Part shown: piece by piece, positions 1 through 64,000 of the stretch
Layout of the letters: each line of letters opens with the position of its first letter
Numbering within the stretch: position 1 is the first letter of the stretch
Source of the DNA: Prevotella sp.
GTDB taxonomy: Bacteria; Bacteroidota; Bacteroidia; Bacteroidales; Bacteroidaceae
Direction of reading: 5' to 3'
Assembly (NCBI GenBank): GCA_017960525.1
Contig: JAGCZA010000007.1
Coordinates: 33,600-97,599 of the forward strand
DNA length: 64,000 bases
Program-made: the position numbers and the translations under genes
Notes under the pieces: generated by a model
The model's database searches: none
Told to the model about the DNA's origin: nothing
Seen by the model: only the letters and a program-made list of their open reading frames with translations

Positions 1-2
1 TG

Positions 3-1145
3 CTGGGCCAGAACATTGAGGACGAGGAGTTGCAGGAGGCCAAGAGCCACGTCGGCTGCCACGATGTGTGCAATATGCAGTACACCAGCGGTACCACTGG
101 CTTCCCCAAGGGCGTCATGCTGACCCACTTTAATATCGCCAACGACGGCTACTTCACCGGCGAGAATATGGGCTTCACCCAGGACGACAAACTTTGTGTC
201 TGCGTCCCGCTGTTTCATTGCTTCGGCGTGGTGCTCGCAACGATGAACTGCCTCACCCACGGCTGTACCGAGGTGATGGTCGAGAAGTTCGACCCGCTTG
301 TGGTGCTCGCCTCTATCCATAAGGAGCGGTGCACCGCTGTCTATGGGGTGCCCACTATGTTTATCGCCGAACTCGACCATCCGATGTTCCCTATGTTCGA
401 TATGTCGTGCCTCCGCACGGGCATTATGGCAGGCAGCCTCTGCCCTGTGGAGTTGATGAAGCGCGTGTCGGAGAAGATGTTTATGACGATAACCTCTGTA
501 TATGGACTCACAGAGTCGTCGCCGGGTATGACGCAGACCTGCCTGAACGACACCTTCGAGCAGCGTTGCACCACCGTGGGCCGCGACTTCCCCTTCGTGG
601 AAGTGAAGGTGCTCGACCCAGAGACCGGCAAGGAGTGCCCCGTCGGCGTGCAGGGCGAGATGTGCTGCCGAGGCTTCAACGTGATGAAGGGCTACTACAA
701 GAACCCGCAGGCCACCGCAGAGGTCATCGACGAGAACGGGTTCCTGCACTCAGGCGACCTGGGCGTGAAGGACGAGCAGGGCTTCTACAAGATCACGGGC
801 CGCATCAAGGATATGATTATCCGTGGCGGCGAAAACGTCTATCCGCGTGAGATTGAAGAGTTCCTCTACCAGATGCCAGGCATCAAGGACGTGCAGGTGG
901 CTGCCGTTCCTTCGCGCAAATACGGCGAAGAAGTGGGAGCATTCATCATCCTGCAGCCTGGTGTGAAGATGGAGCCGGAGGACGTGCGCGACTTCTGCAA
1001 AGGCAAGATTGCCCGCTACAAGACACCTAAGTACGTCTTCTTTATCGACCAGTTCCCGCTTACTGGCTCCGGCAAAATCCAGAAGTTCAAATTGAAGGAA
1101 ATGAGCCTCCAGCTCTGCGAAAAGATGGGCATAGAGGTCATCTGA
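3..1145 (+). CDS. Acyl-CoA synthetase (AMP-forming), C-terminal part
   Basis: The frame is open to the left edge, so the 5' end lies outside the window. The product adenylates a carboxylic acid and transfers it to CoA in the cytoplasm. The P-loop-like signature [11 protein letters not shown] is encoded at 81-113. The adenylation core continues through VYGLTESSP, and the hinge [20 protein letters not shown] and the C-terminal catalytic-lysine region [10 protein letters not shown] are present. All sequence elements expected in the C-terminal two thirds are intact. The chain length of the substrate cannot be read from the sequence; the family includes fatty-acid and other acid ligases. It ends with TGA just before a strong hairpin, so it is probably the last gene of its transcript. 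Confidence 0.9.
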
Positions 1146-1172
1146 AAGACCTGATAATGAAGACAATTGACA

Positions 1173-1203
1173 AGCCCTCGCCGTGACGGCGAGGGCTATT
1201 TAT
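1173..1203. terminator. Intrinsic terminator between convergent genes
   Basis: An 11-bp perfect stem (1173-1183 with 1187-1197) with a 3-nt loop is followed by an AT-rich tract. It lies between the acyl-CoA synthetase and the convergent LRR gene and could serve both. Confidence 0.75.
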
Positions 1204-1233
1204 ATAAGAATGATTGTGAACCGTTCCCGTTGC

Positions 1234-2502
1234 TCACTTCACAACGATTTTCTTCGTGGTGCCGTCATTCATCTTGACGATGTTGACACCTCGCTGGGGC
1301 TGGCTTGTGCGACGACCATTCAGGTCGAAGTACTCTGCAAGCACAGGCAGTTGCTTAACCATCGGCGAGTTGATTCCTGTAGGAGTAATAGCTACAATAT
1401 TGTAGAACCCACTCCAAGGAGCCGTTGTCCGATATGCTTCCAGGCTGGCTTCAGGAACATGCAGCGTTGAACGTTGAAGATTGAAGGTCGTGAAAGTCTC
1501 TTCATCCGTCTCAGGAATGGTTGTCGCCCTGCAAGTCACATCAACCGTAGCGCGTTTGGAAAATAATCTTTTCCCGATTTTGCTAACAGTACTGCTGATA
1601 TCCAACTTTGAACAGCCATTGAAAGCATAGTCACCGATGGTGGTCACGCCCTCTCCTATAATATAATCGTTAACCCGATTGCCGAACAGTTTTCCTAAAG
1701 AAGTCTCTTCGCTATAGTTTTGTGAGACTATCTCGTCACTGGTGAGTTCAACCTGTGACAAATGGAAACACTCGTCGAACACACTCTCATTGATGTTTCC
1801 CAAAACACTGCCGATGGAAAGAAAAGTAAGACTTTGGCACTGCTTGAAGGCATAGTCCCCAATCGTCACCACACCATCACCGATGACAGCAGAGGCAAGG
1901 TCCAAACATTCCTCGAAAGCATATTCCCCAATAGTCGTCACGCTATTGGGAATGATGACGGAGGTAAGTTTGCATCCTTGGAAAGCGAAATCTCCTATGC
2001 TCGTCACACTATTGCCGATAGTGACGGAGGCCAGTTGATGACAAAAACGGAATGCCTGCTTTCCAATACTTGTTACACCATCGCCAATCCAGACAGAGGC
2101 AAGGTTCGAACAATCCCCAAAAGCAAACGACCCGATAGTCGTTATGCTATTAGGAATCGTTATGGACGTTATACCACTTCCGCTGAACGCTCCATCGACA
2201 ATGGTTGTCACACCATTTGGAATCATAACAGATGTTACGCCCCAGCAACCGGAGAACGCTCTTTCAATACTCGTCACTTTCAGGGTATGCCCGCCAACTG
2301 TCACCTCCTCGGGAATGTTTATTGTTCCCCAATACTTGTTAAGCCCATTTGTAACCTCCAGTTCCGTACCATCGTTGATATAGTTGTAGTAAATCGTCAC
2401 ACCATCGGCATTGGGAACCTCGATGTCATAGGCTGAAGCACCTTTGCTAATCATACACAACGGCAAGAAAAGCAGCAAGCGTAAAAAAATCTTTTTCATC
2501 AT
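1234..2502 (-). CDS. BspA-type leucine-rich-repeat secreted protein
   Basis: A 422-residue protein with an N-terminal signal peptide (cleavage probably after GASA). About nine LRR_5/BspA-type repeats of roughly 23 residues follow, each with a core such as SVTIGNSVTSIGDFAF. The C-terminal region ends in a segment beginning YFDLNGRR and finishing KKIVVK, which resembles the short C-terminal tails of many secreted Prevotella proteins and may be a sorting or anchoring signal. BspA-like proteins are surface or secreted adhesins, so a role in attachment is plausible but inferred. Its upstream region is a long structured leader or separate RNA (2573-2752), so expression may be controlled by transcript termination. 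Confidence 0.85.
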   Translation of the reverse strand: MMKKIFLRLLLFLPLCMISKGASAYDIEVPNADGVTIYYNYINDGTELEVTNGLNKYWGTINIPEEVTVGGHTLKVTSIERAFSGCWGVTSVMIPNGVTTIVDGAFSGSGITSITIPNSITTIGSFAFGDCSNLASVWIGDGVTSIGKQAFRFCHQLASVTIGNSVTSIGDFAFQGCKLTSVIIPNSVTTIGEYAFEECLDLASAVIGDGVVTIGDYAFKQCQSLTFLSIGSVLGNINESVFDECFHLSQVELTSDEIVSQNYSEETSLGKLFGNRVNDYIIGEGVTTIGDYAFNGCSKLDISSTVSKIGKRLFSKRATVDVTCRATTIPETDEETFTTFNLQRSTLHVPEASLEAYRTTAPWSGFYNIVAITPTGINSPMVKQLPVLAEYFDLNGRRTSQPQRGVNIVKMNDGTTKKIVVK

Positions 2503-2572
2503 TTTATAAGTTTTAGTTCGTTATTTATAATTAATTAGACCGTTCGTTTTACCCTCATGGGCTTGCAAACGG

Positions 2573-2752
2573 GGCACAAAAAGTGCAGACCCGCCATACT
2601 CCTCACAGGTCTGCTACAACCTCTAATATCCTATGGAGAAGCCTGCACTTGATAGGTGCAACTCCAGTGGATATTAGGTTTCGCTCTATTTCTTCTCTAA
2701 TGAGGTAGCAGTTCGTGAGGAGAGTGAGCAAAAAGTCGTGTCTCCAAGGAAA
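2573..2752 (-). ncRNA. Structured RNA or attenuator leader, about 180 nt
   Basis: Downstream of a good promoter lies a rod-like RNA. Perfect helices are 2715-2722 with 2599-2606, 2705-2711 with 2611-2617, and 2669-2677 with 2623-2631. A capped apical arm pairs 2662-2665 with 2635-2638 and 2656-2660 with 2644-2648. An alternative hairpin (2608-2614 with 2585-2591), followed by a run of U, looks like an intrinsic terminator and is mutually exclusive with two of the rod helices. A closed rod with one large asymmetric bulge and a length near 180 nt recalls 6S RNA. The mutually exclusive helices equally suit an attenuator for the LRR gene. I match it to no known riboswitch. Confidence 0.5.
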
Positions 2753-2759
2753 CACATTG

Positions 2760-2790
2760 CAAAGGTACAAAGTTTTTTCAAACCACCAAA
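2760..2790 (-). promoter_or_regulatory. Bacteroidetes-type promoter for the structured RNA
   Basis: On the minus strand TTTG (2787-2790) and TACCTTTG (2760-2767) are 19 nt apart, the classic -33/-7 arrangement. Start of transcription is predicted near 2752. Confidence 0.7.
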
Positions 2791-2903
2791 GGTTTTAGCA
2801 AAAAAACTACACTTTACCTAAAAACTACGCCCCTTATCAACGTCAACGTCAAGGAGGAGCGCAGTTTTATAGTTTGCCGGATGGCTATTGAGACCTCCAC
2901 CGA

Positions 2904-2921
2904 CCCCTCTTGTAGGAGGGG
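2904..2921. repeat. GC-rich palindrome downstream of susD
   Basis: Six-bp arms (2904-2909, 2916-2921) lie in a CCTCC/GGAGG context just after the susD stop. It may terminate the sus transcript, although it lacks a U tract. A related CCCCTCC...GGGGCGGGG hairpin occurs at 34885-34920, suggesting a dispersed REP-like element. Confidence 0.4.
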
Positions 2922-2929
2922 GAGGAAGA

Positions 2930-5176
2930 TTACTCGGCCAAGGGGTCGAAGGTTCCGTCGGTGCCGTGGCTGTAGTCGTGCCAGCCGACGGTCTGCAGGA
3001 GCGTCGGGTTGGTCTGCATAGCACTCTGCTTTAAACCGATGAAGTAGTACTGGGGCAGGAAATTGATGCCCTTCGTCTCGTCGTTGGTGTCGGCATTCAC
3101 GTCCTTGCGCTTCAGGTAGGCAGTGTAGAAGTCGGCCAAGTCCATAGCCTCGTTGCTACCGTACTCCTCGGCATTGTCGTCGTAGGTGAGACCCTCGCTA
3201 AGTGTGAGAGCCTTCGGTCGCTTCTCCAGCACGGGGTCGGCCCCGTTGTTCTGGTCGGCCTGGGCGCGGGTGAAGATGACAATCTCGTGGCGGCGCTGGC
3301 CGTTGAGCGGTGTGAAGCCCAGATAGGTGCAAGTGTTACCGCCGAAGCCGGTAATGTGCCACGATGCAGGCTCACCATCGAAGGTGCCCGTGCCGCCGTC
3401 GAAGAGCATCCATCGGCGCATATCGTCGAAAGCCTTGCCTTCGTAGGCCAGTTCCACGCGGCGCTCGTAAAGCACGGCGGCCAGCATCTTCTCACGTGAG
3501 GAAGTGATGTCGACGGGCAAACCGTAGTTCTGCTCGGCGGTGTAGCCCACACGGGCGCGAATCTGCTGCAGGGCTTGCAGGGCCTCGTCCAGATGGCCTG
3601 CGCCAGCGGCTGCCTCGGCAAACTGGAGGAGCACTTCGGCGTAGCGCATCCAGATGAGCGGTGCGGCGCTCTGCTGGAAGCCCTTCGGCGTGGAGGCGCT
3701 GACGCTGAAGCGGTAGAGGGGCGAGGAACTGAGGTTGCCGTCGTCGCTGCGCTTGCGGATGTAGACGGCGCTGTTCTTCTGGGCCATCAGGTCGGCAGTA
3801 TAGCCGTTTGACGTGCTGGTCATACGGTCGGCTTCGTCCTGCGAGGCATACCAGGTGTAACTCCACAACTGGTAGTTGGTGCCTGAGCCGCTGTACTGAT
3901 GGGGGAAGTAGGCATAGACGTATTTCTTGCCAACGTCATCATACGAGTTGAGGTCGTTGCCGTTGGTGTCGAACTTCCACTCCACGCCAGGGAAGGCGAA
4001 AGTGCGGTAGAAGCGGGGGTCGCGGTTGAGCCAGAAGCAGAGTTGGTCGTAGTGTATTTTGCTCTTGCCAGGCTGCAGGCCGTCGGACATAGGGAAGAGG
4101 TCGACCATCTCTGCCGTGGGGTGCAGTCCGCCGTTGCCGTTAGCATTGACGGGACGGAGATTGTGCTCCCAGTAGTTCCACTTGTCGTAGTTGGCGGTCT
4201 CCACCTTGTCGCGGTTGTTGTAGAGCGTGGCAAGCACGGTCTCGCCCACGGAGCCGTCGCTACCGTCGTTGGCGAGGAACATCTTTGCCCAGTTCAGGGC
4301 GTTCTCCGTGCCACCGTTAGCAGTGTATGCCAGACCGACGCCACCCTCGTTGAGCAGTTCCAGCGCCTTTTTGTTGGTGACGTATGCAGAATCCCAGCGG
4401 ACAGTTTCATCAGCACGGTTGAAGAGCGGCGAGGCGTAGAACAGTTGCACCTGACCCTTCAGGGCTTCTGCGGCACCGGCTGTGATGCGACCGTAGTCAG
4501 CCGAACCCCAGGACTTGGGCAGCCTGTCAGCAGCCATCTGGAGGTCTTTGCAGATGAACTGGATACAGTCCTTGGCTGGTGAGCGCGGCACAATCTTGTC
4601 GCTGCCGTCGCCATCGCCGATGATGGGATCCTGTGGGTGGTCAATGATAGGTACACCGCCGTAGAGTTTGACGAGCGACCAGTAGCGATAGGCACGGAAG
4701 AAGTAGGCCTGGCCGAGCAGTTTGTCCTTCTCCTCCTGCGTCAGTTTGTCGCTGTTCTCCACGTGCTCGATGATGTCGTTGGCGTTGCGAATGTTGCCCC
4801 AAGGGCTGTCGCTCTTGTTGATGACGTAGAAGTAGTCGGTCACGTTGGTGTAGTCCAATTCCTGGTCGGGGTTGGTGAAGTCGGTGAAGCCGCCGTACTC
4901 CAGCGAGGTCTTCGACCAGACGTCGGGTGAGCCGGTCGGCGTGTAGGTGTTCTGTCCGTTGGAGCCGTTGCCGTCGCCCTGGCAGGCCTGTGGCAGCAGT
5001 TCGCGGTAAAGGGTGTTCACGCGGTCGAGTGCGCCGGCATAACTGCTATAGACCTTGTCCTCGGAGAAACTGCCATAGACGGTCATTTCGTCGAGGAAGT
5101 CATCGCTACATCCAATAACCAATAAACAATAACCAATAACCGTTATTGCGCTGAATATTTTAGTTTTCATAATCAT
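2930..5176 (-). CDS. SusD/RagB-family glycan-binding lipoprotein
   Basis: A 748-residue outer-membrane lipoprotein. The N-terminus has a lipobox-like VIGC followed by the acidic SDDFLDE often seen in surface-exposed Bacteroidetes lipoproteins. The alpha-helical SusD fold is indicated by ANDIIEHVENSDKLTQEEKDKLLGQAYFFRAYRYWSL-type helices early on and by the C-terminal block with RMYAEVLL-like and RRVELAYEGKAFDDMRRW-like segments, which are family signatures. It caps the SusC channel and captures an oligosaccharide at the cell surface. It follows susC by about 40 nt and should be co-transcribed. At 748 residues it is longer than the usual 500-650. The ligand cannot be deduced, because no glycoside hydrolase is encoded nearby. 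Confidence 0.93.
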   Translation of the reverse strand: MIMKTKIFSAITVIGYCLLVIGCSDDFLDEMTVYGSFSEDKVYSSYAGALDRVNTLYRELLPQACQGDGNGSNGQNTYTPTGSPDVWSKTSLEYGGFTDFTNPDQELDYTNVTDYFYVINKSDSPWGNIRNANDIIEHVENSDKLTQEEKDKLLGQAYFFRAYRYWSLVKLYGGVPIIDHPQDPIIGDGDGSDKIVPRSPAKDCIQFICKDLQMAADRLPKSWGSADYGRITAGAAEALKGQVQLFYASPLFNRADETVRWDSAYVTNKKALELLNEGGVGLAYTANGGTENALNWAKMFLANDGSDGSVGETVLATLYNNRDKVETANYDKWNYWEHNLRPVNANGNGGLHPTAEMVDLFPMSDGLQPGKSKIHYDQLCFWLNRDPRFYRTFAFPGVEWKFDTNGNDLNSYDDVGKKYVYAYFPHQYSGSGTNYQLWSYTWYASQDEADRMTSTSNGYTADLMAQKNSAVYIRKRSDDGNLSSSPLYRFSVSASTPKGFQQSAAPLIWMRYAEVLLQFAEAAAGAGHLDEALQALQQIRARVGYTAEQNYGLPVDITSSREKMLAAVLYERRVELAYEGKAFDDMRRWMLFDGGTGTFDGEPASWHITGFGGNTCTYLGFTPLNGQRRHEIVIFTRAQADQNNGADPVLEKRPKALTLSEGLTYDDNAEEYGSNEAMDLADFYTAYLKRKDVNADTNDETKGINFLPQYYFIGLKQSAMQTNPTLLQTVGWHDYSHGTDGTFDPLAE

Positions 5177-5217
5177 CTTTCTTAATGTTTATTGTTTCAC
5201 GTTTATTGTTTATTGCA

Positions 5218-8200
5218 TCAGAACGACACGTTGATACCGAAGGTCATCTTGCGGAGGTTGGGATAGCGTCCGTAGGTGCCGCCGTAACTGGCCCACGACT
5301 TTCCGGGGTACGGGTTGTAGAGGTAGAGGGCGTTCTGTATGGTGAAGTTCAGTCGGACGTTGCTCACGCCGATGGGCTTGAGCCAGTTCTTGGGCAGACT
5401 GTAAGCCAGCGAGACGTTGCGCAGGGTAACGTTGGCGGCATTGACAAGCCAGAAACTCGATGCCTGCTCGTTGATGCTGCTGTACTTCATATTGGGGTAG
5501 GCAGCCTCGGTATTGCGGGGCACGGTGACATTGCCGCTGGCGTCGTAGATGTCCTCGTAAACGAACATATCGCTCCAGAAGGAGGGCACATTCTGATACT
5601 CCAGGTCGTCAGCCGACTTGCGGAAGTCGGTCTGCACAATGTCGTAGGCACCCCAAGCAGCGGAAAGTTGGGCCGTCAATGAAAGGTCGCGCCACGAACC
5701 ACCGAAGTTCACGGTGAAGCCGTAGGGGTTGCTTGAGAACTTCGACAGTTGCACATAGTCGTTCTGGTTGATCTTGCCGTCAGGACCACCGTAGTTGCCC
5801 GTGCCGTCGTTGTCGCCATGCATGTCGGCATAGATAAGTGTGCCGGGGTGGACGTCGTCGATGGTCTTGCCGAAGTAGGTGGTGATGTTATTCTCAGTAA
5901 AGTATTCCTGAATCTCCTGGTAACTGCGGAACATACCGAGGCACTTCAGACCCCAGACGCCACGATCCATACGCTCGCCCTTGACCTGGCTGTCATATTC
6001 GGGCGTGGCGGGGAACGGGCCTTCCAGAATCTTGTTGTCGTTCCAGCCAGTGGAGAACTTGACCCAGTAGGTCCAGTCCTTGCCAATCTTGTCGCGCCAG
6101 CCCAGATTCAGTTCCCAGCCCCAGTTGTCCACGGCACCGTAGTTCTCGGGCGTGGCCTGCGTGCCCACGGTGGTGGGGAAGAATGACGTGCCAGTATAGG
6201 TCATAAACATATCGCGGCCACGGTCGTAGTAGTAGTTGAAGTCCACGGAAAGACGTCCGTCGAGGAAGCGCATATCGAGACCCACATTGGTCTTATAGTT
6301 CTTGTCCCAGTGTACGTTGGGATTCACGCCACGCACAGGCATAACCGAACCGGCGGAGACGGGGGTGTTGGTCGTCGACTGGCCGAAGACGGCACCCTTG
6401 TCGAGGTCGCGGTTATACTGCTGGCGCCAGAGGAAGGCCACGATGTTGTCGCGTCCGAGGTAACCCCAACTGGCACGAATCTTCAGGAAATTAAACCAGG
6501 GGAGGGACTTCTTGAACCACTCCTCTTCGCTGACCACCCAGCCGGCACTAACGCTGGGGAAGTAGCCCCAACGGTTTTCGGGGGCGAACTTCGAACCGTT
6601 ACCGTCGGCACGGAAGAGGAACTCCAGCAGATACTTGTCGGCGTAAGCGTAGTTGATACGAGCCACGTGCGAGAGCATACCGCCCACGCCACGGTTGAAA
6701 CTGGTGGCCTGGTCGCCAGTGGCCGACTTCGATTGTCCGTCGGTATAACTGACTGGGTCGGTGATTTCGCCCGTCAGGTCTTCCCACTCGTTCTCAGAGC
6801 GCTCCAGCGTATAGAGGGCACTCACGTCGTGTTGTCCAATCTTGCGGGCGTACTGCAGGGTGAAGTTCAACTGGTAGGAATCGTTACGCTGCATAGAACG
6901 CTGCAGCAGACTGCCATTGTTCAGCGTCAGCGTGGAGAGCGTGCTGGCATTGTACCAGTCGGCAGTATTCTGTCCGGCCCAAGTGTAGAGGTGCGGATAG
7001 TCGGCGTTGCGCTCCTGCAGTTGATAGACATCCATGAAAGTCTTCATGGTGTTGTTTTTAGAATTGTTGATGGTCTTCGAGTACGACACGCGGGCGGTGA
7101 GTCCCTTCAAAGGCTTGATGAAGCCAAGGTCGAAGGATAGGGCACCATTGATGGTCATATTGTTGGTCATATTGCGCACATAGTCGTCGCAACTTTGCAC
7201 GGCCTCGAAGTTGTAGAGGCGGGTGTCGCTCGTGGGTATGACGTTCTGCATACCGGAGTAGACCAGCGGGTAGCCGTCAACCGAACTGGGCACGAAGGGC
7301 AGATGGGCCATCAGGTACTTGTAGTCGCCGTCGGTGCCTCCACCCTTGGCAATGATGGCATTATTCTTTTTGCCGTAGTCGCCGCTCACTTCGAGGGTGG
7401 CCTTTACATACTTGCCGATGTTGGTGTTCACGCCTGCACGGTAGTTCCAGCGGTCGTAGTCGAGTTTGCCGATATTACCGTCCTGGTTGAAATAGGAAAC
7501 GTTGGCAAAATAGGTGGCGTTGTCGGAGCCGCCGCTCACGTTAATGCTGTGGCGGTGGGTCAGGGCGGCCCGCCATTCGTCGTCGAGCAGGTCGTAGTTC
7601 AGGTTCTTCATCTGCTCCAGTTCGTTCTGCTGGAAGAGCACGCGGGCATTGTCCACATAGTCCTTTGTGGCTGTGCCTGCGGCGGTGACTGCGTTCCACA
7701 CACGGCCATAGTCGTAGGCCGACAGCATCTTTGGGGTGAAGATGGCATCGGTCCATCCGAGTTGTCCGTTATAAGAGATGCGTGCAGCCCCTGCCTTGCC
7801 CTTCTTCGTCTTGACGAGGATGACACCGTAGGCCGAGCGTGCGCCGTAGACGGCGGCGGCAGCGTCCTTCAGCACTGTGATGCTCTCCACCTCACTGATG
7901 TCGAGGTTGTTGAACGCCTCCTCGGTGGAGATGAAGTCGTCGATGACGTAGAGCGGCGAAGCATTGGGGTCGCCGCCATTGGTGGCTCCGGGGGTGTTCT
8001 GTGTGTTGGCCCCGGCGTTGCGGATTTGCAGCGAGGGGCTTTGTCCGGGACGGTAGGCTCCGGCGCCACGGCTGACGCTTACGCCATTGAACTGTCCGGC
8101 GAGGGCGTCGCCCAGGCTTCCTACAGAGAGGTCTTTCAGTTCGTCGGCGCTGATGGCCTCGACGGCACCAGTCACGTTCTTCATTTTCTGTGTGCCATAG

Positions 8201-8529
8201 CCCACAACCACGACCTCTTCGAGCGAAGCACGGTCTTCTTGCAGTTTGACTTTGCCGCCAGTGGTCTCTACGGCCACGTAGCCGATATAACTGATAGTGA
8301 CCTTTGCCTTTTCGGGAACTTCCAGTTTGTAGTTGCCGTCAAAGTCGGTCACGGTGCCAATCTTTGTGCCTTTCACTTGAACGGTGGCACCGATGACGGG
8401 TTCGCCCGTCTCGTCGTAGACCGTACCGGTGACGACCTTGTTTTGCGCTGCGCTAAATGTAAAATGACAAATGATAAATGATAAACTTATCAGTAGTCGC
8501 TTTATGATAGTATTCTTCATAATCTTCAA
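5218..8529 (-). CDS. SusC/RagA-family TonB-dependent outer-membrane transporter
   Basis: A 1103-residue outer-membrane protein. A signal peptide is followed by a carboxypeptidase-regulatory-like domain (about residues 30-115, starting VVTGTVYDETGEPVIGATV). Next come the SusC plug signature (EEVVVVGYGTQKMKNVTGAV) and a 22-strand barrel ending in aromatic ...GINVSF, as expected for BAM recognition. It imports oligosaccharides across the outer membrane using TonB energy, with the adjacent SusD as lid. It lies 9 nt downstream of the DUF4957/DUF5123-like gene and upstream of susD. No SusR, hybrid two-component system or ECF sigma/anti-sigma pair is seen next to it, so its regulator must lie elsewhere. 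Confidence 0.96.
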   Translation of the reverse strand: MKIMKNTIIKRLLISLSFIICHFTFSAAQNKVVTGTVYDETGEPVIGATVQVKGTKIGTVTDFDGNYKLEVPEKAKVTISYIGYVAVETTGGKVKLQEDRASLEEVVVVGYGTQKMKNVTGAVEAISADELKDLSVGSLGDALAGQFNGVSVSRGAGAYRPGQSPSLQIRNAGANTQNTPGATNGGDPNASPLYVIDDFISTEEAFNNLDISEVESITVLKDAAAAVYGARSAYGVILVKTKKGKAGAARISYNGQLGWTDAIFTPKMLSAYDYGRVWNAVTAAGTATKDYVDNARVLFQQNELEQMKNLNYDLLDDEWRAALTHRHSINVSGGSDNATYFANVSYFNQDGNIGKLDYDRWNYRAGVNTNIGKYVKATLEVSGDYGKKNNAIIAKGGGTDGDYKYLMAHLPFVPSSVDGYPLVYSGMQNVIPTSDTRLYNFEAVQSCDDYVRNMTNNMTINGALSFDLGFIKPLKGLTARVSYSKTINNSKNNTMKTFMDVYQLQERNADYPHLYTWAGQNTADWYNASTLSTLTLNNGSLLQRSMQRNDSYQLNFTLQYARKIGQHDVSALYTLERSENEWEDLTGEITDPVSYTDGQSKSATGDQATSFNRGVGGMLSHVARINYAYADKYLLEFLFRADGNGSKFAPENRWGYFPSVSAGWVVSEEEWFKKSLPWFNFLKIRASWGYLGRDNIVAFLWRQQYNRDLDKGAVFGQSTTNTPVSAGSVMPVRGVNPNVHWDKNYKTNVGLDMRFLDGRLSVDFNYYYDRGRDMFMTYTGTSFFPTTVGTQATPENYGAVDNWGWELNLGWRDKIGKDWTYWVKFSTGWNDNKILEGPFPATPEYDSQVKGERMDRGVWGLKCLGMFRSYQEIQEYFTENNITTYFGKTIDDVHPGTLIYADMHGDNDGTGNYGGPDGKINQNDYVQLSKFSSNPYGFTVNFGGSWRDLSLTAQLSAAWGAYDIVQTDFRKSADDLEYQNVPSFWSDMFVYEDIYDASGNVTVPRNTEAAYPNMKYSSINEQASSFWLVNAANVTLRNVSLAYSLPKNWLKPIGVSNVRLNFTIQNALYLYNPYPGKSWASYGGTYGRYPNLRKMTFGINVSF

Positions 8530-8538
8530 TTATCAATT

Positions 8539-9972
8539 TCAATTATCAAAATTCTCATACCATCTGGGGTCTCCCTGTCCGGCTTCCTGCTGTTCGGCAG
8601 CTGGGGTGAACTGCGCGTTGGCGGGGTCTAAGCCCGGGTCGTTGGTGAGCCACAGGCCGGGGTTCTTGATGCCCGTCTGCGAGGCACTTGCGTCGGCACC
8701 GTCGCGCCAGCAGGTGTTGTTGTTCACGTCCCAGATGGGGTTGTCGCTCGACTGGCCCTTGTTCAGGCCGGTGAGGAAGTTGGCCTTGCCGCAGTCCTGG
8801 ACGATGGTGTTCTTCAGCGTGTAGTGGTAGGTGGTCTGTCCGTTGTGGTAGTCGCAGAAGTTCTTGCCGTAGGCCAGGTTGGCCAGTGTGCAGTTGATGA
8901 TGTTGGTGTAGCGCTGCTCCTCGTCGCTGACGTCCTTGGGCCGTCCGCCGTGCTGGATGAAGAAACAGTCGCTGTGCTCACGCGAGAAGACGGTGGAGTT
9001 CTTGATGGTGAAGTCTGAGATGAAGCCCGACTTCATATAGACGAAGGCAGCGCTGTTGGCTGTCGGGATGGTCTTGTCCACCTCTACCACAGTGTTGTTG
9101 ATGCTCACCACGCGCACGTCGTACTTGGCCGAGTTGCTGGCTATGATGCTGGAGCCCAGTTTGCCGATGACGCATCCCTGCACCACCACGGGGTCCATAA
9201 TGAAGTAGCAGCCCTTCTCGCCGATGAGGTTTTTGATGCTCTCGTCTGGCTCGTCGCTAAACATAACAATTGGCTTGTTGGTGGCCTCGGCATCGATGTT
9301 CAGGTATTTCAGGGTGAAGCCTGCATAGGTGTAGAAGTAGGAGCCGGCTCCCATAACGACGTTGGCGTATGTGGCTTTCGACGATGAGCGGAGCGTCACC
9401 TGATGGCCACCGAAGTCAATCTTGCCTGACAAGGTGTACGAACCACCCGGCGTGAGGTCGTAGCACAGATGGCTGGTGCTGTCTTCGGGGATGGGATTTG
9501 CCTCGAACCATTCTTTCAGGTCACTACCGTCAGGAATTTCGGCGTAGGTAGGAAGGAAGGTGTTGAACTTGTATTCTGTACTCTCCTTCGCTTCGCTATT
9601 GTTGTATTTCGGGTTGCCTAATGTGCGAATGTTGAGGCTGTAGTTGGTGTCCTCTTCGCGGTCGGTGCGTAGTGAGCAGCCGTCAATGGTGTCTGTCTTC
9701 AGGAGCACGGGATTGTCAGGGTCGTTCACATTGTAGAGTGCCACAGCATAACCGCCTGCTCCGTAGACTACGGGCCAGGCAATGGTCATCGAACTGCCGT
9801 CGGCGCTCGAAGTGATGCTGATTTTGTCGGCTTCGGGCGATGTCAGCGTGGCGTTCTTCACCTGTGGACTCCACGACTCGTTACCGTCGTAATGGTCGGC
9901 ACACGAAACCGTCAGCCCCAAAGCAATGATGGGGCAGAGTGACGCTTTCTTCAGGAATTGATGTATGTCCAT
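8539..9972 (-). CDS. DUF4957/DUF5123-like PUL lipoprotein
   Basis: A 477-residue lipoprotein-like protein with a signal segment ending LTVSC. A fibronectin-III-like domain (about residues 35-125, with AWPVVYGAGGYAVALY) is followed by a beta-helix-like region rich in short strands (NCTLANLAYGKNF, YTLKNTIVQDCG). The architecture and the C-terminal ending (NPGLWLTNDPGLDPANAQFTP) match what I know of DUF4957/DUF5123 proteins encoded beside SusCD in plant-glycan loci; these are thought to bind glycan at the surface. The assignment is by motif memory. Gene order here is this gene, then susC, then susD, whereas accessory binding proteins usually follow susD. A terminator-like hairpin lies just upstream, so it probably starts the susCD transcript or receives reduced readthrough. 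Confidence 0.7.
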   Translation of the reverse strand: MDIHQFLKKASLCPIIALGLTVSCADHYDGNESWSPQVKNATLTSPEADKISITSSADGSSMTIAWPVVYGAGGYAVALYNVNDPDNPVLLKTDTIDGCSLRTDREEDTNYSLNIRTLGNPKYNNSEAKESTEYKFNTFLPTYAEIPDGSDLKEWFEANPIPEDSTSHLCYDLTPGGSYTLSGKIDFGGHQVTLRSSSKATYANVVMGAGSYFYTYAGFTLKYLNIDAEATNKPIVMFSDEPDESIKNLIGEKGCYFIMDPVVVQGCVIGKLGSSIIASNSAKYDVRVVSINNTVVEVDKTIPTANSAAFVYMKSGFISDFTIKNSTVFSREHSDCFFIQHGGRPKDVSDEEQRYTNIINCTLANLAYGKNFCDYHNGQTTYHYTLKNTIVQDCGKANFLTGLNKGQSSDNPIWDVNNNTCWRDGADASASQTGIKNPGLWLTNDPGLDPANAQFTPAAEQQEAGQGDPRWYENFDN

Positions 9973-10007
9973 ATTTCAATTATTTAGTTTCGTCAATTTA
10001 AAGAAAG

Positions 10008-10044
10008 AAAGGGAGACTGGCAGTAGGGCTGCAAGCCTCCCTTT
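10008..10044 (-). terminator. Hairpin between the dockerin gene and the PUL genes
   Basis: Eight-bp arms AAAGGGAG/CTCCCTTT (10037-10044 and 10008-10015, minus strand) are followed by a pyrimidine-rich CTTTCTTT run. It separates the large dockerin gene from the DUF4957/DUF5123-susC-susD set. Confidence 0.6.
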
Positions 10045-10065
10045 GTTTAGGGTCTTTACTGATGA

Positions 10066-12546
10066 TTATTCGCCACCAGCCATAATGGATAGAACAGTTG
10101 AAATGTCGGCTACGTCGACTTCGTTGTCATTGTTCACGTCGGCCTGTTCTTTTGTGAATCTGGAATAGTCGCCAGCCATTACGCTCAGGATTGATGAGAT
10201 GTCGGCCACGTCGACTTCGTTGTCGCTGTTCACGTCACCCTTCTTGCCAGGTTCGTCTTGGCTCTGCCAGTAAGTCTCGTGTTCGGGGAAGTCGGCAGTC
10301 ATCTGTGCCTTGATTTCGCCAGGAGTCATCGAACTGTTCTTGATGAGCAGGCGTGCAAAGTCGAAGGGAGAGTCGTAAGCGTCGGCCTCGCTGACACCGG
10401 CAATCTGGTTACCGCCGAGGCAGACATACTTCAGGTTGGCTCCGTTTGTGAAGAGACCCATCTGCGAGGCTCCGCCCACGCTGCAGTCCCACTCGTTCTT
10501 CAGTTCGCCGTCAATGTAAATCTTGGCGCTTTCGCTCTGCAGCACAGCGGTGTAGTAGTGCCACTTCTTGTCGGCCAGCCAGTCGTTGGCGCCGTTGAGC
10601 AATACATTCTCGCCGGCCACGTTCTGCTCGGCTGTATAGTCGCACTTGGTGCCGTTGTCCAACTGTGCTGTACCGTTATACTGGAGTGCGAAGAATGGGG
10701 CTTCGTTGCTGCTCTTCAGTTCGTCGTAAGCGGCCAGGATGGGTGCGCCCATATAGGAGTCGGCGTCATCATCCTTCGGAGCCCTCATCCACACGCCAAG
10801 CGAGATGGCCTGAGTCTTTGCCGAGTGTGCCAGCACATCTTCGGGCAGCAGGCAATAACTGGTGCGGATAAGGTTGCCGTTGTTTCGGAAGAAGTCGCCG
10901 AAGGGTACGATGTTGATGGGCCTCTCGTTCTCGTCGAGTTCAGGCTCCTCAGTAGCGAACTGTCCGTTACCTACGGCCTTCTCGCCCTTCCACGTTACGC
11001 GCTCTCCGCTCTCCTCATCCTCGTAGGTGGAGAAGTTGGTGGTGTAGACGTATGCGGCCTCGATGCCCTGAATCAGTTCCTCGGCGGTAACGCCCTCGTG
11101 GAACTCAAAGCCACCGAAGCCAATCTGGCTGGAGTGCTGGAACACCCAGTATTCTTCGCCCGGCTCCACGTCGAAGGTCAGCCAGCCCCAGAAGTTCTGG
11201 TTGCCGTTACCGATGACGTACTGGCGCTCAATGGCCATAGCGTCGGCCTCTTCCTTGGTGGTTGTCAGTTTCTCCTCGGAATAAGGCAGTTCCTGGCCTG
11301 CTGCCAGAGCCTCTTCGTTAGCCTTTACCATATTCTCGTAGTTGCCATAAATATAAATATGGTGTACGGAGTCCACTTGCTCCACGGAGAGCAGTTTCTT
11401 CTTGCCGCTTTCGTCGTTTACACCATTGATGTAGCCAGAAGCATAGAGGCGCTCGGCCTTCTGGGTTGCTGCATTGACGACGAAGGTCTTGCGGTTGCCC
11501 TTATTGGCCCACACCTTCACCTTGAAGGCACCCTGTTCTGAAGCGGTGAACTTATAGTAGAGACCTGTGATAGGCATACCCAACGAACCGTCTGGCTCGT
11601 AGTACACATAGTCGGCCTTATAACTGTTGGGAACCAGATCACCATCCTTTGAGTTCTGTACACAGCGCATATTCACGTATGGGTTACCTGATCCAGTAAC
11701 ATACCAGAAGTCGATGTCGCCCTGGTTCTTCAGGCCCCAGTTCACGTCGTTCCAAGCCTTCACTTCGGCCACCTCGTAGGTGTTTTCCAGACCCTCGATG
11801 GGAGCGCCGGGAACAATCTGTTGTGCAGCACCGCCAATTTCAGTATCGTTGGCGGGAGTGGTGCCGCCCACGGCGGTCACCGTAGCCTTACCGGCCTGGA
11901 TGGTGATGATGCTCTTGCCGTCGGCGGTATTGGTGGCCACGCCGCCATTCTCGCCAGCCACGGCAGCAAATTCAGCGGCCAGTTTGCCATCGACGATAGC
12001 ACTGTAGTTCTCGCTGTTCACAGGGATAACGGGGTCTTCAGGCGTGTCGGGCGTTTCGTTGACGACGTATTCAAAGCCGTAGAAGCCCAGCTTGGAGCCA
12101 GTGCAATAGACCTTGTATGTCTTTCCACCTGAAACGTTGAATGTGTAGGTTTTAGAAACCTTTTCAGCTTCCTTGACACCGTTGAAGGTCGACAATGCTG
12201 TACCATTCTCGGTAACAAATAAAGGTTTGTCTTTATTGATATTCACAGCTACGGTCACTGTTCCATTCTTCGTTGGTTGCAGAATATACTGCGTGCCGCC
12301 ATCTTCAGAACCATTCACGCCGTTACCTTTTGTGTAAGCAGGATAACCGTCGATAGGCGTGTCTGCTACTGGGTCGGCGAAATCGGCTTGGCCAGCCACG
12401 CCGAAAGTCATCGTAATGTTTTCCACCGAAGTGATTTGCGTTCCCGACGGAATGTCGCCGCTACCTGCCTCAAGGGCAAACTTTCCCTGTGCCTGTGCAC
12501 CAAGTGACATACAGGCCAGAGCCATCAAAGTAAACAATTTTTTCAT
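10066..12546 (-). CDS. Large secreted protein with LamG-like and C-terminal dockerin domains
   Basis: An 826-residue protein with signal peptide MKKLFTLMALACMSLGAQAQ. The N-terminal two thirds have beta-rich modules with repeated GFYGFEYV/GFGGFEFHEG segments that I do not recognise. Around residues 560-740 is a concanavalin/LamG-like fold, judged from KWHYYTAVLQSESAKIYIDGEL. The C-terminus is a type I dockerin: two calcium loops, DVNSDNEVDVADISSIL and DVNNDNEVDVADISTVL, separated by a short linker. Dockerins dock to cohesins, but in Prevotella they are common on secreted proteins without a classical cellulosome. It may therefore bind glycan or matrix rather than cleave it; no catalytic motif was found. 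It lies upstream of the glycan-uptake genes and is separated from them by a hairpin. Confidence 0.75.
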   Translation of the reverse strand: MKKLFTLMALACMSLGAQAQGKFALEAGSGDIPSGTQITSVENITMTFGVAGQADFADPVADTPIDGYPAYTKGNGVNGSEDGGTQYILQPTKNGTVTVAVNINKDKPLFVTENGTALSTFNGVKEAEKVSKTYTFNVSGGKTYKVYCTGSKLGFYGFEYVVNETPDTPEDPVIPVNSENYSAIVDGKLAAEFAAVAGENGGVATNTADGKSIITIQAGKATVTAVGGTTPANDTEIGGAAQQIVPGAPIEGLENTYEVAEVKAWNDVNWGLKNQGDIDFWYVTGSGNPYVNMRCVQNSKDGDLVPNSYKADYVYYEPDGSLGMPITGLYYKFTASEQGAFKVKVWANKGNRKTFVVNAATQKAERLYASGYINGVNDESGKKKLLSVEQVDSVHHIYIYGNYENMVKANEEALAAGQELPYSEEKLTTTKEEADAMAIERQYVIGNGNQNFWGWLTFDVEPGEEYWVFQHSSQIGFGGFEFHEGVTAEELIQGIEAAYVYTTNFSTYEDEESGERVTWKGEKAVGNGQFATEEPELDENERPINIVPFGDFFRNNGNLIRTSYCLLPEDVLAHSAKTQAISLGVWMRAPKDDDADSYMGAPILAAYDELKSSNEAPFFALQYNGTAQLDNGTKCDYTAEQNVAGENVLLNGANDWLADKKWHYYTAVLQSESAKIYIDGELKNEWDCSVGGASQMGLFTNGANLKYVCLGGNQIAGVSEADAYDSPFDFARLLIKNSSMTPGEIKAQMTADFPEHETYWQSQDEPGKKGDVNSDNEVDVADISSILSVMAGDYSRFTKEQADVNNDNEVDVADISTVLSIMAGGE

Positions 12547-12574
12547 AAGAAAATCTATAAGTTAGTGATTAGTA

Positions 12575-12659
12575 ATTTAGGTTCGTTCTTTCTCATAGTT
12601 TGGTTCGTCCAAACTCATACTTTGGTTCGTCCTTTCTCATAGTTTGGTTCGTCCAAACT
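12575..12659 (-). repeat. 22-bp-period palindrome array A (four units)
   Basis: Four 19-bp units (12575-12593, 12597-12615, 12619-12637, 12641-12659) are separated by 3-nt spacers. The minus-strand consensus is AGTTTGGACGAACCAAACT, with 7-bp arms and loop ACGAA. The two units at 12597 and 12641 are perfect and the others degenerate, one with an AGAAAGG left arm. The array lies 28 nt upstream of the dockerin gene start codon. The same four-unit design recurs at 37949-38033 and 53575-53659. Confidence 0.85.
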
Positions 12660-12827
12660 CAGAGCGGTCTTTTATGGGCGATTCTGATACTATTATATTT
12701 GCGCACAAAATTAAACATTTTTCGTCAAAGCATCTTTCCTTTCCACCCTGTTTTACGAATAATTAACATAATGTCGCTCTTATGGCAACCACTCGTCACC
12801 CCCGCTTGCCTTGCGTTTAACATTAAT

Positions 12828-12925
12828 TCTCTATAAATTGTGCCTCCATATCGCAACTTTTTAGTAACTTTGCGACAAATTTCCAAGGAAGATGATACTG
12901 AAATACGATGTGGTGGTCGTAGGAG
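12828..12925 (+). repeat. Left copy of a 98-bp direct repeat (mnmG 5' region)
   Basis: The segment matches 22450-22547 at 96 of 98 positions (differences at 12853 and 12921). It includes the TAACTTTG promoter element, the leader, the ATG (12892) and the first codons of mnmG. The two copies are in the same orientation, 9622 bp apart. Upstream of 12828 the two sites share only a gapped TGCGTT-rich stretch. Confidence 0.95.
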
Positions 12926-12981
12926 ATTCTGTCTTAATCTCCAAACAAAAGGGAAGGAAAATAGAACATTTTAACATTTAA
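12892..12981 (+). pseudogene. mnmG 5' fragment
   Basis: The ATG and ten further codons of mnmG (MILKYDVVVVG) are fused to unrelated sequence, giving a 29-residue frame that stops at 12979-12981. It keeps a copy of the mnmG promoter, so it may be transcribed, but it cannot encode a functional enzyme. It marks the left edge of the accessory block that ends at the intact mnmG. Confidence 0.85.
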
Positions 12982-13080
12982 CGTCTCTCAAACATTTTGG
13001 AACATAGATATCCAGTCCTACTTCATATACGAATTTGGAGCAGGACATCATTGAAGTCGATATGTTTATTTGCTTATTCC

Positions 13081-13111
13081 TTTGTCGTTTCGCAGAATTT
13101 AGTTACCTTTG
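13081..13111 (+). promoter_or_regulatory. Promoter facing the IS transposase 3' end
   Basis: TTTG (13081-13084) and TACCTTTG (13104-13111) are 19 nt apart, an excellent match to the Bacteroidetes promoter consensus. No gene starts downstream on this strand, so it probably drives a short RNA. Confidence 0.6.
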
Positions 13112-13117
13112 CAGCCA

Positions 13118-13193
13118 CTAAGGGAAGTCGCTGGATATGCCAGCTCTGTACTATCTCGTGTGGCTGTAGCTTCGAGGCGCAGCCACTTTTGTT
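13118..13193 (+). ncRNA. Candidate small RNA with two hairpins
   Basis: Following the promoter at 13081-13111, the predicted transcript has a small hairpin (GCTGG/CCAGC near 13130-13144). A terminator follows: GTGGCTG at 13160-13166 pairs with CAGCCAC at 13180-13186, then TTTTGTT. It is convergent with the transposase gene and could reduce its mRNA or be a left-over host RNA. No homologue is known to me. Confidence 0.35.
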
Positions 13194-14349
13194 AGAAGGG
13201 CGGCTCTCCATTCTCATCCATAGCATTCCAGTCAATAGATTCCTTGTCTGTTCCAATACAGTCCTCCGGCCCATATTCCGGCTCAAGTTCCTTCTTCCTT
13301 GGCGTATGCGTCTTATCACGCGTCTCGTCATATTCTTCTCCGTTCTTCCATAGTGTGTATATAAGCAGTAGCAGACGTCGCATGGCAGCAGCGACACCTA
13401 TCATTTTCTCTTTTGGATGCCTCTGACAGATTCTTCCATAGGCTTCCCTTATTTGCCTATTGTGGCGGACGGCTACAAGTGCAGGCATATAGAGGGCAGC
13501 ACGTATATGGGCGTTACCCTCCTTCGATATTCTGTGCTTGGGATCCTCCTTGCCTGACTGTCTGGCCTTGACATCGAGTCCGGCATAGCTTGTAAGCTGT
13601 TTGCGGTTCTCGATGAGGTGAAAACCTTCTGTCTCCGCAATAACGCACACGATAGTCGTCACTCCGAGTCCCCTGGCAGTGGCAATGCGCTTCACCCTTG
13701 CCTGCAGTTCCTTATCCTCAGCGACCTTTCTCATAATGTCCTTGTCGTTCTTTTCCGTCAGCGTGTCTATTTCCTCAATCAGTTTCTCGCAATGCTTACG
13801 GACGGTCTTGGACACGCCCTCCATGTGGTCGAGCGCTTCCATTCGGTTCGCCACGGATCTCCTGATCACACAGAGGTCAGCGTGGAACCTTGTCATCTGG
13901 CGCAGTTCGCGATAAATGGGAACTGGCGGCAACCAGGGCTTCAGTTTCCTGCTGGCGCACCCCATAAGTGCCAGGCAACGGGCATCTATCGCGTCAGTCT
14001 TGGTCTTGACGCCCTCTGACTCGCAGAACTTGCGGGCCTTGTTAGGTAAGACCACATAGACCGTCTGCCCAATCTTGTGCAGGTAATAGGCCAGGCGCTC
14101 GTAATAGACACCCGTAGGCTCCATAAGGAAGGTCAGCGGATAGCCCTTTACGGCCTCCTTACGGCTCCACTTGACCATTTGGTTAAAACCTGACTTCGTA
14201 TTGTCGAAGTCGATACTTTTAGTGCAGCAGCCCACGTCGCTTGCCCTGTCGTACATGTACAGGCAGGCCGTGAACTTGTTCTTGGAGATGTCGATTCCGA
14301 TGCACTGCCGGAAAAACTCTCCCAATGTCATCTGTGAATTTGGCTTCAT
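13192..14349 (-). CDS. IS110-family transposase
   Basis: A 385-residue DEDD transposase. The N-terminal RuvC-like domain shows the acidic residues in GIDISKNKFTACLY, FLMEPTGVYYERLAYYL and KTDAIDARCLALMG. The C-terminal Transposase_20 domain has SYAGLDVKARQSG followed by HRISKEGNAHIRAALYMPAL, the region with the catalytic serine. IS110-family elements carry out RNA-guided recombination without terminal inverted repeats. The reading frame is intact and full length, so the element may be active. About 300 nt of non-coding DNA lies upstream of its start and very little downstream, which fits the IS110 rather than the IS1111 arrangement. Confidence 0.93.
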   Translation of the reverse strand: MKPNSQMTLGEFFRQCIGIDISKNKFTACLYMYDRASDVGCCTKSIDFDNTKSGFNQMVKWSRKEAVKGYPLTFLMEPTGVYYERLAYYLHKIGQTVYVVLPNKARKFCESEGVKTKTDAIDARCLALMGCASRKLKPWLPPVPIYRELRQMTRFHADLCVIRRSVANRMEALDHMEGVSKTVRKHCEKLIEEIDTLTEKNDKDIMRKVAEDKELQARVKRIATARGLGVTTIVCVIAETEGFHLIENRKQLTSYAGLDVKARQSGKEDPKHRISKEGNAHIRAALYMPALVAVRHNRQIREAYGRICQRHPKEKMIGVAAAMRRLLLLIYTLWKNGEEYDETRDKTHTPRKKELEPEYGPEDCIGTDKESIDWNAMDENGEPPF

Positions 14350-14646
14350 CCTGACAACTTTTAAAGGGTTAATACTAAAGTTAGACTATAGCCAAGATCT
14401 TCATCGACTTTACTCTTATCGGACGCAGCATCGTCCAGTGACGTGCTTCGATTCTTTGTCCAGACTCTAAAGACTTAAAAAAAGGGGGCGGGCAAATATC
14501 TAATTCACGGCATGACATAAAGCCTGCCTAGGCTACCCTCGCCTCACCCCCACGGCCACAATCTCTAGCAAAACTACAAAATCGTGACCGTATGTCCTAA
14601 GTTTATACGATGTTTAACATCGGACATTTAGAACATTATCTATAAT
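14350..14646 (-). ncRNA. Candidate bridge-RNA region of the IS110 element
   Basis: The 5' non-coding region of IS110 elements is known to encode the bridge RNA that guides target and donor pairing. Here a TACCTTTG element (14653-14660, minus strand) could start such an RNA. Downstream are a GATGT/ACATC hairpin (about 14609-14621), a 10-bp stem with a G-U pair around a roughly 18-nt loop (about 14551-14590), and further short inverted repeats. Transcript ends and guide loops are not defined by inspection. Confidence 0.4.
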
Positions 14647-14678
14647 CTGGTGCAAAGGTAAGAGGCTACCCCCTCTAG

Positions 14679-15191
14679 AAGGAAAGCAAGAAAGAACTAT
14701 TGGATGCCATCCGTAGTAAGTTTGAGGTACTATCAGCCAAAGACGACGGATCATTGTCTGAGGGAATCCAAATCTTACGCCGGTCCATTGCAGAACAGAT
14801 AAGCAAGCCACAGTACAAGAAAGTCACTCACGACCTGACGACTAAAACGTGGTGGTTAGTGGGTGTTGGCACCATTCTTATCTTCTGTATGTCCCTGCTG
14901 ACAACCAAGATTTACAATCAGTCAAAAGAGATAGAGGAATTGGAGTTAGCGGGTTGGAAGTATCGCGCCTTACGTGCTACGCTGCCCGCCAACAACGCCA
15001 ATGTAATATGGCTGGAGCGTAATGTCTGGGCAGGGAACAAGGACGGCATCCGCCATTGCCTGCAGTTCGTCGTCAACTTCGAGGACTCTGTCCGCCGCAG
15101 ATACGAACTGAGTCAAAGGGCTGCAAGAAATGATAGTGCGGCAAAAATGTTGATAAGAGAATCTGAAGAAATCAGGAAACGACTAAAATAG
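14679..15191 (+). pseudogene. 5'-truncated membrane-protein ORF next to the IS
   Basis: The frame is open from a stop at 14676-14678 but has no ATG near its beginning; the first possible start is TTG at 14700, giving 163 residues. A soluble helical segment is followed by one transmembrane helix (WWLVGVGTILIFCMSLL, about residues 51-67) and a long helical C-terminal domain with a charged end (SEEIRKRLK). I do not recognise the family with confidence. Similar small single-span proteins occur next to mobilisation genes of Bacteroidales elements, but that link is weak. The missing start beside the IS suggests that IS insertion removed the 5' end. It could also be an intact gene using TTG. Confidence 0.45.
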
Positions 15192-15195
15192 CAGA

Positions 15196-16101
15196 TTATT
15201 CTTTCTCCCTGTATTTTTGGGGTGTAAGGCCAGTGAGGCGCTTGAAATATTTCGAGAAGAAGGCAGGGCTCGCGAAACCAAGATCATAGGCAATGTCGAC
15301 AACGCTCTTGTCGGTGTGAAGCAGTTCTACCTTAATGCGGGTAATGAGGGCACGGTCTATCCATTCCTTGGCGGTGACGCCGCTGGCCTGACGGATGACG
15401 GTGCCCAGATAGCGTTGCGTGAGGCAGATGCGCTGGGCATAGTAGTCGAGTTGACGGTGCTCGGTGCAATGCTGGTTCACTAACTCGATGAAGCGGTCGA
15501 AGATGGTCTGCTCGCGGCTGCGGCTCTGAGACATCAGGGCGGCTTCGCGGCGGTAGAGAACATCGTAATGGTGCATCAGTGCTGCCACGAGCGACGTGAC
15601 CGTTGGGCGGTGGTAGTTCTTTTGATGTATGGCGTGCCAGATGGTGTCCATGATGTGGCGGGCGGTCTGGATGTCGGCCTCGCCGGGGTGCAGGAAGAAG
15701 TCGCGCTGGCTGCCATTATAGGCCGGTGGGAAGGCAACGGGCGCAAAGGGCATGGGAAAGTCGGCAAAGAGGGCCATGGCGAAGACTTCGAGGTCGGAGG
15801 AGAACCGTTTGGGATGGATGATGGTACCTGGGCCGAGATAGACCAGAGTGCCTGCAGTGACGTGCCAGTCGGTGAGGTTGACATTGATGTCGGCCTCACC
15901 TTTCAGCACAATGCCGAGGCGATGGTCATTGATGACGAAGGGTGGCTTCTGCTTAATGACAAACTGGAACACACGGCCGTCGCCATGCACGATGCCTAGT
16001 TCGTCGGAGAACCAAATGTGTTCACGTATCGCTTCAAAGTGGGGCATGAAGATGTCACGCATCCGTGACTTGTCCATCAATTGGGGTTGTCTCTTACTCA
16101 T
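15196..16101 (-). CDS. AraC-family transcriptional regulator
   Basis: A 301-residue protein. The N-terminal half is a cupin-like sensing domain (about residues 30-150, including LVYLGPGTIIHPKRF). The C-terminal half (about residues 200-300) is a double helix-turn-helix AraC domain, with YYAQRICLTQRYLGTVIRQASG as first helix pair and SVVDIAYDLGFASPAFFSKYFKRLTGLTPQKYR as the family signature. It is divergent from the TolC/HlyD/ABC efflux operon, with about 150 bp between start codons, so it is the obvious candidate to control that operon and perhaps itself. A TATCTTTG element (16122-16129, minus strand) lies just upstream. The effector is unknown. Confidence 0.92.
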   Translation of the reverse strand: MSKRQPQLMDKSRMRDIFMPHFEAIREHIWFSDELGIVHGDGRVFQFVIKQKPPFVINDHRLGIVLKGEADINVNLTDWHVTAGTLVYLGPGTIIHPKRFSSDLEVFAMALFADFPMPFAPVAFPPAYNGSQRDFFLHPGEADIQTARHIMDTIWHAIHQKNYHRPTVTSLVAALMHHYDVLYRREAALMSQSRSREQTIFDRFIELVNQHCTEHRQLDYYAQRICLTQRYLGTVIRQASGVTAKEWIDRALITRIKVELLHTDKSVVDIAYDLGFASPAFFSKYFKRLTGLTPQKYREKE

Positions 16102-16121
16102 AATATACTTCTTTTTGCCGG

Positions 16122-16129
16122 CAAAGATA
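16122..16129 (-). promoter_or_regulatory. -7 element of the araC-type gene
   Basis: TATCTTTG on the minus strand, 20 nt from the start codon. No convincing -33 TTTG was seen. Confidence 0.5.
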
Positions 16130-16226
16130 ATGCTTTTTTATTAATTTAGGGTCATTTTTTACAGAAATCGAACAAAATGGAAATTTTTCCATTCCGAAAG
16201 ATAGCGATAGTATGAAAAATACATCG

Positions 16227-16234
16227 TACTTTTG
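16227..16234 (+). promoter_or_regulatory. -7 element of the efflux operon
   Basis: TACTTTTG places the transcription start near 16242. This excludes the upstream ATG at 16212 and favours translation from 16254 or 16260. The lack of a clear -33 box suits activation by the divergent AraC-type protein. Confidence 0.6.
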
Positions 16235-16253
16235 CAGCAGAATTTTAAAGCAA

Positions 16254-17531
16254 ATGATTATGAGAAGATTGATTATTGTTCTTACGATGATGCCGATTAT
16301 GGCACAGGCGCAGACGCTGGAGGAGTGCCAGCAGGCTGCAGAGCGGAACTATCCGCTGATTCAGCAGTATGACCTGATCAACAAGACAACAGAGCTAACG
16401 GTCAGTAATATCCAGAAGGGATGGCTGCCACAGGTGTCAGCATCAGCACAGGCCACTTATCAGAGCGACGTTGTGTCTTTCCCTGACGAGATGCAGGCAT
16501 TGTATCAGCAGATGGGTATCAACATGAAAGGGCTGACGAAGGACCAGTACCGTGTGGGTATCGACGTGCAGCAGACGGTGTTCGACGGTGGTGCCATCCG
16601 CAGCCAGAAGGAGATAGCACGGGCGCAAGGACAGGTGCAGCAGGCTCAGAACGAGGTGAATATATATCAGGTTCGCCGTCGCGTGAACGAGATGTACTTC
16701 GCCCTGTTGCTGATTGACGAACAGATGAAGCTGAATGCTGACTTGCAGGAGTTGCTGGCCGGCAACGAGCGGAAACTGGAGTCGATGAAGAAGAACGGCA
16801 CGGCAGCCGAGAGCGACTGGCACTCCGTGAAGGCTGAACGGCTGAACGTGGTGCAGCAGATGACAAGTTTGCAGGCGCAGAGGCAGGTACTGGCTAGGAT
16901 GTTCTCTACTTTCTGCGGGATAGAAGTAAAAGAGGCAACGAAGCCAAATTGTCAATTGTCAATGGTCAATGGTCAATCGAACAATCGTCCCGAGCTGAAG
17001 GCCATTGATGCCCAGTTGCGGCTGGCTGATGCTCAGGAGAAAGCCATCAATTCCGCGCTGATGCCTCGGTTGGGCGTGTTCGCACAAGGCTTCTACGGCT
17101 ATCCCGGCTATAATATGTTCGAGGACATGATGAGCCGCAAATGTTCGCTTAACGGCATGATTGGCGCACGGCTGACGTGGAACATCGGAGCACTGTACAC
17201 CCGTAAAAATGACAAGGCGAAAATACAGCTGCAACGTGACATGGCCGAGAACAGCCGAGACGTATTCCTGTTCAACAACAATCTGGAGCAGATACAGCAG
17301 AATGAAAACATAACCCGCTACCAGCGGCTAATGTCCGATGACGAGGAGATTATCCGTCTGCGCTCGTCAGTGCGCAAGGCGGCAGAGTCGAAACTCGCCC
17401 ATGGCATCATTGACGTGAACGACCTGGTGAAGGAAATCAACAGCGAGAATCAGGCCCGCGTGCAGCAGACGGTACACGAAATAGAGATGCTGAAGGAAAT
17501 ATACGACCTGAAGTACACAACAAACAATTAA
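16254..17531 (+). CDS. TolC-family outer-membrane efflux protein
   Basis: About 425 residues with signal peptide (RRLIIVLTMMPIMAQAQ). Two homologous coiled-coil/strand halves typical of the OEP family follow, for example LEECQQAAERNYPLIQQYDLINKTTE and long helices rich in Q, E and A (IARAQGQVQQAQNEVNIYQ). It forms the trimeric channel through the outer membrane for the pump encoded downstream. The start was moved from 16212 because the predicted transcription start lies between the two; 16260 is a second option. It is the first gene of the TolC-HlyD-ABC-permease-permease operon, with the next start 35 nt away. Confidence 0.9.
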   Translation: MIMRRLIIVLTMMPIMAQAQTLEECQQAAERNYPLIQQYDLINKTTELTVSNIQKGWLPQVSASAQATYQSDVVSFPDEMQALYQQMGINMKGLTKDQYRVGIDVQQTVFDGGAIRSQKEIARAQGQVQQAQNEVNIYQVRRRVNEMYFALLLIDEQMKLNADLQELLAGNERKLESMKKNGTAAESDWHSVKAERLNVVQQMTSLQAQRQVLARMFSTFCGIEVKEATKPNCQLSMVNGQSNNRPELKAIDAQLRLADAQEKAINSALMPRLGVFAQGFYGYPGYNMFEDMMSRKCSLNGMIGARLTWNIGALYTRKNDKAKIQLQRDMAENSRDVFLFNNNLEQIQQNENITRYQRLMSDDEEIIRLRSSVRKAAESKLAHGIIDVNDLVKEINSENQARVQQTVHEIEMLKEIYDLKYTTNN

Positions 17532-17565
17532 TATTTCGACTACGAATTTAACGAATTACACGAAT

Positions 17566-18459
17566 ATGAAAGCAACGAGATTTATGTATGCAATGGGGCT
17601 GGTGATGCTGGCAAGTTGCGGAAACAACGAGAAAGATTACGACGCCACGGGAACATTCGAGGCCACAGAGACCACCGTGTCGGCAGAGCAGAGCGGAACG
17701 CTTCTGAAGTTTACTATCACCGAGGGCGACCGCGTAGAGCAGAATGCAGAGGTGGGACTGATAGACACCACCCAGACGTGGCTGAAGATTCAGCAGGCCC
17801 ACGCCACCAAGGAGGTCTATCAAAGCCAGAAGCCCGACATGGAGAAGCAGATTGCCGCCACGCGACAGCAGTTGGCCAAGGCCCGCCAAGACCAGCAACG
17901 CTACAAAGAATTGGTGGCTGACGGGGCGGCTCCCACAAAGATGCTCGACGACGCCACCAATCAGGTAAAGGTGCTGGAGCGCCAGCTTGAGGCACAGATG
18001 TCGTCGCTCAGCACGAGCACTAATGCGCTGGGCAAGCAGATGGCAGCCACCGACGTTCAGGTGAGCCAGTTTCAAGACCAGTTGCGCAAGTGCCACATCT
18101 CGGCTCCCATCGCCGGCACCGTCTTGGAGAAGTATGCCGAGCAGGGCGAGTTCGTGGCTCCCGGCAAGCCGCTCTTCAAAATGGCCGACACCGAGCGGAT
18201 GTTCATCCGCGCCTACGTCACTTCGGCACAACTGCAGCGCGTAAAAGTGGGTCAGCAGGCCAAGGTCTTTGCCGACTATGGCGACGGCCAGCGGAAGGAG
18301 TACGACGGCACGGTCGTGTGGATCAGCAGCAAGTCGGAGTTTACGCCCAAGACCATCCTCACCGACGACGAGCGGGCCGACCTTGTCTATGCTATAAAGG
18401 TAGCCATCAAGAACGACGGCTACGTCAAGATGGGCATGTACGGAGAAGTGAGATTCTAG
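17566..18459 (+). CDS. HlyD/RND-type periplasmic adaptor lipoprotein
   Basis: A 297-residue membrane-fusion protein. A lipobox-like LASC near residue 19 suggests lipid anchoring. The lipoyl/barrel-sandwich halves (TVSAEQSGTLLKFTITEGDRVEQNAEVGLIDTT and CHISAPIAGTVLEKYAEQGEFVAPGKPLFKMAD) flank an alpha-helical hairpin rich in Q and K (about residues 85-170). A beta-barrel domain follows (RVKVGQQAKVFADYGDG). It should bridge the ABC permeases in the inner membrane to the TolC protein encoded just upstream. This resembles the YbhG/YhiI adaptors of E. coli. Substrates of such pumps are drugs, bile-like compounds or lipids and cannot be told apart here. Confidence 0.92.
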   Translation: MKATRFMYAMGLVMLASCGNNEKDYDATGTFEATETTVSAEQSGTLLKFTITEGDRVEQNAEVGLIDTTQTWLKIQQAHATKEVYQSQKPDMEKQIAATRQQLAKARQDQQRYKELVADGAAPTKMLDDATNQVKVLERQLEAQMSSLSTSTNALGKQMAATDVQVSQFQDQLRKCHISAPIAGTVLEKYAEQGEFVAPGKPLFKMADTERMFIRAYVTSAQLQRVKVGQQAKVFADYGDGQRKEYDGTVVWISSKSEFTPKTILTDDERADLVYAIKVAIKNDGYVKMGMYGEVRF

Positions 18460-18502
18460 TTCATAGTTGACTTTGTAGAAGTTACAAACAACATTCACAG
18501 TT

Positions 18503-19960
18503 ATGACAGCGATTGAAGTAAACAATATCAGCAAGAGCTATGGTAAGGTGCGGGCACTTGATAGCGTTTCGTTCTCGGTCGAGAAGGGCGAGGTGTTCGG
18601 ACTCATCGGGCCTGACGGAGCTGGCAAGACATCGATGTTCCGCATCTTGTGTACGCTGTTGTTGCCTAATGAAGGGACGGCAAAGGTGGACGGCTTCGAT
18701 ACCGTCAGCCAGATGAAGGACATTCGCCGTCGCGTGGGCTACATGCCGGGGCGGTTCTCGCTCTACCAGGACCTGACGGTACGGGAGAATCTGGAGTTCT
18801 TTGCCACGCTGTTCGGCACGACGGTGGATGAGGGCTACGACAGCATCAAGGCCATCTACTCGCAGATAGAGCGGTTTGCTGACCGCAAGGCTGGGGCACT
18901 GTCGGGCGGCATGAAACAGAAGTTGGCGCTGTCGTGTGCATTGGTACATAGCCCGAGCGTACTGTTTCTTGACGAGCCGACGACGGGCGTTGACCCCGTA
19001 AGCCGCAAGGAGTTCTGGGAGATGCTCGCCACGCTGAAGGAGCGCGACATCACCATCGTGGCCTCTACGCCCTATCTCGACGAGGTGCGCTGCTGCGAAC
19101 GTGTTGCGTTCCTGAGCGAGGGCAGGGTGCAGGGCATCGACACGCCAGAGGTTATCCTCGACAGATTTAAGGACGTATTCAATCCACCGGGTATAAAACA
19201 CAACAAGGCTTCTGAATTTAAGTCAGAAAACGTCATTGAGGTAGAGCACCTGGTCAAGGCTTTCGGTTCGTTCCATGCCGTCGATGACATCACTTTCAGC
19301 GTGAAGCGGGGCGAGATATTCGGGTTCCTTGGTGCCAACGGTGCGGGCAAGACAACGGCCATGCACATGTTGACGGGACTGAACCAGCCCACCAGCGGCA
19401 CAGGACGAGTGGCTGGCTACGACATCCGCACAGAGCATGAGCAAATCAAGAAGCACATCGGGTATATGTCGCAGAAGTTCTCACTCTATGAGGACTTGAC
19501 TGTGGCCGAGAATATTCGGCTCTTCGCTGGCATCTACGGGGTGAAAAGTGAAGAGATAAGAGTGAAGAGTGAAGAATTGCTGCGCCGTCTGAAGTTTGAG
19601 AGTCATGCCAACGACCTTGTAGGTTCGCTGCCCTTGGGATGGAAGCAGAAACTGGCCTTCTCGGTCTCTATCTTCCATGAACCTGCCATCGTGTTCCTCG
19701 ACGAGCCGACGGGAGGCGTTGACCCTGCCACGCGCCGCCAGTTCTGGGAACTGATCTACGATGCAGCCCGTCGTGGCATCACCGTATTCGTGACCACCCA
19801 CTACATGGACGAGGCCGAATACTGCGACCGCATCTCGATTATGGTGGACGGGAAAATCAGCGCAATGGGTACGCCCGACGAACTCAAGGCACAGTTCCAC
19901 CAACCCGACATGGACCATGTGTTTACTTATCTGGCAAGACAAGCAAAAAGAGGAGATTAG
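18503..19960 (+). CDS. Tandem ABC-transporter ATPase (YbhF-like)
   Basis: A 485-residue protein with two fused ATPase domains. The first (about residues 1-235) has Walker A GPDGAGKT, signature LSGGMKQK and Walker B VLFLDEPTTGVDP. The second (about 245-480) has Walker A GANGAGKT, a degenerate signature LPLGWKQK and Walker B IVFLDEPTGGVDP. This architecture and the GxDGAGK variant match YbhF, which works with two ABC-2 permeases and a HlyD adaptor. It energises export from the cytoplasm. The start of the permease gene follows after 3 nt, so the genes are translationally linked. Confidence 0.93.
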   Translation: MTAIEVNNISKSYGKVRALDSVSFSVEKGEVFGLIGPDGAGKTSMFRILCTLLLPNEGTAKVDGFDTVSQMKDIRRRVGYMPGRFSLYQDLTVRENLEFFATLFGTTVDEGYDSIKAIYSQIERFADRKAGALSGGMKQKLALSCALVHSPSVLFLDEPTTGVDPVSRKEFWEMLATLKERDITIVASTPYLDEVRCCERVAFLSEGRVQGIDTPEVILDRFKDVFNPPGIKHNKASEFKSENVIEVEHLVKAFGSFHAVDDITFSVKRGEIFGFLGANGAGKTTAMHMLTGLNQPTSGTGRVAGYDIRTEHEQIKKHIGYMSQKFSLYEDLTVAENIRLFAGIYGVKSEEIRVKSEELLRRLKFESHANDLVGSLPLGWKQKLAFSVSIFHEPAIVFLDEPTGGVDPATRRQFWELIYDAARRGITVFVTTHYMDEAEYCDRISIMVDGKISAMGTPDELKAQFHQPDMDHVFTYLARQAKRGD

Positions 19961-19963
19961 GAT

Positions 19964-21022
19964 ATGAAACAGTTTATATCATTTGTCATCAAGGAGGCCC
20001 GCCATATTCTGCGCGACAAGCGCACGATGCTCATCCTCTTCGGCATGCCGACGGTGATGATGCTCATCTTCGGCTTTGCCATCACCACCGACGTGAAGAA
20101 CGTGCGACTGGTGGCCGTCACCTCGCAGATGGACCACGAGACACAGGCCGCCTGCGACCGTCTCGCTGCCTCGGAGTATTTCACGCTGACAGCCAAAGTG
20201 CCCACACCTCGGGAGGCCGAACTGCTCATCCGAAGCCAGAAGGCCGACCTCGCCGTGGTGTTTGGGAAGAACTTTGCCAGCAAACACACGGGCATCCAGT
20301 TTATTGTCGATGGTGCCGACCCCAACATGGCACAACAGTGGACGAACTATGCCATGGGTGTCATCTCGAATATGCAGGGGTCGCTGGTGAACACCAAAAT
20401 GTTGTACAACCCGCAGATGAAGTCGGCCTACAACTTCGTGCCAGCCATCATGGGTATGCTGCTGATGCTTATCTGCGCCATGATGACTTCGATTTCCATT
20501 GTCCGCGAGAAGGAGAAGGGCACGATGGAAATACTTCTGGTTTCGCCCGTGCGTCCGCTGATGATCATCGTGGCCAAGGCAGTCCCTTATCTGGTGCTTG
20601 CCTTCGTCATCCTCGTCGTCATCCTGCTCATGTCTCGCTATGTGCTGATGGTGCCGCTGGCAGGTAGCATCTTCTGGATTGCTGCTGTCAGTACGCTCTA
20701 CATCCTGCTGGCTCTCTCGCTTGGCCTGCTCATCTCCAACATTGCAAAGAGCCAGCTGGTGGCCCTGCTGGCCTCGGCCATGCTACTCTTGATGCCTATC
20801 GTGATGCTCTCGGGCATGATGTTCCCCGTAGAGTCGATGCCGACGATACTGCAATGGGTGTCGGCCATCATTCCGCCCCGCTACTACATCGAGGCCATGC
20901 GCAAACTGATGATTATGGGCGTGGGCATTGGCGACGTGATGCGCGAGGTGGGCATCCTGCTCGGCATGACCGTCGTGCTGCTGACCGTTGCCCTGAAGAA
21001 GTTTAACACCCGTTTAGAATAA
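19964..21022 (+). CDS. ABC-2 type permease (YbhS-like)
   Basis: A 352-residue inner-membrane protein. One N-terminal transmembrane helix (LILFGMPTVMMLIFGFAI) is followed by a large extracytoplasmic domain (about residues 45-170) and then five helices, including the ABC-2 signature region EKEKGTMEILLVSPVRPLMIIVAKAVPYL. It forms a heterodimer with the permease encoded 6 nt downstream and is powered by the tandem ATPase. The cytoplasmic N-terminus KEARHILRDKRTML matches drug-export ABC-2 permeases. Confidence 0.92.
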   Translation: MKQFISFVIKEARHILRDKRTMLILFGMPTVMMLIFGFAITTDVKNVRLVAVTSQMDHETQAACDRLAASEYFTLTAKVPTPREAELLIRSQKADLAVVFGKNFASKHTGIQFIVDGADPNMAQQWTNYAMGVISNMQGSLVNTKMLYNPQMKSAYNFVPAIMGMLLMLICAMMTSISIVREKEKGTMEILLVSPVRPLMIIVAKAVPYLVLAFVILVVILLMSRYVLMVPLAGSIFWIAAVSTLYILLALSLGLLISNIAKSQLVALLASAMLLLMPIVMLSGMMFPVESMPTILQWVSAIIPPRYYIEAMRKLMIMGVGIGDVMREVGILLGMTVVLLTVALKKFNTRLE

Positions 21023-21028
21023 CCGCTT

Positions 21029-22114
21029 ATGACACTCAGATTTCTTATACAAAAGGAGTTCCTGCAGATACGCCGCAACTCGTTTCTGCCTAAACTCATA
21101 CTGTTTTTCCCGGTCATGATTATGTGCGTCATGCCGTGGGTGATGAACATGGAGGTGAAGAACATCCGTGTGCAAGTGGTCGATAATGACCGCTCCACGC
21201 AGTCGCAGCAACTCCTCCACAGTATCGAGGCCTCGCGCTACTTCATCTTCGGAGGCCAACAGCCGTCCTATCAGGCTGCACTGAAGGAGATTGAAACTGG
21301 TAAGACTGATGTCGCACTGGTCATCCCGCAGCATTACAGCCGAGACCTGACCAAGGGTGATATGACGCAGGTGCTCATCGCTGCCAATGCCGTCAACGGC
21401 ACGAAAGGGTCGATGGGCGGTGCCTATCTGTCGCAAATCGTGACCGCAAACGCCAGTCCTAACACGGCTGCCATACAGTCAAAGTTGTCGTCGCTCTTCC
21501 TCTACAACAAGCACCTCAACTACAAAGTCTTCATGATTCCCGCCCTCTTGGCCGTAGTGATGATGCTGATGTGCGGTTTCCTGCCCGCCCTGAACATTGT
21601 GGGCGAGAAGGAGTCGGGCACCATCGAGCAAATCAACGTCACGCCCGTATCGAAGTGGTCGTTCATCCTCGCCAAGCTCATTCCTTACTGGCTAATAGCC
21701 CTGTTTGCTGTCACCGTGTGCCTGCTGCTCTCGTGGGCCGTCTATGGCATCACCTGCCAAGGACCGCTGTGGCTCGTCTATGTGCTGGCCATGCTGCTGG
21801 CCCTGTTCTTCTCGTCGTTCGGACTCATCATCTCCAACTACTCCGACACTATGCAGCAGGCCGTCTTCGTCATGTGGTTCTTCATCGTCTGCATCATGCT
21901 GCTTAGCGGTCTGTTCACCCCCACGCGCTCCATGCCCTCGTGGGCCTACGCCACAACCTACGTCAATCCTATGAGTTATTTCATCGAGGCCGTGCGCACT
22001 GTCTTCGTCCGTGGCGGCACCATTATGAGCGTCTGGCGTCAGATATTGGCTCTTGGCAGCATCAGCCTCCTGATGAGCGTCTGGGCGGTATTGAGCTACA
22101 AGAAGAATAACTGA
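21029..22114 (+). CDS. ABC-2 type permease (YbhR-like)
   Basis: A 361-residue inner-membrane protein of the same fold as its upstream neighbour: an N-terminal helix, an extracytoplasmic domain (about residues 45-165), and five C-terminal helices with GEKESGTIEQINVTPVSKWSFILAKLIPYW. It is the last gene of the efflux operon. No terminator hairpin was seen immediately after it. Confidence 0.92.
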   Translation: MTLRFLIQKEFLQIRRNSFLPKLILFFPVMIMCVMPWVMNMEVKNIRVQVVDNDRSTQSQQLLHSIEASRYFIFGGQQPSYQAALKEIETGKTDVALVIPQHYSRDLTKGDMTQVLIAANAVNGTKGSMGGAYLSQIVTANASPNTAAIQSKLSSLFLYNKHLNYKVFMIPALLAVVMMLMCGFLPALNIVGEKESGTIEQINVTPVSKWSFILAKLIPYWLIALFAVTVCLLLSWAVYGITCQGPLWLVYVLAMLLALFFSSFGLIISNYSDTMQQAVFVMWFFIVCIMLLSGLFTPTRSMPSWAYATTYVNPMSYFIEAVRTVFVRGGTIMSVWRQILALGSISLLMSVWAVLSYKKNN

Positions 22115-22173
22115 TTATACAGAAATTGTAGTAATAATAAGATAACGTGATAACTCCACAAAAAGTTTAAAAG

Positions 22174-22205
22174 TTTGGTAATCTCAGAAAAATAGAATAC
22201 CTTTG
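22174..22205 (+). promoter_or_regulatory. Promoter of a candidate intergenic RNA
   Basis: TTTG (22174-22177) and TACCTTTG (22198-22205) are 20 nt apart. A hairpin begins only two nucleotides after the -7 box. Confidence 0.65.
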
Positions 22206-22206
22206 C

Positions 22207-22330
22207 ACCCGACAAGAGTCATAAAAACGGCTGGTGACTAATTGTCGGGTGTTCATTGAATGCAAATCATAGCAGAATGTAGAATTGAGAACGGTCTCCA
22301 AATCGTAACCCCGTTTTTCCTCAATTCTCC
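22207..22330 (+). ncRNA. Candidate structured RNA upstream of mnmG
   Basis: Two long hairpins occur in tandem. The first pairs 22207-22215 with 22242-22250 and, inside it, 22217-22221 with 22235-22239. The second pairs 22281-22289 with 22320-22328 and, inside it, AACGG 22290-22294 with CCGTT 22311-22315, followed by T residues. Consensus promoters read into it from both sides (22174-22205 plus, 22368-22397 minus), so the transcribed strand is uncertain. No protein-coding frame is convincing. I know no matching RNA family. Confidence 0.4.
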
Positions 22331-22367
22331 AGACTGCCTTTATACAAAGAAATCCTGCAAATTCTTG

Positions 22368-22397
22368 CAAAGTTACGAAAAGAATTTGTATTTCAAA
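22368..22397 (-). promoter_or_regulatory. Minus-strand promoter converging on the candidate RNA
   Basis: On the minus strand TTTG (22394-22397) and TAACTTTG (22368-22375) are 18 nt apart. It reads through the two hairpins in the opposite direction. Confidence 0.5.
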
Positions 22398-22449
22398 ATA
22401 ATTACGTTAAAAATTTAGATTACCCGTCTCGGCTCACAGGTGCGTTAAA

Positions 22450-22547
22450 TCTCTATAAATTGTGCCTCCATATCACAACTTTTTAGTAACTTTGCGACAA
22501 ATTTCCAAGGAAGATGATACTGAAATACGATGTGGTGGTCGTCGGAG
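22450..22547 (+). repeat. Right copy of the 98-bp direct repeat
   Basis: This is the mnmG promoter (TAACTTTG at 22487-22494), leader and first codons. It matches 12828-12925 with two mismatches. Here the downstream mnmG gene is intact. Confidence 0.95.
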
Positions 22548-24403
22548 GGGGACATGCGGGCTGCGAGGCGGCCTGCGCCTCTGCCAATATGGGCGCAAAG
22601 ACGCTGCTGGTGACGATGGATATGAACAAGATTGCACAAATGTCGTGCAACCCGGCGGTGGGAGGCATTGCGAAAGGGCAGATTGTGCGCGAAATCGACG
22701 CTTTGGGCGGACAAATGGGCCGCGTGACCGATGCGACGTGCATACAGTTCCGTATGCTCAACATCGGCAAAGGGCCGGCCGTTTGGAGTCCTCGGGCGCA
22801 ATGTGATAGGGGGAAATTCATCTGGAAATGGCGGAGCGTCCTGGACGAAACACCAAATCTCGACATTTGGCAGGATCAGGCTTGCGAACTGATGGTAGAA
22901 CCATTGCCCAAACCCACAGTAAAGGGCATCAGAACCATCTGGGGAGCGGAAATCCAGGCACGCTGCGTGGTTATCACGGCAGGCACTTTCCTGAATGGCC
23001 TGCTGCATATTGGCCGGAAAATGATTGCCGGGGGTAGAATTGCCGAACCCGCCGTTGCAGGACTGACCGAAAGCATCACGAAATACGGCATCCGCTCGGC
23101 CAGAATGAAGACAGGCACACCCGTCCGCATAGACAAAAGAAGCGTGGATTTCAGCGAACTGGAAGTGCAACCTGGCGAAGAAAGACCCTACAGATTCTCT
23201 TACTTAAACGACGAATACAGGACAGGAAAACTGAAGCAACTGCCCTGCTGGACGTGTAACACCAATGAGAGAGTACACGCCATCTTGCGTAGCGGACTGG
23301 CAGATTCACCGCTCTACAACGGACAAATACAATCCATCGGCCCAAGATACTGCCCTTCCATCGAGACAAAACTGGTCACTTTCCCAGAAAGAGAGAAACA
23401 TCCGCTCTTCCTGGAACCAGAGGGCGAAGACACCAACGAGATGTATCTGAACGGCTTCTCATCGTCGTTGCCAATGGACATCCAGATAGAGGCCCTCAAG
23501 CAAATGCCTGCCTTCCGCAACTTGAAAGTCTACCGCCCGGGCTACGCCATAGAGTACGATTTCTTCGACCCGACACAACTCAGACACACTTTGGAGTCGA
23601 AAGTAATCGACGGTCTGTTCTTGGCTGGGCAGGTGAACGGCACAACAGGCTATGAGGAAGCAGCCGGACAAGGGTTGGTAGGAGGTGTCAATGCAGCCCT
23701 AAAATGCGATGGAACCAAAACTTTTGTGATGCAGCGTGATGAATCGTACATCGGCGTACTCATAGACGACCTCGTCACAAAGGGCGTGGATGAACCTTAC
23801 CGAATGTTCACCTCCAGGGCAGAATACCGCATCCTCCTCCGACAAGACGATGCAGACGCACGCCTGACGGAGCGTGCTTACGCCATCGGTTTGGCCAAAA
23901 AGGACAGGTTCGACTGGTGGATGGAAAAGAAAGCAACCATCGAAAAAATCGAAAGTTTCTGCAAGGAATTCCCGATTAAAGCAAAGGAGATAAACCCAGC
24001 GCTGGAGCAAATAGGCACTACTCCCTTGCAATTCGGTGTAAAGTTGGAAAACCTGATTGCACGGCCCCAACTGAACTTCAAGAACCTGTCTGAACACATC
24101 CCAGAACTCAAAGAACTGTTGAACACGCCAGAAAACAGAAAGGAAGAAATCGCTGAAGCCGCCGAAATACGTATCAAATACAAAGGCTACATTGAACGGG
24201 AAAAGCAGGTGGCAGAGAAAATGCACAGATTGGAAAGCATACGCATCAAAGGCCACTTCGACTACAACACGATTCAATCGCTTTCGACAGAAGCACGCCA
24301 AAAACTCACAAGCATCGACCCAGAAACATTGGCCCAGGCAAGTCGTATTCCCGGCGTTTCGCCCAGCGACATCAACGTCCTGTTGGTAATGATGGGGCGT
24401 TAG
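22514..24403 (+). CDS. mnmG: tRNA uridine-5-carboxymethylaminomethyl modification enzyme MnmG
   Basis: A 629-residue FAD protein. The dinucleotide-binding motif VVVVGGGHAGCEAA is at residues 7-20. Other family blocks include SCNPAVGGIAKGQIVREIDALGG, GPAVWSPRAQCDR, AGQVNGTTGYEEAAGQGLVGG and FTSRAEYRILLRQDDAD. With MnmE it modifies the wobble uridine of certain tRNAs. The C-terminal helical domain (about residues 450-629) that contacts tRNA and MnmE is complete. The first 34 coding bases and the whole promoter are duplicated at 12.8-12.9 kb. It leads a run of plus-strand housekeeping genes. Confidence 0.98.
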   Translation: MILKYDVVVVGGGHAGCEAACASANMGAKTLLVTMDMNKIAQMSCNPAVGGIAKGQIVREIDALGGQMGRVTDATCIQFRMLNIGKGPAVWSPRAQCDRGKFIWKWRSVLDETPNLDIWQDQACELMVEPLPKPTVKGIRTIWGAEIQARCVVITAGTFLNGLLHIGRKMIAGGRIAEPAVAGLTESITKYGIRSARMKTGTPVRIDKRSVDFSELEVQPGEERPYRFSYLNDEYRTGKLKQLPCWTCNTNERVHAILRSGLADSPLYNGQIQSIGPRYCPSIETKLVTFPEREKHPLFLEPEGEDTNEMYLNGFSSSLPMDIQIEALKQMPAFRNLKVYRPGYAIEYDFFDPTQLRHTLESKVIDGLFLAGQVNGTTGYEEAAGQGLVGGVNAALKCDGTKTFVMQRDESYIGVLIDDLVTKGVDEPYRMFTSRAEYRILLRQDDADARLTERAYAIGLAKKDRFDWWMEKKATIEKIESFCKEFPIKAKEINPALEQIGTTPLQFGVKLENLIARPQLNFKNLSEHIPELKELLNTPENRKEEIAEAAEIRIKYKGYIEREKQVAEKMHRLESIRIKGHFDYNTIQSLSTEARQKLTSIDPETLAQASRIPGVSPSDINVLLVMMGR

Positions 24404-24451
24404 GTTTCACGTGAAACAAACAACAGAAAACCAATAAAACAAACTACCACA

Positions 24452-24979
24452 ATGAACAACAAAGTACTGATTGAAAACCTGAGAAGTATCCCCGATTTTC
24501 CGAAGAAGGGCATCAATTTCCGCGACGTGACAACCCTCTACAAAAATGGGGAATGTATGAAAATTATGCTCGACGAACTGTATGAACTCTACAAAGACAA
24601 GGGCATCACAAAGATTGTCGGCATAGAGAGCAGGGGGTTCATTATGGCAGCCGCGCTTGCCGGCAGACTTGGCTGCGGTCTGGTGTTGGCCAGAAAACCA
24701 GGCAAACTGCCTGCAACCGTCATCAAAGAGTCGTTCACTAAAGAATATGGTGTTGATACCATCGAGATGCACATCGACTCCATCGAGCCAAACGATGTGG
24801 TCCTGATTCACGATGATTTGCTGGCAACAGGAGGAACGGCAAAAGCCGCCTACAAACTGGTGCAGCACTTCCACCCCAAGAACACGTATATCAATTTCAT
24901 CATTGAGATTACTGACGAGGGTCTGCACGGTAGAGACCTATTTAAAGGAATAGAGTTGACAACCCTGTTGACACTCTAA
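24452..24979 (+). CDS. apt: Adenine phosphoribosyltransferase
   Basis: A 175-residue purine-salvage enzyme that makes AMP from adenine and PRPP. The N-terminus IPDFPKKGINFRDVTTL is characteristic of Apt. GIESRGFIMAAALA and the PRPP-binding loop VVLIHDDLLATGGTAKA are intact. It lies 48 nt after mnmG and 35 nt before uvrC on the same strand, so co-transcription is likely. Confidence 0.97.
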   Translation: MNNKVLIENLRSIPDFPKKGINFRDVTTLYKNGECMKIMLDELYELYKDKGITKIVGIESRGFIMAAALAGRLGCGLVLARKPGKLPATVIKESFTKEYGVDTIEMHIDSIEPNDVVLIHDDLLATGGTAKAAYKLVQHFHPKNTYINFIIEITDEGLHGRDLFKGIELTTLLTL

Positions 24980-25014
24980 CTGTTCCACGTGAAACAAACA
25001 AGCGTCAAAGAGGG

Positions 25015-26838
25015 ATGAGTAGGGAGGAAAACGAGAAACGTCTGGCTTATCTGAAGAACATTGTCAGTAGGCTGCCCGACAAACCGGGCAGTTACCAGTT
25101 CTATGATAATGACCATACCATTATATATGTAGGGAAAGCGAAAAGCCTGAAATCGAGAGTGTCCTCCTATTTCCATACGGAAGTCGACCGTTTTAAGACG
25201 AAAGTGCTTGTCAGTAAGATATTCGATATAAGTTATACGGTCGTCAACACAGAAGAAGACGCGCTCCTGCTGGAAAACGAACTCATCAAGAAATACAATC
25301 CCAGATACAATGTCCTGTTGAAGGACGGCAAAACATATCCAAGCATCTGCGTGACCAACGAATATCTGCCCCGAATCTTCAAGACCAGAACGATTAACAA
25401 GAAATGGGGAACCTACTTCGGACCTTATTCACACGTGGGTTCTATGCACGCTATGCTGGAACTCATCAGAAAAATTTATCGTCCCCGCCTATGCAGACAA
25501 CCGATGACAAAGGAAGGAATTGAAGGCAGGAAATACCAACTGTGCTTGGAGTATCATATTAAGAACTGCGGAGCACCCTGCGTGGGTAAGCAGAGCCTGG
25601 AAAACTACCAGGAAAACATCCGACAGGCAAAGGAAATTCTGAAGGGGAACACCAGACTGTTGCTCAAAGAAATGCGTGAGTTGATGAACGACTACGCAGA
25701 GAAACTGATGTTTGAAGAGGCTGAAGAAATCAAAAGGAAATACCTGCTCATAGAGTCTTTCGTCAGCAAGAGTGAAGTGGTAAGCCATACGATTGACAAC
25801 GTGGATGTATTTAGCATTACGAATGACGAAGCGGTGGCTTACATCAATTATATTCACGTATCGAATGGGGCTATCAACCAGTCATTCACCTTTGAGTATA
25901 AGAAGAAAATCAATGAATGTGAGGAGGAACTCTTGCAACTCGGCATCATAGAAATGCGGCAACGCTTTAAGAGCGATTCAAAAGAGATTGTGGTGCCTTT
26001 CGACCCCGAGATGGAACTGGCAGGTGTGAAGTTCACCATACCTAAACTAGGCGACAAGAAAACGTTGCTGAACCTGTCGGAAATGAACGGAAAGCAGTAC
26101 AAATTCGACCGCCTGAAGCAGGCTGAGAAACTGAATCCTGAGCAGAAACAAGTCAGGCTGATGAAAGAGTTGCAGGAAAAACTGGGACTGCCCAAAATAC
26201 CTTACCAGATAGAGTGTTTCGACAATTCCAACATCTCAGGGACAGATGCTGTAGCAGCCTGTGTGGTGTTTAAAAGTATGAAGCCCAGCAAGCAGGATTA
26301 CAAGCGTTACAACATCAAAACGGTGGTTGGGCCTGACGATTATGCTTCGATGAAAGAAGTGGTTTTCAGGCGATACAAACGGCTTTTAGAAGAGGAACAA
26401 CCCCTACCCGATCTCATTGTCGCTGACGGCGGAAAAGGGCAAATGGAGGTAATTCGGGAAGTCATACAAGACAAACTGAACCTCGACATTCCCATTGCTG
26501 GACTGGCAAAAAACGACCGTCACCGCACAAATGAACTGCTCTATGGATTCCCACCAAAAGTCATCGGCCTCAAAACGGACTCCGAACTGTTCCACGTACT
26601 CACACAACTACAGGATGAGGTGCACCGCTTTGCCATCACCTTCCACAGAGAAAAGCGTTCAAAACGGGCACTTCATAGCGAACTTGACGACATCAAAGGG
26701 ATAGGTCCAAAAACAAGAGAAACACTCCTAAAGGAATTCAAAACAGTAAAGAAAATAAAGGAGGCTGACAATAAGGAAATAGAGAAAATAATAGGTAAGT
26801 CGAAAGCAGAAATAGTTTATCGTCACTTTCACGAATAA
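25015..26838 (+). CDS. uvrC: UvrABC system protein C
   Basis: A 607-residue nucleotide-excision-repair nuclease. The GIY-YIG domain at residues 20-100 (PGSYQFYDNDHTIIYVGKAKSLKSRV) makes the 3' incision. A UVR motif lies near residues 210-245. The RNase H-like 5' incision domain starts with ECFDNSNISGTDAVAACVVF and has IVADGGKGQ. Tandem helix-hairpin-helix DNA-binding motifs (DDIKGIGPKTRETLLKEF, then VKKIKEADNKEIEKIIG) finish the protein. Domains are complete and in normal order. Confidence 0.98.
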   Translation: MSREENEKRLAYLKNIVSRLPDKPGSYQFYDNDHTIIYVGKAKSLKSRVSSYFHTEVDRFKTKVLVSKIFDISYTVVNTEEDALLLENELIKKYNPRYNVLLKDGKTYPSICVTNEYLPRIFKTRTINKKWGTYFGPYSHVGSMHAMLELIRKIYRPRLCRQPMTKEGIEGRKYQLCLEYHIKNCGAPCVGKQSLENYQENIRQAKEILKGNTRLLLKEMRELMNDYAEKLMFEEAEEIKRKYLLIESFVSKSEVVSHTIDNVDVFSITNDEAVAYINYIHVSNGAINQSFTFEYKKKINECEEELLQLGIIEMRQRFKSDSKEIVVPFDPEMELAGVKFTIPKLGDKKTLLNLSEMNGKQYKFDRLKQAEKLNPEQKQVRLMKELQEKLGLPKIPYQIECFDNSNISGTDAVAACVVFKSMKPSKQDYKRYNIKTVVGPDDYASMKEVVFRRYKRLLEEEQPLPDLIVADGGKGQMEVIREVIQDKLNLDIPIAGLAKNDRHRTNELLYGFPPKVIGLKTDSELFHVLTQLQDEVHRFAITFHREKRSKRALHSELDDIKGIGPKTRETLLKEFKTVKKIKEADNKEIEKIIGKSKAEIVYRHFHE

Positions 26839-26865
26839 TCGCTTGGCGGTTTCAAAATAATATAG

Positions 26866-26873
26866 TATCTTTG
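26866..26873 (+). promoter_or_regulatory. -7 element upstream of dtd
   Basis: TATCTTTG, 19 nt upstream of the dtd start codon, suggests a separate promoter for dtd and the following genes. Confidence 0.55.
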
Positions 26874-26892
26874 CAAGCGAAAGCGTAAAACT

Positions 26893-27345
26893 ATGAGAGC
26901 AGTCATACAAAGAGTGAGTCGAGCCAGCGTCACCATCGAAGCCAAAATAAAGGCATCGATAGAGGACGGTTTTCTCATTTTGCTGGGCGTGTGTGACGAG
27001 GATTCTATGGAGGATGTGGAATGGTTGGTAAAGAAAATAGCCAAACTACGGGTCTTCAACGACTATAACGGGGTGATGAACCGCTCTATCATCGAAATAG
27101 GCGGCAATTGTCTGGTAGTCAGTCAGTTCACGCTGTTTGCCAGCTATAAGAAAGGCAACCGGCCATCGTGGTTCAAGGCTGGTAGTCACGAGCACTCTAT
27201 CCCACTCTACGAAGCTTTCTGCACGCAACTCTCAGAAGCAATAGGCAAAACCGTCGGCACAGGCGAATTTGGTGCAGACATGAAGGTGGAACTCATTAAT
27301 GACGGCCCAGTCACCATCTGTATGGACACTAAAAACAAAGAATAG
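26893..27345 (+). CDS. dtd: D-aminoacyl-tRNA deacylase
   Basis: A 150-residue homodimeric enzyme that hydrolyses D-amino acids (and glycine mis-attached to tRNA-Ala) from tRNA. The N-terminus MRAVIQRVSRASVTIE is diagnostic. The active-site SQFTLFA motif (about residues 77-83) and the C-terminal NDGPVTICMDT motif carrying the cross-subunit Gly-Pro are both intact. Its stop codon overlaps the GTG start of a tiny downstream ORF. Confidence 0.97.
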   Translation: MRAVIQRVSRASVTIEAKIKASIEDGFLILLGVCDEDSMEDVEWLVKKIAKLRVFNDYNGVMNRSIIEIGGNCLVVSQFTLFASYKKGNRPSWFKAGSHEHSIPLYEAFCTQLSEAIGKTVGTGEFGADMKVELINDGPVTICMDTKNKE

Positions 27346-27470
27346 TGGAAAGGAAAAATAATAACAAAGCATTGAGAGCACTCATGATATACTGCATAAT
27401 CTGCTTGATCATCATTTTCATATTACCAGCAATTATAGTAAACTTACTTGGATGGCATAAATTTGATTAA
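27345..27470 (+). CDS. Putative 41-residue single-span membrane microprotein
   Basis: A short frame starts at GTG (27345), overlapping the dtd stop as TAGTG, and ends TAA at 27468-27470, one base before the next ATG. The predicted peptide has a basic N-terminus (VERKNNNKALRAL), one strongly hydrophobic helix (IYCIICLIIIFILPAIIV) and a short tail GWHKFD. Tight spacing on both sides and the clear membrane-helix design argue for a real gene, but no homologue is known to me and the GTG start is unproven; an internal ATG would give 28 residues. Confidence 0.45.
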   Translation: MERKNNNKALRALMIYCIICLIIIFILPAIIVNLLGWHKFD

Positions 27471-27471
27471 T

Positions 27472-27798
27472 ATGACAATAAAAGAGGCACAACTGGCAGT
27501 AGACCAATGGATTAGAGAATACGGCGTGCGCTATTTCTCAGAGCTGACCAATATGGCGGTGCTGACCGAGGAAGTGGGCGAACTGGCACGTGTGATGGCC
27601 CGCAAATACGGCGACCAGAGCTTCAAGGCAGGCGAAAAAGAAAACCTTGGCGACGAGATGGCCGACGTGCTGTGGGTGCTTATCTGCCTGGCCAACCAGA
27701 CGGGCGTGGACCTGACGGAGGAATTCAAGAAAAACCTGGAGAAAAAGACCAACCGCGACTCATTGCGGCATATAGCAAACCCTAAACTTAAAGCATAA
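27472..27798 (+). CDS. MazG-like nucleotide pyrophosphohydrolase
   Basis: A 108-residue all-alpha NTP pyrophosphatase that probably cleaves non-canonical or excess (d)NTPs. The divalent-metal motif EEVGELARV...(about 25 residues)...GDEMADVLWV is the MazG/iMazG signature ExxE plus ExxD. The start is placed at ATG 27472; the longer frame from TTG 27448 would overlap the microprotein. The deoC gene begins 6 nt after it. In that setting it may act in nucleotide-pool cleaning. Confidence 0.88.
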   Translation: MTIKEAQLAVDQWIREYGVRYFSELTNMAVLTEEVGELARVMARKYGDQSFKAGEKENLGDEMADVLWVLICLANQTGVDLTEEFKKNLEKKTNRDSLRHIANPKLKA

Positions 27799-27804
27799 AG
27801 TATT

Positions 27805-28728
27805 ATGGCAGAACACAATCATTCACACGAGCATCATGCTCAACCTACGAGCCGAATCGAAGAGGCTCTGAAGAAGTATAATCTGGACATCACCGACGCC
27901 GAAGTGAGCGAGGCTGTGAAGAAAATCATCGCTGAGAAAGTGCACGAAAACGACACGGTGGAAGTGAAGAAATTCCTGATGGGCAGCGTGGAACTGACCA
28001 CCCTGAAGACCACCGACAGCGACGAGAGCGTGCTGGCTTTCACCGAGAAAGTGAACCAGTTTGAGGAAGCCTACCCCACCCTACCCCACGTGGCCACCAT
28101 CTGCGTCTATCCGAAGTTCGCCAAGATTGTGAGCGAGACACTAGAGGTTGAAGGCGTTGAAATCGCCTGCGTTTCGGGCAGTTTCCCCAGCAGTCAGTCG
28201 CTCATCGAGGTGAAGACCATCGAGACTCAGTTGGCCATCAAGGACGGCGCTACAGAGATAGACATCGTGCAGCCCGTCGGCGCATTCCTGGCAGGCGATT
28301 ACGAGACCGTCGTAGACGAAATCCAGCAGCAGAAAGAGGCTTGTGGCGAACAGGATATGAAGGTGATTCTTGAAACAGGATGCCTCAAAACGGCCAAAAA
28401 CATCAAGATTGCCTCAATTCTTGCTATGTATGCGGGAGCCGACTATATCAAGACCTCCACAGGAAAACTGGAGCCGGCTGCCACACCAGAAGCCGCCTAT
28501 GTGATGTGCCAGGCCATCAAGGAGTACTACGACGAGACCGGCATCCAAATAGGTTTCAAGCCTGCCGGCGGCCTCAATTCGGTGATGGACGCACTCATCT
28601 ACTACACCATTGTGAAGGAAGTGCTGGGCGAAAAGTGGCTCACCAACAAGTGGTTGCGTCTCGGCACCTCACGCCTTGCCAACCTCTTGTTGAGCGAAGT
28701 CATTGGTAAGGAGACCAAGTTCTTCTAA
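27805..28728 (+). CDS. deoC: Deoxyribose-phosphate aldolase
   Basis: A 307-residue class I aldolase that splits deoxyribose-5-phosphate into glyceraldehyde-3-phosphate and acetaldehyde. The Schiff-base lysine lies in DYIKTSTGKLEPAATPEAA. Other family blocks are TICVYPKFAKIV, VEIACVSGSFPSSQS, EIDIVQPVGAFLAGDY and GFKPAGGLNSV. The N-terminus is His-rich (MAEHNHSHEHHAQ) and extends the protein beyond the roughly 220 residues of the E. coli-size enzyme, as in other Bacteroidetes DeoC. It is the last gene before a bidirectional terminator. Confidence 0.97.
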   Translation: MAEHNHSHEHHAQPTSRIEEALKKYNLDITDAEVSEAVKKIIAEKVHENDTVEVKKFLMGSVELTTLKTTDSDESVLAFTEKVNQFEEAYPTLPHVATICVYPKFAKIVSETLEVEGVEIACVSGSFPSSQSLIEVKTIETQLAIKDGATEIDIVQPVGAFLAGDYETVVDEIQQQKEACGEQDMKVILETGCLKTAKNIKIASILAMYAGADYIKTSTGKLEPAATPEAAYVMCQAIKEYYDETGIQIGFKPAGGLNSVMDALIYYTIVKEVLGEKWLTNKWLRLGTSRLANLLLSEVIGKETKFF

Positions 28729-28743
28729 AGAGCGTAAGAAAAG

Positions 28744-28771
28744 AAAAGCAGCACAGGGTTTGCCTTGTGCT
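28744..28771. terminator. Bidirectional terminator between deoC and the polyprenyl synthase
   Basis: AGCAGCACA at 28744-28752 pairs with TGTGCTGCT at 28763-28771. The minus strand continues with TTTTCTTTTC, so it is strongest for the polyprenyl synthase transcript. Confidence 0.8.
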
Positions 28772-28790
28772 GCTTCGTTGTTTATACGGG

Positions 28791-29768
28791 TTACTTGTTG
28801 CGATGAATCACGTAGTCAAGATAGGTGGTCAGCGACTTATTGATCTCCGGGTCAGTCACCGATGTATTGATGAACTTCAGGGCCTCGTTTCGGTAGTCAT
28901 TCATTCGTTCTTCTGCATACTCGATACCGCCACACTGTTTGGTAAAGTCCACTAAAACCGCGATTTCATCAGAGTTGATGGTGCCTGCCTTCACCTTTTT
29001 GGCAAGCGTGAGCATCGAGTCGAAAGGCGTGTTTTTCAGGGCGTAGATGACAGGGAGTGTCAGTTTTCCTTCTGCCATATCGTTACCGGTGGGCTTGCCT
29101 ATTTCCTTTGAGTCGAAATAGTCGAAAATATCGTCACGAATCTGGAACATAATGCCCAGATTGCGCCCGAACTCAGTTGCTTTTTCCACCTCTTCTTCAG
29201 TCGCTCCGGCAGAAAGGGCACCAATGGCCGCACACGACTCGAACAAAACAGCAGTCTTGTTTTGGATGATGCGATAATAGACCTCCTCAGAAATCTCTTC
29301 TTCTTGAATGTTAGAGAGTTGCAAGAGTTCGCCTGAAGCAAGCGTCCTGCCCAACTGAGCCAAGTTCTCTATGATGGCGCGATTGTCGGTGTAAGCGACT
29401 CGGAGCAAGGCGGTGGAAAGGATATAGTCGCCTACAAGAACTGCCGTCTTGTTGTCGAAAGAGGCGTTCACCGACGCCTGGCCACGTCGCTCCGAACTCT
29501 CGTCTACCACATCATCGTGCACCAAAGATGCCGTATGCAGCAATTCAATGCCTATGGCAGAGTTCAGGGTGGTCTGGGTCACCTTGCCATAGTTCTTGGC
29601 CATAAGCAACATCAAGATAGGCCTCATACGCTTTCCGCCCCGCTGGCGAATGTGTGACAATACTTTTGCAAGCAATCCCTCGTCGTAGGTCATCACCTCT
29701 GAGAATTGCTCTGTAAACAAGTTAAATTCCTGTTCTATCGGTCTTTTAATAAGCGATAATTGGTCCAT
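28791..29768 (-). CDS. All-trans polyprenyl diphosphate synthase
   Basis: A 325-residue trans-isoprenyl diphosphate synthase that extends an allylic diphosphate with isopentenyl diphosphate. The first aspartate-rich motif is in LVHDDVVDESSERRG, and the second is DDIFDYFDSKEIGKPTGNDMAEGK. GGKRMRPILMLLMA binds substrate. By analogy with IspB-like enzymes of Bacteroidales it probably makes the side chain of menaquinone; chain length cannot be read with certainty. A TACTTTTG promoter element (29786-29793) lies 17 nt upstream. Confidence 0.94.
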   Translation of the reverse strand: MDQLSLIKRPIEQEFNLFTEQFSEVMTYDEGLLAKVLSHIRQRGGKRMRPILMLLMAKNYGKVTQTTLNSAIGIELLHTASLVHDDVVDESSERRGQASVNASFDNKTAVLVGDYILSTALLRVAYTDNRAIIENLAQLGRTLASGELLQLSNIQEEEISEEVYYRIIQNKTAVLFESCAAIGALSAGATEEEVEKATEFGRNLGIMFQIRDDIFDYFDSKEIGKPTGNDMAEGKLTLPVIYALKNTPFDSMLTLAKKVKAGTINSDEIAVLVDFTKQCGGIEYAEERMNDYRNEALKFINTSVTDPEINKSLTTYLDYVIHRNK

Positions 29769-29785
29769 ATCATAGAATTTTGATA

Positions 29786-29793
29786 CAAAAGTA
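29786..29793 (-). promoter_or_regulatory. -7 element of the polyprenyl synthase gene
   Basis: TACTTTTG on the minus strand, 17 nt before the ATG. Confidence 0.55.
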
Positions 29794-29854
29794 CAGAAAA
29801 AATTGCAGTATTGGGAAATTTTTTAGTAATTTTACACGAAAATTCTGAAATAAT

Positions 29855-32800
29855 ATGGATAAACTCTTCCTAATCGACGCTTACGCGCTCATTTACCGTT
29901 CTTACTACGCCTTTATCAAGAACCCTCGAATCAATTCCAAAGGGCTGAACACATCGGCCATCATCGGCTTTGTCAACACACTCCAAGAAGTGCTGGAAAA
30001 GGAACAGCCGAAGTATCTTGGTGTGGCCTTTGACCCCCACGGGCCAACCTTCCGTAGCGAGGCTTTCCCCGAATACAAAGCCCAGCGGGAAAAGACACCA
30101 GAAGACATCACCCGCGCCATACCCATCATCAAGGACCTGCTCAAGGCCTACCGCATACCGGCCATTCAGATAGACGGGTACGAGGCCGACGACGTGATTG
30201 GTACACTGGCCAAAAAGGCCGATTCCATCGACGGCATCGAAACCTTTATGCTCACACCCGACAAGGACTACGGACAACTAGTGAGCGAGCGCAGCCGCAT
30301 CTACCGTCCGCGCCATGGTGGTGGCTACGAAGTGATGGGTCCGGCCGAGGTGTGCCAGAAGTATGGCATCCCCCACCCTACCCTCGTCATCGACCTCCTG
30401 GCACTGATGGGCGATTCGGCCGACAATTTCCCCGGCTGTCCCGGGGTGGGCGAAAAGACCGCCACGAAACTCATCAACGACTTTGGCTCTGTGGAACAAC
30501 TGCTCCAGCGGACGGAAGAACTGAAGGGCGCCCTGAAGAAGAAAGTGGAGGAGCACGCCGACGACATACGCATGAGTTACTTCCTGGCAACCATCAAGAC
30601 CGACGTTCCGGTGGAGCTTGACCTCGACAGCCTGAAAATTGCCTCCCCCGACGAGGAAGCATTAGGAAAACTGTTCGCCGAACTGGAGTTCAAGAGCCTG
30701 GCAGAGCGAGTTCTTAAAAAATCAGAAAAAACATCAAAAAGTAACAATGGTCAGCTTTCTCTCTTTGAAAATTTTCCGACCGTCGGGGAGGAAACTCCAA
30801 AATTTTCAAGTTTTGAGACCATTAAAACCACTCCTCACGACTATAAACTCATTGATAATGAGGAAGAAATGCGCCGCATTTGTGACTTTTTTAGGACAAA
30901 TGAAATTCTTTGTTTAGATACGGAGACCACTTCCACCCACCCAATCGATGCCGAATTGGTGGGTTTGAGCTTCGCCGTGGAGCCTCACAAGGCATTTTAC
31001 GTTCCCATTCCGGCCAATCGTGAAGAAGCGTTAAAGATTCTTGAAATATTCAAACCATTATACGAAGACCCCCAAATTCTGAAGATTGGGCAGAACCTGA
31101 AGTACGATTTAGAAGTTTTAAGAAACTATAACATTCAGTTGCAAGGGCCGATGTGGGACACCATGATTGCCCATTACCTCATCCAGCCAGAGCTTCGCCA
31201 CAACATGGACTTTATGGCTGAGATATATCTTAACTATAAAACCATCCACATTGACGAACTAATTGGTAAAAAAGGGAAAAATCAACTAAGTATGCGAGAT
31301 TTAAACCCTAAACAGGTAAAAGATTATGCTTGCGAAGATGCAGATGTTACATTACAATTAAAGCTAAAATTAGAAAATGAACTGATTAATTATAGTTGCG
31401 AAAAACTATTTTATGATATTGAAATGCCATTAATGCAAGTATTAGCAGAGATGGAAATAAATGGAGTTTGTATAAATGATAAATACCTTAAAGAGACTTC
31501 AAATATATTCAACAAGAAACTAAACGATTTAAAACAAGAAATCTATAACTTGGCGGGTGAAGAATTTAATATTTCTTCGCCAAAACAAGTTGGTGATATT
31601 TTATTTGGTAAACTGAAAATTATAGATAATCCTAAGAAAACCAAGTCTTGGCAATACGTCACGAATGAAAAAGAGCTATTGCTTTTAAAAGATGCTCACG
31701 TAATTGTTAATAAAATATTGGAATACAGAAAGTTAAATAGTATTCTATCAGATAGGACGAAGAGAAAAATTCAGCCATCGCAAACCCTTGATTTATTTGA
31801 ACCAAATAATGATGACCAAGTTAGTAACAATAACAGCAAGCTATCGCATCTTGAAGTTTCTAAACAAATGAACTTACTAGAAAAGGAGATATTTGAAATA
31901 GCTGGTGAGAAATTTAAAATTATGTCACCAAAACAAGTTGGCTCTATCCTTTTCGACAAGATGAAAATCATAGACAATCCAAAAAAGACTGAAACATGGC
32001 AATATGTAACAAATGAGGAAATACTGCAACAATTAAAAGGAAAACATAAAATTGTAGAGAAAATTCTAAGTTATAGAGAGACAGAAAAATTAGTTGGAAC
32101 ATATGTTGATGCTCTCCCTAACCTTGTAAACAAGAGAACAGGTCATATACATACTTCATTCAATCAAACTATAACAGCTACTGGACGTTTGTCTTCAAGC
32201 GATCCCAACCTACAAAACATACCAGTACGTGGCGAAGATGGTAAAGAAATAAGAAAAGTATTTGTACCTGAACCTGGGTGTCTTTTCTTCTCAGCAGATT
32301 ATAGCCAAATCGAATTGCGAGTAATGGCACATCTTTCTGGAGATAACAATATGATAGAAGTATTCAAAGAAGGCAAAGATTTGCACGCAGCTACAGCGGC
32401 TACCATATACAAAAAAAACATAGATGAAGTTAGTCGCGATGAACGTACAAAATCGAAGCGGGCAAACTTTGGTATCATTTATGGAATAACTGTATTTGGC
32501 CTTGCTGAGCGTCTTAGTATTTCTAGAGAGGAATCCAAACAATTGATAGATGGCTTTTTTGAAACTTTCCCCAAGGTGAAAGACTATATGAATAAGGCCA
32601 TAGAAGAGGCGAGAAAAAGAGAATATGTAGAAACGCTATTTGGTCGTCGTAGATATCTTAAAGACATTAATTCACAGAACGCAACTGTTAGGGGTTACGC
32701 AGAACGCAACGCTATTAATGCTCCTATTCAAGGAACAGCTGCCGATATTATTAAAGTCGCTATGATTCGTATTTTCCAACGTTTCAAAAAGGAGAATATA

Positions 32801-32971
32801 CGCTCGAAAATGATTCTACAAGTTCATGACGAATTGAATTTTTCTGTTTATCCAGAAGAAAAAGAAATAGTAAAGCAAATTGTGATAGAAGAAATGCAGA
32901 ACGCAATTCAGATGAATGTGCCTCTGATTGCAGATTGTGGATTTGGAAATAACTGGTTAGAAGCTCACTAA
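29855..32971 (+). CDS. polA: DNA polymerase I, chimeric and with a duplicated thumb segment
   Basis: A 1038-residue family A polymerase with all active sites intact. A 5'-3' nuclease (residues 1-290) is followed by a linker with a clamp-binding-like QLSLF (300-304). The 3'-5' exonuclease has DTET at 355, NLKYD and YACEDAD. The polymerase has motif A DYSQIELR (815), motif B KRANFGIIYG and motif C QVHDELNF (989). Residues near 550-630 and 667-746 are diverged copies of one thumb segment, 116 residues apart (EIYNLAGEEFNISSPKQVG and EIFEIAGEKFKIMSPKQVG); the spacer carries QTLDLF at 643-648. Without the extra copy the length would be a normal 920. Base composition shifts from GC-rich to AT-rich near 31.2 kb, and a GC-rich polA 3' remnant lies at 34.9-35.2 kb. 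Confidence 0.96.
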   Translation: MDKLFLIDAYALIYRSYYAFIKNPRINSKGLNTSAIIGFVNTLQEVLEKEQPKYLGVAFDPHGPTFRSEAFPEYKAQREKTPEDITRAIPIIKDLLKAYRIPAIQIDGYEADDVIGTLAKKADSIDGIETFMLTPDKDYGQLVSERSRIYRPRHGGGYEVMGPAEVCQKYGIPHPTLVIDLLALMGDSADNFPGCPGVGEKTATKLINDFGSVEQLLQRTEELKGALKKKVEEHADDIRMSYFLATIKTDVPVELDLDSLKIASPDEEALGKLFAELEFKSLAERVLKKSEKTSKSNNGQLSLFENFPTVGEETPKFSSFETIKTTPHDYKLIDNEEEMRRICDFFRTNEILCLDTETTSTHPIDAELVGLSFAVEPHKAFYVPIPANREEALKILEIFKPLYEDPQILKIGQNLKYDLEVLRNYNIQLQGPMWDTMIAHYLIQPELRHNMDFMAEIYLNYKTIHIDELIGKKGKNQLSMRDLNPKQVKDYACEDADVTLQLKLKLENELINYSCEKLFYDIEMPLMQVLAEMEINGVCINDKYLKETSNIFNKKLNDLKQEIYNLAGEEFNISSPKQVGDILFGKLKIIDNPKKTKSWQYVTNEKELLLLKDAHVIVNKILEYRKLNSILSDRTKRKIQPSQTLDLFEPNNDDQVSNNNSKLSHLEVSKQMNLLEKEIFEIAGEKFKIMSPKQVGSILFDKMKIIDNPKKTETWQYVTNEEILQQLKGKHKIVEKILSYRETEKLVGTYVDALPNLVNKRTGHIHTSFNQTITATGRLSSSDPNLQNIPVRGEDGKEIRKVFVPEPGCLFFSADYSQIELRVMAHLSGDNNMIEVFKEGKDLHAATAATIYKKNIDEVSRDERTKSKRANFGIIYGITVFGLAERLSISREESKQLIDGFFETFPKVKDYMNKAIEEARKREYVETLFGRRRYLKDINSQNATVRGYAERNAINAPIQGTAADIIKVAMIRIFQRFKKENIRSKMILQVHDELNFSVYPEEKEIVKQIVIEEMQNAIQMNVPLIADCGFGNNWLEAH

Positions 32972-32983
32972 TTGATAAACGAC

Positions 32984-33925
32984 ATGGCTACATATAATAA
33001 AAATATGGTTAATTTCGTCGCAATAGACTTAGAAACAGCAACTTCTGACAGAAGTAGCATTTGCCAGATAGGCATTACCGAAGTCATTGAAGGAAAAATT
33101 CTAGAACCTAAAAGCTGGTTAGTTCAACCTAAAGGAAATATCTATGATCCTATGAATATCTTGATTCATGGAATAACTCCTGATGACACTATTAATAGTC
33201 CTTCATTTCCTGAAGTTTGGAAAGATGTTTTACCATTCGTACAAAACAAGGTTGTTGTTGCACATAATACGTCCTTTGATATGTATGCCCTAAGGAAAGC
33301 GTTTGATGAGTATTCAATGGAATACCCAACATTTGACTATTACTGCACTTTACGTATAGCACGATATATTATCAAAGGATGTTATAGCTATTCGTTGGAT
33401 GTTATTTCTAATTATTTGGGGCTGGACTTTGGTAATCATCATAAGGCTGATAGTGATTCATTAGGATGTGCGCTTCTTTTGTTAAAATGCTTAGAAAAAG
33501 AAAATTGCACTCTTGATGAATTAGAAAATAAATACAACTTCCACAAAGGACAATTTGCACCAAATGTTTTTATTGCCCATCTTCAGAATGAAAAACCTTA
33601 TAAATATAAAACAATAATTAATGGCTTAGAAGAACATCCAGAATTAATAGATGAGGGTAATTATTTCTATGGAAAAACAGTTTGTTTTACTGGAACTTGT
33701 CAATATGGCTCCAGAAAAGACTTGCTTCAAAAGGTTAAAAACATTGGAGGAATACCTGTTGATAATGTCACTAATAATACTGACGTACTTGTTATTGGTC
33801 AACAAGATTATAGAGTTGTTGGTTCTGATGGAATAAGTAATAAGCAAAAGAAGGCGTTATCACTATTAGAAAAAGGTCATGAAATTGAAATATTAAGTGA
33901 AACCGAATTCATTAATAGAATATAA
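32984..33925 (+). CDS. DEDDh 3'-5' exonuclease with C-terminal BRCT domain
   Basis: A DnaQ-like exonuclease domain (about residues 8-175) has complete catalytic motifs: FVAIDLETA (D and E), VVVAHNTSFDMYAL (D) and HHKADSDS (H and D). A BRCT domain follows at about residues 215-305 (FYGKTVCFTGTCQYGSRKDLLQKVKNIGG...), similar to that of NAD-dependent DNA ligases. It should trim 3' ends and bind DNA or a partner through BRCT. The first possible starts are ATG 32984 and ATG 33005 (MVNFVAIDLETA), which also fits the family. It is 12 nt downstream of the polA stop and shares the AT-rich composition of the polA 3' half, so the two probably arrived together. Confidence 0.88.
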   Translation: MATYNKNMVNFVAIDLETATSDRSSICQIGITEVIEGKILEPKSWLVQPKGNIYDPMNILIHGITPDDTINSPSFPEVWKDVLPFVQNKVVVAHNTSFDMYALRKAFDEYSMEYPTFDYYCTLRIARYIIKGCYSYSLDVISNYLGLDFGNHHKADSDSLGCALLLLKCLEKENCTLDELENKYNFHKGQFAPNVFIAHLQNEKPYKYKTIINGLEEHPELIDEGNYFYGKTVCFTGTCQYGSRKDLLQKVKNIGGIPVDNVTNNTDVLVIGQQDYRVVGSDGISNKQKKALSLLEKGHEIEILSETEFINRI

Positions 33926-33943
33926 ACATAACAATTAATAAAT

Positions 33944-34771
33944 ATGAATACCAAGCAACTAAACATTTTTGAACAAATGGAAGCTACTAATCCTCTTAAG
34001 GGGAAACGTATTTGTTTAACAGGTGAGTTTCGAATGTCTCAAAAAGAACTGAACTCAAGACTGAAAGCTGTTGGCGTAATTGCCATAGATCGTATTTCAG
34101 ACACTCGCATTTATAAAGAGGGCGAAACTATACCACCAATTAAAGAATCGACCAGTTTTTTCGTTGTTGGTACAAACCCCAATGAAGATTCTTTGAAACG
34201 GTATACACTAAATCAACACGATGGGTATCATGCCAAAATGATAACTGAGGATAAACTATATGAATATCTCGATGGAATATTCACTAAGGAAGATATGGTC
34301 CCAGATAGTGTTGAGAAACAACTAAGCATTGACATAAGTTATTATAAATGGAGTGCCCCAACGATTAACGGAAAGACATTCATTTCTCGAGTGTCTTCAC
34401 CTCTAATATACGAAGAAGACAAAAATCCTATATCACAAAAGGAAATCTTTGTACCTGATATTACAGGTATTGATATGAACATATTCTATCAAATTATAGG
34501 CAATCTAGGAGGTTACGCTAACAAAGAGTATTTCGAGGACACCAATCTAATCTTAATTAGTGATGAAACCTTAAGGAACTTAGAGAAAGGAATTAAAAAT
34601 AATGTAATACTTGATATTGAAAACCGATATAATAAAAGCAACACCAAAATTTTTAATGTTCAATTCACAAGTGAATCTGATTTTATAAATTGGGTTAAAC
34701 GCAGGATGATATTATATCCTGATGAAAGCACTATTGAACTCCTTCAAAAATATGAGTTAAGCAAGATATAA
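33944..34771 (+). CDS. Protein with two BRCT domains and a clamp-binding-like N-terminus
   Basis: A 275-residue AT-rich gene, 18 nt after the exonuclease gene. The first BRCT-like domain (about residues 17-112) begins LKGKRICLTGEFRMSQKELNSRLKAVGV. A second, more diverged one (about 165-270) contains FVPDITGIDMNIFYQIIGNLGGYANKEYF. No catalytic motif was found, so it is probably an adaptor. The N-terminus KQLNIFEQM resembles the beta-sliding-clamp peptide QL[SD]LF, as do two sites in PolA. The trio polA-exonuclease/BRCT-BRCT/BRCT suggests a linked DNA-repair or replication module; this is inference. No known named family is assigned. Confidence 0.75.
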   Translation: MNTKQLNIFEQMEATNPLKGKRICLTGEFRMSQKELNSRLKAVGVIAIDRISDTRIYKEGETIPPIKESTSFFVVGTNPNEDSLKRYTLNQHDGYHAKMITEDKLYEYLDGIFTKEDMVPDSVEKQLSIDISYYKWSAPTINGKTFISRVSSPLIYEEDKNPISQKEIFVPDITGIDMNIFYQIIGNLGGYANKEYFEDTNLILISDETLRNLEKGIKNNVILDIENRYNKSNTKIFNVQFTSESDFINWVKRRMILYPDESTIELLQKYELSKI

Positions 34772-34920
34772 TATATAAATTTGTTCCATAATACGCTACC
34801 AAAAGCTACACAGGAAGGAGCTTCCACCACTCCACCCGCCCATCAAGGAGAGGGATAAAGCCCTGTGCAAACAGCTGAGAATACCCCTCCCCCAACCCCT
34901 CCCCTTATAGGGGCGGGGGG
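34772..34920. repeat. Junction region with GC-rich palindrome
   Basis: A short AT-rich tail after the BRCT gene changes into GC-rich sequence containing CTTCCACCACTCCACCCGCC and then a CCCCTCC...TTATA...GGGGCGGGG inverted repeat (about 34885-34920). The palindrome directly abuts the polA remnant, so it marks the right junction. It is similar in style to the palindrome after susD. Confidence 0.5.
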
Positions 34921-34922
34921 AG

Positions 34923-35166
34923 GAGATACGAAAGGCTTTCTTTTCGGAGCCAGGCTGTCTCTACTTCTCGGCAGACTACAATCAGCTAAGGCATCCAGTC
35001 GAAGATGATTCTCCAGGTGCACGATGAACTGAACTTCTCCGTTGTGCCAGAAGAGAAGGGTAGGGTGGAGGCTATCGTGCTTGAGGAGATGCAGCAGGCG
35101 CTGCAGTTGGCAGTGCCGCTGGTGGCTGACAGCGGCTGGGGCGATAACTGGCTGGAGGCGCACTAA
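34923..35166 (+). pseudogene. Remnant of a GC-rich polA 3' end
   Basis: Two out-of-frame blocks match the polymerase domain. Positions 34923-34988 encode EIRKAFFSEPGCLYFSADYN plus QL, covering motif A (compare EIRKVFVPEPGCLFFSADYS in the intact gene). Positions 34996-35166 encode a 56-codon end containing the motif C region MILQVHDELNFSVVPEE and finishing DNWLEAH-stop. The part between motifs A and C is deleted. The blocks have the GC-rich composition of the polA 5' half, so they are best explained as the original 3' end, displaced when AT-rich DNA took over the gene. Confidence 0.9.
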
Positions 35167-35254
35167 GGGGGGGTGGCTGAGCCATTTGCGCCCACTACAA
35201 AGTCGCCCTGCATCAGCCCCGGCGAACAGCTAATCACTTCATTGCAAGACAACT

Positions 35255-35815
35255 ATGCGAAGACTCTTGATTCCACTACTGCTGCTGACGGCCTGCACGC
35301 ACACACCCGAAAAGGGCGACCCGTCAGAACTGATGAAGACGGCCTTGCGCTACGACGCCGCAGGGCGGTATGAGGATGCCGCCGAATGGTACCGCAAGGC
35401 CGCCGAGCAGGGCCTTTCGGAGGCACAGAACAACCTCGGCGTGATGTACAAGGACGGGCAGGGCGTCAAGCAAGACTACAACGAGGCCGCCCGCTGGTTC
35501 CTGTTGGCTGCCTGTCAGGGTAACGTGCTGGCACAGTCGAACTTAGGCTGGATGTACCAGTCGGGTAGGGGAGTAGTCCAGAACTACGACTCCGCCTTCT
35601 ATTGGTACAAGCAAGCCGCTCTGAAAGGCCACGCCGCCGCCCAGAACAACCTGGGGCGGATGCTGCGCGACGGGCTTGGCGTGAAAGCCGACAGCGACAG
35701 CGCCCACTACTGGATAGAAAAGGCAGCCCTGCAAGGACTGCCTCAAGCACAAAAGAACCTGGAGCGGCTCGGCGTCAGCCCTTCTCCACCAGAATACGGG
35801 CGTCAACAGCAATGA
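35255..35815 (+). CDS. Sel1-repeat lipoprotein
   Basis: A 186-residue protein with a lipobox-like signal (MRRLLIPLLLLTAC, Cys 14). Four or so Sel1/TPR-like repeats follow, for example YRKAAEQGLSEAQNNLGVMYKDGQGV and YKQAALKGHAAAQNNLGRMLRDGLGV. Such proteins scaffold interactions in the periplasm; the partner is unknown. Its last 41 nt overlap the convergent acyl-CoA synthetase gene, so there is no room for a terminator between them. It would have followed the original polA end. Confidence 0.85.
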   Translation: MRRLLIPLLLLTACTHTPEKGDPSELMKTALRYDAAGRYEDAAEWYRKAAEQGLSEAQNNLGVMYKDGQGVKQDYNEAARWFLLAACQGNVLAQSNLGWMYQSGRGVVQNYDSAFYWYKQAALKGHAAAQNNLGRMLRDGLGVKADSDSAHYWIEKAALQGLPQAQKNLERLGVSPSPPEYGRQQQ

Positions 35816-37847
35816 CATCCTGCTCGTCGGCCAGCAGGGGGTTGATGTCCATTTCCTTAATCTCAGTGGCGAAGCGGAGCAGGGTAGAGAGGCGAACGAT
35901 AATCTCGGCATATTTCCGCTCGTTGATGCCCTTCTGTCCCCGCGTACCTTTCAATATCTTATAGCCGCGCAGCGAGTGAATCATCGAGTGGGCCTCCTCA
36001 TAGGAAAGGGGAGCCAAGCCGCTACTCACGTCCTTCAGCACCTCCACGAAGATGCCGCCCAGTCCGCAGAGCACCACGTGGCCGAAGCGCGGTTCATACT
36101 TCGCCCCGATGAAGAGTTCTGTGCCACGAATCATCTTCTGCACCATCACCGCCGTAGCCCCGTCGATACACATCATACGGTCGAACTCAGCACTCAGCAC
36201 CTCTTTTGAGCGGATGTTCAGGGCTACACCGCCCACGTCGCTCTTATGCACCGGCCCCACCACCTTTGCCACCACGGGATAGCCCGTCTTCTCTGCAAAG
36301 GCCAGCACCTCGTCTCTGTCGGCGCTGACGAACTCAGGCACCGTGGGAATGCCAGCGGCAGAAAGCAGGGCATGCACCGTCTCCGGCTGAAGAAAACCCT
36401 GACTGTCTATACCGTCGATGATTTTACGGATGCGAGGCACATCGACCCCGTTCACCACCACGTTCTGGTCGGCAGGGGCGGGCGTCTTCATCACCTGGGT
36501 GAGTGCTGTGGCCAGCGTCACCTCGTCGCTGAAGTTCACGTGGCCCTTCCTGAGAAACTCCTGCACCTCCGGCCCGGCCGTGTTCACACTGGGCAGGATG
36601 GGGAAGATGGGCTTGCGGCAAGTCATCATCTTCTTGTGCAGCACATCGTAGATTTCAAACACCTTCACCAGGCCAGGCGTGCCGAAAATGACCATAATGG
36701 CATCTATCTCGTCAAACCGCTGTTCGCAATAGTCGATGGCCGTGGCCAGATGTTCCGGCTGTGCCGTGGCTAAAATGTCGATGGGGTTGGCCACCGACGA
36801 GCCGGGCAGCAGCTTCTGTTTCAGTTCGTCGGCCACAGGGCCAAAGAGGGCAGGCACGTTGATGCCGCCTTTCGACAGCGCGTCGGTGAGCATCACGCCT
36901 GGGCCTCCGGCGTGAGTGATAATGGCAATGTTCAGTTGGGAACTGAGAGCGGAGTCGGTGGAATTGAAGATACACCCCACGGTGGTCAGTTCCTCGCGTG
37001 AGAAGCACCTGACGATGCCGGCCTTACGGAAGAGGGCCTCTACGGCAGCATCGCTGCTGGCAATGGCTCCCGTGTGACTGCTGGCGGCGCGGCTGCCTGC
37101 CGACGACGACCCCGCTTTGATGGCGGCGATGCGGCATCCTTTGCGTATGAGGCTGGTGGCGTGGAAGAGCAGTTTGTCGGGGTCGGCTATGTTTTCTATG
37201 TAAAGCAGCTTTACTGGCGAGTCGCGCTCCGGGTCGAAGTTTTCGTCCATATATTCCAGCACGTCCTCAATGCCTATCTGCCGCCCGTTGCCGATTGACC
37301 ATACTGAGTTGAACTGCAAGCCTTTCGTCACGGCACTCTCCAGGATGAAGACCGCCGTGGCCCCCGAGCCGGAAATGAAATCCACGCCCTTGGGGTTCAG
37401 TTGCGGGATGGGTTTGGTGAACACCGAATGGTGCCAGCGCGTGAGCAGGCCGATGCAGTTGGGGCCTATCAGCGCACAACCATACTTCTCGCACGCATCC
37501 AGTATCTGCTGTTCCAGCACGGCTCCTTCGGGCGTTTCCTCGCCAAAGCCCGCCGAAATGATGATGAAGGCCTTGACGCCCTTCTCGCTGGCCAGCAGTT
37601 CCACATATTGCGGACAGAAGCGGGCGGCCACCACCAGGATGGCCAGGTCGGTGGGCGGCAGCTCGCGGGCATCGTGGAAGGCCTTGATGCCCTGCACCTC
37701 GTCCTCCTTCGGGTTCACCACGCGCAGCGTGCCGCTATAGCCGCCACTCAACAGATTTCTCACCACAGCACCGCCTGGCTTGTGCACATTGTTCGAGCCG
37801 CCAATCACGACGATACTCTCAGGCTGCAACAGTTGTCGGTTGATCAT
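35775..37847 (-). CDS. Acyl-CoA synthetase (NDP-forming), fused alpha-beta
   Basis: A 690-residue protein. The CoA-binding Rossmann domain (residues 1-130, SIVVIGGSNNVHKPGGAVVRNLL) is followed by two succinyl-CoA-synthetase-like domains (about 150-460), including the active-site histidine region SHTGAIASSDAAVEALF. A C-terminal ATP-grasp domain (about 480-690) has GYPVVAKVVGPVHKSDVGGV and GLGGIFVEVLKDVS. The enzyme reversibly makes acyl-CoA and ADP + Pi from the acid, CoA and ATP, often yielding ATP from acetyl-CoA in fermentation. Substrate (acetate, propionate or branched acids) is not evident. Confidence 0.92.
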   Translation of the reverse strand: MINRQLLQPESIVVIGGSNNVHKPGGAVVRNLLSGGYSGTLRVVNPKEDEVQGIKAFHDARELPPTDLAILVVAARFCPQYVELLASEKGVKAFIIISAGFGEETPEGAVLEQQILDACEKYGCALIGPNCIGLLTRWHHSVFTKPIPQLNPKGVDFISGSGATAVFILESAVTKGLQFNSVWSIGNGRQIGIEDVLEYMDENFDPERDSPVKLLYIENIADPDKLLFHATSLIRKGCRIAAIKAGSSSAGSRAASSHTGAIASSDAAVEALFRKAGIVRCFSREELTTVGCIFNSTDSALSSQLNIAIITHAGGPGVMLTDALSKGGINVPALFGPVADELKQKLLPGSSVANPIDILATAQPEHLATAIDYCEQRFDEIDAIMVIFGTPGLVKVFEIYDVLHKKMMTCRKPIFPILPSVNTAGPEVQEFLRKGHVNFSDEVTLATALTQVMKTPAPADQNVVVNGVDVPRIRKIIDGIDSQGFLQPETVHALLSAAGIPTVPEFVSADRDEVLAFAEKTGYPVVAKVVGPVHKSDVGGVALNIRSKEVLSAEFDRMMCIDGATAVMVQKMIRGTELFIGAKYEPRFGHVVLCGLGGIFVEVLKDVSSGLAPLSYEEAHSMIHSLRGYKILKGTRGQKGINERKYAEIIVRLSTLLRFATEIKEMDINPLLADEQDVIAVDARILVEKG

Positions 37848-37948
37848 AATACATCATCTTGTTTAAGGATGCTGCAAAAATACGAAAAATAGCTGAATTA
37901 CCAACCTATTTTTGGAGAATTAACGCAATTGGGTGAAAAATGCCGAAA

Positions 37949-38033
37949 AATTTGGACGAACCAAACTATGAGAAAGGACGAACCAAACTACCAGTTTGGA
38001 CGAACCAAACTCCTGGTTTGGACGAACCAAATT
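37949..38033 (+). repeat. 22-bp-period palindrome array B (four units)
   Basis: Units 37949-37967, 37971-37989, 37993-38011 and 38015-38033 are separated by ATG, ACC and CCT. The core GGACGAACCAAA is invariant in all four. The third unit is the perfect palindrome AGTTTGGACGAACCAAACT. The array ends 52 nt before the dxs -33 box. Confidence 0.9.
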
Positions 38034-38085
38034 TTCAGCCTGGAGAAACAAAAGTCTGCTATACTGCAAATTTAGGCCAGTTTCT

Positions 38086-38116
38086 TTTGCCGTTTACAGG
38101 AAAAGTTGTATCTTTG
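38086..38116 (+). promoter_or_regulatory. dxs promoter
   Basis: TTTG (38086-38089) and TATCTTTG (38109-38116) are 19 nt apart. Transcription should begin near 38124, which excludes the upstream in-frame start at 38106 and supports GTG 38142. Confidence 0.75.
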
Positions 38117-38141
38117 CGGCGAAATAAACCAAATCTACTCT

Positions 38142-40049
38142 GTGGAATCTAAGAAACAAGAAATACTCTGTACCATAGATCATCCCGCCCAACTGCGACA
38201 GCTCTCCATCGAACAGCTGCCCCAGTTGTGCGCTGAACTGCGCGAAGACATTGTGCAGGAACTGTCGGTGAACCCGGGCCACCTGGCGTCGAGCCTGGGC
38301 GTGGTGGAGTTGACGGTGGCCTTGCACTATGTGTTCAACACGCCCGACGACCGCATTGTCTGGGACGTTGGCCACCAGGCTTACGGCCACAAGATTCTGA
38401 CGGGGCGGCGCGAACAGTTCTCCACCAACCGCAAACTGGGCGGCATCAAGCCTTTCCCCTCGCCTGAAGAGAGCGAATACGACTCGTTCATCTGCGGCCA
38501 CGCGTCGAACAGCATTTCCGCCGCGCTGGGTATGGCGGTGGCGGCTGGTGGCAAGCGGAAGGTGGTGGCCGTCATCGGCGATGGTGCAATGAGTGGCGGA
38601 CTGGCCTTCGAGGGCCTGAACAACGTGTCGTCCAGCCCTAACGATATGCTCATCGTGCTCAACGACAACGATATGTCCATCGACCGCGCCGTGGGCGGAA
38701 TGGAGCAGTATCTGCTGAATCTCGACACCAACGAGACCTACAACCGCGTGCGCTTCCGCGTGTCGCAATGGATGCGCACCCACGGTATGCTCAAGGAAGA
38801 CCGACGGAAGGGCATCATCCGCCTGACCAATGCGCTGAAGAGCGTCATCGCCCGCCAGCAGAATATCTTCGAGGGAATGAACATCCGCTACTTCGGCCCC
38901 TTCGACGGCCACGATGTGAAGGAACTGGTGCGCATATTGCGACAACTGAAGGATATGCACGGGCCCAAGTTGCTCCATTTGCACACGAAGAAGGGCCACG
39001 GCTACGCTCCTGCCGAGAACTACAAGCCCGTGTGGCACGCCCCAGGCAAGTTCGACCCCGACACGGGCGAACTGCTGGAGGGCGATAGCGATGGTAAGCC
39101 GCCGAAGTTCCAGGAAGTCTTCGGACACACGTTGCTGGAACTGGCCCGCCAGAATCCGAAAATCGTGGGTGTCACGCCCGCTATGCCTACAGGTTGCTCG
39201 ATGAATATTGCGATGAAGGAGTTGCCCGACCGTATGTTCGACGTGGGCATTGCCGAGGGGCACGCCGTCACTTTCTCGGCCGGTATGGCCAAAGAGGGGA
39301 TGGTGCCTTTCTGCAACATCTACTCGGCCTTCGCCCAGCGTGCCTACGACAACGTCATCCACGATGTGGCCATCCTCCGGTTGCCCGTAGTGCTCTGTCT
39401 CGACCGTGCCGGCCTCGTTGGTGAAGACGGCCCTACGCACCACGGCGCTTTCGACCTGGCCGCCCTGCGACCCATACCCAATCTGACCATCTGCTCGCCG
39501 ATGGACGAGCACGAGTTGCGCCGACTGATGTATACCGCCCAATTGCCTGACAAAGGACCCTTCGTCATCCGCTATCCGAGGGGTAGGGGAGTGCTCACCG
39601 ACTGGCGTTGCCCCTTGGAGGAAATCAAGGTGGGCACAGGGCGCAAACTCCACGACGGCAACGACATTGCCGTGCTGACCATCGGCCCCATCGGCAACGA
39701 TGTGGAGGCGTTGTTGAGAGACAATAGTTTTGAGTTGGGAGACAAGACTGAAGTCTCTCAACCCTCTATCGCGCACTATGATATGCGTTTCCTCAAGCCT
39801 TTGGACGAGGACATCCTCCACGAAGTGGGCCAGCGCTTCAAGCGCATCGTCACCATAGAGGACGGCGCACGTCAGGGCGGTCTCGGCTCCGCCGTTCTGG
39901 AATGGATGAGCGACCACGGCTACACGCCCCAAGTCACCCGCCTGGGCCTGCCCGACCAGTTCGTGGAGCACGGCACCGTGGCAGAGTTGCGCAAGATTGC
40001 AGGACTCGACAAAGACAGCATCATCAGGGTGTTGAGAGATGAGAGATGA
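38142..40049 (+). CDS. dxs: 1-deoxy-D-xylulose-5-phosphate synthase
   Basis: A 635-residue thiamine-diphosphate enzyme that condenses pyruvate and glyceraldehyde-3-phosphate, the first step of the MEP isoprenoid pathway. The TPP-binding motif starts [10 protein letters not shown] and ends in NDND. Family blocks [33 protein letters not shown] and [21 protein letters not shown] are intact, as is the C-terminal transketolase domain. The start is set at GTG 38142 because the promoter leaves no room for the upstream ATG-like start at 38106. The trkA gene follows after 26 nt. Confidence 0.97.
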
Positions 40050-40075
40050 GAGTTTAGAGATAAGACTTAAATGAT

Positions 40076-41434
40076 ATGAAAATAGTCATTGCCGGCGCAG
40101 GAGCCGTAGGAACACACCTGTCGAAGTTACTCTCAACGGAGCATCACGATTGCGTACTCATCGACGACGACGAGGAGCGGTTGGAGGGCGTAGATGCCAA
40201 CTACGACATTATGGCGCTGAACGACTCGCCCACGAGCATCAAAACCCTGAAAGATGCCGGCGTGGACAATGCCGACCTCTTCGTGGGTGTCACACGCTAC
40301 GAGAGCCGCAACATCACGGCCTGCGCCCTGGCCCACGCTTTGGGCGCCAAGAAAACGGTGGCACGCATAGACAACTACGAGTATCTGCAACCGCAGAACC
40401 TGAAGTTCTTCAACGACCTGGGCATCGACTCGCTGGTCTATCCCGAGGTGTTGGCCGCCATCGACATCATCAACGGCCTGAAGATGTCGTGGGCACGTCA
40501 GCGATTAGACGTCCACGACGGCGCACTCGTCCTCCTGGGCATCAAGTTGCGCGAAGGTTGCGAGATACTGAACCAGCCGCTTAAAGACCTCTGCGGCCCG
40601 GACGACCCCTACCACGTGGTGGCCATCAGCCGCGACGACGACACCATCATCCCCAGCGGATTCGACGAACTGAACCTGGGCGACCTGGCCTACTTTATGA
40701 CCACCAAGGACTATATCCCCTATATCCGCAAGATTGTGGGCAAGGAGCACTACGAGGACGTGCACAACGTCATCATTATGGGCGGCGGCAAGACGGCTGT
40801 CAGGGCCGCGCTGACTATGCCCGACTCGATGAATCTGAAAATCATTGAGCACTCGGCAGCCCGTTGTGAGCGACTGAACCAACTCCTGGCCGACACCGAC
40901 GCTATGGTCATCCACGGCGACGGACGCGACCTGGGCCTGCTCGACGAGGAGGGCATACGCCACACGCAGGCCTTCGTGGCCCTGACCGGCAATGCCGAAA
41001 CCAACATACTGGCCTGCCTGGCGGCAAAGAAACTGGGCGTCAGAAAGACGGTGGCAATGGTCGAAAACCTGGACTACGTCCCAATGGCCGAAAGCCTCGA
41101 CATTGGCACCATCATCAACAAGAAGACGGTGGCCGCCAGCCACATCTTCCAGATGATGATGCGGGCCGACGTGCGCAGCCTGCGCTCGCTGATGATGCTC
41201 GATGCCGAAGTGGCCGAGTTTGTGGCCGCCGAAGGCTCGAAGGTGACGCGCAAGCCCGTCAAGGAACTGGGCCTCCCCTCGGGGATGACCATCGGCGGAC
41301 TGGTGCGCGGCAACGACGGCATCCTCGTCAACGGCAACACGCAAATTGTGGCCGGCGACTCGGTGATGGTGTTCTGCCATAAGCACTATCTGGAGAAAGC
41401 CGAGAAATTCTTCAAGAAATCACAATTGTGGTAG
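40076..41434 (+). CDS. trkA: Trk potassium uptake regulatory protein TrkA
   Basis: A 452-residue cytoplasmic gating ring protein. Two RCK-N Rossmann domains with GAGAVGTHLSKLL (residues 6-18) and IMGGGKTAVRAAL (about 233-245) bind NAD(H). Each is followed by an RCK-C (TrkA_C) domain. It controls the TrkH channel encoded 9 nt downstream, and this pairing confirms the role. Sequence between the halves is complete. Confidence 0.96.
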   Translation: MKIVIAGAGAVGTHLSKLLSTEHHDCVLIDDDEERLEGVDANYDIMALNDSPTSIKTLKDAGVDNADLFVGVTRYESRNITACALAHALGAKKTVARIDNYEYLQPQNLKFFNDLGIDSLVYPEVLAAIDIINGLKMSWARQRLDVHDGALVLLGIKLREGCEILNQPLKDLCGPDDPYHVVAISRDDDTIIPSGFDELNLGDLAYFMTTKDYIPYIRKIVGKEHYEDVHNVIIMGGGKTAVRAALTMPDSMNLKIIEHSAARCERLNQLLADTDAMVIHGDGRDLGLLDEEGIRHTQAFVALTGNAETNILACLAAKKLGVRKTVAMVENLDYVPMAESLDIGTIINKKTVAASHIFQMMMRADVRSLRSLMMLDAEVAEFVAAEGSKVTRKPVKELGLPSGMTIGGLVRGNDGILVNGNTQIVAGDSVMVFCHKHYLEKAEKFFKKSQLW

Positions 41435-41443
41435 GAGTTTGGT

Positions 41444-42901
41444 ATGGTGATAAACTTTAGGATTATTTCAAAGATTCTGGGTTCGTTGCTCTTCATCGAG
41501 GCGTTCTTTATGGGCTGCTGCCTGGCAATGGCCTTCACCTTCCACGAAGACGACGTGATGGCCTTCATTATGTCCACGTTCCTCACCTTCGGCTCCGCGT
41601 TTCTCTTCCTTTTCTTTGGCCACGAGGCTGAAAACTCCTTGAGCCGCCGCGACGCCTACGTGGTGGTGACGCTCACCTGGGTGGTGTTCTCGTTCTTTGG
41701 GATGTTCCCCTTCCTCATCCACGGCTCAGTAACCAGCCTCACCGACGCCTATTTCGAGACAATGTCGGGATTTACCACTACGGGCGCTACCGTCATTGAC
41801 GACGTGGAGTCTTTGCCCCACGGTCTGCTCTTCTGGCGGTCGCTGATGCAATGGATTGGCGGCTTGGGAATCGTGTTCTTCACCGTAGCCCTGTTGCCAC
41901 AACTTGTGGGCGGAAGCGTGAAGGTGTTTGCCGCCGAGGCCACCGGCCCTATGCGCTCGAAGATGCACCCGCGACTCTCCACCTTTGCCAAGTGGATTTG
42001 GAGCATCTATATCTTTCTCACCGTGGCCTGCGCTTTCTCTTTCTGGGCAGCAGGTATGGACTGGTTCGACGCCACCAACTACTCTATGTCGACCACGGCC
42101 ACAGGCGGATTCTCCACCCACAACGGCACCATTTTCCTGGCCTCGCCACTGGTGGAGTATCTGGCCATCCTGTTCCAGTTCCTCTCCGGCATCAACTTCA
42201 CTCTGCTCTACATTGGCCTCATCAAGGGGAAAGTGGGCTTGGTGTGGCGCAACTCTGAGTTCCGGTTTTATCTCTCTGTCATTGCCATCGCCACGTTGTG
42301 GATTATGTACCTCCTGCTCACCAGTATGGACTATTCCATAGAACTGGCCTTCCGCTCGGCCCTGTTCCAGGTAGTGTCGTTTATCACCACCACCGGCCTT
42401 TCCTGTACCGATGCGGGTATGTGGCCCAGGCTCACCTGGGGCATCCTGTGGCTGCTGATGTTCATTGGCGCCTGCGCTGGCAGTACCACGGGCGGATTCA
42501 AGAGCATCCGCGTGCTGATGCTGCTGAAGGTGCTACGCAATGAGTTCCGACACATCCTCCACCCCAATGCCGTGTTGCCGGTAAAGATGAACGGCCAGAG
42601 CATCCCACAGGGCAAGTTGGTGTCGTTGCTGGCCTTCTTCACGCTTTATCTCATCGCCTTGACCGCCATTACTGCCATTATGGCCGTTAGCGGCATCGAC
42701 ATCACCAATGCCATCACCATTTCTTTGAGCCTCATCTGCAACATCGGCGCCGGTCTTGACACAAATATGGGCCCGCAGATGTCGTGGGCCGACCTCTCTG
42801 TGGGCCTCAAATGGCTCTGCTCCTTCCTGATGCTTGTCGGCCGTCTGGAAATCGTGGCCATCTTGGTGCTCTTCACCCGCTCGTTCTGGAAAGAGAATTA
42901 A
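41444..42901 (+). CDS. trkH: Trk potassium transporter membrane subunit TrkH
   Basis: A 485-residue polytopic inner-membrane protein. Four pore-loop filter segments of the SKT family are visible: MSGFTTTGATVIDD, MSTTATGGFST, ITTTGLSCTD and a last one near SLICNIGAGLD. The gating-loop motif GACAGSTTGGFKSIRV is present. It imports K+ and is gated by TrkA, encoded directly upstream. Its stop is 27 nt from the helicase gene. Confidence 0.96.
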   Translation: MVINFRIISKILGSLLFIEAFFMGCCLAMAFTFHEDDVMAFIMSTFLTFGSAFLFLFFGHEAENSLSRRDAYVVVTLTWVVFSFFGMFPFLIHGSVTSLTDAYFETMSGFTTTGATVIDDVESLPHGLLFWRSLMQWIGGLGIVFFTVALLPQLVGGSVKVFAAEATGPMRSKMHPRLSTFAKWIWSIYIFLTVACAFSFWAAGMDWFDATNYSMSTTATGGFSTHNGTIFLASPLVEYLAILFQFLSGINFTLLYIGLIKGKVGLVWRNSEFRFYLSVIAIATLWIMYLLLTSMDYSIELAFRSALFQVVSFITTTGLSCTDAGMWPRLTWGILWLLMFIGACAGSTTGGFKSIRVLMLLKVLRNEFRHILHPNAVLPVKMNGQSIPQGKLVSLLAFFTLYLIALTAITAIMAVSGIDITNAITISLSLICNIGAGLDTNMGPQMSWADLSVGLKWLCSFLMLVGRLEIVAILVLFTRSFWKEN

Positions 42902-42928
42902 TCAACTTGCAACCATCACATCGTCATT

Positions 42929-44719
42929 ATGAAAACATTTGAAGAACTGGGCGTGAGCAGCCCCATACGCCGCGCCATTGAAGAACTGGGATTCGTGTCG
43001 CCGATGCCAGTACAGGAAGCGGTTATCCCCTTCCTGATAGAAGGGCGGCAGGACGTGATTGCACTCGCACAGACGGGCACAGGCAAAACGGCCGCCTTCG
43101 GCATTCCCCTGCTACAACGCATAGACACCGACAACCGCAACACGCAGGCACTGATACTCAGCCCCACACGCGAGTTGTGTTTGCAGATAGCCGGCGACCT
43201 GCGCGACTTTGCCAAATACCTGGACGGCATCCACGTGGAGGCTGTCTATGGCGGAGCGGCCATCGAACCGCAAATACGCTCGTTGCGCAAGGGCGTGCAG
43301 ATTATCGTGGCCACGCCCGGCCGATTGATTGACCTTAAAAACAGGGGCGTGGCACATCTGGAGGGTGTGGCCAACATTGTGCTCGACGAGGCCGACGAAA
43401 TGCTCAATATGGGTTTCGCCGACAGCATCAACGAGATTTTCGACGCACTACCTGAAGAGCACGGCACTCTGATGTTCTCGGCCACGATGAGCCGCGAAAT
43501 TGAGCGAATTGCCAAGCAATACTTGCACAACCACGAAGAGATTGTGATTGGCAGCCGAAACGAGGGGGCTGAGAACGTGAACCACATCTACTTTATGGTG
43601 CAGGCAAAGGACAAGTATCTGGCCCTGAAGCGAATAGTGGACTACTACCCCAAAATCTTCGCCATCATTTTCTGCCGGACCAAGTTGGAGACGCAGGAAG
43701 TGGCCGACAATCTCATACGCGACGGCTACAATGCCGAGGCCCTGCACGGAGACCTCTCGCAACAACAGCGCGACCTGACGATGCAGAAATTCCGCCAGCA
43801 CCTCACCCAGTTGCTCGTCGCCACCGATGTAGCGGCACGCGGACTGGATGTGGACGACCTGACACACGTCATCAACTACGGGCTGCCATCCGACATTGAG
43901 AACTACACCCACCGCTCCGGGCGCACAGGCCGCGCAGGCAAGAAAGGCACTTCCATCAGCATCGTCCACTCGAAGGAGAAGCAGAAGATTCGCAACATAG
44001 AGAAGGAGATTGGCAAGAAATTCGAGGAACTGCCCATCCCGTCGGCACAGGAAATCTGCAAGAAACAACTCTTCAAGGTGATGGACCAGATTGTGAAGAC
44101 CGACGTGGACGACGAAGAGATTGCACCCTTTATGGTCGACATCAACCGCTACTTTGAGTACATCGACAAAGAGGAAATCATCAAGAAAATCGTCTCGATG
44201 GAGTTCGGACGCTTCCTGGCCTACTACGCCGACGCACCAGAGATTGAGGTGGTGAAGGAAAAGGAGAAGAAGGAGAAAAAGCCGCAGACCGACCGTCAGA
44301 AACGCCTGAACAAGGCCGAGAAAGGCTACAAACGACTCTTCATCAACCTGGGCAAGCGCGACGGCTTCTACCCTGGCGAACTGATGCAGACGCTCAACCG
44401 CTACGTGGGCGGGCGTCAGCAGGTGGGCCACATCGACCTGCTGGAGAGCATCGCCTACTTCGAGGTGCCTGAAAAGGATGCGCTCAAGGTGATGACGCAA
44501 CTCACGGGCATACGCTACAAAGGCCGCATAGTGCGCTGCAACGCCGAGGACGACAAGCCCGTGGCTGCCGCCGAAAGACCGGAAAAGCCGGCACGAGGCA
44601 GACAGCACCGCCGCGACGACTGGCAGCAGCTGATGCACCCCAAGCCTCGCGAACTGCGCGGCCGGCAGCCTGACTTCAGCGAAGAGGGCTGGGCCAGACG
44701 CAAGCCACGCAAGAAATGA
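42929..44719 (+). CDS. DEAD-box RNA helicase with C-terminal DbpA-type RNA-binding domain
   Basis: A 596-residue ATP-dependent RNA helicase. Motifs appear in order: Q motif region (FVSPMPVQEAVIP), AQTGTGKT, PTRELCLQIA, TPGRLIDL, DEADEMLNMGF, SATMS, VATDVAARGLDVDDL and HRSGRTGRAGKKG. After a charged linker (about residues 435-475, KEKEKKEKKPQ) a DbpA-like RRM (about 480-555, FINLGKRDGFYPGELMQTLNRY) binds RNA, and a basic tail ends in RRKPRKK. The layout matches CshA/DeaD proteins that act in ribosome assembly and cold adaptation. Confidence 0.94.
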   Translation: MKTFEELGVSSPIRRAIEELGFVSPMPVQEAVIPFLIEGRQDVIALAQTGTGKTAAFGIPLLQRIDTDNRNTQALILSPTRELCLQIAGDLRDFAKYLDGIHVEAVYGGAAIEPQIRSLRKGVQIIVATPGRLIDLKNRGVAHLEGVANIVLDEADEMLNMGFADSINEIFDALPEEHGTLMFSATMSREIERIAKQYLHNHEEIVIGSRNEGAENVNHIYFMVQAKDKYLALKRIVDYYPKIFAIIFCRTKLETQEVADNLIRDGYNAEALHGDLSQQQRDLTMQKFRQHLTQLLVATDVAARGLDVDDLTHVINYGLPSDIENYTHRSGRTGRAGKKGTSISIVHSKEKQKIRNIEKEIGKKFEELPIPSAQEICKKQLFKVMDQIVKTDVDDEEIAPFMVDINRYFEYIDKEEIIKKIVSMEFGRFLAYYADAPEIEVVKEKEKKEKKPQTDRQKRLNKAEKGYKRLFINLGKRDGFYPGELMQTLNRYVGGRQQVGHIDLLESIAYFEVPEKDALKVMTQLTGIRYKGRIVRCNAEDDKPVAAAERPEKPARGRQHRRDDWQQLMHPKPRELRGRQPDFSEEGWARRKPRKK

Positions 44720-44736
44720 ACGACGAAGCAGAAAAA

Positions 44737-44767
44737 TCCCCCGACCATAACCTACGGTCGGGGGATT
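44737..44767. terminator. Bidirectional terminator between helicase and gdhA
   Basis: TCCCCCGACC (44737-44746) pairs with GGTCGGGGGA (44756-44765). On the minus strand it is followed by TTTTTC, the better U-tract, terminating gdhA. Confidence 0.85.
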
Positions 44768-44804
44768 CGTCTATGGAAAAGTGTTTGTGTTGTGTCCTCG
44801 TATC

Positions 44805-46142
44805 TTATACGATGCCCTGAGCCATCATAGCCTTGGCCACCTTCATAAAGCCGGCCACATTGGCGCCCTTCACGTAGTTGATGTAACCGTCGGCCTGTGT
44901 GCCATACTTCACACAATTCTCGTGGATATCGTTCATAATGCGCTTCAGATAGTCGTCAACCTCCTTGGCAGTCCAGGAGAGGCGCTCCGAGTTCTGGCTC
45001 ATCTCAAGACCCGACACCGACACACCACCGGCGTTTGATGCCTTGCCAGGGGCATAGAGCAGTTTGTTGTCCTGGAAAATCTTGATGGCCTCGGGCAGCG
45101 AAGGCATATTGGCACCCTCAGCAACGGCGATGACACCATTGTCGACAAGAGCCTGGGCCTGCTCGCCGTTAATCTCGTTCTGCGTAGCGCAAGGCAGGGC
45201 AATGTCGGCCTTCTCGTGCCAGGGACGCTCACCCTCGTGATAGACGGCCGTCGGGTACTCCTCGACATACTCCTTGATACGTCCGCGCTCAATGTTCTTC
45301 AACTCCATAATGTAGTCGAGTTTTGCACGGTCGATGCCATCGGGATCGTAGATGTAACCGTCGGAGTCAGACATTGTCAGCACGGTGGCACCCAACTGGA
45401 GACACTTCTCGGCAGCATACTGGGCCACGTTACCGGCACCTGAAATCAGCACCTTCTTGCCCTTCAGTTCAATGCCGCGAGTGGCCAGCATCGAGGTGAG
45501 GAAATAGACGCAACCATAACCGGTAGCCTCAGGACGGATGAGTGAACCGCCAAACTGAATGCCCTTGCCGGTGAGCACACCCTGGAACTGGTGGGTGAGT
45601 TTCTTGTATTGTCCGAAGAGATAGCCAACCTCACGGCCGCCAACGCCGATATCGCCTGCGGGAACGTCCTCATCGGGACCAATGTGACGATAAAGTTCGT
45701 TCATAAAGGCCTGGCAGAAGCGCATCACCTCGGCGTCGCTCTTGCCACGGGGCGAGAAGTCACTACCACCCTTTGCACCGCCCATAGGCAGAGTGGTCAG
45801 CGAGTTCTTGAAGGTCTGCTCGAAAGCCAGGAACTTCAGAATACCCAGATTCACAGACTTGTGATAACGAATGCCGCCTTTGTACGGGCCAATGGCGTTG
45901 TTGTGCTGGATGCGATAGCCCATATTGGTCTGAACCTTGCCCTGGTCGTCAACCCACGTGACGCGGAACTCCAGCACACGGTCGGGTATGCACAGACGCT
46001 CAATCAAATTTGACTTTTCAAACTCAGGATGCTTGTTGTACTCCTCCTCGATGGTGGGAAGAACCTGACTCACGGCCTGGATGTACTCCGGCTCATTGGG
46101 AAATCTCTGCTTCAGAGACTCAACCACTTGTGCTGCATTCAT
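44805..46142 (-). CDS. gdhA: NADP-specific glutamate dehydrogenase
   Basis: A 445-residue hexameric enzyme for ammonium assimilation: 2-oxoglutarate + NH4+ + NADPH to glutamate. The active-site motif MGGAKGGSDFSPRGKSDAEVMRF is intact, with DVPAGDIGVGGREVGYLFGQY. The dinucleotide-binding GAGNVAQYAAEKC motif is preceded by KGKKVLISG. Length equals the usual 444-450 residues of the small hexameric type. It stands alone between its own promoter and terminator. Confidence 0.97.
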   Translation of the reverse strand: MNAAQVVESLKQRFPNEPEYIQAVSQVLPTIEEEYNKHPEFEKSNLIERLCIPDRVLEFRVTWVDDQGKVQTNMGYRIQHNNAIGPYKGGIRYHKSVNLGILKFLAFEQTFKNSLTTLPMGGAKGGSDFSPRGKSDAEVMRFCQAFMNELYRHIGPDEDVPAGDIGVGGREVGYLFGQYKKLTHQFQGVLTGKGIQFGGSLIRPEATGYGCVYFLTSMLATRGIELKGKKVLISGAGNVAQYAAEKCLQLGATVLTMSDSDGYIYDPDGIDRAKLDYIMELKNIERGRIKEYVEEYPTAVYHEGERPWHEKADIALPCATQNEINGEQAQALVDNGVIAVAEGANMPSLPEAIKIFQDNKLLYAPGKASNAGGVSVSGLEMSQNSERLSWTAKEVDDYLKRIMNDIHENCVKYGTQADGYINYVKGANVAGFMKVAKAMMAQGIV

Positions 46143-46205
46143 AATCTTTTACCTTTTTTTTGTTAGTTATTAAGCTGAAATTTATATTTTTCTTATTTTC
46201 GGGTG

Positions 46206-46236
46206 CAAAGGTAAAGCATTTCTTTGAAATACCAAA
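46206..46236 (-). promoter_or_regulatory. gdhA promoter
   Basis: Minus strand TTTG (46233-46236) and TACCTTTG (46206-46213) are 19 nt apart, about 65 nt upstream of the start codon. Confidence 0.75.
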
Positions 46237-46350
46237 CATTTTATCGTTTTTTTTATTAAAAAACTATCTTTTTGTTATTTTCCGCCTAAATATCTTGCGC
46301 TAAATCAAGGCAAACGTGCCTTTAGTCCGTATCACATTCTAAATGAAAAG

Positions 46351-46382
46351 TTTGGTAGTTTACCGTTTTTTCCGTACTTTTG
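46351..46382 (+). promoter_or_regulatory. Promoter of the histidine phosphatase gene
   Basis: TTTG (46351-46354) and TACTTTTG (46375-46382) are 20 nt apart. It lies inside the longest reading frame, which shows that translation starts at 46409 rather than 46343. Confidence 0.75.
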
Positions 46383-46408
46383 CCAAAATTTTATTTCCAT
46401 TCAGATTT

Positions 46409-47698
46409 ATGAAGAAACTATTTGTAACGATGATGCTGTGCGGGGGCCTGCTTTCTGCCTCAGCACAGACAGCACGCGAAGAGATTGGCAAGAACGTGTG
46501 GCTGGCCGGCTCCAACTATCTGGACTACGACCGCCAACTGCCCAGTTTCAACTACACCAAGCCGCCCAAGGGCTACACCCCTTTCTACTTCTCACACTAC
46601 GGACGGCACGGCTCGCGCTGGCTCATCGGCAAGGACGACTACGAGCGCGTCATCCGTCCGCTACGCAAAGCCCGCCAGGAGGGCAAACTGACCCGCGAGG
46701 GCCAGGAGACACTACGCAAACTGGAAATCTTCAACAAGACCACAAACAGGCGTCTGGGTGACCTGACCACCATTGGCGAGCGCCAGCACCACGGCATTGG
46801 GCGACGCATCGCCCAGCACTTCCCTGAGATTTTCAAGACAAAAGGCGTGGCCATCGATGCCCGAAGCACGACCGTGAACCGATGCATCCTCTCGATGGTG
46901 GCCGAGTGCGAGGAACTGATGGCCGCCAACCCGACGGCCCGCATCCACAACGACGTGAGCGACGCCCTGCAATACTACCTGAACCAGCGATGGGAGGGTG
47001 TGGTGAAGGAAGAGGGCGACAAAACCTGGCCCGCACGCCACGAATTTGCCCAACGCAACACTCACCCCAACAGGTTGATGAATGTGCTCTTCAACGACCA
47101 GAAATGGACATCAGACAGCATCGACAAGAAGACCTTTATGATCCATCTCTTCGAGGTGTGCATCAATATGCAGAGCCACGAAGAGGGCGCACTCGACCTG
47201 ACCAAACTATTCACCCCTGAAGAAATCTACGACCAGTGGCGCATCCAGAACGTGGGCTGGTATGTGAACTACGGAGCCGCTCCGCTAACCAAGGGCGTAA
47301 TGCCTTTCTCTCAATTCAATCTGCTGACAAACATCATCGAGACCGCCGACACGTGCGTGCAACTGGGAAAGACCCAGGCCACTATGCGCTTCGGCCACGA
47401 AGTGTGCGTGTTGCCGTTGGCCTGTCTGATGGAACTCGACTCCTGCGGCGTGGCCGTTGAGAATCTGGACGAACTGGACCTGCACTGGCAGAACTACAAA
47501 ATCTATCCTATGGGCTGTAACATCCAACTCATCTTCTACAAGCCGAAGAAGGCTGGCGGCGACATTCTGGTGAAAGCCCTGCTCAACGAGCGCGAGGCCA
47601 CCCTGCCCGTTCAGCCCACCGCCACACCTTATTACTATAAGTGGAGCGACTTGCGGGCCTACTGGAAGAAGAAACTCAACGACTTCAAGAAACAATAA
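46409..47698 (+). CDS. Secreted histidine acid phosphatase (MINPP/phytase-like)
   Basis: About 429 residues, with signal peptide MKKLFVTMMLCGGLLSASAQ. The branch-2 histidine phosphatase motif is HYGRHGSRW (phospho-accepting His within RHGxR), and a distal FGHE could supply the proton donor. RSTTVNRCILSMVA and the C-terminal MGCNIQLIFY region are typical of Bacteroidetes homologues related to multiple-inositol-polyphosphate phosphatase. It probably acts in the periplasm or outside, releasing phosphate from phytate or other organic phosphates. The start at 46409 is set by the promoter and the signal peptide. Confidence 0.88.
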   Translation: MKKLFVTMMLCGGLLSASAQTAREEIGKNVWLAGSNYLDYDRQLPSFNYTKPPKGYTPFYFSHYGRHGSRWLIGKDDYERVIRPLRKARQEGKLTREGQETLRKLEIFNKTTNRRLGDLTTIGERQHHGIGRRIAQHFPEIFKTKGVAIDARSTTVNRCILSMVAECEELMAANPTARIHNDVSDALQYYLNQRWEGVVKEEGDKTWPARHEFAQRNTHPNRLMNVLFNDQKWTSDSIDKKTFMIHLFEVCINMQSHEEGALDLTKLFTPEEIYDQWRIQNVGWYVNYGAAPLTKGVMPFSQFNLLTNIIETADTCVQLGKTQATMRFGHEVCVLPLACLMELDSCGVAVENLDELDLHWQNYKIYPMGCNIQLIFYKPKKAGGDILVKALLNEREATLPVQPTATPYYYKWSDLRAYWKKKLNDFKKQ

Positions 47699-47716
47699 CT
47701 GTTACGGATAAACAAA

Positions 47717-47754
47717 TTGAACGGATTTAAGCGAAGGTGCTTAAATCCGTTCAA
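47717..47754. terminator. Long perfect inverted repeat between convergent genes
   Basis: Sixteen-bp perfect arms (47717-47732 and 47739-47754) enclose a 6-nt loop, between the stop codons of the phosphatase and the DUF4859-like gene. It should terminate both. Confidence 0.75.
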
Positions 47755-47776
47755 TTCATTCAGTACGTCTCAACCT

Positions 47777-50260
47777 TTACTCATAAAGAGCAGGCGAAAC
47801 AAACTTCACGTAGTAGATGTAACGCTGGTCGTTCACTTCGATACAGAACTGGGCATCAACGCTGAAGTCATCTTCCACCTCACCAAACGGTGCGATATTG
47901 AAGATGACATCGTCGCCATCCTGCTCTATGGTGAAGTAAATGTCGCCAAGGCCGTCGTAGCCGCCGTTAAGGTCGAAACTCAGTCCGTTGTCGGCATTTT
48001 GTGCCTCGCCGAAGATACCCTCAGTAGTGAGTCCACGGAAATAGTAGTTGTTGGGATTCAACAACTCATCGACGGAAATAAACAATGCATCGCAGGCTTT
48101 CTCAACGTCAAACTTTACCTGCACGTTGTCCACAGGCAGGGTGATGTTCTCGCTACCGACAATCTCAATGGGAACAATCCTGTCAACGAAACTCACGGTG
48201 AAGTTGATGGTAATCATCTTCTCAGTCTCCTCATTCACTAAGAAGAGCGTGGACTTGAAGTTATCGCCCACACTATTTCTGTTGGGATACTGGAAGAACT
48301 GGAACTGACCATTGGCATAACAAATACCAACGCGGGAATTGGCATCGGCCCATACAGTTACATAGCCGTCCTTATCGAGCCAGAAACCAGGCTTTGGGTC
48401 ACAACTATGTGCCTTTGAATATAGTCCCTTAAGGCTGGCAACAGAGTCATTGTTCAGACCGTAAAGTTCAGGAGTGCGTGTACCAATGAGTGCCTCAATG
48501 TCATCGAGGGAAATATCGAACTTAGCATCTATAGGATACTCAGAACCTGAGGGTACTGCCTGAATCATGGCTGCACGTGTGGCCACACTCTGGAAACCGT
48601 GCTCAACCAGTGTCGGCTCCACAATCTTCAGGTTCACGGTGTACTGGTAGTAGTTGTCACCGTTCATAAAGTAGATGCTGGCACTGGCTTCATCGCCAAT
48701 GGCGAAGTGGCCGGGATACTGGCCCACACTCAGGACGGAATAGTCGCCGGAGTTGAGAGGCTCGATGAACATGGCTGCGCTTCCACCCCAAGCAACAACA
48801 GTACCGGCATCGCTGAACCAGAAGCCGCCATTGTTTGCTGTTGAGTTACCGAAGTTGTCCTTGTCGTCGAGAGCCACCATACCAATGGCACTGACCTCAC
48901 ATCCGAGTGCTGATGCAATGGCTTCCATATCGGGTCTGACGGAGACTACCGAATAGTCATCGGTAGGCTCTTGCTCCACATTGGCAACGGCCTCACCCAC
49001 CTTGGTGTAGGCGGCCAATCCGCTTCCCTGTTCCTTCTCCATCACCTTCAGGGTGTACTTGATGCGATAAGCCTTCTCTCCGTAGATGAGATAGACGTAA
49101 GCGAACCATTCCTCGTTGTCCTTCAATACGCCAGGATACTGTCCCAACTGGCAAGTCAGGGTACCAGCCTCCACGTCGTAGGTGAAATTGTTCATAAAGA
49201 ACTTGTCTGTGCCGCCCCATCCTGTGGCAGCCACCTCTCCGTCCTCAATACCTTCAGCGTTCTGAACGGCATGATACCAGAATCCGTAACCCTCACCTGT
49301 TGGCGTATTGGTGAGCGAGTCTTTCTTCAGGCCGCCTCCGCTCTCCACGTCACCGTCGTTGTACCAAGTGGTGTAGAGCACGCTTGCAATCTGATCCTCC
49401 AGGAGGTGCATATCAGGAATGCCAAGCAGAGTGCCCACATTAGTAAGTTCAACAGTCACGGCATCGGTATCGTAGCCACCACGCGGATACTGCTCCACGA
49501 TGCACTCCTGCTCGCCTACGATGTTCAGTTGGTTCTCCAAGAGCGTAGGCTCTGGCACGTTGTACACCGGCTTTGCTTTGACGTTCAGGGCGATGTCAAA
49601 GGTTGTGCTCTTGCCGTTGAAGGTCAGCTTGACGGTAGCCTTTGCAGTCTCTCCGCCCTGCATCACGTCGGGCATCTGTCCGACGTAGAACACCAGGTTG
49701 CCACCGGCACTACCACCAGCCATAATGGTGAGAATGGTCGAGATGTCGGCCACGTCCACTTCGCCGTCTCCGTTCACGTCGGCCTTGGGGTCGGTTTCCG
49801 AACTGGCCATCACGGTGAGCACCGACGAGATGTCGGCCACATCCACTTGGGTGTCCTCGTTCACGTCACCTTTGCCCTCTTCAGTCTCTACGGCGGGCGT
49901 GAAGAAGAAGGCAGATTCTTCGCCCCAAGCCGTTGGCTGGCCGTCGACAGTCATCCAGAAGCCGTTGCCGTTGGCCTTGGTGGCGTCTGTCCAAGCCACG
50001 TCTTCGCCATTGACCACAAGCGAGAAGAGCAATGGGTCGGGGGCCTCTGCGGCAATGTAGGTCTGCAGGGCCGTAGCCAGTGTTGACTCGTCTGTCTCAA
50101 GGGCCGAGGCCACTTCCGACAACTTGAATGAAATGGGCAAGGACTCATAGCCGGATGTGGGGTATTGCTCCACACTTCCCTGGAACTGAGCCTGTGCCTG
50201 TACGCCTGCAAAAAGGCAGACGACTGCTACCAGCAGATTTTTCAGTCTTGTAAATTTCAT
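47777..50260 (-). CDS. Secreted five-repeat protein (DUF4859-like) with internal dockerin
   Basis: An 827-residue protein with signal peptide ending VQAQAQ. Five homologous units of roughly 110-130 residues each begin with a beta-rich stretch such as VEQYPTSGYESLPISFKLSEVASALE and end with a W-rich motif such as GFWMTVDGQPTAWGEESAFF. I associate these with DUF4859, a family found in secreted Bacteroidetes proteins; the function is unknown. Between the first and second units (about residues 128-190) is a type I dockerin pair, DVNEDTQVDVADISSVL and DVNGDGEVDVADISTIL. Dockerins normally sit at a terminus, so this internal site is odd. The dockerin closely resembles that of the 10066-12546 protein. 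Confidence 0.7.
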   Translation of the reverse strand: MKFTRLKNLLVAVVCLFAGVQAQAQFQGSVEQYPTSGYESLPISFKLSEVASALETDESTLATALQTYIAAEAPDPLLFSLVVNGEDVAWTDATKANGNGFWMTVDGQPTAWGEESAFFFTPAVETEEGKGDVNEDTQVDVADISSVLTVMASSETDPKADVNGDGEVDVADISTILTIMAGGSAGGNLVFYVGQMPDVMQGGETAKATVKLTFNGKSTTFDIALNVKAKPVYNVPEPTLLENQLNIVGEQECIVEQYPRGGYDTDAVTVELTNVGTLLGIPDMHLLEDQIASVLYTTWYNDGDVESGGGLKKDSLTNTPTGEGYGFWYHAVQNAEGIEDGEVAATGWGGTDKFFMNNFTYDVEAGTLTCQLGQYPGVLKDNEEWFAYVYLIYGEKAYRIKYTLKVMEKEQGSGLAAYTKVGEAVANVEQEPTDDYSVVSVRPDMEAIASALGCEVSAIGMVALDDKDNFGNSTANNGGFWFSDAGTVVAWGGSAAMFIEPLNSGDYSVLSVGQYPGHFAIGDEASASIYFMNGDNYYQYTVNLKIVEPTLVEHGFQSVATRAAMIQAVPSGSEYPIDAKFDISLDDIEALIGTRTPELYGLNNDSVASLKGLYSKAHSCDPKPGFWLDKDGYVTVWADANSRVGICYANGQFQFFQYPNRNSVGDNFKSTLFLVNEETEKMITINFTVSFVDRIVPIEIVGSENITLPVDNVQVKFDVEKACDALFISVDELLNPNNYYFRGLTTEGIFGEAQNADNGLSFDLNGGYDGLGDIYFTIEQDGDDVIFNIAPFGEVEDDFSVDAQFCIEVNDQRYIYYVKFVSPALYE

Positions 50261-50311
50261 ACCATCAATGTTAAGTTAGTAAGTTAATAATTTAGAGTTA
50301 TATATCGTTTT

Positions 50312-50824
50312 TCAAAGTGTAAGCAGGCCTTCCGGCAATTGCATCTTGAGCAATTGCTGCTCTGTGTCGATGTGGGTGACAAAGTCGTCGGTGGCAGGAA
50401 TGAGGCGACCGTCTTCCAGTTCAAAGAGCGTGTTGGCCGTCGAGTCGTCGATGGCGGCTATGCGGCCAATGTCCTTGCCGCTGGCCTCGTCGATAATGGT
50501 AAAGCCCACAAGGAAGGCCAGCGATAGTTGTTCCTCGTCGTCGTGTGGCACGAGCGCCTTTGGGAAATAGACGTCGGTGCCTGTCAACTGGCGTGCCCGC
50601 TCCTGGGTGTCCACATCCTCCAGTTTGAGGATGGCCGTCGAGTCGCTCTTGAAGCGGTATTCCTCGATGAAGAAGGGCACCAGTATGCCGTCGACCTCCA
50701 GCACGAGGTAGTCAGCATCGGCACGGTCGAAGACATCATCGTCGAAGAGGAACGAGATTTCGCCCCTCACGCCGTGGGTCTTGCCCAGCCGGCCAATGCG
50801 ATAGACATCTTCCTCCCTGATCAT
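50312..50824 (-). CDS. rimM: 16S rRNA processing protein RimM
   Basis: A 170-residue ribosome-maturation factor. The N-terminal RimM beta-barrel has IGRLGKTHGVRGEISFLF. The C-terminal PRC-barrel (about 95-170) has VGFTIIDEASGKDIGRIAAIDD and LIPATDDFVTHID. It binds S19 during 30S assembly. It is the last gene of the tsaB-DUF4290-murA-rimM operon, 3 nt after murA, a conserved Bacteroidetes arrangement. Confidence 0.95.
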   Translation of the reverse strand: MIREEDVYRIGRLGKTHGVRGEISFLFDDDVFDRADADYLVLEVDGILVPFFIEEYRFKSDSTAILKLEDVDTQERARQLTGTDVYFPKALVPHDDEEQLSLAFLVGFTIIDEASGKDIGRIAAIDDSTANTLFELEDGRLIPATDDFVTHIDTEQQLLKMQLPEGLLTL

Positions 50825-50827
50825 TTC

Positions 50828-52135
50828 CTATACCCTTATTATTTTGGCGCCCAAAGCGTTGAGGCGTCCTTCAATGTTCTCGTAACCACGGTCTATCTGC
50901 TCGATGTTGTCGATGCGGCTGGTGCCCTTTGCGCTAAGTGCGGCAATGAGCAGGGCGATGCCCGCACGAATGTCAGGACTCGACATCCGTCCGCCGCGCA
51001 ACTGTACTTTGCGGTCGTGGCCCACAACGACGGCACGATGGGGGTCGCAGAGTATGATTTGCGCACCCATATCAATGAGTTTGTCGACGAAGAAGAGGCG
51101 GCTCTCGAACATCTTCTGGTGGAAAAGCACAGAACCACGTGCCTGCGTGGCCACCGTGATGAGCACAGAGATAAGGTCGGGCGTGAGGCCTGGCCAGGGG
51201 GCATCGGCCAGCGTCATCGTGGTGCCGTCGATGAACGACTGGATTTCGTAGTGCATCATTCGTGGCACAAAGAGGTCGTCGCCCTCTTCCTTCACCTTGA
51301 TGCCCATTCGGCGGAACGTATTGGGAATGATGCCCAGGTCGGGCATCGAGACGTGGCTGATGCGGATGCCGTTGCCCACCATTGCGGCCATTCCGATGAA
51401 CGACCCCACCTCAATCATATCGGGCAGGATGGTGTGGCTGCAACCGCCCAGACTTTCCACACCTTCGATGGTGAGCAGATTGGAGGCGATGCCGCTGATG
51501 CGTGCGCCCATCCGGCAAAGCATCCGGCAAAGTTGTTGCACGTAAGGTTCGCAGGCGGCATTATAAATAGTGGTGGTGCCCTTTGCCAGTACGGCAGCCA
51601 TAATGATGTTGGCCGTACCTGTGACCGATGCCTCGTCGAGCAGCATATAACTGCCCTTCAGGCCTCCCGCGTCGGTAATCTCATAAACACCCTTTTCGGC
51701 CACGTGGTGGAAATGGGCGCCCAGCCGCTCGAAGCCCAGGAAATGGGTGTCCAGACGGCGGCGGCCAATCTTGTCGCCGCCAGGTTTGGCAATTGTTGCC
51801 TTACCCATACGGGCCAGCAGGGGGCCGATGAGCATGACCGAGCCGCGCAGTTGTGCGCATTTTTCCACGAACTCCCTGCTTTGCAGGAAGTCGAGGTCCA
51901 AGTGGGAGGCCTGGAACGAATAGCCGTTTGCACCCACAGGATTCACCGTCACCCCAATGTCGCGCAACAGTTGGATGAGGTTCTGCACGTCGCGTATGTT
52001 GGGGATGTTGTCGATGACCACTTCCTCGCTGGTGAGCAGCGTGGCACAGATGACCTGCAGGGCCTCGTTTTTCGCGCCCTGCGGTATGATGGTGCCGCTG
52101 AGTGAGTGTCCTCCCTCTATGATGAATGCTGCCAT
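50828..52135 (-). CDS. murA: UDP-N-acetylglucosamine 1-carboxyvinyltransferase
   Basis: A 435-residue enzyme for the first committed step of peptidoglycan synthesis, transfer of enolpyruvate from PEP to UDP-GlcNAc. The EPSP-synthase-like fold is shown by GGHSLSGTIIPQGAKNEALQ (residues 8-27, including the conserved Lys and Asn) and by LRGSVMLIGPLLARMGKATIAKPGGDKIG. The usual fosfomycin-binding Cys loop is not evident in the text: the corresponding loop near GGDKIGRRRLDTH has no Cys, which would predict fosfomycin tolerance if confirmed by alignment. It lies 12 nt after the DUF4290 gene. Confidence 0.95.
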   Translation of the reverse strand: MAAFIIEGGHSLSGTIIPQGAKNEALQVICATLLTSEEVVIDNIPNIRDVQNLIQLLRDIGVTVNPVGANGYSFQASHLDLDFLQSREFVEKCAQLRGSVMLIGPLLARMGKATIAKPGGDKIGRRRLDTHFLGFERLGAHFHHVAEKGVYEITDAGGLKGSYMLLDEASVTGTANIIMAAVLAKGTTTIYNAACEPYVQQLCRMLCRMGARISGIASNLLTIEGVESLGGCSHTILPDMIEVGSFIGMAAMVGNGIRISHVSMPDLGIIPNTFRRMGIKVKEEGDDLFVPRMMHYEIQSFIDGTTMTLADAPWPGLTPDLISVLITVATQARGSVLFHQKMFESRLFFVDKLIDMGAQIILCDPHRAVVVGHDRKVQLRGGRMSSPDIRAGIALLIAALSAKGTSRIDNIEQIDRGYENIEGRLNALGAKIIRV

Positions 52136-52147
52136 TGCGAGCGTGTT

Positions 52148-52753
52148 TTAGTTTTTCCTTTTCTTTCCTTTCTTGGCTGCCATCTCGCTGGAGGGCACGA
52201 AGTTTTGCAAGGCCGTCTTGTTCAGGTCTATCTTGACGATGCCGTCGGTATAGTACTCCAGGTCGTCGGCCACCTTGGCATCCTCTATGGAACCGTGTCC
52301 CCAGAGCACCAGGTCGCGCTTCATCTGGTTGGCCGTGTCGATGGCGAGTGCGTCGCGCTCAGGGCCTTCAGGCATTGTTTTCAGCTTTTCAAAGAGTTGT
52401 TCAATCAGCTTGCCGTAGTGCCTCATGCGGATGTTCTGCTGAGGGAGTTTGAGTGGCTGTGGCTTTGAGAGGAATTTTTCTGCGTTGCTCACGTCGTATG
52501 GCCAGTCGATGTCCAACTGTTTTCCACTCATCAGATAGAGGTGGTCCCAGAGTGCCTGCTCGAAGTCGTTGCTGTTTTGTGCCGGGGCCAGTTTGCCTTG
52601 CATCAGTTTGACGATGGTTTTGGCACAGTGGAGCCTTTCCTCTTTGTTGGGCAGGGCTACGGCATAGTCCACCATATTTTGTATTTCCCGCCCGTATTCA
52701 GGCAGTAGCAGTTTTTTGCGCTGCGTATTGTAGTCGAGTCCTTTTATATTCAT
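52148..52753 (-). CDS. DUF4290 protein
   Basis: A 201-residue helical protein of a family I know only from Bacteroidetes, nearly always between tsaB and murA. It starts with GLDYNTQRKKLLLPEYGREIQNMVDYAV and ends with a strongly basic tail (SEMAAKKGKKRKN). No catalytic motif or signal peptide is seen, and the role is unknown. Conserved linkage to a tRNA-modification gene, a cell-wall gene and a ribosome-maturation gene suggests a housekeeping function. Confidence 0.88.
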   Translation of the reverse strand: MNIKGLDYNTQRKKLLLPEYGREIQNMVDYAVALPNKEERLHCAKTIVKLMQGKLAPAQNSNDFEQALWDHLYLMSGKQLDIDWPYDVSNAEKFLSKPQPLKLPQQNIRMRHYGKLIEQLFEKLKTMPEGPERDALAIDTANQMKRDLVLWGHGSIEDAKVADDLEYYTDGIVKIDLNKTALQNFVPSSEMAAKKGKKRKN

Positions 52754-52755
52754 GT

Positions 52756-53475
52756 TTATAATAATTTTTTAGGTATTCCGGCCACATAGTCCTTCAGGTA
52801 GAAGGGCACGAAGTAGGCCACGTCTTCAGTCTGTCCGTCTATCAGCCGCCGCTCTGCCAATGGCTGCATCCATTTGGCCAACGGTTCTATGCCGTCTATA
52901 AAGTGTACGTTGGGATGGTTGATGATATCGCGGCACTTGGCGGCTCCGTTTCCAAAGAAGAACATCGGTCTTCCGACGAACCATTGCTTGTAGGTGTCGG
53001 CCTCAACAATGTCGGCCTGTGTCTTGCGCAGGGGGAAGAGACTGCGGTCGTAGATGGCTGAATAGACCTCCATCCGGCGGGCGTCAATCATAGGGCAGAG
53101 CAGGGCATCGTCGGGCAGGGGTCCTTTCTCGCCATTGCCCAAGTCGATGTTCTCTCTGAGGAGTAAAGGCACGCAGAGCAGTTCCAGCGTGGGCACGGCC
53201 AGCAACTTCAGGTCACGCCCGGCGCAGATGCCTTTGGCCATAGAAACGCCAATGCGCAGACCTGTGTAGGAACCAGGCCCACAACTGACGGCCACGGCAT
53301 CGAAGGGTATGGCGTGACTATCGGTAAACGATATGGCCTCGTCGACCATTGTGCCCAAATGCTCGGAATGGTTGGTGCCGTCGTGTTTTTCCTGGTGGAA
53401 AATCACTTGTGAATCGTCGCTGACGGCTACTGAACATACGTTAGTACTCGTCTCAATATGCAGGATGCAAGACAC
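52756..53475 (-). CDS. tsaB: tRNA threonylcarbamoyladenosine biosynthesis protein TsaB
   Basis: A 239-residue inactive ASKHA-fold partner of TsaD. The family motif ILHIETSTNVCSVAV is at residues 4-18, and SCGPGSYTGLRIGVSMAKGIC is diagnostic. With TsaD, TsaE and TsaC it helps make t6A37 on ANN-decoding tRNAs. It is the first gene of its operon, behind a strong promoter, and only 2 nt separate it from the DUF4290 gene. Confidence 0.95.
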   Translation of the reverse strand: MSCILHIETSTNVCSVAVSDDSQVIFHQEKHDGTNHSEHLGTMVDEAISFTDSHAIPFDAVAVSCGPGSYTGLRIGVSMAKGICAGRDLKLLAVPTLELLCVPLLLRENIDLGNGEKGPLPDDALLCPMIDARRMEVYSAIYDRSLFPLRKTQADIVEADTYKQWFVGRPMFFFGNGAAKCRDIINHPNVHFIDGIEPLAKWMQPLAERRLIDGQTEDVAYFVPFYLKDYVAGIPKKLL

Positions 53476-53507
53476 GTTAAGATGAATTTTTTATTGTTTT
53501 GCAGGTG

Positions 53508-53539
53508 CAAAGATAGTTATTTATTCTGAAACCACCAAA
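53508..53539 (-). promoter_or_regulatory. tsaB operon promoter
   Basis: Minus strand TTTG (53536-53539) and TATCTTTG (53508-53515) are 20 nt apart, 33 nt upstream of the tsaB start. Confidence 0.75.
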
Positions 53540-53574
53540 AAAGGGTGAATTTTTTTCAATTTGTCGTTATTAAA

Positions 53575-53659
53575 AGTTTGTACGAGCCAAACTGTGATTT
53601 TGCCGTAATCAAACTACCAGTTTGGACGAACCAAACTAATGGTTTGCTGTAACCAATTT
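53575..53659 (+). repeat. 22-bp-period palindrome array C (four units)
   Basis: Units 53575-53593, 53597-53615, 53619-53637 and 53641-53659 again have 3-nt spacers. Only the third unit is the perfect AGTTTGGACGAACCAAACT. The others are degenerate in the centre but keep the flanking arms, so this is the most decayed of the three arrays. It ends 5 bp before a DnaA-box-like array. Confidence 0.85.
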
Positions 53660-53664
53660 ATTTT

Positions 53665-53709
53665 GGTGGATAAATGTGTGGAAAAACCTGTGGAAAACTA
53701 TGTGTAAAT
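53665..53709 (+). other. Candidate replication-origin DnaA-box array
   Basis: Four 9-mers start every 12 bp: GGTGGATAA (53665), TGTGGAAAA (53677), TGTGGAAAA (53689) and TGTGTAAAT (53701). The first three differ from the DnaA box TGTGGATAA at one position each, the last at three. All are in one orientation, within an AT-rich intergenic region where a minus-strand operon and plus-strand genes diverge. By eye the plus strand is richer in G and T to the right (nadA, gtrA, leuS) and in A and C to the left (mnmG-uvrC), the sense expected at an origin. No dnaA gene is nearby. Confidence 0.4.
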
Positions 53710-53778
53710 AAGAGGCAATGATTCAGAGAGTGTAAAAATTAGGGTTTTTACGAAGAAATTTGAATTTTTTCCACTCTT

Positions 53779-53813
53779 TTTGTCGTGGAAAAGATATAAA
53801 CTTCGTATATTTG
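53779..53813 (+). promoter_or_regulatory. Promoter upstream of nadA
   Basis: TTTG (53779-53782) and TATATTTG (53806-53813) are 23 nt apart. The leader to nadA would be about 200 nt and holds a 28-codon frame (53862-53948) of doubtful reality. Confidence 0.55.
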
Positions 53814-54023
53814 CACCGAAATTGGAAATTGTGTATAACCACTTCAGCTTCCTCATTATCAATGACAAAAAATGAACAATGGCTGCAGAAAACACATATT
53901 GTGAGGTTGAAAAGCGAAACGTGCAAACGAAATGGCATTAAGTTATGAACTTATCAACGCCTCATTATCAGAATCATTTATGATTTTTAAAAATAAAAAA
54001 AGAGAAAGAATAATGATAATGTT

Positions 54024-55037
54024 ATGAAGACCAGAGCGGATAGTTTTGAATTGAAAGACGTATGGAAGGAACAGGGATTCATTGACGAGCCTGTGGCTGC
54101 AGAGGTTGACTTGGCGGCTGAGATACGGAGAATGTGCGATGAGAAGCAGGCTGTGGTGCTGGCCCACTATTATACTGACGGGAGCATCCAGCAGGTGGCC
54201 GACTTCATTGGCGACTCGTTGGCGTTGGCGCGTAAGGCTTCAGAGACCGATGCGCGTATCATCGTGATGTGCGGTGTGCACTTTATGGCCGAAACGTGCA
54301 AGTTGCTCTCGCCTGACAAGTTGGTGCTTTGCCCTGACCTGAATGCGGGCTGCTCATTGGCCGACTCGTGCAATGCTGACGATTTGCGCCGCTACAAGGA
54401 GGAGCATCCTGGGTATAAGGTGGTGAGTTATGTGAACACTACTGCTGCCGTGAAGGCTCTGACCGATGTGGTGGTGACGAGCGGCAATGCGAAGCGGGTG
54501 ATTGACACTTTCCCGCAGGACGAGAAAATCATCTTCGGCCCTGACTATAATCTGGGCAGTTATATCAACGGCCTGACTGGCAGGCAGATGTTGTTGTGGC
54601 AGGGTGGTTGCCACGTGCACGAGCGATTCTCTGTGGAGGGAATTGTGGCCTTGAAAGGCGAACACCCGCAGGCGCTGGTGCTGGCCCATCCTGAGTGCAA
54701 GGGCCCAGTGTTGTGTCTGGCTGATGTGGTGGGTTCCACGGCCGTGCTGCTTAAGTATGTGGTGGAGCATCCCGACCAGGAGTATATTGTGGCCACGGAG
54801 GCTGGCATTCTGTACGAGATGCGCCGGCAATGTCCTGATACACAACTTTATCCCGTCCCGCCCGAAGTGAGCGAGGGTGGGATAGGGTGCCATTGCAACG
54901 AGTGCCAGTATATGAAGATGAACACGTTGCTGAAGGTTTACAACACGCTCAAATACGAATGGCCGCAGGTGGAAGTTGATGCTGCAATTGCCGCCGCCGC
55001 CGTGAAACCAATTGAGCGGATGCTGGAGTTGTCGTAA
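54024..55037 (+). CDS. nadA: Quinolinate synthase
   Basis: A 337-residue [4Fe-4S] enzyme of NAD biosynthesis that condenses iminoaspartate with dihydroxyacetone phosphate. Family blocks include VVLAHYYTDGSIQQVADFIGDSLALAR, MCGVHFMAETCKLLSPDK, FGPDYNLGSYI and GCHVHERF. Cluster cysteines are expected in LNAGCSLADSC, LAHPECKGPV and the C-terminal GIGCHCNECQYMKMNTL. No nadB or nadC is adjacent. The coding strand is G-rich, unlike the plus-strand genes left of 53 kb. Confidence 0.97.
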   Translation: MKTRADSFELKDVWKEQGFIDEPVAAEVDLAAEIRRMCDEKQAVVLAHYYTDGSIQQVADFIGDSLALARKASETDARIIVMCGVHFMAETCKLLSPDKLVLCPDLNAGCSLADSCNADDLRRYKEEHPGYKVVSYVNTTAAVKALTDVVVTSGNAKRVIDTFPQDEKIIFGPDYNLGSYINGLTGRQMLLWQGGCHVHERFSVEGIVALKGEHPQALVLAHPECKGPVLCLADVVGSTAVLLKYVVEHPDQEYIVATEAGILYEMRRQCPDTQLYPVPPEVSEGGIGCHCNECQYMKMNTLLKVYNTLKYEWPQVEVDAAIAAAAVKPIERMLELS

Positions 55038-55040
55038 CCA

Positions 55041-55457
55041 TTGACCATTGATAAGGTGACAAGGGAGCGCGTGTATGAGATAGTGAGGTTTGGCATTGTG
55101 GGCGTGGCCGCTACGGCCATCCACTATGCCGTCTACTACGCGCTGCTTGGACTGAGTGGCCACAACGTGGCGTACACGATTGGGTATGTGGTGAGTTTTG
55201 CGTGCAACTATGTGCTGTCGTCGCTATTCACCTTCCGCGTGAAGATGTCGACGGGAAAGTTGATGGGCTTTGGTATGAGTCATCTGATAAACTATCTTAT
55301 CCAAGTGGTGCTGCTCAATCTCTTTGTGTGGTTGGGAGTTTCGCCGGTATGGGCGCCATTCCCTGTGTTTGCCATTGCCGTGCCTGTGAACTATCTGCTG
55401 GTGCGTACAGCGCTTGTCGAAGAACTTCGGGGGCTAAAAAGTAAAAATTTGCCTTGA
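55041..55457 (+). CDS. GtrA-like small membrane protein
   Basis: About 138 residues (133 if GTG 55056 is used rather than TTG 55041). It has four predicted transmembrane helices: IVRFGIVGVAATAIHYAVYYALL, VAYTIGYVVSFACNYVLSSLFTF, LMGFGMSHLINYLIQVVLLNLFVW and FPVFAIAVPVNYLLVRTAL. This is the GtrA/DPMS fold. GtrA proteins are thought to flip undecaprenyl-phosphate-linked sugars for cell-surface glycosylation. It lies 3 nt after nadA, although no metabolic link is obvious. Confidence 0.88.
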   Translation: MTIDKVTRERVYEIVRFGIVGVAATAIHYAVYYALLGLSGHNVAYTIGYVVSFACNYVLSSLFTFRVKMSTGKLMGFGMSHLINYLIQVVLLNLFVWLGVSPVWAPFPVFAIAVPVNYLLVRTALVEELRGLKSKNLP

Positions 55458-55514
55458 TTGTATAATAAATAGAGAGGGTTAAGAGTTTATAGTTTAGAGA
55501 TAAAGTGAAAATAT

Positions 55515-58370
55515 ATGGAATACAATTTCAGAGACATTGAGAAGAAATGGCAGAAGCGTTGGGTGGAGAACGGCACCTACCGCGTGGTGGAGGATGAGCA
55601 CAAGAAGAAATTCTATGTGCTGAATATGTTCCCTTATCCTTCAGGGGCAGGACTGCACGTGGGTCATCCGCTTGGCTACATTGCCAGCGACATCTATGCC
55701 CGCTACAAGAGGCTTTGCGGCTATAATGTGCTGAACCCTATGGGCTACGATGCCTATGGCTTGCCTGCCGAGCAATACGCCATTCAGACGGGCCAGCATC
55801 CGGCCATCACTACTGAGCAGAACATCAACCGCTATCGCGAACAGTTGGACAAGATTGGCTTCTCGTTTGACTGGAGCCGTGAGGTGCGCACCTGCGACCC
55901 GGGCTACTATAAGTGGACGCAATGGGCTTTCCAGAGAATGTTCCGCAGTTATTTCAGCACGTCGTCGAACAAGGCGCAGCCAACTATTAAGTTGATTGAG
56001 CACTTCGAGTTGATGGGCACGGAGAACTGCCACGCCCTCGGCACGGAGGAACTGCACTTCACCGCTGCCGACTGGCACAACTTTTCGGAGAAGAAGAAGC
56101 AGGAGGTGCTGATGAACTACCGTATTGCCTACCTGGCTGAGACGATGGTGAACTGGTGTCCGCAATTGGGTACGGTGCTGGCCAACGACGAGGTGGTAAA
56201 TGGTGTGAGTGTGCGTGGAGGCTATCCTGTTGAGCAGAAGAAGATGCGGCAGTGGTGTCTGCGCACTTCGGCCTATTCCCAGCGTCTGCTTGACGGCTTG
56301 GAGGAGATAGACTGGACTGACTCGCTGAAGGATGCCCAGCGCAACTGGATAGGCCGCTCCGAGGGCGCAGAAATGGAATTCCAAGTGTTTAGAGATGGGC
56401 ACTCAACTCTCAACTCCTTCACAATTTTTACGACGAGGGCAGATACCATCTTTGGTGTTACCTTTATGGTTTTGGCTCCAGAGAGCGAACTGGTTCAGCA
56501 ACTGACCACTCCTGAGCAGAAACAGGCCGTGGACGAATACCTGTCATACGTGAAGAAGCGCACGGAGCGTGAGCGCCAGATGGATCACTCGGTGACGGGT
56601 GTCTTCTCTGGTTCGTATGCCATTAACCCCTTCACGGGCGAGAAGATTCCCATCTGGATTGCCGAGTATGTGCTGGCTGGCTACGGTACGGGTGCCATTA
56701 TGGCTGTGCCGGCTCACGACAGCCGCGACTATGCCTTTGCCAAGCACTTCGGCCTGCCCATCATCCCGCTCATTGAGGGTGCCGATGTATCGGAGGAAAG
56801 TTTTGACGCAAAGGAGGGCATTGTGATGAATTCGCCTGCCGCCGGCAAGTCCGCCATTGACGGTTTCTCATTGAACGGGCTGACCGTGAAGGAGGCCATT
56901 GCTGCCACCAAGAAGTTTGTCGAAGAGAAGGGTTTGGGCCGCGTGAAGGTGAACTATCGCCTGCGCGACGCCATCTTCAGTCGCCAGCGCTACTGGGGCG
57001 AGCCGTTCCCCATCTACTATAAGGACGATATGCCCTATATCGTGCCGAAGGATTGTCTGCCCCTGCAGTTGCCGGAGATTGACGAGTACAAGCCCACGGA
57101 AACGGGTGAACCGCCACTTGGCCGCGCCAAGAAGTGGGCGTGGGACACGAAGACCGACAGCGTGGTCGATGTTTCTGAAATTGACAACAAGAGTGTGTTC
57201 CCCCTTGAACTGAACACTATGCCAGGCTTTGCCGGCTCCAGCGCCTACTATCTGCGCTATATGGATCCGCACAACGACCGTGCCCTCGTGGGCAATGGCC
57301 CTGACGAATATTGGCGCAACGTGGACCTCTACGTCGGAGGTTCGGAACACGCCACCGGCCACCTTATCTACAGCCGTTTCTGGAACAAGTTCCTCTACGA
57401 CTGCGGCTACTCCTGCGAGGACGAGCCATTCAAGAAACTCATCAACCAGGGAATGATTCAGGGTCGCTCGAACTTCGTCTTCCGCATCGAGGAAGGTGCA
57501 GAGAAGGGCAAGTTCGTCAGCCTCGGCTTGAAGGAAAACTATCAGGTCACGCCCATCCACGTTGATGTGAACATTGTTTCTGGCGATGTGCTCGACATTG
57601 AGAGTTTCAAGGCTTGGCGGCCGGAGTATGCCGATGCCGAGTTCATCCTTGAGGACGGCAAGTACATCTGCGGCTGGGCTGTGGAGAAGATGTCGAAGTC
57701 GATGTTCAACGTGGTGAATCCCGATACCATCATCGAGCGCTACGGTGCCGACACCCTGCGCCTCTTCGAGATGTTCCTCGGCCCCGTGGAGCAGTCGAAA
57801 CCCTGGGATACCAACAACATCGAGGGCAGCCACCGCTTCCTGAAGAAGTTCTGGAACCTCTGTTCTGTTTGTTGCGATACCATCGCAACAAACGAAACCG
57901 CTTCGCCCGAAGAGTTGAAAGCCCTGCACAAACTCATCAAAAAGGTGACGCAGGACATCGAGGCCTTCAGTTTCAACACCGCCATCGCTGCCTTTATGAT
58001 TTGCGTGAACGAGTTGACGCAGTTGAAGTGCAAGAACGCCGATGTGATGAAGACCCTCGTGGTGCTCATCGCCCCCTTCGCCCCGCACATTGCCGAAGAG
58101 TTGTGGGAGCAGTTGGGCGGCAAGGGCAGCGTCTGCGATGCCGAATGGCCGAAATGGGACGAGGCTCTGCTCGTGGAGAACCAGGTGAAGATGGGCGTGC
58201 AGTTCAATGGCAAGGTACGCTTTGAGATGACCTTCCCCGCCGATGCCGACAACCAGTCGATTGAGAAGGCCGTGCGCGAAGACGAGCGTACCGCCCGCTA
58301 TACCGACGGCAAGCAAATAGTGAAGGTGATTGTGGTGCCCAAACGAATGATCAATATCGTATGCAAGTAA
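55515..58370 (+). CDS. leuS: Leucyl-tRNA synthetase
   Basis: A 951-residue class I aminoacyl-tRNA synthetase. The HIGH-type motif is in [18 protein letters not shown] (residues about 37-54). The CP1 editing domain has [22 protein letters not shown] and [33 protein letters not shown] is the second catalytic motif, and the anticodon-binding helical domain and C-terminal tRNA-contact domain are present. The length is longer than the usual 860 residues, as is typical in Bacteroidetes. The last 10 nt overlap the next gene. Confidence 0.97.
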
Positions 58371-59284
58371 ACCATAAAATCATACTCAACGAGGTGGAGG
58401 ATTATGTGTTCATAACCCTCGGCCTCGTGCTGTATGCTTTCGGTTTCACTTTCTTCTTGATGCCCTACGAGATAGTCACTGGGGGCGTGTCGGGCATAGG
58501 TGCCATCGTTCAGTATGCCACTTCGTTTCCAAACCAGTACACCTATTTGCTGATTAACATTGTGCTGTTGGGGTTAGCGCTGAAGATTTTGGGATTGAAA
58601 TTCCTTATCAAGACCATCTACGCCATCGGTATGCTCACCTTCCTGCTTTGGCTGATGAAGGAGGTGGTGCCCCGCAACGATGCCGGCGAAATGGTTAAGA
58701 TACTGGGTGAGGGTCAGGACTTTATGTCGCTCATCATTGGGTGTACTATGACTGGCTCGGCTTTGGCCATTGTGTTCTTGAACAACGGTTCCACGGGAGG
58801 CACGGACATCATTGCCGCGTCGGTGAACAAATACTACAATATGTCGCTCGGCACGGTGCTCATCTTTGTAGATCTCGTCGTCATTGGTTCCTGTCTCTTC
58901 ATTCCGCAGTTCGGCACCATTCTGGAGCGCACCTATATGGTGGTTTTTGGTCTCTGCACGATGGTGATTGAAAACTATATGCTCGACTACATCTACGACC
59001 GGCAACGCTCATCGGTGCAGTTCCTCATCTTCTCTGAGAAGTGGCAGGAGATAGCCAGTGCCATCGGCACTAAACTGAACCACGGCGTCACCATTCTCGA
59101 CGGCCACGGATGGTACACCGGGCAGGAGCGGAAGGTGCTCTGCATATTGGCCAAGAAGAACGAGAGCCTCATCATCTTCCGACTCATCAAGATGATTGAC
59201 CCGCGTGCCTTCGTCAGCCAGAGTGCTGTCATCGGTGTCTTTGGTGAAGGTTTTGACCAGATAAAGGTGAAAGTGAAAAAATAG
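58361..59284 (+). CDS. YitT/DUF2179-family membrane protein
   Basis: A 307-residue protein with five or six transmembrane helices in its first two thirds ([30 protein letters not shown] at residues 15-44, [27 protein letters not shown]). [20 protein letters not shown] is characteristic of the YitT family. A C-terminal cytoplasmic DUF2179 domain (about 225-305, [26 protein letters not shown]) ends it. Function is unknown; an efflux or small-molecule-binding role has been guessed for relatives. Its start overlaps leuS, so translation is coupled. Confidence 0.92.
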
Positions 59285-59290
59285 GGAAAG

Positions 59291-59893
59291 ATGAAAATAG
59301 TTTTCGCGACCAATAATGCTCACAAGTTGCAGGAGGTGAGACAGATTCTGGGAGAAAAGTTTGAAGTGCTTTCGCTTTCAGACATAGGCTGTCACGAGGA
59401 TATTCCTGAGACAGGACAGACGTTGCAGGAAAATGCCTACCAGAAGGCTGCCTACGTGTTCAACCGATACCACTTGGACTGCTTTGCCGACGACACTGGA
59501 CTGGAGGTGGAGGCACTTGGCGGTGCTCCGGGAGTCTATTCAGCCCGCTATGCCGCTATGGAGCAGCCGGCGGCGGCCTCGCATGACAGTGAGGCGAATA
59601 TGTTGAGGCTGCTGCGTGAGTTGGAAGGCAAAGACAACCGGTGCGCCCGCTTCCGAACAGTTGTTGCCCTTCTGGAGCATCCTGACCGCCAACACTATTT
59701 TGAAGGTGTGGTGCAGGGTGAAATCACTCATAAGCGTAGTGGGGCGCAAGGCTTCGGCTATGACCCCATCTTCCGTCCTGAGGGCTACGATAAAACCTTT
59801 GCTGAGCTGGGTGCTGACGTGAAGAACGAAATCAGCCACCGTGCACGAGCTATGAAAAAGCTGGCAGACTATCTGTTGAACGATAAACAATGA
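59291..59893 (+). CDS. Non-canonical purine NTP pyrophosphatase (RdgB/HAM1)
   Basis: A 200-residue enzyme that hydrolyses ITP, dITP and XTP to monophosphates, keeping them out of DNA and RNA. Family signatures include [40 protein letters not shown] and [23 protein letters not shown]. It lies 6 nt after the yitT-like gene and 6 nt before the porZ-like gene. The usual gene name is rdgB. Confidence 0.96.
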
Positions 59894-59899
59894 AGAGAT

Positions 59900-62065
59900 A
59901 TGAAACATATTGTTTTAAATAGGAATTGGAAAAAGAAGTTGTTGATTACGGTGTGCTGTATGGCCTCCCCTCTCCTTTGTATAGCCCAGATAGGCACTTG
60001 GAAGGCTTTTATGTCCTACTATGAACCGCAGCAGATAGTGAAGGCCGGGTCGGAAGACCTCTTCGTGAGGGCGTCCAACAGCATCTACCAGTATAACCTG
60101 ACTGACCACAGCATCACCACCTACGACAAGATGCGCCAATTGAGCGACACCTACGTTGCCGATATGGCCTGGAGCCAGCAAGCAAAAAAACTCATCGTCG
60201 TCTATAACAATTCCAATATCGACCTGGTGGACCTGAGTGGCAATGTGGTGAACATCAGTTCCATCTACACCAAGTCCACCACGCTCGACAAAACCATCAA
60301 CAGCATCTATGTCTATGACAGATATGCCTTCTTGGCCACAGGTTTCGGCGTGGTGAAAATCAATATGGAACGGGCAGAGATTTCCGAGACATACATCCTG
60401 AACAAGAATGTCACCAATATTGGCATTGACGATGATAACATCTACGTCAGAACCCTGAACACATACGTGGTATCTCCAGATACAGACAACAACTCCGTCG
60501 CAGAGGGCAAAGTTGTCAGATACGACCTCGCATACGACAGTAACAATAAGCCTATCAGCAAGACCGTTTACATCCAGGCGGAGTACACCGGACAACTTTC
60601 CGACAACCTCATCGACACACATAACTGGCAGTTCATTACATCCTATCCGTCAGGCATATTCGATGTAACTAATACCGACTGGGATGACTATATCGAGACG
60701 GTGCGCACATTAAACCCAGGAGGGCCTAAGTATAACTATTTTGGTTTCCTCCGCTACAAGAATAATATGCTTTACACTACTGGCGGACCAGGCGGCGACT
60801 ACAACCAAAGGCCTGCCACCGTGCAACTTTTCGACGGCAACGAATGGACTTTCCTGCAAGACAATGTCAAGGGTGTCGAGGGAACAGAATCCAGTTCGTG
60901 GATGTTTGTTGAGATGTACAGCGTCGATGTGGACCCGCGTGACAGTCGGCATATCTTTGCCAGCGGACGTACGGGTGTCTACGAATATTATGACGGGAAG
61001 CTCGTAAAATACTATAACAAGGATAATAGCATCCTCCATACTGCCACCACCAGCAACCGTTATGTACTTGTATTAAGTTTGATTTACGACGATGAAGGCA
61101 ACCTTTGGATGTTGCAGAGCAGCGTGACCGACAACAGCATTGTTGAGCTGACGAAAGACGGGAAGTGGATTTCCCACTACCAGAGTCTTCTGATGAATGA
61201 TGGCAAGAGTCTTAACGGCCTCAGATCGCTCATTATCGACAGCAGGGGACTTCTGTGGTTCACAAACCGGCATTGGGATACTTCTTCATTCTATTGCTAC
61301 AATCCAAAAACAGACCAGATAGAGAGGTATATGACCAAACTTGTAAATCAGGATGGTGTTGTTGCCAACGAGGCTTACAGCCCACGTTGTATTGAAGAAG
61401 ACTTGGAAGGAAATCTCTGGTTAGGCACACTCAACGGACTATTTATGATTGATGCAGCATCTGCTACGGGAAGCCTCGAATATGCCACTCAGGTGAAAGT
61501 GCCACGTAACGACGGCACCAACTATGCCGACTATCTGTTGGCTGGTGTCGATATCAACTGCATTGCCGTCGATGGCGCTAACCGTAAATGGATTGGTACC
61601 AATGGCAGGGGTGTTTACCTCATTAGTGCCGACAATATGGAGCAGATTCAGCATTTCACTGCCGACAACAGCCCATTGCTTTCAGACATTATCGAGGCTA
61701 TAGCCATCAACCACGAGACGGGTGAAGTTTTCATTGGTACCGACCAAGGACTTTGCTCCTATATGAGCGACGCCACTAAGGCCGAGGCCAGTATGGTGAA
61801 AGACAATGTCTATGCCTATCCCAATCCTGTGGTCAGCAGTTACGACGGTCTTATTACCATCGTTGGACTCTCTTTGGATGCCGACGTGAAGATTCTCTCC
61901 GTCAGCGGACAGTTGGTGGCACAGGGCCGCAGCAATGGCGGCACCTTCACCTGGAACGGTCGTGACCGACAGGGCCGACGGGTGGCCAGCGGCGTCTATA
62001 TGGTAGCCTCCGCAACCAGTAGCGGCGAGAAAGGAACGGTTTGCAAGATAGCGATTATTAAATGA
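59900..62065 (+). CDS. porZ: PorZ-like beta-propeller protein of the type IX secretion system
   Basis: A 721-residue protein. A signal peptide (LLITVCCMASPLLCIAQ) is followed by repeated propeller blades (LFVRASNSIYQYNL, GVVKINMERAEIS, GLLWFTNRHWD, NLWLGTLNGLFMID, KWIGTNGRGVYLI). A C-terminal immunoglobulin-like domain (about 635-721) has AYPNPVVSSYDG and ends YMVASATSSGEKGTVCKIAIIK, a T9SS C-terminal sorting-type signal. This matches PorZ, an essential surface subunit of the T9SS attachment complex that interacts with the sortase PorU. Its presence indicates that the organism secretes proteins through T9SS. Confidence 0.82.
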   Translation: MKHIVLNRNWKKKLLITVCCMASPLLCIAQIGTWKAFMSYYEPQQIVKAGSEDLFVRASNSIYQYNLTDHSITTYDKMRQLSDTYVADMAWSQQAKKLIVVYNNSNIDLVDLSGNVVNISSIYTKSTTLDKTINSIYVYDRYAFLATGFGVVKINMERAEISETYILNKNVTNIGIDDDNIYVRTLNTYVVSPDTDNNSVAEGKVVRYDLAYDSNNKPISKTVYIQAEYTGQLSDNLIDTHNWQFITSYPSGIFDVTNTDWDDYIETVRTLNPGGPKYNYFGFLRYKNNMLYTTGGPGGDYNQRPATVQLFDGNEWTFLQDNVKGVEGTESSSWMFVEMYSVDVDPRDSRHIFASGRTGVYEYYDGKLVKYYNKDNSILHTATTSNRYVLVLSLIYDDEGNLWMLQSSVTDNSIVELTKDGKWISHYQSLLMNDGKSLNGLRSLIIDSRGLLWFTNRHWDTSSFYCYNPKTDQIERYMTKLVNQDGVVANEAYSPRCIEEDLEGNLWLGTLNGLFMIDAASATGSLEYATQVKVPRNDGTNYADYLLAGVDINCIAVDGANRKWIGTNGRGVYLISADNMEQIQHFTADNSPLLSDIIEAIAINHETGEVFIGTDQGLCSYMSDATKAEASMVKDNVYAYPNPVVSSYDGLITIVGLSLDADVKILSVSGQLVAQGRSNGGTFTWNGRDRQGRRVASGVYMVASATSSGEKGTVCKIAIIK

Positions 62066-62244
62066 AATATGCTTCCATACTGCTGTTGCTCGTTTCGTTG
62101 AACTTCTTGTCCCTCATTTCAAAGGCACAGTTGCTCATCGAGGGCAGGCATGTGGCTGTCGATACGCTCACCAGCACTATGCTGGCTACTATCCCGATGA
62201 AAGTATGCAAGAAAAACAACGGATTGAGTGGCTGGCCATCGTAA
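62062..62244 (+). pseudogene. Truncated secreted-protein remnant
   Basis: A frame of 60 codons starts on ATGA overlap with the porZ-like stop. It begins with a perfect signal peptide (MKYASILLLLVSLNFLSLISKAQ) and a short mature start LLIEGRHVAVDTLTSTML, then runs into the 5' end of the acyltransferase gene in another frame. The start looks like that of a larger secreted protein, perhaps of the CotH-like kind, whose body is missing. A deletion joining it to the next gene is the likely cause; a small secreted peptide is the alternative. Confidence 0.5.
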
Positions 62245-63209
62245 GAGGGTTAAACATACTGCTGGTGGTAATAGCACATACGCAGCTTATTGACATTTCC
62301 ACCGATGCACCTTTTCCTATTATGGAAAGTTTCAACAGCTGTCTTGTGCCCATACGTATGCCTTTATTCATTTTCTGTTCTGGCGGACTGCTTTTCCTTA
62401 GCCGAATCAACAAGCAGTGGACTATAAAAGACCTTTATCGTGACAAGGTGCAGAGAATAATCTGTCCTTTCCTCTTCTTCGTTGTTTTTTATTATTTGCT
62501 GAAGATAGCAATGAAGGCCTTCGTAAAGACAAAGGTGGACTATTCTGTAGCCGATTTTCTCCTTTCGTTTGCCATTTACAGCAATCATCCTTCTGTCCAC
62601 CTCTGGTTCCTTGCCGTACTGACCTGGTTTATGCTCCTCTATCCCTTGTTCCGATGGCTGTGCCAGAGCAATATGAAGATGATAATGTTTCTTTTTTTCA
62701 GCATTTTCATCTATTTTATTGACATACAGCCAGTCCCAGAAAGAAACTATTTCTATCTGTTCACACTCAATCATTATCTGGTGTATTTCTATTTTGGCAT
62801 TTTCTTTTTCCGTTTTCGTCTCTACGACTATTTTAATAGTTGGTGGCTGACAGTAGTGCTTATTCTACTTTATGTCACGACATATACCACCCATCTGTGG
62901 TTACTTTGTTCTATGACCGGCATTCTTGCAGTTGTGAGTCTTGGCAGGCAGATTGCCCGATTCTGGCCAGGATTATTCAGCAGTTTCAGGGAATATATAT
63001 ACCAAATCTATCTTATCTCACTCATTTTCCAAGGTTTTGTGGAACTCATCGTCTGGCGCCGGCTGTTTTATTGTCCTCAGGCGGTTATGCTTTTCTTTGT
63101 ATTGAATGTGCTCGTAGGTGTCTACATACCTGTAATCATAAGCAAACTGACAGAACGCACACCATATAGATGGCTGCATTTGGCACTTGGACTGAAACCT
63201 AAAAAGTGA
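62205..63209 (+). CDS. Acyltransferase-3-family membrane protein
   Basis: A 334-residue polytopic protein with about ten transmembrane helices. The N-terminal family motif IEWLAIVRGLNILLVVIAHTQ contains the expected histidine (H28) at the end of the first helix. SNHPSVHLWFLAVLTWFMLLYPLF is another typical block. Such enzymes O-acetylate cell-surface polysaccharides or lipids. The start overlaps the end of the truncated frame upstream. The stop overlaps the next start as TGATG, so it is translationally coupled to the following membrane protein. Confidence 0.88.
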   Translation: MQEKQRIEWLAIVRGLNILLVVIAHTQLIDISTDAPFPIMESFNSCLVPIRMPLFIFCSGGLLFLSRINKQWTIKDLYRDKVQRIICPFLFFVVFYYLLKIAMKAFVKTKVDYSVADFLLSFAIYSNHPSVHLWFLAVLTWFMLLYPLFRWLCQSNMKMIMFLFFSIFIYFIDIQPVPERNYFYLFTLNHYLVYFYFGIFFFRFRLYDYFNSWWLTVVLILLYVTTYTTHLWLLCSMTGILAVVSLGRQIARFWPGLFSSFREYIYQIYLISLIFQGFVELIVWRRLFYCPQAVMLFFVLNVLVGVYIPVIISKLTERTPYRWLHLALGLKPKK

Positions 63210-64000
63210 TGCAATTGAAAAAGCACTTCTCCCACATACTCATTGTTGTCTGCCTGCCGTTTGTCCTGTGGGCGGTATGTGGCATACTGCCAACCTTTGA
63301 CGATTATACCTCGCTTCAGTCACCGTGGTGGGTGCAGATTGCAGACCCAGGCTATTTCTTTCCTGATGCCGTGCGGCGGCCTTTCGATTTCCTCTTTGGC
63401 TGCCTTCTCGGTAGGTTTCCCAGCCTCTTTCCTGTGCTCAATCACGTGGTCATCATTCTTGGCCATACGGCCAATGCCCTGCTTGTCTTTTCTATCTGCC
63501 ATCGTCTGCAATTTGGAGTGATGGCCACCAACATTGCCACCCTTTTCTTTTTCTTTTCGCCCGCAACATTGGGTGTCACGCTGGCATGCGATGGCTTGAA
63601 CCAGACCTTTGCGCAGTTCTGGGGGCTGATGGCTTTGTGGGCATACCTCTCCCACCACTCATTTCCTAAGCACCTCTGGCTGGTTTGTGTGGCAATGGCT
63701 GCCCTTTCGAAAGAGAACGGACTGGCTTGGGCTGTGGTGCCGCCTGTTTTTGCTTTCGCCTTCGGTCTGACCTCCCTTCGCCAGACTGCACGCGATATTG
63801 GTAAGGGTTTGTTGCTGGCCGTTGCCTATTTTGTAGTGCTGACACTCCTCATCCATTCCGGCATCGCACAGATAGATTATCCAGATGAATATGTGCAGAC
63901 CACGCCCTTGAGCCATCTGAAGGATTTGGTGCAAGTGTTGGCCTACACCTGGGTGCCACTCGACTATATGAGTGCTGTCTATCCACCCACACGCAATCTC
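63209..64000 (+). CDS. Polytopic GT-C-like membrane protein, 5' part
   Basis: The frame starts at ATG 63209 overlapping the acyltransferase stop and stays open to the window edge (264 codons seen). There is an N-terminal helix (ILIVVCLPFVLWAVCGIL) followed by FDDYTSL, then several helices with ALSKENGLAW after the fourth or fifth. An acidic DD motif after the first helix and the SKENG loop are hallmarks of GT-C glycosyltransferases that use polyprenyl-linked sugar donors, so protein or glycan glycosylation is plausible. The C-terminus is missing, so the assignment is provisional. Confidence 0.7.
   Translation, partial: MQLKKHFSHILIVVCLPFVLWAVCGILPTFDDYTSLQSPWWVQIADPGYFFPDAVRRPFDFLFGCLLGRFPSLFPVLNHVVIILGHTANALLVFSICHRLQFGVMATNIATLFFFFSPATLGVTLACDGLNQTFAQFWGLMALWAYLSHHSFPKHLWLVCVAMAALSKENGLAWAVVPPVFAFAFGLTSLRQTARDIGKGLLLAVAYFVVLTLLIHSGIAQIDYPDEYVQTTPLSHLKDLVQVLAYTWVPLDYMSAVYPPTRNL

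Follow-up and report, generated by a model that had tools for sequence, protein, structure and literature searches.

The polA locus and its displaced end

The window, a 64,000-nt stretch of Prevotella sp. GCA_017960525.1 (contig JAGCZA010000007.1, positions 33,600 to 97,599, forward strand), carries a chimeric polA gene at 29855-32971 (+). Two closely spaced AT-rich genes, exoB and brct (GC 0.32-0.33), lie directly behind it, followed by two fragments of a displaced native polA end and a Sel1-repeat gene. The foreign 3' half of polA together with exoB and brct is referred to below as the block. The following features were located:

29855..31214 (+), native 5' part of polA, aa 1-453, with the 5'-nuclease domain and the start of the 3'-5' exonuclease domain (Pfam)
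31196..31256 (+), left switch zone, at or just past the conserved HNMDFMAE stretch, where identity to the relative L179 falls from 17-18/20 to 12-16/20
31257..32971 (+), foreign AT-rich 3' part of polA, with the rest of the exonuclease, thumb, palm and fingers (Pfam DNA_pol_A; GC3 0.27)
31535..31755 (+), thumb copy 1, which aligns with copy 2
31781..31798 (+), QTLDLF, a clamp-motif-like peptide in the linker between the thumb copies, read from the sequence (QMPDLF in L164)
31883..32105 (+), thumb copy 2, located by alignment; among 117 polA rows, aa 601-690 are occupied only in the window and L164
32984..33925 (+), exoB, DnaQ-type (DEDDh) 3'-5' exonuclease with a C-terminal BRCT domain (PF00929, PF00533)
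33944..34771 (+), brct, BRCT-type protein (weak PF00533) with an N-terminal QLNIF clamp-like motif
34883..34918 (+), dispersed 36-bp C/G-rich inverted repeat at the junction of cargo and remnant (pattern search, BLAST)
34917..34988 (+), native polA remnant around motif A, aa 796-819 (tblastn 71% to window polA, E 8e-6)
34993..35166 (+), native polA 3'-end remnant, aa 982-1038 and stop, in a different frame from the first remnant (tblastn 74%, E 4e-22)
35255..35815 (+), Sel1-repeat gene (Pfam Sel1), with matching sequence after polA in the block-free L182

The polA gene is a single ORF of 1038 codons, open across the left junction, and its 5'-nuclease, 3'-5' exonuclease and polymerase domains were all present (Pfam, NCBIfam; NF004397 score 1171 bits). 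It was native and GC-rich up to ∼31214 and AT-rich from ∼31255. GC3 was 0.62 for aa 1-455 and 0.27 for aa 471-1038, and a two-segment fit from aa 301 onward placed the change point at aa 467, which was matched in 0 of 500 shuffles. The analysis thus recovered the switch to AT-rich sequence near 31.2 kb, and the AT-rich state of the next two genes, that the original prediction had described. A dip in GC3 at aa 281-400 was rejected as a second donor segment, because GC3 of aa 291-460 was below that of aa 1-290 in 22 of 29 relatives. Over 29855-31200 the native part was 81% identical at the nucleotide level to the block-free Prevotella L179; from 31235 to 31594, beyond the switch, the identity was 52-72% per 60 bp.

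Broken GC-rich polA pieces had likewise been predicted downstream, and they were found at 34917-34988 and at 34993-35163 plus stop, a few bases at most from the predicted positions. This native scrap amounts to ∼246 bp in two pieces, and the best nucleotide match of the 3'-end remnant was L179 (78.5%). The Sel1 gene matched positions 7547-7990 of L182 (335 of 444 aligned columns identical), ∼150 bp past the end of polA in that locus. L179, the sister of the window in the 5' half, gave no match to the downstream genes of the window, which counts against the model proposed below. The 36-bp repeat had 31 pattern matches genome-wide with up to 2 mismatches (2 for the reversed control) and 20 BLAST places in the genome, including the junction copy. 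Besides the window's own copies, no displaced polA end was found in 171 loci with a polA C-terminal match, many of which extend only 0.5-6 kb past polA. L225 was rejected as such an end, being two pieces of one gene. No RNA families were found in 28500-36000.

Doubled thumb and partner genes

The foreign half contained an extra tandem copy of the thumb region, ∼100 residues in length, which the original prediction had overlooked; two stretches of window polA aligned to Klenow chain positions 242-272. The 117 aligned polA rows were open frames of at least 850 aa plus L164, from Prevotella sp. RUG126, with at least three genomes entered twice (G013, G018, G032). The duplication was confined to the window and L164 and absent from the other 115. 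A search of 398 genomes gave a match in 350, and among the matches listed only the window spanned the thumb insert in one piece. A search for the insert region in 298 genomes of RUG126's genus, apparently largely the same set and therefore not an independent count, found RUG126 alone and did not return the window's genome. The peptides KIIDNPKKT and WQYVTNE were common to both thumb copies and absent from the seven relatives compared. For this reason the duplication was rejected as a scar of two donors, and it is read as having arisen inside the donor lineage. We take QTLDLF and its L164 counterpart QMPDLF to be candidate clamp motifs, judged from sequence.

Both partner genes had counterparts in L164 with about 75-76% amino acid identity. 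exoB matched the PADLOC PDC-S48/DEDDh profile (E 2e-30) and PRK06195 (E 9e-69), the latter with a score of 232 that lies below the cut-off of 373. It thus resembles both groups of exonuclease-BRCT proteins by profile, and is a defence candidate by profile only. QLDMF, QQDLF or QQNLF stood at the N-terminus in 9 of the 10 brct homologues compared and was missing in L083. Pairs of exoB and brct were also found elsewhere without polA. When upstream and downstream flanks were compared at 12 exoB-brct loci, there was no match in 10, a 25-bp match at L260, and matches of 19 and 33 bp at L262, one of which was also found by tblastx (12 residues).

Between the window and L164, pN was 0.06-0.14 and pS 0.77-0.83 for the thumb, the polymerase domain, exoB and brct: all three genes are under purifying selection and synonymous sites are saturated. 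The intergenic gaps were kept, with 12 bp in the window and 10 bp in L164 between polA and exoB, and 18 and 17 bp between exoB and brct. Purifying selection and conserved spacing give the block the look of a maintained operon rather than of chance cargo, and the partner genes look tied to the polymerase, not incidental to it. The operon may have a role in fork repair or phage defence.

The block in a second species and its origin

The same block was present at the same polA position in Prevotella sp. RUG126 (L164), a genome that is presumably a metagenome bin. It was found in the set of relatives, of which the best 80 of 99 were kept, and had been missed by the original prediction. The foreign polA halves of the two species were 82% identical. 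GC3 in the window and L164 was 0.27 and 0.27 for this half, 0.23 and 0.26 for exoB, 0.29 and 0.32 for brct, and 0.62 and 0.46 for the 5' halves. Identity of L164 to its relative L136 dropped at 5974-5994, corresponding to aa 450-457, which overlaps the left switch zone of the window (aa 454-467); each zone measures 20-40 bp. In both species the switch coincides with or closely follows the conserved HNMD(F/Y)MAE stretch of polA, that is, in shared homologous sequence, and its coincidence might stem from sequence conservation instead of a defined module end.

Behind the cargo, the tail of L164 matched L136 at 93%, starting at the last polA codons GCCCACTAAT. The native end is kept in L164 as a 10-bp match only (last two codons, stop and next base), a weaker case than that of the window. 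A RhuM-family gene is also present in L164. Evidence against foreign entry had been defined beforehand as a syntenic relative that has this AT-rich end but lacks a displaced copy. RUG126 fits this in part: it shares the end in synteny and retains ∼10 bp of the native one, yet in the 5' half it does not group with the window as a sister. A 47-nt deletion, which may be genuine or an assembly error, disrupts the polA frame of RUG126; a working chimera is therefore no more than putative there, and this counts against the model proposed below.

Two examples of the block are known in all, a number that likewise counts against this model.

The separate 5' and 3' trees suggested in the original prediction were built from 56 of 91 passing rows, namely those nearest to the two chimeras and hand-chosen others, with the thumb insert and switch zone excluded. 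In the 5'-half protein tree the window paired with L179 and L164 with L136, both block-free partners (both 100/99). In the 3'-half tree the window and L164 were sisters (100/100). In AU tests, for which the groups were chosen after the trees were known, a clade of window and L164 was rejected for the 5' half (p-AU 5.6e-98). For the 3' half, window with L179 was rejected at p 1.5e-4 and L164 with L136 at a modest p 0.019. The conflict between the trees indicates that the block moved horizontally. According to the original prediction, a replacement for the polA 3' half had entered the gene on foreign DNA, together with cargo, and the old end had been left behind; this foreign origin is supported by the conflicting trees, the best match of the remnant to L179 and the Sel1 match downstream of L182 polA. 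The replacement half would have restored gene function in the window.

In agreement with the predicted absence of an integrase, profile searches found no integrase, transposase or relaxase families among polA, exoB, brct and the L164 RhuM gene, the L164 genes being assessed up to the contig end. No direct repeats of at least 14 bp common to both window junctions were listed, and the flanks of L164, up to 4 kb on each side, did not match each other at the thresholds used. Plasmid and phage searches did not find the operon, and the lack of a vehicle in these searches and in the viral scans counts against the model proposed below. In these collections brct had no match, exoB matched 77 phage and 128 plasmid records, all below 60% identity, and the best four phage matches of the polA half, among the matches listed, were short unannotated contigs (53-65%). 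One of four viral scans was without matches and three gave distant homologues only (exoB 50-56%, polA 32-38%, brct 26%). A phage or plasmid vehicle was rejected on the strength of the brct, exoB and viral-scan results.

An assembly chimera of two strains could be suspected from the draft state of both genomes (146 contigs for that of the window) and from the dispersed repeat at the right junction. However, the architecture recurs in another species that was assembled separately, and since the same block occupies the same place in the RUG126 polA, such an accident is extremely unlikely. In addition, the window polA reads through the left junction in a single open frame, and block-free relatives match the flanks on either side (L136 for L164; L179 and L182 for the window). 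An insertion into a common ancestor, with the 5' halves later replaced by block-free alleles, would agree with the synonymous saturation, which marks both blocks as old, but it would require many losses with exact polA repair. The two species pair with different block-free relatives in the 5' tree (100/99), the lineages between them in that tree are block-free, and the upstream deoC-polyprenyl synthase region of L164 is closer to the block-free L097 (77%) than to the window (70%); we therefore regard vertical descent as very improbable.

A site-specific integrative element whose attachment gene is the polA 3' half, and whose integrase was lost or is supplied in trans, would account for several features: both species were entered in one and the same gene, their left switch zones overlap, the native gene end is retained on the right, and L164 has a RhuM-family gene. 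Such an element is nevertheless improbable given the lack of integrase, transposase or relaxase families in the module genes and RhuM and of listed direct repeats of at least 14 bp at both window junctions. Moreover, ∼580 codons were replaced, far above the usual length of attachment segments, and the left switch ranges (aa 450-457 and 454-467) overlap in part. The strongest competitor, though still a doubtful one, is the import of a chromosome stretch from an AT-rich Prevotella by ordinary homologous recombination, in which the genes are mere donor neighbours with no functional tie. The foreign half is nested inside a Prevotella clade in the 3'-half tree (100/99 for the 44-row group), and exoB-brct pairs occur elsewhere without polA, both of which speak for it. 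Against it, two lineages share three genes, near-equal spacing and overlapping left switch zones despite saturated synonymous sites; among the 117 polA rows the thumb duplication occurs only in the two that carry exoB-brct; and the displaced end requires an illegitimate right join anyway.

Proposed mechanism and related systems

We consider it probable that polA* (a 3' half), exoB and brct form an operon that moves horizontally and gains access to Prevotella chromosomes through recombination into the resident polA. In the window, the foreign half is fused in frame, the native polymerase domain is replaced and the partner genes lie directly behind. The left join would be made by homologous recombination inside polA. 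The right join would be illegitimate, arising by homology-facilitated illegitimate recombination or by single-crossover insertion and subsequent deletion, and host enzymes would make both. As the native end is destroyed, loss of the operon would mean loss of Pol I, so the operon would be inseparable from it and locked in. The three products could cooperate at replication or repair forks: a Pol I with a doubled thumb, an additional exonuclease of the proofreading type and a BRCT protein with, judging by its sequence, potential for clamp binding.

More tentatively, the block may represent an integrase-free mobile operon of a new kind that spreads by capture of a core replication gene. Its modified polymerase half, with doubled thumb and clamp-like peptide, would be accompanied by an exonuclease and a BRCT partner that form one machine with the modified Pol I, and destruction of the native end would make it unlosable. 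Core replication genes are commonly regarded as resistant to being replaced piece by piece with foreign DNA, whereas here two species have had half of Pol I exchanged at nearly the same point, and its partners have stayed with it. In the literature searched, which covered few subscription journals, no such exchange in polA was described. Should the partners prove dependent on the modified polymerase, the locus would show mobile DNA reshaping a replication enzyme in nature, and it would show a cassette protected from deletion by the host gene's need for it. It would also offer a natural thumb-doubled polymerase I for studies of processivity or fidelity.

The PolA2 group has a clamp motif like the candidate peptide of the window, but carries it on a loop within a vestigial exonuclease domain and not in a linker between thumb copies (PMC12926913). 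Window polA has all domains of PolA1/Pol I (Klenow fragment 1d9d, 8oo6) and differs in its tandem thumb region, which is single in PolA1. In T7 DNA polymerase, an insertion in the thumb forms the thioredoxin-binding domain; the window shares the thumb insertion and, from sequence, a potential extra processivity contact, but what is inserted there is a second thumb accompanied by a clamp-like peptide.

Gene-restoring integrative elements include ICEs and islands in guaA, icd and similar genes. The likeness to them noted in the original prediction holds in that the target gene is re-completed by incoming DNA and the native end displaced. It ends there: no integrase or att repeats were found, and about half of the gene was replaced instead of a short attachment segment. 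A closer analogue is 3'-end replacement with one-sided homology, as the left junction lies in shared polA sequence and the right is without homology and followed by a displaced end. Rhs loci reportedly undergo such replacement, as Koskiniemi is said to have described in 2014. For type VI secretion effectors, homology-facilitated illegitimate recombination has been proposed to replace 3' ends (Kirchberger 2017, PMC5361080). These systems and the polA block share a conserved 5' anchor, a foreign 3' part with a partner gene, an old 3' end or partner displaced downstream, and no known integrase. In the polA block, by contrast, the target is DNA polymerase I and not a toxin, an exonuclease and a BRCT protein serve as partners, and the incoming half brings an extra domain of its own.

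A chimeric polA and the broken end behind it

The window comes from a 3.97-Mb draft genome (146 contigs, 94% complete) and, among the matches listed in a polA search, its nearest named relatives were Prevotella, many of them from the rumen. The GC content at third codon positions (GC3) of polA fell from 0.62 (codons 1-455) to 0.27 (codon 471 to the end). A single change point fitted over aa 301 onward was placed at codon 467, and 0 of 500 shuffles reached it. The two genes behind polA, exoB (DnaQ-type exonuclease-BRCT) and brct (BRCT protein), were also AT-rich (GC3 0.23 and 0.29) and were followed by broken GC-rich polA pieces, here called the remnant. The composition switch, the AT-rich followers and the broken downstream pieces of the original prediction were thus confirmed, and its interpretation, in which a foreign 3' half plus cargo entered polA and left the old end behind, was supported in substance. 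A whole-genome search detected no further polA copy beyond the gene and the two broken pieces.

Features of the window
29855-32971: polA, single open frame
34883-34918: dispersed 36-bp palindromic repeat, between cargo and remnant
34917-34988 and 34993-35166: broken GC-rich polA pieces

The genes upstream of polA (phosphoribosyltransferase, uvrC, D-Tyr-tRNA deacylase, MazG, DeoC and polyprenyl synthase by Pfam) were syntenic with polA in block-free relatives, and deoC and the polyprenyl synthase gene shared this synteny in all nine regions read. The block-free Prevotella locus L179 was the best match to both the native polA 5' part (81% nt) and the remnant (78.5% nt); none of the genes downstream in the window gave a match in it. 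The 5' tree placed the block-free locus L182 with the window in a group of six rows (95/87), and L182 carried a match to the Sel1 gene of the window ∼150 bp behind polA. Because of the shared best match in L179 and the Sel1 match in L182, the remnant is most likely the native polA 3' end in its native place.

The pattern of the 36-bp repeat, CCC[AT]CCCCCAACCCCTCCCC, had 31 matches in the genome vs. 2 for a control. A second repeated stretch, flanked by the acyl-CoA ligase gene and dxs, lay at about 37947-38056, and matches to it of ∼60-96 bp (79-92%) occurred near several 36-bp repeat copies elsewhere in the genome.

A second carrier and the probable origin of the foreign half

Among 80 kept loci (the best 80 of 99 relatives in the named genome collection), L164 of uncultured Prevotella sp. 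RUG126 (ONAK01000025.1) alone matched the foreign half over its full length (1740 nt). Its polA, preceded by uvrC, mazG, deoC and polyprenyl synthase, had the AT-rich half and thumb duplication seen in the window and was followed by exoB (75%), brct (76%) and a RhuM-family gene, beyond which the contig ends. The RhuM-family gene had no match in the window's stretch behind brct.

Features of related loci
L164 9546-10571: RhuM-family gene (PF13310), behind brct
L261 (genome G704) 3419-5155: exoB fusion, 74% identical to the window's exoB
L261 2621-3406: brct, 41% identity, follows the exoB fusion

From 10587 onward L164 matched the block-free locus L136 at 93%, and the match opened with GCCCACTAAT, which spans the final two codons of L136 polA, its stop and one further base. 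Upstream, the two loci were 83-95% identical per 150 bp up to the junction, and from 5994 only 10-16 of 20 bases were identical in 13 of 14 intervals read (19 in the other). The left switch was located at 5974-5994 in L164 (equivalent to aa 450-457) and between 31215 and 31256 in the window (aa 454-467); the ranges overlap, at or just behind a conserved HNMD(F/Y)MAE stretch. The L164 polA lacks 47 nt within the exonuclease domain (about 5893-5894), a deletion that breaks the frame; either the polymerase is truly split or the assembly is at fault there. No other polA turned up in the RUG126 genome.

Separate trees of the polA halves, as proposed with the original prediction, gave conflicting partners for the window, from which the block was taken to have moved horizontally. 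The 5' tree (56 rows, aa 1-448 without aa 407-431) joined the window to L179, and L164 to L136, both at 100/99. In the 3' tree (matching rows, aa 475-535 and 741-1038) the window and L164 formed a pair at 100/100, with a stem 0.4 changes per site long. AU tests rejected window plus L164 for the 5' half (p 5.6e-98), and window plus L179 (p 1.5e-4) and L164 plus L136 (p 0.019) for the 3' half. As the foreign half nested in a 44-row Prevotella group (100/99), in which many forks are open, its source was most likely a Prevotella polA whose sequence later diverged and turned AT-rich.

Doubled thumb and partner genes

In both chimeric proteins the thumb region was present twice. Residues were absent from aa 601-690 in 115 of 117 aligned polA rows, the exceptions being the window and L164, and two stretches of the window's polA aligned to one Klenow segment (chain positions 242-272). 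The linker between the copies carries QTLDLF or QMPDLF, which we take to resemble clamp-binding peptides. A clamp-like motif, mostly QL[DS]LF, is a feature of ordinary Bacteroidales Pol I, where it sits in the 5'-nuclease/exonuclease linker (aa 281-345 of the window's polA, and relatives). This motif type was present there in 75 of the 117 rows, which are related and not independent, with 0 matches in their other 101,157 residues.

The exoB product combines a DEDDh exonuclease and a BRCT domain, and brct gave weak BRCT matches and has an N-terminal QLNIF; QLDMF, QQDLF or QQNLF occupied this position in nine of ten homologues read (exception L083, 27% identical). In the two blocks the polA-exoB gap was 12 and 10 bp and the exoB-brct gap 18 and 17 bp. 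Between them, pS was 0.77-0.83 and pN 0.06-0.14 across thumb, polymerase domain, exoB and brct, which indicates that the blocks are old and under purifying selection, extra thumb included.

In the genus, 9 of 398 genomes had a brct homologue (E 1e-6), and in the family 17 of 301 (E 0.001), the window's own counted in each. An exoB-type gene adjoined brct in all six genus loci read (of eight others), with no polA within the 12-19 kb read, and exoB lay beside brct in 6 of the 16 other family genomes. Relatives of exoB also occurred in phage and plasmid records (<60% identity). The occurrence without polA and these records indicate that the exoB-brct pair is a wider cargo type and that its linkage to polA is a special case. 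In G704, exoB was fused to a ∼270-residue N-terminal region without a Pfam match; given this fusion, the 74% identity of its exoB and the 41% of the brct behind it, the two genes seem to be shuffled between cassettes. The block may function in fork repair or defence.

Proposed route of replacement and comparison with known systems

In the proposed type VI effector/Rhs model (PMC5361080), incoming DNA pairs with a conserved 5' anchor, its free end is joined illegitimately and the previous 3' end is shifted downstream. The anatomy of the polA block fits this model. The 5' part of the resident polA would have been the anchor that paired with the incoming DNA, whose other end would have joined illegitimately, displacing the old polA 3' end downstream. 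If a circle were inserted by a single crossover and the displaced end then decayed, the outcome would be expected to be the same. The original prediction had also likened the locus to integrative elements that restore the gene they enter, here with no integrase. That absence was borne out among the module genes, and an integrase-driven element is disfavoured, since neither a recombinase in these genes nor shared repeats were found.

No report of polA as a target, a doubled thumb or co-travelling partners came up in the literature searched. These three features set the polA block apart from known 3'-end replacement, which it resembles in its way of working.
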